Program-made: the position numbers and the translations under genes
Source: a virus
DNA length: 22,314 nucleotides
Virus record (IMG/VR): IMGVR_UViG_3300025110_000145
Location: 1-22,314 of that record
Reading direction: 5' to 3' (one strand)
Part shown: in pieces, positions 1 to 22,314 of the stretch
Layout of the letters: each line of letters opens with the position of its first letter
Position numbering within the stretch: the first letter of the stretch is position 1
Notes under the pieces: generated by a model
Told to the model about the DNA's origin: nothing
The model's database searches: none
Seen by the model: the letters and a program-made list of their open reading frames with translations, nothing else

Positions 1-1
1 A

Positions 2-886
2 GAACTAGAGCCAGGTTTGAATGCACTATTCGGCCTGGAATATAACAGATACGAGAATCAACATGCGGAGATTTTTGTAACTGAAACTTCAGACAGAGCT
101 TTCGAAGAAGAAGTAATGTTAAGCGGTTTCGCTTCTGCACCAACTAAACAAGAAGGTGCTGGAGTTGTGTTTGATCAAGCAGGTGAAACTTTCACAGCTA
201 GATACAACCACGAGACTATTGCTTTAGCATTTGCTATTACTGAAGAAGCAATTGAAGACAACCTATATGACAGATTAGCTGCAAGATACACAAGAGCTCT
301 TGCAAGATCTATGTCAAACACGAAGCAAGTTAAAGCTGCTAATGTATTAAACAATGCACAAGTAGCCGCAGTAACTGGTGGAGACGGAGTATCATTAATT
401 AATGCTTCTCACCCACTTGCAACTGGTGGTACTTTCGCAAACGTTTTAGCAGTAGCTGCAGACCTTAACGAAACTTCGTTAGAGCAATCGTTAATCGATA
501 TCGCTGGATTCGTAGATGAAAGAGGATTAAGAATCGCTGCTCAAGGTAGAAAAATGATAATTCCAAAAGAATTACAATTTACTGCTGAGAGATTGATGAA
601 ATCACCTCAAAGAACTTCGACTGCAGATAATGATATCAATGCAATTGTAAGCATGGGAATGGTACCAGAAGGTTATTCAGTGAATAACTTCTTAACTGAT
701 ACTGACTCATTCTTCTTATTGACTGACGTACCTAACGGCCTAAAACACTTTGTTAGATCGCCAATCAAAACTGCGATTGAGGGAGACTTCGATACTGGAA
801 ACGTAAGATTCAAAGCTAGAGAAAGATATTCTTTTGGATTCTCAGATCCAAGATGTATTTTTGGTAACGGAAATTTACCAACATAA
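2..886 (+). CDS. Major capsid protein, 3' part (5' end outside window)
   Basis: The reading frame is open from the first complete codon at base 2, and the visible protein begins ELEPGLNALFGLEYNRY, so the true start lies upstream; the TTG at 17 is internal. The visible 294 residues include the N-terminal GLNALFGLEY motif and a phenylalanine/aspartate-rich C-terminal half ending FGFSDPRCIFGNGNLPT. From memory this matches the HK97-fold capsid proteins loosely annotated as Mu gpT-like in marine phages. It would form the icosahedral shell. It stands alone before a strong terminator, which fits a highly expressed late gene. Codon use is more regular than in the neighbours (for example many AGA, ACT and GCT codons), again as expected for a capsid gene. 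The family call is by recognition; the exact Pfam family is less certain. Confidence 0.85.
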   Translation, partial: ELEPGLNALFGLEYNRYENQHAEIFVTETSDRAFEEEVMLSGFASAPTKQEGAGVVFDQAGETFTARYNHETIALAFAITEEAIEDNLYDRLAARYTRALARSMSNTKQVKAANVLNNAQVAAVTGGDGVSLINASHPLATGGTFANVLAVAADLNETSLEQSLIDIAGFVDERGLRIAAQGRKMIIPKELQFTAERLMKSPQRTSTADNDINAIVSMGMVPEGYSVNNFLTDTDSFFLLTDVPNGLKHFVRSPIKTAIEGDFDTGNVRFKARERYSFGFSDPRCIFGNGNLPT

Positions 887-894
887 TAGCTTAG

Positions 895-914
895 ATACGT
901 AAACGTATTTTTTT
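895..914 (+). terminator. Weak hairpin plus T tract just upstream of the main capsid terminator
   Basis: ATACGT (895-900) and ACGTAT (903-908) are perfect inverted repeats with a two-base centre, followed by a T run (908-914). The stem is short and AT-rich, so it may be a weak helper terminator or chance. It begins nine bases after the capsid stop codon. Confidence 0.35.
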
Positions 915-918
915 AAAA

Positions 919-951
919 GGGCGGTGCATTTATTTGCACTGCCCTTTTTTT
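919..951 (+). terminator. Rho-independent terminator of the capsid gene
   Basis: GGGCGGTGCA (919-928) pairs with TGCACTGCCC (935-944) over ten positions with one G-U pair, across a six-base loop, and is followed by seven T residues (945-951). This is the clearest intrinsic terminator in the window. It lies 33 bases after the capsid stop and would separate capsid transcription from the genes that follow. Confidence 0.9.
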
Positions 952-971
952 ATGTTAGTTAAATATTTAAG

Positions 972-1015
972 AGGTCTTTCATAATATACAAAATGATTGT
1001 ATAATGAAAAGACCT
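972..1015 (+). promoter_or_regulatory. Imperfect inverted repeat carrying a TATAAT promoter element
   Basis: AGGTCTTT (972-979) is the exact reverse complement of AAAGACCT (1008-1015), and pairing continues inward imperfectly through the CATxATA/TATAATG stretches. A perfect -10 hexamer TATAAT lies inside the 3' arm at 1000-1005; the best -35 at 17 bases spacing is only TTTCAT (977-982). It sits between the capsid terminator and the gene at 1096, so it is a plausible site for restarting transcription. A transcript would begin near 1012 and have a leader of about 80 bases. The dyad could be an operator or an RNA fold; the sequence does not decide. Confidence 0.5.
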
Positions 1016-1049
1016 AGAAAATAATAATTTTGTAGACTGACTAGGCAGA

Positions 1050-1084
1050 CGCTATAGAGACTACATTATTTAACCGCTATAGAG
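1050..1084 (+). repeat. Two copies of CGCTATAGAG, 25 bases apart, in the leader before 1096
   Basis: CGCTATAGAG occurs at 1050-1059 and again at 1075-1084. The second copy runs directly into the Shine-Dalgarno AGGAGA of the gene at 1096. The CTATAG core resembles the start-site part of promoters used by single-subunit phage RNA polymerases (T7, SP6), but the upstream specificity region does not match T7. I saw no other copy of the ten-base unit in the window. Confidence 0.45.
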
Positions 1085-1095
1085 GAGAAAATATT

Positions 1096-1656
1096 ATGGC
1101 AAGAACAACGTTTGACGGACCAGTAAGATCATTAAATGGTTTTATAGGAACAGGTCCAAGTATGGCACAATCAATAACTGGAACAGTTGATGGTGGCACA
1201 GACAATACAGGTATTGATAGATACCAAGGTAAAATTATCCAAATTGGAGATGCAAACACTGTATTCAATTTACCTTCAATTATTGACACTGCTGATAGTG
1301 TATCATCAGGCCCAGGAGGAGATCCTAATAATGCAAACAGAGTTGGACTTATGTACGAATTTATTGTTACTTCAAGTTTGACTGGTGGAAACACTTTTGT
1401 TTTAAATGCTGGAACTGCAGCAGGTAGAGCAACAGCTGATGTATTCAGAGGGATGGCAATCTACAATAACACAGCAACTGATCCAGGAGCTGTAACTGCA
1501 TTTAATGCAGGTGGGACTGATACTCTTACATTAACAGCTACAACTAAAGGTGGACTAGAAGGTGCTCAAATCCAATGTAGAGCAGTTGATGGTTTAATCT
1601 GGCAAGTTAGTGCACAATTGATTGGTAATGGAACATTTGCTAATCCTTGGAGCTAA
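1096..1656 (+). CDS. Small virion-type protein next to capsid
   Basis: This 186-residue protein starts at an ATG with a good Shine-Dalgarno (AGGAGA, 1083-1088). It begins MARTTFDGPVRSLNGF, an N-terminus I associate with uncharacterised proteins of marine phages, and is rich in Gly, Thr, Ala and Asn with alternating hydrophobic residues and no membrane segment, suggesting a beta-rich extracellular or virion protein. It ends ANPWS. Its place directly after the capsid gene, with its own leader, suits a capsid decoration or head-associated protein, but that role is inference from position. No catalytic motif is visible. Confidence 0.75.
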   Translation: MARTTFDGPVRSLNGFIGTGPSMAQSITGTVDGGTDNTGIDRYQGKIIQIGDANTVFNLPSIIDTADSVSSGPGGDPNNANRVGLMYEFIVTSSLTGGNTFVLNAGTAAGRATADVFRGMAIYNNTATDPGAVTAFNAGGTDTLTLTATTKGGLEGAQIQCRAVDGLIWQVSAQLIGNGTFANPWS

Positions 1657-1666
1657 TAAATAATTA

Positions 1667-1688
1667 GTGGCTCTCTTCGGAGAGCCAC
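1667..1688 (+). other. Perfect hairpin with UUCG tetraloop in the intergenic RNA
   Basis: GTGGCTCTC (1667-1675) and GAGAGCCAC (1680-1688) form an uninterrupted nine-base-pair stem closed by C-UUCG-G, the unusually stable tetraloop. No T run follows; the next bases are the Shine-Dalgarno AGGAGA (1694-1699) of the gene at 1704. It is therefore more likely a 3'-end protector or RNA-processing/stability element than a terminator. Confidence 0.8.
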
Positions 1689-1703
1689 AACTTAGGAGAA
1701 TTT

Positions 1704-2030
1704 ATGTTTAGAGGAGATATACAAGCTACTCGATCAACTGCTGCGGCAGGAGCTGCTGCAATTATTTCACAACCAATAAGACTTAAAGGAATTATTGTTG
1801 CTAGTGATGGGGGTGGAGCTGGTGTTTTAGAATTGACTACAACTTCAAATGCTGGAACAACTTTATTTATTGCAGACGTACCTACTGGAGATTTAGTTAA
1901 TTTTTCTTTTCCTGATGATGGGATTTTATTTCCAAAAGGTATTTTTTGTAAAACAAAAACTAATGTTGCTGCTTATACATTACTTACTGATAAATATTCA
2001 GGACCAAATTTAACTACAACCAATACGTAA
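1704..2030 (+). CDS. Small virion-type protein, paralogue of the next gene
   Basis: This 108-residue protein has a clear Shine-Dalgarno (AGGAGA) eight to nine bases before the ATG. It has an Ala-rich N-terminus, then a compact Gly/Thr-rich beta-type region. The pattern RLKGIIV, an aspartate/glycine turn, LELTTTS, TTLF and finally DDGILFPKGIF lines up with the protein encoded immediately downstream (RLTSIQG, SIIFRSGG, GTIIATYLF, GNGILFLDGIH), so the two are tandem duplicates. No membrane segment or enzyme motif is seen. A small head or decoration protein is plausible from position next to capsid-type genes, but is not proven. Confidence 0.7.
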   Translation: MFRGDIQATRSTAAAGAAAIISQPIRLKGIIVASDGGGAGVLELTTTSNAGTTLFIADVPTGDLVNFSFPDDGILFPKGIFCKTKTNVAAYTLLTDKYSGPNLTTTNT

Positions 2031-2034
2031 TTAA

Positions 2035-2325
2035 ATGGGTGGGTCTAGTTTTTCATCAGATCAATCAGTTGCACATGCAACTGGCACAACTCAAATGGTT
2101 GCTACTGGTAAAAGAGCAAGACTTACATCTATTCAAGGTAAAGGTAATAGTACAGATGGTTCTATTATTTTTAGAAGTGGTGGTGCAACAGGAACTATTA
2201 TTGCGACATATTTATTTGGAGAAGAAGGTTTAGATATGTATTTACCTGGTAACGGAATATTATTTTTAGATGGTATTCATGCAACAATTGCTAATACTAC
2301 AGGTGTAACTATAACATTCACTTAA
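2035..2325 (+). CDS. Small virion-type protein, paralogue of the previous gene
   Basis: This 96-residue protein starts four bases after the upstream stop and lacks a convincing Shine-Dalgarno, so it is probably translated by coupling. It shares the GILF-x-x-GI motif (here GNGILFLDGI, near residues 73-82) and the order of beta-type segments with the 108-residue protein upstream. It lacks the upstream protein's Ala-rich N-terminus and ends TTGVTITFT. Function unknown; the pair is likely structural. Confidence 0.7.
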   Translation: MGGSSFSSDQSVAHATGTTQMVATGKRARLTSIQGKGNSTDGSIIFRSGGATGTIIATYLFGEEGLDMYLPGNGILFLDGIHATIANTTGVTITFT

Positions 2326-2326
2326 G

Positions 2327-2638
2327 ATGGATTTAGATTATTACGCAGATATAATTGAACTTCGAAAAGGTGGTATGCCACCTAGAAATAAAAAAAATTT
2401 TAGATCGACTAAAAGCGGAGCTGGAATGACTGAAGCTGGAGTAAAAGCTTACAGAAGAATGAATCCAGGATCAAAATTAAAAACTGCAGTAACTGGTAAA
2501 GTAAAACCTGGGTCAAAAGATGCCAAGCGTAGAAAGAGTTTTTGTGCTAGAAGTTTAGGACAAATGAAAAAATTTCCAAAAGCAGCTAAAGATCCTAATT
2601 CAAGAATTAGACAAGCGAGACGTAGATGGAAGTGTTAG
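2327..2638 (+). CDS. DUF6321-like small basic protein
   Basis: This 103-residue protein begins one base after the previous stop. Residues from about 30 to the end carry the conserved sequence GAGMTEAGVKAYRRMNPG, then LKTAVTGKVKPGSKDAKRR, SFCARS, GQMKKFPKAAKDPNSR and a terminal RQARRRWKC. I recognise this as the DUF6321 family, found in many marine phages. It is extremely Lys/Arg-rich, with two cysteines, and would bind nucleic acid or acidic partners; no role is established that I know of. The first 25 residues (MDLDYYADIIELRKGGMPP) are less conserved in character. It closes the capsid-proximal block. Confidence 0.85.
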   Translation: MDLDYYADIIELRKGGMPPRNKKNFRSTKSGAGMTEAGVKAYRRMNPGSKLKTAVTGKVKPGSKDAKRRKSFCARSLGQMKKFPKAAKDPNSRIRQARRRWKC

Positions 2639-2641
2639 ACT

Positions 2642-3361
2642 ATGTCTTATCTAAATGCTAACATACCACCTATATATTGTAAAATAAGAAAGGAGTATCT
2701 TTATGACCTTAAAGAAAATAAAGGACAGTATAGTGATTGCGTTATCTTCAGTATTAGCAGTATTTCAGGTAGGGCTATCCTATTTAACATTATGTTACCA
2801 AATGGTGCGTGTTATTGGAGATTGCCTATCTCAGCATTTTATCAAAAACAATTTGATAGAACCAAAGTGCCAGATATGCAAGTTCACGAATTGGAATTGT
2901 GGAATTGTTTTAGTTACTGGCCTAGTGTTACTTGTTTTGATTGGTTGGATGGTGTAAATGGTAAATTTTTAGGTTTAAATAAAAAATTTTATCATGGTAA
3001 ATATTTATTCACAATTGACTGGGCTCATCCAGATGTCAACATCTTGGATACTGAACATTCTGAAATTCCTCAAGAACACAAGTGTGCACATATATTGGAA
3101 CTTAATAATGGTAATTATGCAGCTCAGCCTAATAATCGTATTTTGTGGAGTATTAATAGCTACACTACTGATAACGATTGGCCTGACTATAAAGTACAAA
3201 CTACATACTGGGATGCAGAAGATAATGGAATGGTTACAGAAGATTCTGATAAAATGTTCTACCAAATGGAAAAAGTAAAAGACAAAAAAAGAACGTATGA
3301 ATCTTACAAGGATTATGCAGATGATATGTCTTTTGAAAATAATGGTAAAAAAGATGATTGA
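2642..3361 (+). CDS. Conserved hypothetical phage protein
   Basis: This 239-residue protein starts three bases after the DUF6321 stop. It opens MSYLNANIPPIYCKIRKEYLYDL, a motif I associate with an uncharacterised family in marine phages. It is rich in Trp, Tyr and Asp (for example ELWNCFSYWPSVTCFDWLDG), has no hydrophobic segment long enough for a membrane span, and ends in a charged tail (KVKDKKRTYESYKDYADDM). The aromatic-rich, acidic composition suggests a folded soluble domain. Function is unknown. It is the first gene of the block leading to the endolysin. A second frame inside it contains hydrophobic ORFs, treated under findings. Confidence 0.75.
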   Translation: MSYLNANIPPIYCKIRKEYLYDLKENKGQYSDCVIFSISSISGRAILFNIMLPNGACYWRLPISAFYQKQFDRTKVPDMQVHELELWNCFSYWPSVTCFDWLDGVNGKFLGLNKKFYHGKYLFTIDWAHPDVNILDTEHSEIPQEHKCAHILELNNGNYAAQPNNRILWSINSYTTDNDWPDYKVQTTYWDAEDNGMVTEDSDKMFYQMEKVKDKKRTYESYKDYADDMSFENNGKKDD

Positions 3362-3449
3362 TAAGTTTTTATATAAAATATTTGAATGTCTAGACAAACT
3401 TATAGCAAAGGTGAATAATTTATTTATTAATAAAAAAAATAAAAAGTAA
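3354..3449 (+). CDS. 31-residue micro-protein
   Basis: An ATG at 3354 overlaps the end of the previous gene by eight bases and reads MIDKFLYKIFECLDKLIAKV followed by a short Asn/Lys tail. The first 20 residues alternate hydrophobic and charged positions as in an amphipathic helix. Similar short peptides starting MI-K-FLYK-F occur, as I recall, in other marine phages. It could associate with membranes or be a minor lysis peptide, but this is speculation. The overlapping start suggests translational coupling. Confidence 0.5.
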   Translation: MIDKFLYKIFECLDKLIAKVNNLFINKKNKK

Positions 3450-3463
3450 TATGGAGACCCATT

Positions 3464-3589
3464 ATGGACTACAGATTTACAGCAATATTGATAATATTGT
3501 TATGTTTACTGGCTGTTTTTGTGAGACCTCCTTACACGACATTGAAACTAGATAAAAAAGATTATAAACTACAAAAACCAAATGAGTAA
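3464..3589 (+). CDS. 41-residue single-span membrane protein
   Basis: The ATG at 3464 follows a Shine-Dalgarno GGAGA (3453-3457) at good spacing. The peptide starts MDYRFT, has one hydrophobic span (AILIILLCLLAVFV, residues 7-20), then a basic/polar tail (KLDKKDYKLQKPNE). The topology would be N-in, C-out. It overlaps the next gene, another N-terminally anchored protein, by eight bases, and the endolysin lies about 1.3 kb downstream. A holin-like or spanin-accessory role is possible, but the protein is small for either. Confidence 0.6.
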   Translation: MDYRFTAILIILLCLLAVFVRPPYTTLKLDKKDYKLQKPNE

Positions 3590-3962
3590 GAAACCTTTAA
3601 ATATAAGCGAAGAAGCAGCTGTGCAGATGCCGATGAAAACGGTAGCCTCGCTAATTCTGCTCGTCGCAGCTGGCGTGTTCGCATACACCGAGCTCACGGC
3701 AAGGTTAGTATCGCTGGAGACATCACGTGAGCTGTTTGAAAATGATTTATTAAAAAAATCTGAGCAGATCCCTACCGATCAGGAGCAACATTTTTTACTC
3801 GAGGATCTATATAAGTCTGTAGAACAGATTGAGACAAGAATTGAAGACATGATGCATAACAAAGTAAATATACAGTTTATACAAAAACAAACTGAAAAAT
3901 TGTTAGTAGATGTAGAAACATTAAAAGATAAGGTAAGAGCAAATGGCAACGGGACGCATTAA
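3582..3962 (+). CDS. Membrane-anchored coiled-coil protein (spanin-like topology)
   Basis: This 126-residue protein has a short cytoplasmic N-terminus (MSKKPLNISEEAAVQMPMK), one membrane span (about residues 20-36, VASLILLVAAGVFAY) and a long charged region (40-120) with heptad-like spacing of Leu/Ile, for example LETSRELFENDLLKKSEQI and VEQIETRIEDMM. This is the topology of an inner-membrane spanin, and the endolysin is close by. However the N-terminal motif AAVQMPMKTVASLI belongs, as I remember, to an uncharacterised family of marine phages, and no paired outer-membrane lipoprotein is apparent. Its first 40 codons are visibly richer in G and C than neighbouring genes. Confidence 0.7.
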   Translation: MSKKPLNISEEAAVQMPMKTVASLILLVAAGVFAYTELTARLVSLETSRELFENDLLKKSEQIPTDQEQHFLLEDLYKSVEQIETRIEDMMHNKVNIQFIQKQTEKLLVDVETLKDKVRANGNGTH

Positions 3963-4113
3963 TAGACAAATTATAGGTTACATTGAATCGATGGAAAAAA
4001 AAGCTAAACAAATGAAGTTTGTAAAAAATTTAAAAAAAGAAGTAGAAACTGGCAAGCATGGAACACAAAAATATGTTATCAAGCAAGGTGAAAACAAAGG
4101 TAAGATAGTATGA
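3943..4113 (+). CDS. 56-residue Lys-rich protein
   Basis: The ATG at 3943 overlaps the upstream gene by 20 bases, and the stop overlaps the next ATG (ATGA). The product reads MATGRINRQIIGYIESMEKK, then AKQMKFVKNLKKEV and GKHGTQKYVIKQGENKGKIV. It is predicted to be mostly helical and strongly basic. The C-terminal TQKYVIKQGxNxGK segment looks like a conserved motif. No function is recognised. The tight overlaps on both sides support it as a real gene. Confidence 0.6.
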   Translation: MATGRINRQIIGYIESMEKKAKQMKFVKNLKKEVETGKHGTQKYVIKQGENKGKIV

Positions 4114-4328
4114 CAGAGTTAGTGGTTGCCCTACTTATGATTGTACAGGGAGAAATCAAGGAGGCACGTATACAAACTTCGATGTCTGAATGTCTCAAAG
4201 GGGCACGTGTAGCTAAACGTCAGTTAAAACCTAATGGACATGTTAAATACCAGTGCATAAAATCTATGGCAGAATTAGAGTCGAATATTGACGGAAGTTT
4301 ATCAATAAAAAAACTAATACTTGAGTAA
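4110..4328 (+). CDS. Small conserved protein with possible signal anchor
   Basis: This 72-residue protein starts within the stop of the previous gene (ATGA) and its stop overlaps the next ATG (TAATG). It opens with a short hydrophobic stretch (MTELVVALLMIVQG), which could be a weak signal or anchor, followed by EIKEARIQTSMSECLKGARV and YQCIKSMAELE. Two cysteines (28 and 49) could form a disulfide if it is exported. Similar ECLKGxRxAxR...CIKS proteins are common in marine phages as hypotheticals. Function unknown. Confidence 0.65.
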   Translation: MTELVVALLMIVQGEIKEARIQTSMSECLKGARVAKRQLKPNGHVKYQCIKSMAELESNIDGSLSIKKLILE

Positions 4329-4864
4329 TGGATTATAAAATTGTTAATAATATATTAACACCTAATTTGATAAAATATTTAAAAACTATTTTAGCAGATC
4401 TTAGATTTGAGATTGGTAAAGATACATCTGATAATGAAAATATATTTGGTAAAGATGTAAACACTAAAGGAATGATGTGTTGTACTAGTCTTGATAAATA
4501 TAAAAATGAATTAATTAGTATAAGATTAAACGATTTTGGCTTTATAATAACTGAAATTGTATGTAAAAAATTAAATTTAAATCTAAAACAAATTAAAAGA
4601 ATTATGTGGAATTATTACACTCAAAACGAAGTAGGATCATATCATTGTGACCATGACCAAAATAATCATTATTCTATTTTATATTCTTTAAATACTTCTG
4701 ATGGCTATATTGAAATAAGTGATGAGAAAATATATGATATAGAAGATGAAGCTAAAATTTTTAAAAGTAATTTGAAGCATAGAGGAGTGGGACCAACAAA
4801 AACAAAATATCGTTTAAATTTAAATGTACTAGTAGAGGTAAATAATAATGGAACTTTCACGTAA
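4328..4864 (+). CDS. 2OG-Fe(II) oxygenase (prolyl-4-hydroxylase-like)
   Basis: This 178-residue protein has the signatures of a 2-oxoglutarate- and Fe(II)-dependent dioxygenase. The HxD iron pair is H106-C107-D108 in SYHCDHDQNNHYS; the distal iron ligand is H151 in LKHRGVGP; and R162, eleven residues on, is in position to bind 2-oxoglutarate. The intervening strands (YSILYSLNTSDGYIEI) fit the double-stranded beta helix. The family hydroxylates proteins, nucleobases or small molecules; the substrate here is unknown. It overlaps the endolysin gene by 17 bases, so the two should be co-expressed. It is very AT- and Lys/Asn-rich compared with the endolysin. Confidence 0.8.
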   Translation: MDYKIVNNILTPNLIKYLKTILADLRFEIGKDTSDNENIFGKDVNTKGMMCCTSLDKYKNELISIRLNDFGFIITEIVCKKLNLNLKQIKRIMWNYYTQNEVGSYHCDHDQNNHYSILYSLNTSDGYIEISDEKIYDIEDEAKIFKSNLKHRGVGPTKTKYRLNLNVLVEVNNNGTFT

Positions 4865-5327
4865 TTTTACTTTAGAAGAATTAACTAAATCGGACACAGC
4901 AATTCGTAAGGGAATTAATAATAATCCAAACGCAGAACAAATAGAAAAATTAAAAACACTTTGCGAAAAAATTTTACAGCCGGTACGTGACCACTTCGGC
5001 AGGGTCAAGGTGACCAGCGGATTCCGTAGCCCTGAATTATGTGAAGCCATCGGTAGCTCTAGCAGGTCACAACATGCTAAAGCGGAAGCGGCAGATTTCG
5101 AATGTGTAGGCGTTGATAATGCTGAACTTGCAGATTGGATACATAGAGAGTTAGAATGGGATCAATTAATATTAGAATTTTACACTCCAGGTGAACCTAA
5201 TTCTGGTTGGATACATTGTAGCGTAACGGAGGGTATGGATAGAAAACAATTTTTACATGCATACCGATCAGAAGGTAAAACAAAATACAAACCTATATTA
5301 GGTAAAGCAAAAGATATATTTATTTAG
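4848..5327 (+). CDS. M15-family zinc peptidase, probable endolysin
   Basis: This 159-residue protein matches the Peptidase_M15_3 fold. It starts NFTLEELTKSDTA, followed by LQPVRDHFGRVKVTSGFRSP. The zinc ligands are H76 and D83 in SQHAKAEAADF and H123 in GWIHCSV; E110 in LILEFY is the likely catalytic base. Such enzymes cleave D-Ala-D-Ala or related peptide cross-links in peptidoglycan, and in phages act as endolysins. There is no signal peptide, so it needs a holin or similar to reach the wall. The length suits a single-domain enzyme with no separate wall-binding domain. The central stretch (about 4980-5100) is visibly richer in GC than the surroundings. Confidence 0.9.
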   Translation: MELSRNFTLEELTKSDTAIRKGINNNPNAEQIEKLKTLCEKILQPVRDHFGRVKVTSGFRSPELCEAIGSSSRSQHAKAEAADFECVGVDNAELADWIHRELEWDQLILEFYTPGEPNSGWIHCSVTEGMDRKQFLHAYRSEGKTKYKPILGKAKDIFI

Positions 5328-5332
5328 TCATC

Positions 5333-5360
5333 TTTGATTTACTTACTTTTATGGTATAAA
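5333..5360 (+). promoter_or_regulatory. Extended -10 promoter, probable leaderless start of the gene at 5366
   Basis: TGG directly precedes TATAAA (5355-5360), giving an extended -10; the -35 is weak (TTTGAT at 5333-5338, 16-base spacing). The ATG at 5366 begins only six bases after the hexamer, where transcription would start, and there is no Shine-Dalgarno. The arrangement recurs at 12894 and 14731. Confidence 0.55.
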
Positions 5361-5365
5361 TATAT

Positions 5366-5536
5366 ATGGCAATAACACGTGGACAAATACCAAGTTTATT
5401 AGAACCTGGCTTAGGTAGAGGTTGGGGTAAAAAAACTAGAAAAGAATTTAAAGTAAAGGCTCCAAATGTTAAAGGACTTAGCTCGTACTATGATGACCTT
5501 TATAAAAAATCCAGTAGCAAAAAAGTTAAGGTCTAG
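5366..5536 (+). CDS. 56-residue basic protein, first gene of the small basic protein island
   Basis: The ATG at 5366 has no Shine-Dalgarno but sits at the expected transcription start of the promoter before it. The protein reads MAITRGQIPSLLEPGLGRGW, then a Lys-rich middle (KKTRKEFKVKAP), a tyrosine pair (SSYYDDLYKK) and a basic tail. Many marine-phage small proteins begin with the same pattern of a threonine-arginine-glycine-glutamine. Function is unknown; it heads seven consecutive basic proteins. The next small gene overlaps its 3' end by 47 bases. Confidence 0.6.
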   Translation: MAITRGQIPSLLEPGLGRGWGKKTRKEFKVKAPNVKGLSSYYDDLYKKSSSKKVKV

Positions 5537-5618
5537 AAACTATAAGCCAAAAGTGATACAATCTAAAAAGTTGTACAACAGAAAAAGGCTTAAACACTAT
5601 GACAAAACTATGTGCTAG
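5490..5618 (+). CDS. 42-residue basic micro-protein
   Basis: The start is ATGATG at 5490-5495, read in another frame from the previous gene. The product is MMTFIKNPVAKKLRSRNYKP followed by KVIQSKKLYNRKRLKHYD. The combination IKNPVAK-LRS and SKK-YNRK recurs, as I recall, in small hypothetical proteins of marine phages, which is the main reason to accept it despite overlaps of 47 bases upstream and 20 downstream. It is strongly basic, so nucleic-acid binding is possible. No Shine-Dalgarno is evident. Confidence 0.55.
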   Translation: MMTFIKNPVAKKLRSRNYKPKVIQSKKLYNRKRLKHYDKTMC

Positions 5619-5994
5619 AGGCAAAGCGGCCGCTAAAAGAAAATTTCGAGTATATCCTTCAGCATATGCTAATGCTTATGCTAGTAAAATTTGTGCGGGT
5701 AAAATTAAAGACCCAAGTGGTGTAAAAAGAAAAGATTTTAAGGGACCTAAACCAGCTGGTAAAGTTTCTGGTGGAGAAGCTAAAGTTAAAAAAGTAATAA
5801 CTGGTTTACAAAAAGCATCAAAACTACATGCTGCTCAAGCTAAAACATTAAAATCTGTTGTAAAAGCTTCTGATGGACAATTCGCACAAAAACTAGAACC
5901 ATATGATGGAAGTTACATAAAAGGCAATCTTGCAGGTCACGAAGTTTCAAATAAAAGTTATACTAATTATTACAAAGGAATGTTAGATGAGTGA
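5599..5994 (+). CDS. Small basic conserved protein
   Basis: This 131-residue protein has a conserved-looking N-terminal domain, KLCARGKAAAKRKFRVYPSA followed by YANAYASKICAGK, with two cysteines (5 and 32), in a pattern I recall from marine phages and some large viruses. Residues 60-95 form a Lys/Ala-rich helix (KVKKVITGLQKASKLHAAQA). It ends YTNYYKGMLDE, which resembles the ends of two later genes in this cluster. Probably a nucleic-acid-binding or internal virion protein, but no role is known. It overlaps the next gene by eight bases. Confidence 0.75.
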   Translation: MTKLCARGKAAAKRKFRVYPSAYANAYASKICAGKIKDPSGVKRKDFKGPKPAGKVSGGEAKVKKVITGLQKASKLHAAQAKTLKSVVKASDGQFAQKLEPYDGSYIKGNLAGHEVSNKSYTNYYKGMLDE

Positions 5995-6319
5995 TGAGTC
6001 TACAATATTAAGAAACTTACCTAAAGGAAGTAAAAAAATTTTAAAAGATTTACCCAAGGGTAAACGTATTTATTTAACTACGATGACTAAAAATAAAAAA
6101 AAGAAAAAAGGATATCAAACAGCAGAAGAATTAGTTGGAAGTGGTAGAAAAGAAAAATTTTTCGATAATCCTTTTGATGCTAGAAAAGCTGGAGATGATG
6201 AAGACAGAGCAGATTTTAGAGATGCAAAAAAAATAGAGGCTAAAGGGTTAAGAGATGGGGGCATGTGTCGAGGAGCTGGAGCAGCAATAAGAGGTACAAA
6301 ATTTAAAGGAGTATTTTAA
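5987..6319 (+). CDS. Small charged protein with GGM...FKGVF C-terminal motif
   Basis: This 110-residue protein overlaps the previous gene and is preceded by AAAGGA (5974-5979). It begins with a repeated segment (LRNLPKGSKKILKDLPKGKR), continues with Lys- and Asp-rich sequence and ends GGMCRGAGAAIRG then TKFKGVF. The same ending occurs on the next protein, whose body is otherwise unrelated, so the terminus looks like an independent tag. Function unknown. Its stop overlaps the next ATG (TAATG). Confidence 0.75.
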   Translation: MSDESTILRNLPKGSKKILKDLPKGKRIYLTTMTKNKKKKKGYQTAEELVGSGRKEKFFDNPFDARKAGDDEDRADFRDAKKIEAKGLRDGGMCRGAGAAIRGTKFKGVF

Positions 6320-6714
6320 TGGGAAAGAAAAAGAATATACCAGATTATTTAAAAAAATCACTTTCTGACTCTACAGTCGGGGGTACTTTCGGCATAGATG
6401 ATAATGACTTTGTTACTACACCAAAAGCAGGTGTAAGTTTTGGAAAAGGTAATACATTGGTTTCTGCTGGACTAGAAAAACCGATTAGTAAATTAAGTAA
6501 AGAAAATATAAATAGTAAGGTTTCTCTTAGTATAAAAAAAGGTAGTATTGATCAAGGTGACTCTTCTGAATTTTCTTTGACAGCAGGAAAGCAAGGAAAA
6601 AATAAAAATGTAATGTTCAATATCACTAAAAAATTAAAAAAAAGAAGTGAAGGTGGTATGGCTAGAGGAACAGGAGCAGCTATCAGAGGTAAAGGTTTTA
6701 AAGGCGTATTCTAA
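6319..6714 (+). CDS. Small beta-rich protein with GGM...FKGVF C-terminal motif
   Basis: This 131-residue protein starts MGKKKNIPDYLKKSLSDSTV and then has a repetitive beta-type stretch with Gly and Ser turns (GGTFGIDDNDF, GVSFGKGNTLVSAGLEKP, VSLSIKKGS, FSLTAGKQG). It ends GGMARGTGAAIRG then KGFKGVF, nearly identical to the end of the preceding protein. The alternating pattern from about residue 30 to 105 resembles a small barrel or sandwich. Function unknown. Stop and next start overlap (TAATG). Confidence 0.75.
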   Translation: MGKKKNIPDYLKKSLSDSTVGGTFGIDDNDFVTTPKAGVSFGKGNTLVSAGLEKPISKLSKENINSKVSLSIKKGSIDQGDSSEFSLTAGKQGKNKNVMFNITKKLKKRSEGGMARGTGAAIRGKGFKGVF

Positions 6715-6989
6715 TGAGTCTTAAAAAATGGTTTGATCAAAAATGGGTAGATATTGGAAGCAAACGAAAAGATGGTTCTTACGCACCTTGTGGCCGTTCA
6801 AAGTTAGCATCGGATCAAAAACGGAAGTATCCAAAATGCGTCCCTGCTGCCAAAGCAGCGAGGATGACAGACTCTCAAAAGAGGAGTGCCGTTGCGAGAA
6901 AAAGAAGTAAAGCTCAAGGAGTGGGTGGTAAACCAACAAATGTAAGCACCTTTACCAAGAAGTATTATGGTGGTATGATAGAAACTTAA
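6714..6989 (+). CDS. DUF5872-like basic protein
   Basis: This 91-residue protein shows WVDIG (11-15), CGR (26-28), KYPKCVPAAKAARM (38-51) and a basic SQKRSAVARKRSKAQG stretch, which together I recognise as the DUF5872 family found in phages and large viruses. The paired cysteines (26 and 42) could bind metal or form a disulfide, but the family function is not known to me. The C-terminus KKYYGGMIET resembles NYYKGMLDE of the gene at 5599. The part encoding the family core (6780-6900) is richer in GC than its flanks. Confidence 0.8.
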   Translation: MSLKKWFDQKWVDIGSKRKDGSYAPCGRSKLASDQKRKYPKCVPAAKAARMTDSQKRSAVARKRSKAQGVGGKPTNVSTFTKKYYGGMIET

Positions 6990-7000
6990 GGAGAATTGAT

Positions 7001-7615
7001 ATGTTAAAACCAGTGAATAAAGAAAAAAATCCAGGACTTGCAAAGCTACCTGAAAAGGTAAGAAATAGAATGGGTTTTGCAAAAAAAGGTAAAATGACTT
7101 ACGCTAAATCAGGTACTATGTCTACAAAAGATGATGATAAAAGAGATATTAGAAAAACAGAATCTATGATTGGTGCATCTAAAAGTTCTAAAAGAGAAAA
7201 AGGTAAAATGTTAAAAGCCAAAAAAGGTGTGTTAGCTAAAAAAGATTACAAACTTGGATTTAAAATGCAAGGTGATTACAAAGGTAAAGATGTATTAGGT
7301 AAAGCAAAAGAATTTGTATCAACTGCTACTAAACAAAACAAAGGTACTGTTCAAAAATTTCAAACCCTACTGCAAAGATTTACTCCTGAAGAAGCAAAAA
7401 AAATGATGGATGACCCTAAAAGAAAAGAAAGATTAAAAAAGTTAATGAGAGAACGTAACAAACAAAAATCTGATAATCAGGTAGATAAAAAATTCTTAGG
7501 TGGTGAAATGAAGTCAACTAAAGGTTTTGGTGCAGCTAGAACTTCAGGAATGGGTCTACAAGATGAAAGTTTACCCGCAGGAAAGACTTTAGATTATTAT
7601 AAAGATATAATGTAA
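7001..7615 (+). CDS. Lys-rich basic protein
   Basis: This 204-residue protein has a strong Shine-Dalgarno (AAGGAG, 6988-6993). It begins MLKPVNKEKNPGLAKLPEKV, followed by RNRMGFAKKGK, a pattern seen in small marine-phage proteins. About a quarter of residues are lysine; a likely helical region runs from about 95 to 155 (VQKFQTLLQRFTPEEAKKMM). It ends with Gly-rich sequence and LDYYKDIM. Low complexity and charge suggest a nucleic-acid-associated protein. It is the last member of the basic island, just before the tail genes. Confidence 0.7.
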   Translation: MLKPVNKEKNPGLAKLPEKVRNRMGFAKKGKMTYAKSGTMSTKDDDKRDIRKTESMIGASKSSKREKGKMLKAKKGVLAKKDYKLGFKMQGDYKGKDVLGKAKEFVSTATKQNKGTVQKFQTLLQRFTPEEAKKMMDDPKRKERLKKLMRERNKQKSDNQVDKKFLGGEMKSTKGFGAARTSGMGLQDESLPAGKTLDYYKDIM

Positions 7616-7621
7616 TGAATT

Positions 7622-8533
7622 ATGGCAACGTCAGGAACTACTACATTCGATTTACAAATCGATGATATTATAGAAGAAGCATACGAAAGATGTGGTATTC
7701 GAACTAATAGTGGTTATGATATAAGAAGTGCCAGAAGAAGTTTAAATCTTTTATTTTCAGAGTGGGGTAACAGAGGTGTTCATCTCTGGAAAGTTAAATT
7801 AAATCAAATCCAATTTACAGCTGGAGTTGCAACGTATTCAGTTCCAATTCAAGTAAACGATGTTTTAGAGGCTTATATTTCTTCTAGTGGTGCAGTAAAT
7901 GGAACATTAAATACTGCTTTAACCAGCACTGCAACAAGTGTTGTTTTAACAGATGCTACTGGATTTGCATCAAGTGGTACACTTCAAATAGGATTAGAAT
8001 TTATTACTTATACTGGTAAATCTACAAACACATTAACTGGAGCAACAAGGGGAGCTCGTGGTTCGTTAGCCGTGGCTCATGCTGCTGGTGTTCCAGTACA
8101 AAATATAACTGGACAAGGTACTTCTTCTACAAATGATATTGCACTTACAAAAATAGATAGATCGGCTTATTCCGCTTTACCAAATAAATTAACAACAGGT
8201 CAACCATCACAATATTATGTTGATAGACAAACACAACCAACAATAAGTGTTTATCTTGCTCCAGATGCATCAACTTTTACAACGTTAAAATACTATTCAA
8301 TTGATAGAATTGAAGATGCTGGATCTTACACAAATAATCCAGATGTACCTTTTAGATTTTTACCATGCATGTGTTCTGGTCTTGCATATTATTTATCACA
8401 AAAAAAATCTCCAGATAGAATTCAATTATTAAAACAACTTTATGAGGATGAATTATTAAGAGCATTAAATGAAGATGGTTCGAGAACTTCAGTTTATATT
8501 TCTCCTCAAACATATTTTGGAGATGGTGTATAA
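7622..8533 (+). CDS. P22 gp4-like tail accessory / head-tail connector protein
   Basis: This 303-residue protein starts FDLQIDDIIEEAYERCGI then SGYDIRSARRSLNLLFSEWG, the pattern of P22 gp4-like proteins that form a ring below the portal in podoviruses. The C-terminal part (PDVPFRFLPCMCSGLAYYLS, then QLYEDELLRALNEDG) completes the fold. P22 gp4 itself is only about 166 residues. Much of the extra length is an inserted beta module (about residues 104-159, core SGTLQIGLEFITYTG...TRGARG) that is also present in the gp10-like protein encoded at 14742. It starts seven bases after the basic island. Confidence 0.85.
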   Translation: MATSGTTTFDLQIDDIIEEAYERCGIRTNSGYDIRSARRSLNLLFSEWGNRGVHLWKVKLNQIQFTAGVATYSVPIQVNDVLEAYISSSGAVNGTLNTALTSTATSVVLTDATGFASSGTLQIGLEFITYTGKSTNTLTGATRGARGSLAVAHAAGVPVQNITGQGTSSTNDIALTKIDRSAYSALPNKLTTGQPSQYYVDRQTQPTISVYLAPDASTFTTLKYYSIDRIEDAGSYTNNPDVPFRFLPCMCSGLAYYLSQKKSPDRIQLLKQLYEDELLRALNEDGSRTSVYISPQTYFGDGV

Positions 8534-8988
8534 TGGCTTATGCAAGTGGAAAAAGATCATTAGCTATATCTGATAGATCAGGCCAAGCATTTCCTTATAG
8601 AGAAATGGTAAAAGAATGGACTGGTGCATTGGTGCATATTTCTGAATTTGAACCAAAGCATCCACAATTAGATCCACCTTATCACAAAGCCGATGCTATA
8701 GCTTTACAGAATCCAAGAACAATGAAGTTTCAACAACCAACGGATATATCAGCTATAAATCCTCAAGCTCCTAATGATGATACAATTGCAGATTCAGGTG
8801 GAATATTTGTAGGAGTAGCTAATCTATCTTTGCCAGGAGATTTTGCATTTAGAACTCAAGATTTTCAAGTAACATCAAATGGTATTACAACAACAATACA
8901 TAGTATGGTTCCAGAAGATCCATCTCTTCAAAATAGAAGAAGAGAGTTAATTTCAACAATAGGTAATGTAGGAGTGAGTATTACGTAA
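8533..8988 (+). CDS. Conserved virion protein between connector genes
   Basis: This 151-residue protein begins MAYASGKRSLAISDRSGQAF followed by PYREMVKEWTGALVHISEFE and PKHPQLDP. This N-terminal region is highly characteristic and I associate it with conserved hypotheticals of marine podoviruses next to gp4-like genes. The middle is proline- and glutamine-rich; the C-terminal half (FAFRTQDFQVTSNGITTTIH) looks beta-rich. Start and stop overlap neighbouring genes by one base each (TAATG), so it should be made together with the gp4-like and adaptor proteins. A minor head-tail junction protein is likely by position; no biochemical role is known to me. Confidence 0.75.
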   Translation: MAYASGKRSLAISDRSGQAFPYREMVKEWTGALVHISEFEPKHPQLDPPYHKADAIALQNPRTMKFQQPTDISAINPQAPNDDTIADSGGIFVGVANLSLPGDFAFRTQDFQVTSNGITTTIHSMVPEDPSLQNRRRELISTIGNVGVSIT

Positions 8989-9638
8989 TGGCTGTAACAC
9001 ATGCAAATTTTTTAACTCAAGTTAGAAACTATACAGAAGTTGATAGTAATGTTTTAACTGATGCAATTATTCAAGATTTTATTAGGTCTGTTGAATTAGA
9101 TATAGCAGGAAAAGTTGATTACGATGATTTAAGAAAATATTCAACATCAAATTTTACTGCTGCAAATAGATATGTAACTTTACCCTCTGATCTAATTATA
9201 ATAAGGTCTGTTCAAGTAATCGATTCGGGTACAAGAACATTTTTAGAAAAAAGAGACACTAGTTTTATATCAGAATTTAATAGTAGCTCTACTCAAGCTT
9301 TACCAAAATATTGGGCAAATTGGGATGATTTTACTTTATTAGTAGCTCCAATGCCAGATCAAGCATATGAAATTCAAATTAATTATATAATTGATCCACC
9401 TAACTTTACTTCATCAAATAACACATTTTTATCAACTTATCAGGAATCAATGTTACTGCATGGGGTGTTAGCTGAAGCGTTCAGATTTCTTAAAGGACCC
9501 GACAATCTATACAACCTCTATAATTCAAAGTATAATGAAGAAACACAAAATTTTGCCCTACAACAAATGGGTAGAAGAAGACGAGGAGAATATCAAGACG
9601 GAGTTCCAAGAATCAAAGTCGATTCTCCTAGTCCATAA
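8988..9638 (+). CDS. Head-tail adaptor protein, SU10-adaptor-like
   Basis: This 216-residue protein has the usual order of this family: an N-terminal helical region (FLTQVRNYTEVDSNVLTDAI), RYVTLPSDLIIIRSVQVI, a LEKRDTSFISEF segment, PKYWANWDD, LLVAPMPDQAYEIQINYIID and a helical LLHGVLAEAFRFLKG. These match phage adaptor proteins (SU10 type) that join the portal to the short tail. The C-terminus is basic (MGRRRRGEYQDG), possibly facing DNA or the portal. It is the third gene of the connector trio and is followed by a gene with its own Shine-Dalgarno. Confidence 0.8.
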   Translation: MAVTHANFLTQVRNYTEVDSNVLTDAIIQDFIRSVELDIAGKVDYDDLRKYSTSNFTAANRYVTLPSDLIIIRSVQVIDSGTRTFLEKRDTSFISEFNSSSTQALPKYWANWDDFTLLVAPMPDQAYEIQINYIIDPPNFTSSNNTFLSTYQESMLLHGVLAEAFRFLKGPDNLYNLYNSKYNEETQNFALQQMGRRRRGEYQDGVPRIKVDSPSP

Positions 9639-9656
9639 ATTTAAAGGAGAATAATT

Positions 9657-10103
9657 ATGGCAATAACAACAAATGCAATCTGTGATTCTTTTAAAAAAGA
9701 ATTACTTCAAGCAAAACATGATTTTGATACATCATCAGATACTTATAAATTAGCGATGTATACAAGTTCAGCAACTTTAGGTAAATCAACTACAAACTAT
9801 GCAACTGCAAATGAAGTTTCTTCACCATCAGGATATACTGCAGGTGGAAAAGCTTTAGTAAATCAAGGTGTTAAAGTTTCATCTTCAGTGGCTATCACTG
9901 ATTTTGCTGACTTATCTTTTGTAGGAGTTACATTAACTGCTAGAGGAGCATTAATTTACAATACAACAACAGATGGTGGTTCAAATACTACTGATGCTGT
10001 AGCAGTATTAGATTTTGGTGCAGATAAAACTGCAACGTCTGGAACATTTACAATTCAGTTTCCAGCGTTTACAACTTCTGCTGCGATTTTAAGATTAGCT
10101 TAA
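9657..10103 (+). CDS. Conserved small virion protein
   Basis: This 148-residue protein has a strong Shine-Dalgarno (AAAGGAGA) and starts MAITTNAICDSFKKELLQAK. It continues YKLAMYTSSATLGKSTTNY, GYTAGGKALV, TARGALIYNTT and AVAVLDFGADKTATSGTF. This arrangement is very common among uncharacterised marine-phage virion proteins and probably folds as a beta sandwich. Its place between the adaptor and the repeat-rich protein suggests a tail or decoration component. No enzymatic motif. Confidence 0.75.
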   Translation: MAITTNAICDSFKKELLQAKHDFDTSSDTYKLAMYTSSATLGKSTTNYATANEVSSPSGYTAGGKALVNQGVKVSSSVAITDFADLSFVGVTLTARGALIYNTTTDGGSNTTDAVAVLDFGADKTATSGTFTIQFPAFTTSAAILRLA

Positions 10104-10120
10104 TTTAAAGGAGGAGCCTA

Positions 10121-11104
10121 GTGGCTGACATTACAGTTCCAGTTCAGTCGCCAGGCTCTGAATATTGGGGTCAATCCACTTGGAGTTCTAATGACTGGGG
10201 TGGATCAGGAGTTTCGTTAGCTTCTGCTCAAGGCTCTGTTACAACAACCGCAAATGCGGATGTCTCTGTTACTGGTGTTCAATTAACATCATCTCAAGGT
10301 ACAACAATTGGTGGTACTTCTGCTTTAGTTCAAGTAACTGGAAGTTTAGAATCCATGGCTGTTGGTGGAGTAACTATTGGTATTGGTGTACCAGTTGGTT
10401 CATTGGGTATAGCAAGTAGTATTGGTGCTGCTACAGTAGATGAAGACGAACTAACAGGAATTGGTTGGGGTAGAAGAACTTGGGGTAACCTTGCATGGGG
10501 TGGAGCTTATTCTGTTATAGCAACTGGACAAACTTTAACTTCTTCAATTGGTTCTGCTATTGGAAAAACTGATGTATCGGTTTCTGTTACAAGTGCTGGT
10601 TCTTTAACTTCAACATTTGGAAGTTTTTCACTAAAAATAGATTCTGACATAACTGTATTTGCAGCTGAAGATCAACTAGACTTTACGATTGGAGCATCAG
10701 AATTCGATGCTGATGCTAATGTTACAGTAAGTAGTGCTGGATCATTAACTGGATCAATAGGAACTACAATTGCTGGACTTAAAACTCCTGTAGATGTAAC
10801 TGGTATTCAAGCTTCATTTACCATGGGAGATTTTACTCTGGTTCAATCTACAAATGAATCAGTTACTGGACAATCAGCAACTTTAACTTTAGGTCAACAT
10901 GCTGAAATACCTGGTCAAATTATAGGTGTTGGAGGATTACAATTATCTAGTTCTATTGGTTCAGTAACCGTGATTGGTTTAGCTAATATTGATGTTACAG
11001 GTATTCAAATGACTTCTTCTATAGGTAATGTTGCAGTAACACCTTGGCAAGAAGTAAATCCAGGTGTAACTAATACATGGTCAGAGGTTGATTTGGCAGC
11101 ATAG
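10121..11104 (+). CDS. Repeat-rich virion protein
   Basis: This 327-residue protein starts at GTG, chosen because AAAGGAGGAG (10107-10116) lies directly upstream. It contains about eleven degenerate repeats of 20-25 residues of the form V-T-G-x-Q-L-T-S-S-x-G, for example VTGVQLTSSQG (50-60), TGQTLTSSIG (135-144), AGSLTGSIG (206-214) and VTGIQMTSSIG (292-302). Two tryptophan-glycine segments interrupt it: YWGQSTWSSNDWGG (15-28) and GWGRRTWGNLAWGG (115-128). The pattern suggests an elongated beta structure such as a fibre or stalk. It lies immediately before the tail fibre gene, whose -35 promoter element is inside its last codons. Confidence 0.75.
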   Translation: MADITVPVQSPGSEYWGQSTWSSNDWGGSGVSLASAQGSVTTTANADVSVTGVQLTSSQGTTIGGTSALVQVTGSLESMAVGGVTIGIGVPVGSLGIASSIGAATVDEDELTGIGWGRRTWGNLAWGGAYSVIATGQTLTSSIGSAIGKTDVSVSVTSAGSLTSTFGSFSLKIDSDITVFAAEDQLDFTIGASEFDADANVTVSSAGSLTGSIGTTIAGLKTPVDVTGIQASFTMGDFTLVQSTNESVTGQSATLTLGQHAEIPGQIIGVGGLQLSSSIGSVTVIGLANIDVTGIQMTSSIGNVAVTPWQEVNPGVTNTWSEVDLAA

Positions 11105-11116
11105 AAAATGTATAAT
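11088..11116 (+). promoter_or_regulatory. Sigma-70-type promoter of the tail fibre gene
   Basis: TTGATT (11088-11093) and TATAAT (11111-11116) are separated by exactly 17 bases, the best overall match to a bacterial sigma-70 promoter in this window. The -35 lies inside the end of the previous gene. Transcription would begin about 20 bases before the fibre ATG and include its Shine-Dalgarno AGGAGA (11128-11133). Confidence 0.65.
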
Positions 11117-11141
11117 TAAGATATTTTAGGAGAATTTATTT

Positions 11142-12392
11142 ATGACATCAAGTTATTCCGCAGATTTAAAACTAGAACTTATGGTAACTGGCGAAAACGC
11201 TGGTACATGGGGAGATAAAACAAATCAAAATTTAAGATTAATTCAACAAGCCATTAGTGGTTTTGAACAAGTAACATTATCATCAGGAGGTACGTTAGCT
11301 CTTGCTATGACTGATGGTACATTATCAAACGCAAGAAATATGGTAATCAAATTTGCTACTGCAACAATTGCAGCTAGTACAATTTGTACTGTGCCTAATT
11401 CAATTGAAAAATTTTATATTTTTGATTGTTCAGGATTAACAAATCCATCTAACTTAACAATTAAAACTGTATCAGGGACTGGATTTTCTCCAGACGCTGC
11501 AAAAATTTATGCTGCATACTCTGATGGTACAAATATAACTGAAGTATCCTTAGATACTTTAGGGGGAACTATTGGAACTGCACAAATTGCAGATGATGCG
11601 GTTACAAATGCTAAAATTGCAGACGATGCAATTAGAGCTGCTCAAATTTCAGATAACGCAGTTGTTACTGCTGGTATTTTAGATGCTAATGTTACTACTG
11701 CAAAAATTGCAGATTCTGCAGTTAGCACTGCAAAAATTGCGGATGATGCGGTTAGTGCTGCAAAACTTGCAGATACTTCAGTTAGTGCAGGTTCATATAC
11801 ACTTGCATCAATTACTGTAGATGCACAAGGAAGACTAACAGCTGCATCTACCGGTACTGCTGGAGGCGGAAATATGGTCTTAACTTTAAATAGCGACGAT
11901 GGTACAACATACCCAGGTAATTCTTTTACATCACAACCAACAACATCAAAAGTTCAAGTACTTATGGGTGGTGGTGGCTCAGGAGTTAGAACTTTTGGAC
12001 CTCCTGGTGTGGGTGGATCAGGTGGGGTAGGTGTTTATGTAACAAGTATTACTCAAGCCCTAACAGTAAATTATGCAGCTGGTACTAGTGGAAACAATGG
12101 AAGTCCAAATGCATCTGGTAATACTGGTAATGCTTCAACATTTGGTAATTTTACTGCTAATGCAGGTAATGCAGGATCAGGGTTTGGTGCGAGAGGAAAC
12201 CCAGGTACTGCTCCAGGAGCAGTTATTTCTTACCAAGTATCAGGTCCATCCTCAGGCACACAAAATTTTGATCGAACTTTCGGAGATGTAAGTCAATCGA
12301 AACATTGTAGAGGAAAAACATATAATGGTCCCAGTTCGATAAACAATGATGGTGGAAATGGTTTAATTTTGGTTTTTGAGGATATAGGGTAA
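11142..12392 (+). CDS. Tail fibre / receptor-binding protein
   Basis: This 416-residue protein begins SSYSADLKLELMVTGENAGT with WGDKTNQNLRLIQQAI, an N-terminal attachment domain shared by many marine-phage fibres. The middle (149-218) is seven decapeptide repeats of the type IADDAVTNAK. A Gly/Asn-rich C-terminal part follows (GGGGSG at 276-281, GGSGGVGV, NNGSPNASGNTGNA), resembling polyglycine-type adhesin tips as in T4 gp38-like proteins. It would bind the cell surface during adsorption. It has its own promoter and Shine-Dalgarno. The gene for an unknown protein follows after five bases and could encode an assembly helper. Confidence 0.85.
   Translation: MTSSYSADLKLELMVTGENAGTWGDKTNQNLRLIQQAISGFEQVTLSSGGTLALAMTDGTLSNARNMVIKFATATIAASTICTVPNSIEKFYIFDCSGLTNPSNLTIKTVSGTGFSPDAAKIYAAYSDGTNITEVSLDTLGGTIGTAQIADDAVTNAKIADDAIRAAQISDNAVVTAGILDANVTTAKIADSAVSTAKIADDAVSAAKLADTSVSAGSYTLASITVDAQGRLTAASTGTAGGGNMVLTLNSDDGTTYPGNSFTSQPTTSKVQVLMGGGGSGVRTFGPPGVGGSGGVGVYVTSITQALTVNYAAGTSGNNGSPNASGNTGNASTFGNFTANAGNAGSGFGARGNPGTAPGAVISYQVSGPSSGTQNFDRTFGDVSQSKHCRGKTYNGPSSINNDGGNGLILVFEDIG
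11586..11795 (+). repeat. Seven 30-base coding repeats (decapeptide IADDAV-type) in the tail fibre
   Basis: Residues 149-218 of the fibre are seven consecutive ten-residue units: IADDAVTNAK, IADDAIRAAQ, ISDNAVVTAG, ILDANVTTAK, IADSAVSTAK, IADDAVSAAK and LADTSVSAGS. Nucleotide identity between units is only partial, so the array has diverged. Such arrays commonly form fibre shafts. Confidence 0.85.
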
Positions 12393-12397
12393 TTATT

Positions 12398-12871
12398 ATG
12401 GCAAAGTTACTTTTTTCATTAAACAAAGAAATTAAAAGAATAAATTTATCTGGAATTTTATCATCCAGTGAAAGTGTTGGTTTAGAATCTGTTTATCATG
12501 TTTTAGAAATTTCAGATTCTGACTATAATAATTTTGTTTCTTACAATAAAACATTTACAGTTAATGAAGATAATTCTTTAACTTGGATTGATATTCCAGC
12601 ACCAGAAGATGAAAATGGAAATCCAAAAATTCTAAATCAAACTGAATACGAAGATCAAATTAAATGGTTTAAACAGGAAATGAATATTTATAAAGAATGT
12701 GATTGGAACGAAAGTAAAAAAGATAAAATAGAACTTTTCTTAAGTGAGTTGGATTTAATTGATGTATCAAGTATATCTTTTCCTTTTACTGGAAATATAG
12801 AAAAAGATATTTGTGATAGATGTGCAAACTCAATGCATCCTCTTTCTTTAGCTACACATATTAATACTTAA
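12398..12871 (+). CDS. Unknown protein after the tail fibre, possible fibre assembly helper
   Basis: This 157-residue protein starts five bases after the fibre stop, with only a weak ribosome-binding sequence. It begins MAKLLFSLNKEIKRINLSGI, has an acidic, proline-bearing centre (WIDIPAPEDENGNPKI), a helical stretch with several Trp and Lys (YEDQIKWFKQEMNIYKECDW) and ends DRCANSMHPLSLATHINT. I do not recognise a family. Genes immediately after fibres often encode fibre chaperones or fibre subunits, so that is the best positional guess. It also marks the upstream edge of a more AT-rich accessory cassette. Confidence 0.6.
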   Translation: MAKLLFSLNKEIKRINLSGILSSSESVGLESVYHVLEISDSDYNNFVSYNKTFTVNEDNSLTWIDIPAPEDENGNPKILNQTEYEDQIKWFKQEMNIYKECDWNESKKDKIELFLSELDLIDVSSISFPFTGNIEKDICDRCANSMHPLSLATHINT

Positions 12872-12899
12872 TTGACTTACCACTTTCAAGTGGTATAAA
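12872..12899 (+). promoter_or_regulatory. Promoter of the oxygenase cassette, probable leaderless start
   Basis: TTGACT (12872-12877) and TATAAA (12894-12899) are 16 bases apart, with TGG before the -10 (extended -10). The ATG at 12906 lies exactly where the transcript should begin, and no Shine-Dalgarno is present. The spacer is occupied by a perfect palindrome. Confidence 0.65.
12878..12895 (+). repeat. Palindrome between -35 and -10, candidate operator
   Basis: TACCACTT (12878-12885) is the exact reverse complement of AAGTGGTA (12888-12895) with a TC centre. The right arm overlaps the first two bases of the -10 hexamer. A dimeric repressor bound here would block the promoter. It could also form a small hairpin if read through from upstream. 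Confidence 0.55.
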
Positions 12900-12905
12900 A
12901 ACTCA

Positions 12906-13622
12906 ATGTTTAATGAATGTAAAATAAAATTTTACGCAGAGGAAGAATATATTAAAAATAGTCCCAATATACTTCCTATTCCAACTAAATTAAATATTCC
13001 TAGTTGGTTTAAAAAATTAGACCATAAAATAGATCAAAAAACAATAAAAGGTTGTATGCCTTTTTTAGATGCTATTACTTCTGGCTATATATTAAAGGTT
13101 CCAACTGATATGGAATTAGCAGTCAAACATAAAGATGATAAAATTCATCTTAATTTGAATATTGCAAGTAAGGATCATATTACTAATAGTCCAGAAAAAA
13201 TAGATTCAACTTTTCATGATAAAAATCAATTAGAGGGTTCTCCAATGATAGAGAAAAATAACGGAATGCCTTTTTTAAAAATTATGAATCCTTGGACTAT
13301 AAGAACACCAAAAGGTTATTCTTGTTTATTCTTGAATGTTTTAAATAATAATCAAAATAATTTTGAAATTATTTCTGGAATTGTTGATACTGATATTTAC
13401 AGAAATAAAATTAATTTTCCTATTGTTTTTAAAAAACACACTAAAGAAAATTCTTACTCTATCAAAGCAGGCACACCTTATGTTCAAGTAATTCCTTTCA
13501 AAAGAGACCATTGGAAAATGGAAGTCAAAAAAGATAGTAAACCAAATATTGGAATTGGTTTTTGGACTTCCTTTTTACATAGTTATAAAACAAAAGTATG
13601 GAAAAAGAAAAAATGGACATAA
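12906..13622 (+). CDS. Conserved hypothetical protein beside 2OG oxygenases (possibly DUF6065-like)
   Basis: This 238-residue protein starts at an ATG without a ribosome-binding site, at the expected transcription start. It has IPSWFKKLDHK, TIKGCMPFLDAITSGYILKV, then a central part with NGMPFLKIMNPWTIRTPKGY followed by SCLFLNVLNN, and TPYVQVIPFKRDHWKMEV near the end. The order PSWFK, GC-PFLDA-T-GY and NPW-I-TP-GYS is a conserved pattern I remember from marine phages, possibly the family listed as DUF6065, but I am not sure of the number. No known catalytic residues. It overlaps the next oxygenase, suggesting a joint role. Confidence 0.7.
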   Translation: MFNECKIKFYAEEEYIKNSPNILPIPTKLNIPSWFKKLDHKIDQKTIKGCMPFLDAITSGYILKVPTDMELAVKHKDDKIHLNLNIASKDHITNSPEKIDSTFHDKNQLEGSPMIEKNNGMPFLKIMNPWTIRTPKGYSCLFLNVLNNNQNNFEIISGIVDTDIYRNKINFPIVFKKHTKENSYSIKAGTPYVQVIPFKRDHWKMEVKKDSKPNIGIGFWTSFLHSYKTKVWKKKKWT

Positions 13623-14188
13623 AAGACTTTATACACATTGTACATCCAACTCTAGCACCAAGAACAATTGGCAATTTGATTCAGTTTGCAAATAAATTAG
13701 AATTTGAAGCTCAAGGAATTATAACAGAAGAAAATAAAGAAAAATCTATAATTAATACCACACATAGAAAAGTAAAAGGATCATGTCTAAGTAAGGATAA
13801 AAGTTTTACAGAAAATCATTGGTTCAATTTAATTTCTAAATTAATCTTTACTTCAATTAAAAATTTTGAAAATAAATTTTATACAAAATTTTCAGCTTCT
13901 CAAATAAACGAAATATCTATACTTAAATATGGAGCTGGAGATTTTTACAAAACACATACAGATTACAATATTAATTTTCCGAGATTACTAAGCGTTATTA
14001 TTTTTTTAAATAATGATTATAAGGGTGGAAGTCTAACTTTCCATTGTCCAAAAACTAATGAAATTATAAAAGAAGTAAAACCAGAAGTGGGAAAATTAGT
14101 ATTATGGCCTTCTAATTTTATGTACCCACATACTGCTCAAAAAGTAACTGAAGGAACAAGGTTTGTAATAGTATCATGGATAAGCTAG
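13598..14188 (+). CDS. 2OG-Fe(II) oxygenase, prolyl-4-hydroxylase type
   Basis: This 196-residue protein shows the complete motif set: LKYGAGDFYKTHTDYN with iron ligands H120 and D122, RLLSVIIFLNNDYKGGSLTF for the core strands, GKLVLWPSNFMYPHTAQKV with distal ligand H178, and R188 in TRFVIVSW for 2-oxoglutarate. This is typical of prolyl-4-hydroxylase-like (PKHD/PiuC-like) dioxygenases. The substrate is unknown: candidates are fibre proteins or host factors. The ATG at 13598 overlaps the preceding gene by 25 bases; a second ATG at 13613 (residue 6) is an equally good start. It overlaps the next oxygenase gene by 13 bases. Confidence 0.88.
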   Translation: MEKEKMDIKDFIHIVHPTLAPRTIGNLIQFANKLEFEAQGIITEENKEKSIINTTHRKVKGSCLSKDKSFTENHWFNLISKLIFTSIKNFENKFYTKFSASQINEISILKYGAGDFYKTHTDYNINFPRLLSVIIFLNNDYKGGSLTFHCPKTNEIIKEVKPEVGKLVLWPSNFMYPHTAQKVTEGTRFVIVSWIS

Positions 14189-14712
14189 GTAGAGCAAAAT
14201 ATAAGGTAGTCAAAAATTTTTTATCTCAAGATGAAATAAATTTGTGTGCAGAATATTTAAAAAGTAAACAAAGAAAATGTTATGACTTTGCTGCAGATAA
14301 CATTAATTATGACTCTGGTGTTTATAAAGATTTTTTATTAGATTCTATTTTAAAAATTAAAAAAAATAAAGTTGAAGAAGAGGTTGGTTTAAGATTAAAC
14401 CATACTTATTCTTTTTGGAGATGTTATACTTATAAGTCTACATTAGATAGCCACAAAGATAGGCCTTCTTGTGAATATAGTGTAACAATTTTTGTTGATG
14501 CAGATAAACCTGACTGGCCTATTTATATGGAGGGAAAACCTGTATCTTTGAAGCCAGGTGATGCTGTATTTTATAAGGGGTGTGAATTACAACATTGGAG
14601 AGAACCATATGAGGGAGACTATCATTTTCAATTTTTTTTACACTATGTTAACAAAGATGGTCCTTTTGCAGACTACAAAAATGATAAAATCAACGATAAG
14701 CAAGAACTTTAA
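14176..14712 (+). CDS. 2OG-Fe(II) oxygenase-like protein, second of the cassette
   Basis: This 178-residue protein has FWRCYTYKSTLDSHKDRPSC, giving the HxD pair H93-D95, then YSVTIFVDADKPDWPIYMEG, LKPGDAVFYKGCELQHW with distal H140, and a C-terminal DYHFQFFLHYVN. The usual 2-oxoglutarate-binding arginine is not in the standard place; R142 in WREPY or Q152 may serve. This variant lineage is seen in marine phages. It has little similarity to the other two oxygenases here beyond the motif. It is translated by coupling with the preceding gene. The cassette ends before the promoter at 14708. Confidence 0.75.
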   Translation: MDKLGRAKYKVVKNFLSQDEINLCAEYLKSKQRKCYDFAADNINYDSGVYKDFLLDSILKIKKNKVEEEVGLRLNHTYSFWRCYTYKSTLDSHKDRPSCEYSVTIFVDADKPDWPIYMEGKPVSLKPGDAVFYKGCELQHWREPYEGDYHFQFFLHYVNKDGPFADYKNDKINDKQEL

Positions 14713-14736
14713 GAAGTATAATTAAAATGGTATAAT
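14708..14736 (+). promoter_or_regulatory. Extended -10 promoter, probable leaderless start of the tail nozzle gene
   Basis: TGG precedes a perfect TATAAT (14731-14736); the -35 is poor (TTTAAG at 14708-14713, 17-base spacing). Five bases separate the hexamer from the ATG at 14742, and no Shine-Dalgarno is present. A second TATAAT occurs at 14717-14722. Confidence 0.6.
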
Positions 14737-14741
14737 ATGAC

Positions 14742-16892
14742 ATGCCTTTAACAAACGTACAAATACAACCTGGGTTTAATAAACAAGTAACACAAACTGG
14801 TGCAGAGGGTCAGTGGACTGATGGTGATTTTGTTAGATTTAGATATGGTCTACCAGAAAAAATAGGTGGATGGGCAGAAATTTTAGATAACACAATTGTT
14901 GGTGCAGCAAGAGAACAATTTATATGGGCAGATTTAGATGGAAGAAAATATGGAGCTATAGGAACAAACAAAGTTTTAATTATTTATTATGAAGGAGCTT
15001 TTTATGATATTACTCCTTTAGACACAGCATTGACTGGATGTACTTTTGATACTGTAAACACGTCTGCTACAGTTACAGTTAATAAAGCTGCACATTCTTT
15101 AGAACCAGGAGATTTATTTACTTTTACATCGGTAACTCCTCCAAGTGGAGCTGGTTACACAACAGCAGATTTTGAGACAAACACTTTTCAAGTAATCACA
15201 GTTCCTGATAGTGACGAATTTACAATTACTATGGCTTCTGCAGCAGGTACAACTGTTAATGGTAGTGGATCAGCTACTATAAACCCTTATGTAAAACCTG
15301 GAAATTTAAGTTCAACTTTTGGATTTGGATGGGGCACTGCTTTATGGGGTGGAGGTCAACAAGTATTTGGAACTCTTAATGGTGCCTTATTAGATGACAC
15401 TGCAGGAACAGGTGGGTCTGGAACTTCTATTACTTTAGCTTCAACAAGTGGTTTTCCAACATCAGGTACTATTAAAGTAGGGGCTGAATTTATTTCTTAT
15501 ACGGGTATTTCAACAAATGATTTAACTGGAATAACGAGAGCAGTGGCGGGTACTAGATCTGCTCATGCTGATGGATCAGGTGTAGAATTTTTTACTGGGT
15601 GGGGAGAATCTTCTTTATCACAAACTCTAAGTGTTGATCCAGCTTCATGGTCACTAGATAATTTTGGAGAACAATTAATAGCAACTATTAAAAATGGAAA
15701 ATCATTTTCTTGGAATCCTATTAATTCAAATCCTAATGCACTTACTACTAGAGCTATCATAATTTCAAATGCACCAACACAATCTGTAATGTCTTTAGTT
15801 TCTGATAGAGACAGACACCTATTTATGCTTGGAACTGAAACTACAATTGGAAGTCCAGGAACGCAAGATAAAATGTTTATAAGATTTTCTGATCAGGAAG
15901 ATATTACAGACTATACCCCAACTTCAGTTAACACTGCAGGATTTTTTAGACTTGATTCTGGTACAAAAATTGTTGGAGCAATAAAAGGTAAAGATTATAC
16001 TTTTGTATTAACTGATAATGCTGCATATGTAATTCAGTTTGTGGGACCTCCGTTTACATTTTCTGTAAGACAAGTTGGTTCTAATTGTGGATGTATTGGT
16101 CAACATGCAATGAAGTATGTTAATGGAGCTGTGTACTGGATGGGAGAATCAGGTGGCTTTTTTGTTTATGATGGTACTGTTAAAGCTTTACCATGTTTAG
16201 TAGAGGATTTTGTTTTTACAACTAAAGGATCTAATTTAGGAGTTAATTATGGAGATGGTGAATCAGTCTATGCTGGTCTTAATCATCTTTATGAAGAAAT
16301 AACTTGGTTCTATCCAAAAAATGGTAGTTCATTGGTTGACAGATGTGTAACATATAATTATCAAAATGGTACGTGGACAACTGGATCATTAGCTAGAACA
16401 ACTTGGGCTGATGCTAATTTATATGATGTGCCCTATGCTACAGAATTTAGTTCAACTAGTGTTCCAACTTTTCCAACGATTCAAGGTATTACAAATATAA
16501 ATGGTGCAACTACTTATTACGCACATGAAACAGGAGTTAATCAAGTAGACTCTGAAGGTAATAAAACTGCAATTCCAGCTTTTATACAATCTGGGGATTT
16601 TGATTTAAGTCAGGGAGGAGATGGTCAATTTTTTATGAGCATGAGAAGATTTATTCCTGATTTTAAGTTACTTACAGGTAATTGTCAGATCACTATAAAT
16701 TTAAGAAGATTTCCTTCTGATACTGCAAGCTCCTCGCCTCTCGGACCTTTTACTATATCAAGTTCTACAGAAAAAGTTGATACTAGAGCACGATCAAGAT
16801 TTGCAAGTTTAAAAGTAGAAAATACTTCAACAGATCAAAATTGGCGTTATGGCACGTTTAGAGCAGACGTTCAACCAGATGGAATGAGATAA
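14742..16892 (+). CDS. P22 gp10-like tail nozzle / DNA stabilisation protein
   Basis: This 716-residue protein begins MPLTNVQIQPGFNKQVTQTG, followed by WTDGDFVRFRYGLPEKIGGW, the signature of phage stabilisation (P22 gp10-like) proteins, which form the tail nozzle and keep packaged DNA in. The rest has beta-propeller-like segments (SLVSDRDRHLFMLG, KDYTFVLTDNAAYVIQF, AMKYVNGAVYWMGESGGFFV). Two inserted modules are visible: residues about 95-182, resembling the FCCH-like beta module (HSLEPGDLFTFTS...NTFQVITV), and about 228-285, the same SGTIKVGAEFISYTG module as in the gp4-like protein. A GWGTALWGGG segment (196-205) recalls the Trp-Gly segments of the repeat protein at 10121. P22 gp10 is about 470 residues; the insertions help explain the extra length. 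Confidence 0.88.
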   Translation: MPLTNVQIQPGFNKQVTQTGAEGQWTDGDFVRFRYGLPEKIGGWAEILDNTIVGAAREQFIWADLDGRKYGAIGTNKVLIIYYEGAFYDITPLDTALTGCTFDTVNTSATVTVNKAAHSLEPGDLFTFTSVTPPSGAGYTTADFETNTFQVITVPDSDEFTITMASAAGTTVNGSGSATINPYVKPGNLSSTFGFGWGTALWGGGQQVFGTLNGALLDDTAGTGGSGTSITLASTSGFPTSGTIKVGAEFISYTGISTNDLTGITRAVAGTRSAHADGSGVEFFTGWGESSLSQTLSVDPASWSLDNFGEQLIATIKNGKSFSWNPINSNPNALTTRAIIISNAPTQSVMSLVSDRDRHLFMLGTETTIGSPGTQDKMFIRFSDQEDITDYTPTSVNTAGFFRLDSGTKIVGAIKGKDYTFVLTDNAAYVIQFVGPPFTFSVRQVGSNCGCIGQHAMKYVNGAVYWMGESGGFFVYDGTVKALPCLVEDFVFTTKGSNLGVNYGDGESVYAGLNHLYEEITWFYPKNGSSLVDRCVTYNYQNGTWTTGSLARTTWADANLYDVPYATEFSSTSVPTFPTIQGITNINGATTYYAHETGVNQVDSEGNKTAIPAFIQSGDFDLSQGGDGQFFMSMRRFIPDFKLLTGNCQITINLRRFPSDTASSSPLGPFTISSSTEKVDTRARSRFASLKVENTSTDQNWRYGTFRADVQPDGMR

Positions 16893-17056
16893 TGGCTAGA
16901 GTAGATATTGTAATTCCAGAACCATCACCTCTTTATACTGAAGAAAATCAAAGACAGATAAATCAGTCTTTACGAACTATGCAAGATAAGTTAAACACTT
17001 CATATCAACAAGAATTAAAAAATGAACAAGATACTTTTACCTGGTTTATATCATGA
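16892..17056 (+). CDS. 54-residue conserved protein after the nozzle gene
   Basis: The ATG at 16892 overlaps the nozzle stop (TAATG), and its TGA overlaps the next ATG. The protein reads MARVDIVIPEPSPLYTEENQ, then RQINQSLRTMQDKLNTSYQQ and ELKNEQDTFTWFIS. The N-terminal proline-rich strand and C-terminal amphipathic helix recur in small proteins after gp10-like genes of marine phages, as I recall. It may be a tail assembly or trimerising component. Function unproven. Confidence 0.7.
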   Translation: MARVDIVIPEPSPLYTEENQRQINQSLRTMQDKLNTSYQQELKNEQDTFTWFIS

Positions 17057-17394
17057 CAATTAGATACAAAAATGAAGGTATTAATTTAACAACTACTGGA
17101 ACAACTAGTGTTTTTACAGCCCCTAGTGATGCAACAATTTTAATAAAACAAATACAAATTAACAATGGTTCAACTGGAGCAGTAAGTTTAAGTGTGCAAG
17201 TTACAGACACTTCTGCAACTGCAACTTTTAGAATATTTAATGAACAAATAGCAGCAACAACAACAATAGATATTATAAATCATACTTTAGTTTTAGAGGC
17301 AGGAGATGTGCTAAAAATGACTGCAGGTACAGCCGATGAAATTCAAGGTATTGTATCTTATGCATTATTAGATAGATCACAGGAAAATGGCTAG
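17053..17394 (+). CDS. Small beta-rich virion-type protein
   Basis: This 113-residue protein is rich in Thr, Ala and Ile with alternating hydrophobic positions (TTTGTTSVFTAPSDATILIK, QIQINNGSTGAVSLSVQV, HTLVLEAGDVLKMTAG). The final part, LVLEAGDVLKMTAGTADEIQ followed by GIVSYALLDR, is typical of small beta-sandwich proteins that I recall next to tail genes in marine phages. A virion or tail-tip role is probable. Overlaps the upstream gene by four and the downstream by eight bases. Confidence 0.7.
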   Translation: MTIRYKNEGINLTTTGTTSVFTAPSDATILIKQIQINNGSTGAVSLSVQVTDTSATATFRIFNEQIAATTTIDIINHTLVLEAGDVLKMTAGTADEIQGIVSYALLDRSQENG

Positions 17395-17521
17395 ACAAAA
17401 ATTTGTACACTTCGTACCAAGGCCAAAACCTCGTAAGCGTCCAGGCCGTCATTGTAAGAGTCCTAATAAAAAAAAGAAGTTGCAAAATAATAAAAAATAT
17501 AATAGACAAGGCAGACCATGA
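17387..17521 (+). CDS. 44-residue Arg/Lys-rich protein
   Basis: The ATG at 17387 lies inside the end of the previous gene and the stop overlaps the next ATG (ATGA). It reads MARQKFVHFVPRPKPRKRPG, then RHCKSPNKKKKLQNNKKYNR and QGRP. The PRPK-RKRPGRH-KS-NK and KYNRQGR elements form a conserved pattern in many marine phages. Overall it is highly basic, so DNA or RNA binding is likely. The 5' half of the gene is noticeably GC-rich. Confidence 0.75.
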   Translation: MARQKFVHFVPRPKPRKRPGRHCKSPNKKKKLQNNKKYNRQGRP

Positions 17522-17724
17522 AATTAATTGCTGTAAATGATGATTACATACGAATTGATTTTACACCTGAAGAAGTAAAAATTATTCAAGAAAAAACTGC
17601 ATTAGAATTAGATATGAATAAAACAGAGGAATTGATTAATATTTTATTTAATACGCTTAAAGCTTTAGGTAGAGCAAATGCAAAAATAAAAGATAAAAAA
17701 AAAGAAAAAAAAGATGACAAATAA
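17518..17724 (+). CDS. Small helical hypothetical protein
   Basis: This 68-residue protein reads MKLIAVNDDYIRIDFTPEEV, followed by helical sequence (KIIQEKTALELDMNKTEELI) and a Lys-rich tail (IKDKKKEKKDDK). It overlaps both neighbours by 4 and 11 bases. No family is recognised. The tail is low complexity; the body could be a small helix-turn-helix or coiled bundle. Confidence 0.6.
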   Translation: MKLIAVNDDYIRIDFTPEEVKIIQEKTALELDMNKTEELINILFNTLKALGRANAKIKDKKKEKKDDK

Positions 17725-17914
17725 TTTACCCAAAATACCTGCGGAAGCAAAAGAAATTATTAAACACAAAAGAACTGGTAAAGTTTATAAAACAAAAGAA
17801 GAATTCGATGCTGAAGTTAAAGATCCTAATATTGATACAACTCAAGATGATTTTAGGCAAGACCTTGAAATAAAAGTTACAAGAGTATCAATGGATGCTT
17901 TAACAAAAAAATAA
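17714..17914 (+). CDS. Small conserved protein
   Basis: This 66-residue protein contains KHKRTGKVYKTKEEFDAEVK then DPNIDTTQDDFRQDLEIKV and VSMDALTKK. The order GKVY-(T/S)KEE-DA-V-DP-(T/I)DT, followed by -D- and a short hydrophobic strand, is a recurring pattern in small marine-phage proteins. Function unknown. It starts within the previous gene and its stop overlaps the glycosyltransferase start by one base. Confidence 0.65.
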   Translation: MTNNLPKIPAEAKEIIKHKRTGKVYKTKEEFDAEVKDPNIDTTQDDFRQDLEIKVTRVSMDALTKK

Positions 17915-18846
17915 TGAAACCTAGAGGTGCTACCGAATTACAAATGGAAATGCTTAATAAGTATGTTCCAAAAGAATTATTAGATCAAGTTCAAATTTGT
18001 ACATCTATTCCAGGAAAAGTGCCAATCGATCCAAATAAAGTAAATATACTATGGCAAAAAAATTCTTATGATCAACCTAATTTACATGAATTCTTTGCAA
18101 ACAAATCAAGACACAATGAATATGATTGGTATGTTTTTAATAGTCATTGGAACTATGAAAAGTTTAGACTTTTCTTTGATATACCTCAAAGTAAATCTAT
18201 CGTAATTAAAAATGGTATAGAAGATTTTCCAATAAGAAAAATATATAAAAAAGGAACTCCTATAAAACTTGTACACCATTGTACTCCTTGGAGAGGTTTA
18301 AATGTTTTACTTAGAGCAATGCAAGAAATAAAAGATTCTAATATAGTTTTAGATGTCTACTCTTCTTGTAAAATTTATGGTTCAGAATTTGCAGAAAAAA
18401 ATGAAAAAGATTTTTTACCTTTGTATGAACAAGCCAAAAGTTTACCTAATGTAAATTATATAGGTTATAAACCTAATGAATATATTAGAGAGATGATGCC
18501 TAATTATGATATGTTCGTATATCCATCTATATTTGAAGAAACTTCTTGTGCTTCAGCTTTAGAGGCTCTAGCATCTGGTGTACATGTAATTACAAATAAT
18601 TTTGGAGCTTTGTTCGAGACATGCTCTGAATGGCCTACTTACATCAACTATAGTAGTGATTACGAACAAATGGCTATTGATACTGCAAATGCAATACAAC
18701 ATGCTGCATCTTATTTACATGAAGATTATATTCAAGAACATCTTGAAGAACAGCAGAAATTCTATAAAAGATTTTATAACTGGAATAAAAAAGGAGAAGA
18801 ATGGACAAGTTTTTTAAAAGGAGTTTTACATGAACGAAAAAAATGA
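17914..18846 (+). CDS. GT-B glycosyltransferase (family 4 type)
   Basis: This 310-residue protein has the features of GT-B enzymes: the inter-domain segment SIVIKNGIEDFP (95-106), LVHHCTPWRGLNVLLRAM (119-136) with the conserved Arg-Gly, NVNYIGYKPNEYIREMM, and YPSIFEETSCASALEALASG (203-222) carrying the E-x7-E nucleotide-sugar motif (E209, E217). The N-terminal half is shorter than in most GT4 enzymes. It would transfer a sugar from a nucleotide donor. The target may be a virion protein, host surface glycan or modified DNA base. It overlaps the next glycosyltransferase by 17 bases. Confidence 0.85.
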   Translation: MKPRGATELQMEMLNKYVPKELLDQVQICTSIPGKVPIDPNKVNILWQKNSYDQPNLHEFFANKSRHNEYDWYVFNSHWNYEKFRLFFDIPQSKSIVIKNGIEDFPIRKIYKKGTPIKLVHHCTPWRGLNVLLRAMQEIKDSNIVLDVYSSCKIYGSEFAEKNEKDFLPLYEQAKSLPNVNYIGYKPNEYIREMMPNYDMFVYPSIFEETSCASALEALASGVHVITNNFGALFETCSEWPTYINYSSDYEQMAIDTANAIQHAASYLHEDYIQEHLEEQQKFYKRFYNWNKKGEEWTSFLKGVLHERKK

Positions 18847-19711
18847 ATTTGTAAATGAAGACACTTACCAAACGTTAAAAGAGTTTAAAGTTCTTCCAGA
18901 TGAATATCAAAAAAGAATAAATCCGATATGGAAAAATGATAAGGAAGAAAAATGGTCAACTGCTTTTTCTATTCATGTTTGTACACCCGTACATAGTGAA
19001 TGTTCTATACATTATGCACAAGCACTACTTGAACTTCAAAAACTTTGTTTAGATAAAAAAATTAAAATAACTTTCTCTTTAATAAAATCTTCACTTGTTA
19101 CTCAGGGTCGTAATTTATGTGTATCTTCTTTTTTAGAAAGCAAAGCTTCACATTTGTTATTTGTAGACTCAGATATATATTTTCATCCACCATCAATTTT
19201 AAAAATGGTCGAAAGAGACAAAGAAATAATATCTATACCTTATCCGTTAAAAACTATGATGTGGGATAAACTATTTCAAAAAATGCAAAACAATCAAATT
19301 AAAAGCCCTGATGATTTAAAAAAGTGGGTGAACACTTATCCAATGAAAGTTAAAGACCCTAAAAATATTCAACTTGAAAATGGTGTTATGGAAGTAACTC
19401 ATAGTCCAACCGGTTGTATGTTAATTAAAAGACAAGTATTTGATAAGCTTATCAAAGCATATCCAGACAAGGGGATTGTACAAAAGACAGTTATAAATGG
19501 TAAATATGTTGATAGACCACATATGTGGAATTTTTTTGATTGTATACATGACCCTGAAACCAAAACTTATTTAGGTGAAGATTTTAGTTTTTGTAAATTA
19601 TGGAAAGATATTGGAGGCAAGTGTTATGCTTATGTCGATGATCGTATTTCACATATTGGAGAATACTCATATGAGGGCAGATTTGCCGATGAGTTGATAC
19701 CAGCTAAGTAA
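18830..19711 (+). CDS. GT-A-like glycosyltransferase
   Basis: This 293-residue protein has SIHVCTPVHSECSIHYAQAL (48-67), SLVTQGRNLCVSSFLESKAS (88-107) and HLLFVDSDIYFHPPS with the metal-binding DSD (113-115), as in GT2-like GT-A enzymes. Downstream are HSPTGCMLIKRQVFDKL (191-207), YLGEDFSFCKLWKDIGG (247-263) with the likely catalytic ED, and DRISHIGEYSYEG with a conserved His. It has a good Shine-Dalgarno inside the previous gene. The pairing of two unrelated glycosyltransferases suggests successive sugar additions to the same acceptor. Confidence 0.85.
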   Translation: MNEKNEFVNEDTYQTLKEFKVLPDEYQKRINPIWKNDKEEKWSTAFSIHVCTPVHSECSIHYAQALLELQKLCLDKKIKITFSLIKSSLVTQGRNLCVSSFLESKASHLLFVDSDIYFHPPSILKMVERDKEIISIPYPLKTMMWDKLFQKMQNNQIKSPDDLKKWVNTYPMKVKDPKNIQLENGVMEVTHSPTGCMLIKRQVFDKLIKAYPDKGIVQKTVINGKYVDRPHMWNFFDCIHDPETKTYLGEDFSFCKLWKDIGGKCYAYVDDRISHIGEYSYEGRFADELIPAK

Positions 19712-19723
19712 AATGTTAATATA

Positions 19724-19732
19724 TGCTATAAT
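19724..19732 (+). promoter_or_regulatory. Extended -10 promoter before the internal virion block
   Basis: TGC precedes a perfect TATAAT (19727-19732), giving an extended -10 with no obvious -35. It lies between the second glycosyltransferase and the gene at 19747, which has a short Shine-Dalgarno AGGA (19734-19737). The mRNA would have only a very short leader. Confidence 0.45.
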
Positions 19733-19746
19733 TAGGAAATTAGTAT

Positions 19747-20661
19747 ATGGATCCATTTACATTAGCACTAGCCACGTTTGGCGTACAAAAACTTCGGGGT
19801 AAATCAACAAAAAGAGCATTGAGAGATGCAGCCATAATTGGTGGTGGTTCTTATGCTTTAGGAGCTGCAGGTGTAGGACCTCAATCTTTTTCACAACCGG
19901 CTTTTTCTTCTATAGGTTTTGGTGGACAATCTGCGGTAGCTCAACAAGCAGCAGGATTACCACAATTAAGTAAATCACAAGTCGCAGGTGCACAATTTAG
20001 AACACCAGCTTTACAAGAAGTTGCTTTTAAAGAAGGAGCTATGGGTGCAGCAAAAAAAGGTGCAGTAGAGCCAACAGGTATTCAAGCATTATTAAAAAAA
20101 GCTAAAGATAATAAATTAGAAACTGCTTTGATTGCAAGTTCTGTTTTACCTTTACTAGGAGAAGAAGAAGAAGTAAAACCTATTTTTTCAGAAGAGGATT
20201 ATAAAAAAGCTTATGAACAACAATCAACAAAATTAGAAGGTGGTTTTGATCCAGTTACTAACGCAATGCCTACTAGATCAGAAGTTTTTGGTTCAAATAT
20301 GTTTTATGCAAACCAAGGTGGACTTGCAACAGCAATACCAAAATATAATCAAGGTGGTGTAAATTATCTTCCATCTAAAATAGATCACAACGAAAATGAT
20401 GTTAACAATTATGTTAGAGCAGAAGGTTATGTAGAAGATGGTGCAGGTGCTGGAGATAAAGATGAAGATACTATGTTAGCACAATTAGCAGATGGAGAAT
20501 TTGTATCACGTGCAGATGCAGTATTAGGAGCAGGTATATTATCTGGTGCAGACCCAAAAAGTTTTAAAGGTATGAGAAAAGCAGGAGCTGACTTTTTTTA
20601 TGATCAACAAAAAAAATTAAAAAGAATTTACGATTTAGTCAATGCAAGCAAACCAAACTAA
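19747..20661 (+). CDS. Internal virion / ejection-type protein
   Basis: This 304-residue protein starts with a helical, Ala/Gly-rich region (TKRALRDAAIIGGGSYALGA), then low-complexity Gln/Gly sequence and an acidic part. The C-terminal part carries DEDTMLAQLADGEFVSRADA followed by VLGAG (239-263), MRKAGADFFYDQQKKLKRIY. The DGEFV-x-x-x-AV motif is frequent in large internal or tape-measure-like phage proteins, and the C-terminal DPKSFKGMRKAGADFFYDQQ pattern in marine-phage virion proteins. Position in the last block supports an internal virion role. There is no enzyme motif I can identify. Confidence 0.75.
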   Translation: MDPFTLALATFGVQKLRGKSTKRALRDAAIIGGGSYALGAAGVGPQSFSQPAFSSIGFGGQSAVAQQAAGLPQLSKSQVAGAQFRTPALQEVAFKEGAMGAAKKGAVEPTGIQALLKKAKDNKLETALIASSVLPLLGEEEEVKPIFSEEDYKKAYEQQSTKLEGGFDPVTNAMPTRSEVFGSNMFYANQGGLATAIPKYNQGGVNYLPSKIDHNENDVNNYVRAEGYVEDGAGAGDKDEDTMLAQLADGEFVSRADAVLGAGILSGADPKSFKGMRKAGADFFYDQQKKLKRIYDLVNASKPN

Positions 20662-21103
20662 AATAAAAAAACAAGTAGAGATACTTGAAATTTTTCCTAG
20701 AATGCTTGATGAGTATTGGAATTTAGTAGACTTTATGTTGCGAGAGGGTTTAAAATATGATGGTGACCCTATGAGTATTGAAGACTTGAAACAATTAATA
20801 AAAAACAATCAAATGCAATTATTTGTTATGTTTGGTTCTGATGATGGTATTCAATACAAAGTATTTGGTGTATGTGTTACACGAATCACGTTACTTCCTA
20901 ATTTTAATCAATGTGAAGTAATTTTGTTAAAGGGTGAGAAGAGAGAATTGTGGCAAGACGAACTTGCTGATACAATAGAAAGACTTGCTAAATCTGCAAA
21001 TTGTAAAAGAATTGCAGTACATGCAAGACCTGGTTGGCAACCTTTTTTAAAAACAAAAGGTTGGGATGTTAAAAGATATTTATATACAAAGGAGATTAAG
21101 TAA
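20642..21103 (+). CDS. GNAT-fold-like protein in the internal virion block
   Basis: This 153-residue protein overlaps the previous gene by 20 bases. The sequence after about residue 55 follows GNAT-type topology: LFVMFGSDDGIQYKVFGVCV, CEVILLKGEKRELWQDELAD, then helix ADTIERLAKSANCKRIAV and HARPGWQPFLKTKGWDVKRY (127-146). The R-P-G-W...L...G-W pattern is typical of phage proteins distantly related to acetyltransferases, as seen in T7 gp13-like internal proteins. The canonical acetyl-CoA binding loop (Q/R-x-x-G-x-G/A) is not evident, so it may be catalytically inactive and structural. Confidence 0.65.
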   Translation: MQANQTKIKKQVEILEIFPRMLDEYWNLVDFMLREGLKYDGDPMSIEDLKQLIKNNQMQLFVMFGSDDGIQYKVFGVCVTRITLLPNFNQCEVILLKGEKRELWQDELADTIERLAKSANCKRIAVHARPGWQPFLKTKGWDVKRYLYTKEIK

Positions 21104-21945
21104 TGAGTTTTATATTCGGTGGAGGCGGTGGAGGCGGTGGCCAGACACAATCTGGTTCATCAGTTGTAACACAAAGAGAAGCTCCAGGAGTTGAAGCTAG
21201 AAAACTTTCTCTTTATGACCAAGCTGCTAAACTAGCTTCTGCTCCAGTATCATTACCTGCAGTACAAGTTGCTCCACTTTCTGGATTAGAACAAGCTGCT
21301 ATCACACAAGCTGGGCAGGTTGGTGTTGGTGCTGGAACTGTTGGTCAAGGTATAACTGCTTTACAAGGTGCACAAGCTGCTCCTAATATTTCACAATTTT
21401 TAAATCCATATCAGTCATATGTTACTGATGAAATTACAAGACAAGCACAAATGGCAACAAACAGATTAGGTGCACAAGCAGTAGGTGCAGGTGCATTTGG
21501 TGGTGCAAGACAAGGTATTGCAGAAGCTGAAATAGAAAGAGCTAGATTAGCAAACATAGGTCAAGCACAAGCACAAGGATTTCAAACTGCACTAGGTGCA
21601 GCACAAACTCAAAGGCAGCAACAATTATCCGCTGGAACTTCGTTAGGTGCTTTAGGGGCTCAACAACAAGCCATGTCTCTTGCAGACATTCAAGCTCAAA
21701 TGCAGGCAGGTGGTGTTCAAAGAGGAATTGGTCAAGCAGGACTAGAGGCACAAAGACAAACTGCATTACAAAGACAATATGAACCTTATCAAAGAATAGA
21801 ATTCTTAAAAGGTATTATGACAAATTTACCAACAACACAGAGTACACTTACAGCAACCACGGCTCCCGGTGCAAACCCAGTTGGACAAGCATTAGGTGCA
21901 GGACTAGGTGCATACTCTGCTTACAACTTGATGCAACCGAGGTAG
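21103..21945 (+). CDS. Ala/Gln-rich internal virion protein
   Basis: This 280-residue protein begins with eight glycines (residues 6-13, encoded by near-perfect 12-base repeats), then QTQSGSSVVTQREAPGVEAR. A conserved central part follows: FLNPYQSYVTDEITRQAQMA, then NRLGAQAVGAGAFGGARQGI and AEIERARLANIGQAQAQGF. The rest is Gln/Ala-rich helix (AAQTQRQQQLSAGTSLGALG), and the end is again Gly/Ala-rich. Such long helical proteins are ejected with DNA in podoviruses. It starts with overlap of the previous stop (TAATG). Confidence 0.8.
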   Translation: MSFIFGGGGGGGGQTQSGSSVVTQREAPGVEARKLSLYDQAAKLASAPVSLPAVQVAPLSGLEQAAITQAGQVGVGAGTVGQGITALQGAQAAPNISQFLNPYQSYVTDEITRQAQMATNRLGAQAVGAGAFGGARQGIAEAEIERARLANIGQAQAQGFQTALGAAQTQRQQQLSAGTSLGALGAQQQAMSLADIQAQMQAGGVQRGIGQAGLEAQRQTALQRQYEPYQRIEFLKGIMTNLPTTQSTLTATTAPGANPVGQALGAGLGAYSAYNLMQPR

Positions 21946-21946
21946 T

Positions 21947-22314
21947 ATGGATAAAGTATTAACTAGAAAATTATTTAAAGATAGATATTTTAAAAATTTA
22001 AAACCGACTATCAAACATTTTCAAGAAGGAGGTATAAGTGCATTATCTCCAAAAGAAAAAGCTATATATGCTGCAACACTTGCTGCTCCATTACTACAAG
22101 CTAAAGGAAAAGGTTTAGCTCCTGTATTTAGTGCATTAGGAGAAGGTGTATCTAAATTACCTGCAACTATTTTATCTGTTGAAAAGGCTAAAGGAACTGG
22201 CGAAGGTGTAAGAACTTTAGGAGAAAAAGAATTAACTGCTTACAATTTACCAAAAGGCACTGTAGCCCAAATTGATGGCACTGGAAAAATAACAGTTGTA
22301 TCAAAACCTACTTC
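21947..22314 (+). CDS. Internal virion protein, 5' part (3' end outside window)
   Basis: The frame from the ATG at 21947 is open to the end of the window (122 complete codons). It starts MDKVLTRKLFKDRYFKNLKP and FQEGGISALSPKEKAIYAAT, has a hydrophobic/Ala-rich stretch (YAATLAAPLLQAKGKGLAPV) and ends in YNLPKGTVAQIDGTGKITVV. The initial K-V-L-T-RKLF-R-Y-...-GGI pattern and the LPKGTVxQ motif recall large internal virion proteins of marine podoviruses. A large ejection protein is likely, but its main part is unseen. The ATG is one base after the upstream stop. Confidence 0.7.
   Translation, partial: MDKVLTRKLFKDRYFKNLKPTIKHFQEGGISALSPKEKAIYAATLAAPLLQAKGKGLAPVFSALGEGVSKLPATILSVEKAKGTGEGVRTLGEKELTAYNLPKGTVAQIDGTGKITVVSKPT

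Follow-up and report, generated by a model that had tools for sequence, protein, structure and literature searches.

A predicted leaderless structural gene in pelagiphages: sigma70-type promoters fused to the nozzle start codon at a cargo border

Introduction

The usual citations for leaderless phage mRNAs are isolated repressor examples; to our knowledge, phage structural genes have rarely been found to conserve a promoter fused to the start codon. Initiation on leaderless messages by 70S ribosomes has been reviewed, and the lambda cI mRNA, made from PRM by host polymerase with its start at the AUG, resembles the phage mRNAs proposed here (PMC9031893). However, cI encodes a repressor and belongs to a single regulatory circuit, whereas the gene considered here encodes a virion structural protein and carries a conserved promoter-start fusion at a cargo border. 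In bacteria, Zheng et al. (2011) described TA-led genes, which have a Pribnow-like TANNNT box approximately 10-12 bp upstream of the start and no Shine-Dalgarno sequence (SD); leaderless genes were common in Actinobacteria and Deinococcus and were detected in 2 of 117 alphaproteobacterial genomes (PMC3160421). The phage genes described below are alike in having a TANNNT-type box, with its first T 11-12 bp upstream, and in lacking an SD. In contrast to the many TA-led genes of one bacterium, only one core virion gene and a few unit heads are concerned here, and the pelagiphage host is an alphaproteobacterium whose own genes lack a peak of the TA-led type. With sigma70 extended -10 promoters (TGnTATAAT) they have in common the -35 element, the 17-bp spacer and the extended -10; unlike in generic promoters of this class, the discriminator is fixed at 5-6 bp against the ATG.

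The cargo in question has been described as moron or auxiliary metabolic genes: 2OG-Fe(II) oxygenases and 'ferrochelatases', the same gene pair as in the cassette studied here, co-occur in HTVC023P-type pelagiphage genomes (PMC9599517). Promoters and leaderless starts are not discussed in that paper, from which the word 'promoter' is absent, and a time-course RNA-seq study of HTVC027P (2025) is gene-level, its main text describing no promoters or start sites (PMC12753301). We found no report of leaderless genes in pelagiphages in the open literature.

Results and Discussion

An octamer upstream of three genes is a sigma70 extended -10 element

We analyzed a contig of 22,314 bases (a single record, hereafter the window) from an HTVC023P-type pelagiphage; phages of this group infect SAR11 bacteria and are very common in the ocean. 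Its nozzle protein matches those of Pelagibacter phages HTVC023P and HTVC027P and of phage 023Pt_psg01, and the capsid, endolysin, tail, 2OG oxygenase, nozzle and glycosyltransferase genes follow the order found in HTVC023P. PHROGs assigned the gene at 4848 as endolysin; its other assignments are given with the features in Table 1.

Table 1. Positions of promoter elements, genes and leader RNA helices in the window
Feature	Position	Strand	Remarks
Leader of gene 1096, helix H1	1013-1017/1041-1045		helix strands
Leader of gene 1096, helix H2	1028-1035/1061-1068		helix strands
Leader of gene 1096, helix H3	1052-1057/1077-1082		helix strands; next to SD 1083-1087
-35 box TTGATT before 5366	5334..5339	+	weak; 15-bp spacer; not conserved
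Extended -10 box TGGTATAAA	5352..5360	+	5 bases before ATG 5366; absent in L104, L105, L113
56-aa ORF, head of basic island	5366..5536	+	predicted leaderless, in window lineage only
Promoter TTGATT-17-TATAAT of tail-fibre gene 11142	11088..11116	+	short SD-containing leader follows
-35 box TTGACT of cargo-head promoter	12872..12877	+	34 nt before ATG 12906; spacer 16
Extended -10 box TGGTATAAA	12891..12899	+	6 bases before ATG 12906
First gene of cargo (oxygenase) cassette	12906..13622	+	PHROGs unknown family (phrog_7084); predicted leaderless
Remaining cargo cassette	13598..14712	+	2OG-Fe(II) oxygenase 13598-14188; 'ferrochelatase'-labelled gene 14176-14712
-35 box TTTAAG of nozzle promoter	14708..14713	+	T -34, T -33 and A -31 conserved; 17-bp spacer
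Extended -10 box TGGTATAAT	14728..14736	+	5 bases before ATG 14742
Tail-nozzle / stabilization-type protein gene	14742..16892	+	PHROGs virion structural protein (phrog_3287); predicted leaderless, start site A14742

A preliminary description of this DNA had proposed that three genes heading separate units are transcribed as leaderless mRNAs from promoters sharing the octamer TGGTATAA. The octamer is indeed present in three copies on the plus strand (5352-5359, 12891-12898 and 14728-14735) and none on the minus strand, each copy lying 6-7 bases 5′ of an ATG (5366, 12906 and 14742); the -10 hexamers end at 5360, 12899 and 14736, which leaves 5, 6 and 5 bases. No SD precedes these three genes, and SDs are present, as had been noted, at 1096, 1704, 7001, 9657, 10121 and 11142. 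An SD is also missing from many more genes of the window, nearly all of which overlap or abut the preceding stop codon. As for the octamer itself, 1767 octamers have at least three plus-strand copies, and among these a position 5-8 nt before the initial ATG of an ORF of 50 or more codons is occupied three times only by TGGTATAA, AAGGTAAG and AAAGGAGT. A generic promoter scan of the window found 91 promoters against 90 expected.

The idea that TGGTATAA is a special, phage-specific motif was given up, because its sequence is that of the sigma70 extended -10 (TGnTATAAT), and AGG, TGT, TGA or GGT serve equally in relatives. Nor does it mark a shared regulon in the relatives, where the octamer is not conserved and AGG, TGG, TGT, TGA and others precede the -10. 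The leaderless reading fared differently at each gene: conservation in relatives is overwhelming for 14742, which is also strongly supported by spacing, -35, extended -10, initiator base and lack of an SD; it is good in geometry for the 12906 cargo family; and it is absent for 5366, whose closest relatives have no motif.

The nozzle promoter is held at a fixed distance from the start codon

In 78 viral contigs encoding a nozzle protein 80-100% identical, the position of TATAAT is constant and the flanks have fully diverged. From a non-redundant set of 52 upstream regions (mutual identity below 70%), 45 have a TATAAT-type -10 ending 5 bases before the ATG (N5) and 6 have one ending 6 bases before it (N6); the remaining one has an SD instead. 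A -10-like box 10-12 bp upstream of the start, as in TA-led genes, is thus found in 51 of the 52. The clustering of exact TATAAT matches in one register, compared with background at any offset, has P ~1e-116, a value that we read as 'not chance' with the related sequences not being fully independent. The profile of 56 non-redundant upstream regions consists of a -35 TTTAa from -34, a 17-bp spacer, a G at -13, which is the mark of an extended -10, and TATAAT from -11 to -6. All elements of a sigma70 extended -10 promoter (-35, spacer of 16-18 bp, TGn or G, TATAAT) are therefore present, with a spacer of 17 at 14742 itself, where the TAA within the -35 box TTTAAG also terminates the upstream gene (ending at 14712).

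In L022, L040, L047, L085 and others, the -10 region before the nozzle gene is often an inverted repeat (e.g. AAGGTATAATACCTT), so that the opposite strand also has a -10 (TATTAT); the site is possibly bidirectional or an operator.

An SD occurs in 1 of the 45 N5 upstream regions, compared with 66% of other genes that have gaps of 13-60 nt. The start codon is fixed independently by SD-led homologues of the 023Pt_psg01 clade, which use the same nozzle start codon and share the N-terminus (L524, ATGCCGCTTACG). Directly before this ATG stands a pyrimidine in 43 of 45 N5 and 6 of 6 N6 regions, compared with 59% of other genes whose gap is 5 nt or more (p = 6e-8 for the excess); C alone is found in 42% versus 12%. 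Pyrimidine followed by purine (YA) is the usual initiator pair, and therefore the A of the nozzle ATG appears to be marked as the start site. Taken on the strength of these sequence patterns, it is highly probable that sigma70 promoters are fused to the start codons, that the nozzle mRNA is leaderless and that promoter and start form a self-contained unit at the cargo border.

The main technical doubt about a leaderless start is the 5-base discriminator. E. coli polymerase prefers to start at the 7th-9th base downstream of the -10, and N5 spacing places the A at the 6th, one base short of this preference, so that transcription could in some cases begin within the codon if the SAR11 polymerase behaves likewise. 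A start a few bases off, giving leaders of 1-3 nt or initiation within the codon and hence near-leaderless rather than leaderless mRNAs, would also fit the promoters of the HTVC027P clade, which end 7 bases before the ATG, and some relatives of the tail-fibre and MTKLCARG families, in which the distance is 8. We consider this unlikely, since selection for an initiator at the A would produce the pyrimidine that immediately precedes it in 49 of 51 nozzle upstream regions.

The promoter accompanies swappable cargo

The genes at 13598..14712 are swappable in relatives, and in the clade of the window highly variable genes precede the nozzle gene, mostly 2OG-oxygenase-like or 'ferrochelatase' cargo or a gene for a small protein of ~75 aa. 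Among HTVC023P-like loci, two with a 2OG oxygenase upstream (L358 and L368) have the promoter (TAAAAT, N5 or N6), and two with a different upstream gene ending 3-4 nt before the nozzle (L387 and L382) have none. The 023Pt_psg01 clade has a tail-fibre-like gene upstream and an SD in 12 of 15 non-redundant loci. In the HTVC027P clade, where the oxygenase genes are inverted, TTTCAT-17-TATAAn ends 7 bases before the nozzle ATG and a T precedes its A in 11 of 12 cases; the -35 here shares bases with the start codon of the divergent gene, and coding constraint accounts for part of its conservation. In the distant relatives DSL-LC04, CRP-902 and Octadecabacter virus DB2, the nozzle gene starts no more than about twelve bases from the preceding stop codon. 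Thus the promoter goes with swappable cargo upstream of the nozzle, and a tail gene in that place goes with an SD or an overlap. From this distribution the leaderless nozzle promoter looks derived and tied to cargo insertion.

Two further observations concern this region. The ~75-aa family (MKxxQkxDGSxxIxFsxxEixIi...) recurs as the cargo neighbour of the nozzle gene (L020-L024, L026, L040, L047, L080, L085 and L087), apparently with no match in PHROGs or Pfam. In HTVC027P (L010, 23750-23800) and its relatives L424-L503, the inverted oxygenase cassette and the nozzle gene have divergent starts within ~45 bp, and the plus-strand -35 (TTTCAT) includes the start codon of the divergent gene.

The same context bears on whether the promoters, even if real, matter for the nozzle protein, which could be translated mainly from transcripts reading through from the upstream gene, the promoter at the start codon adding little. 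Upstream genes on the same strand are close (gaps of 17-40 nt in most loci of the window's clade), and the terminator-like sites listed for the window include none between the cargo and the nozzle gene. On such an mRNA, however, there is neither an SD nor an overlap to start translation; the upstream gene lies on the opposite strand in six loci of the window's clade and in the HTVC027P clade; and a full promoter has been held at one spacing by selection. We therefore regard read-through as the main source of nozzle protein as improbable.

Geometry is conserved at 12906 and the promoter is confined to one lineage at 5366

Before 12906, exact TGGTATAA is kept in near-identical relatives only, and the geometry is conserved across the family. 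A hexamer TT[TG]AC[ATC] starts 33-37 nt before the ATG in 26 of 37 non-redundant family members, compared with 12 of 1143 other genes (p = 1.5e-35), with a peak at 34-35 as in the nozzle promoter; an SD is found in 0 of 37. This hexamer lies within the upstream gene in half of the cases, where part of the conservation may be coding, and outside it in 13. The -10 boxes of the family are weak, their inferred ends mostly 5-8 nt from the ATG, and the pyrimidine bias before the ATG is absent (21 of 37).

The homologues of 5366 in L104, L105 and L113 (84-94% identity) lack a promoter and begin in an overlap with the stop codon of the endolysin gene (TAATG), which confines the 5366 promoter to the window lineage. 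As a conserved element it was rejected.

Leaderless registers at other genes

A matrix derived from the nozzle promoters was slid over 4242 distinct gene starts and matches were counted at a threshold of 12. There were 72 at register 0 and 16 at register 1; at shifts 4-11 they almost vanish, small bumps being seen at 3 and 5, and at 12-24 they rise modestly. These bimodal registers indicate two groups, one predicted to be leaderless and one leadered with room for an SD. Matches in the leaderless registers come mostly from the nozzle family because most contigs were fetched with the nozzle gene; the others belong to the tail-fibre family (11142), the MTKLCARGK basic-island family (5599), homologues of 12906 and single cases. 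In some relatives of 11142 the start is of the leaderless type, the -10 being 5-8 nt from the ATG.

Like the window, HTVC023P itself has the arrangement at three genes, namely nozzle gp72 (A of the ATG at 48007), basic-island gp51 (32480) and tail gene gp69 (45693). Broad conservation is confined to the nozzle position and the 12906 geometry, and at other unit heads of HTVC023P-type phages the arrangement is sporadic. What had been suspected to be a class of late genes probably amounts to one core gene and sporadic unit heads associated with cargo insertion points.

A separate extended -10, TGCTATAAT, was noted at 19724-19747, 14 nt before the ATG at 19747, and most relatives examined have TGCTATWAT. 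The start predicted for this gene would exclude AGGA at 19734-19737, suggesting a leader of ~8 nt.

Host genes, other phages and the polymerase

In 748 ORFs from two SAR11 genomes (800 kb) there is no TATAAT peak at offsets 5-6 (3 and 4 matches versus ~2 per offset), and no peak of the nozzle matrix either; the arrangement was thus rejected as a host habit, with the caveat that a sample of this size might overlook a class of a few percent. It is also not a feature of all pelagiphages, as HTVC010P, HTVC019P, Skadi-1 and 023Pt_psg01 each have at most one match, approximately the control level. That TATAAT precedes the start codons merely by chance or base composition, as the AT-rich window and the at least three copies of TGGTATAA in 12 of 300 order-1 random sequences (which make its abundance alone weak evidence) might suggest, is hardly credible given the invariant register in 51 of 52 diverged relatives, the matching -35 and initiator base, and the lack of such a peak in other phage genes or the 748 SAR11 ORFs; this reading is refuted for 14742 and could still apply to 5366.

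A T7-type RNA polymerase was not found in HTVC023P, HTVC027P or 023Pt_psg01 (HTVC019P was detected as positive control), nor was sigma region 2 found in these three complete HTVC023P-type genomes. With neither a phage T7-type polymerase nor a phage sigma factor found, the host holoenzyme is the likely user of these promoters.

A model for the promoter-start unit

In the reading that we favor, promoters fused to start codons, the nozzle promoters would be of the host sigma70 type (-35 TTTAaa/TTTACw, 17-bp spacer, extended -10 RGnTATAAT), and their spacing would put the start of transcription on the A of the start codon. The resulting leaderless mRNA would be translated by direct binding of 70S ribosomes to the 5′-terminal AUG. 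Promoter and start codon would together form a self-contained unit of ~40 bp at the downstream border of a constantly swapped cargo region, giving the nozzle gene its own transcription and translation start whatever lies upstream, with insulation as the presumed benefit. The cargo head 12906 has the same geometry, and 5366 would have acquired a similar promoter in the window lineage only. The finding suggests how phages may protect structural genes at cassette insertion points. HTVC023P and HTVC027P are in culture and RNA-seq of HTVC027P infection exists, so the start site can be checked directly.

A broader and rather doubtful proposal is that virion genes of HTVC023P-type pelagiphages are partly expressed in a leaderless mode, in which promoter-start fusions at cassette borders would allow cargo to be inserted without breaking structural operons and 70S translation of these mRNAs would continue through a collapse of translation in the host. 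A published study reports infected SAR11 cells in which ribosomes were not detectable (PMC11066056).

A candidate leader RNA upstream of gene 1096

Positions 1013-1087, the leader of gene 1096, contain a conserved RNA found in 24 sequences, including the window, HTVC023P and HTVC027P, which is a candidate for a new pseudoknotted cis-regulatory RNA. A comparison with Rfam 15 gave no match at gathering level. Three helices are interleaved (H1a-H2a-H1b-H3a-H2b-H3b), and the last strand abuts or overlaps the SD. In H2, 98.9% of cells are paired and 7 of 8 pairs have changed on both sides, with a covariation score of 0.71 compared with 0.22 for shuffled and at most 0.13 for slid alignments. The strands of H1 switch together with their partners (CCTAG/CTAGG, CCAAG/CTTGG, ACTATAC/GTATAGT), as do those of H3 (GTATAG/CTATAC, CTATAG/CTATAG, CCTAG/CTAGG). 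A -10 TATAAT lies just upstream at 1000-1005, so that the RNA would start next to H1. Also in this part of the window, a strong intrinsic-terminator-like hairpin, the longest in the window, lies 3′ of the capsid gene at 915-948.
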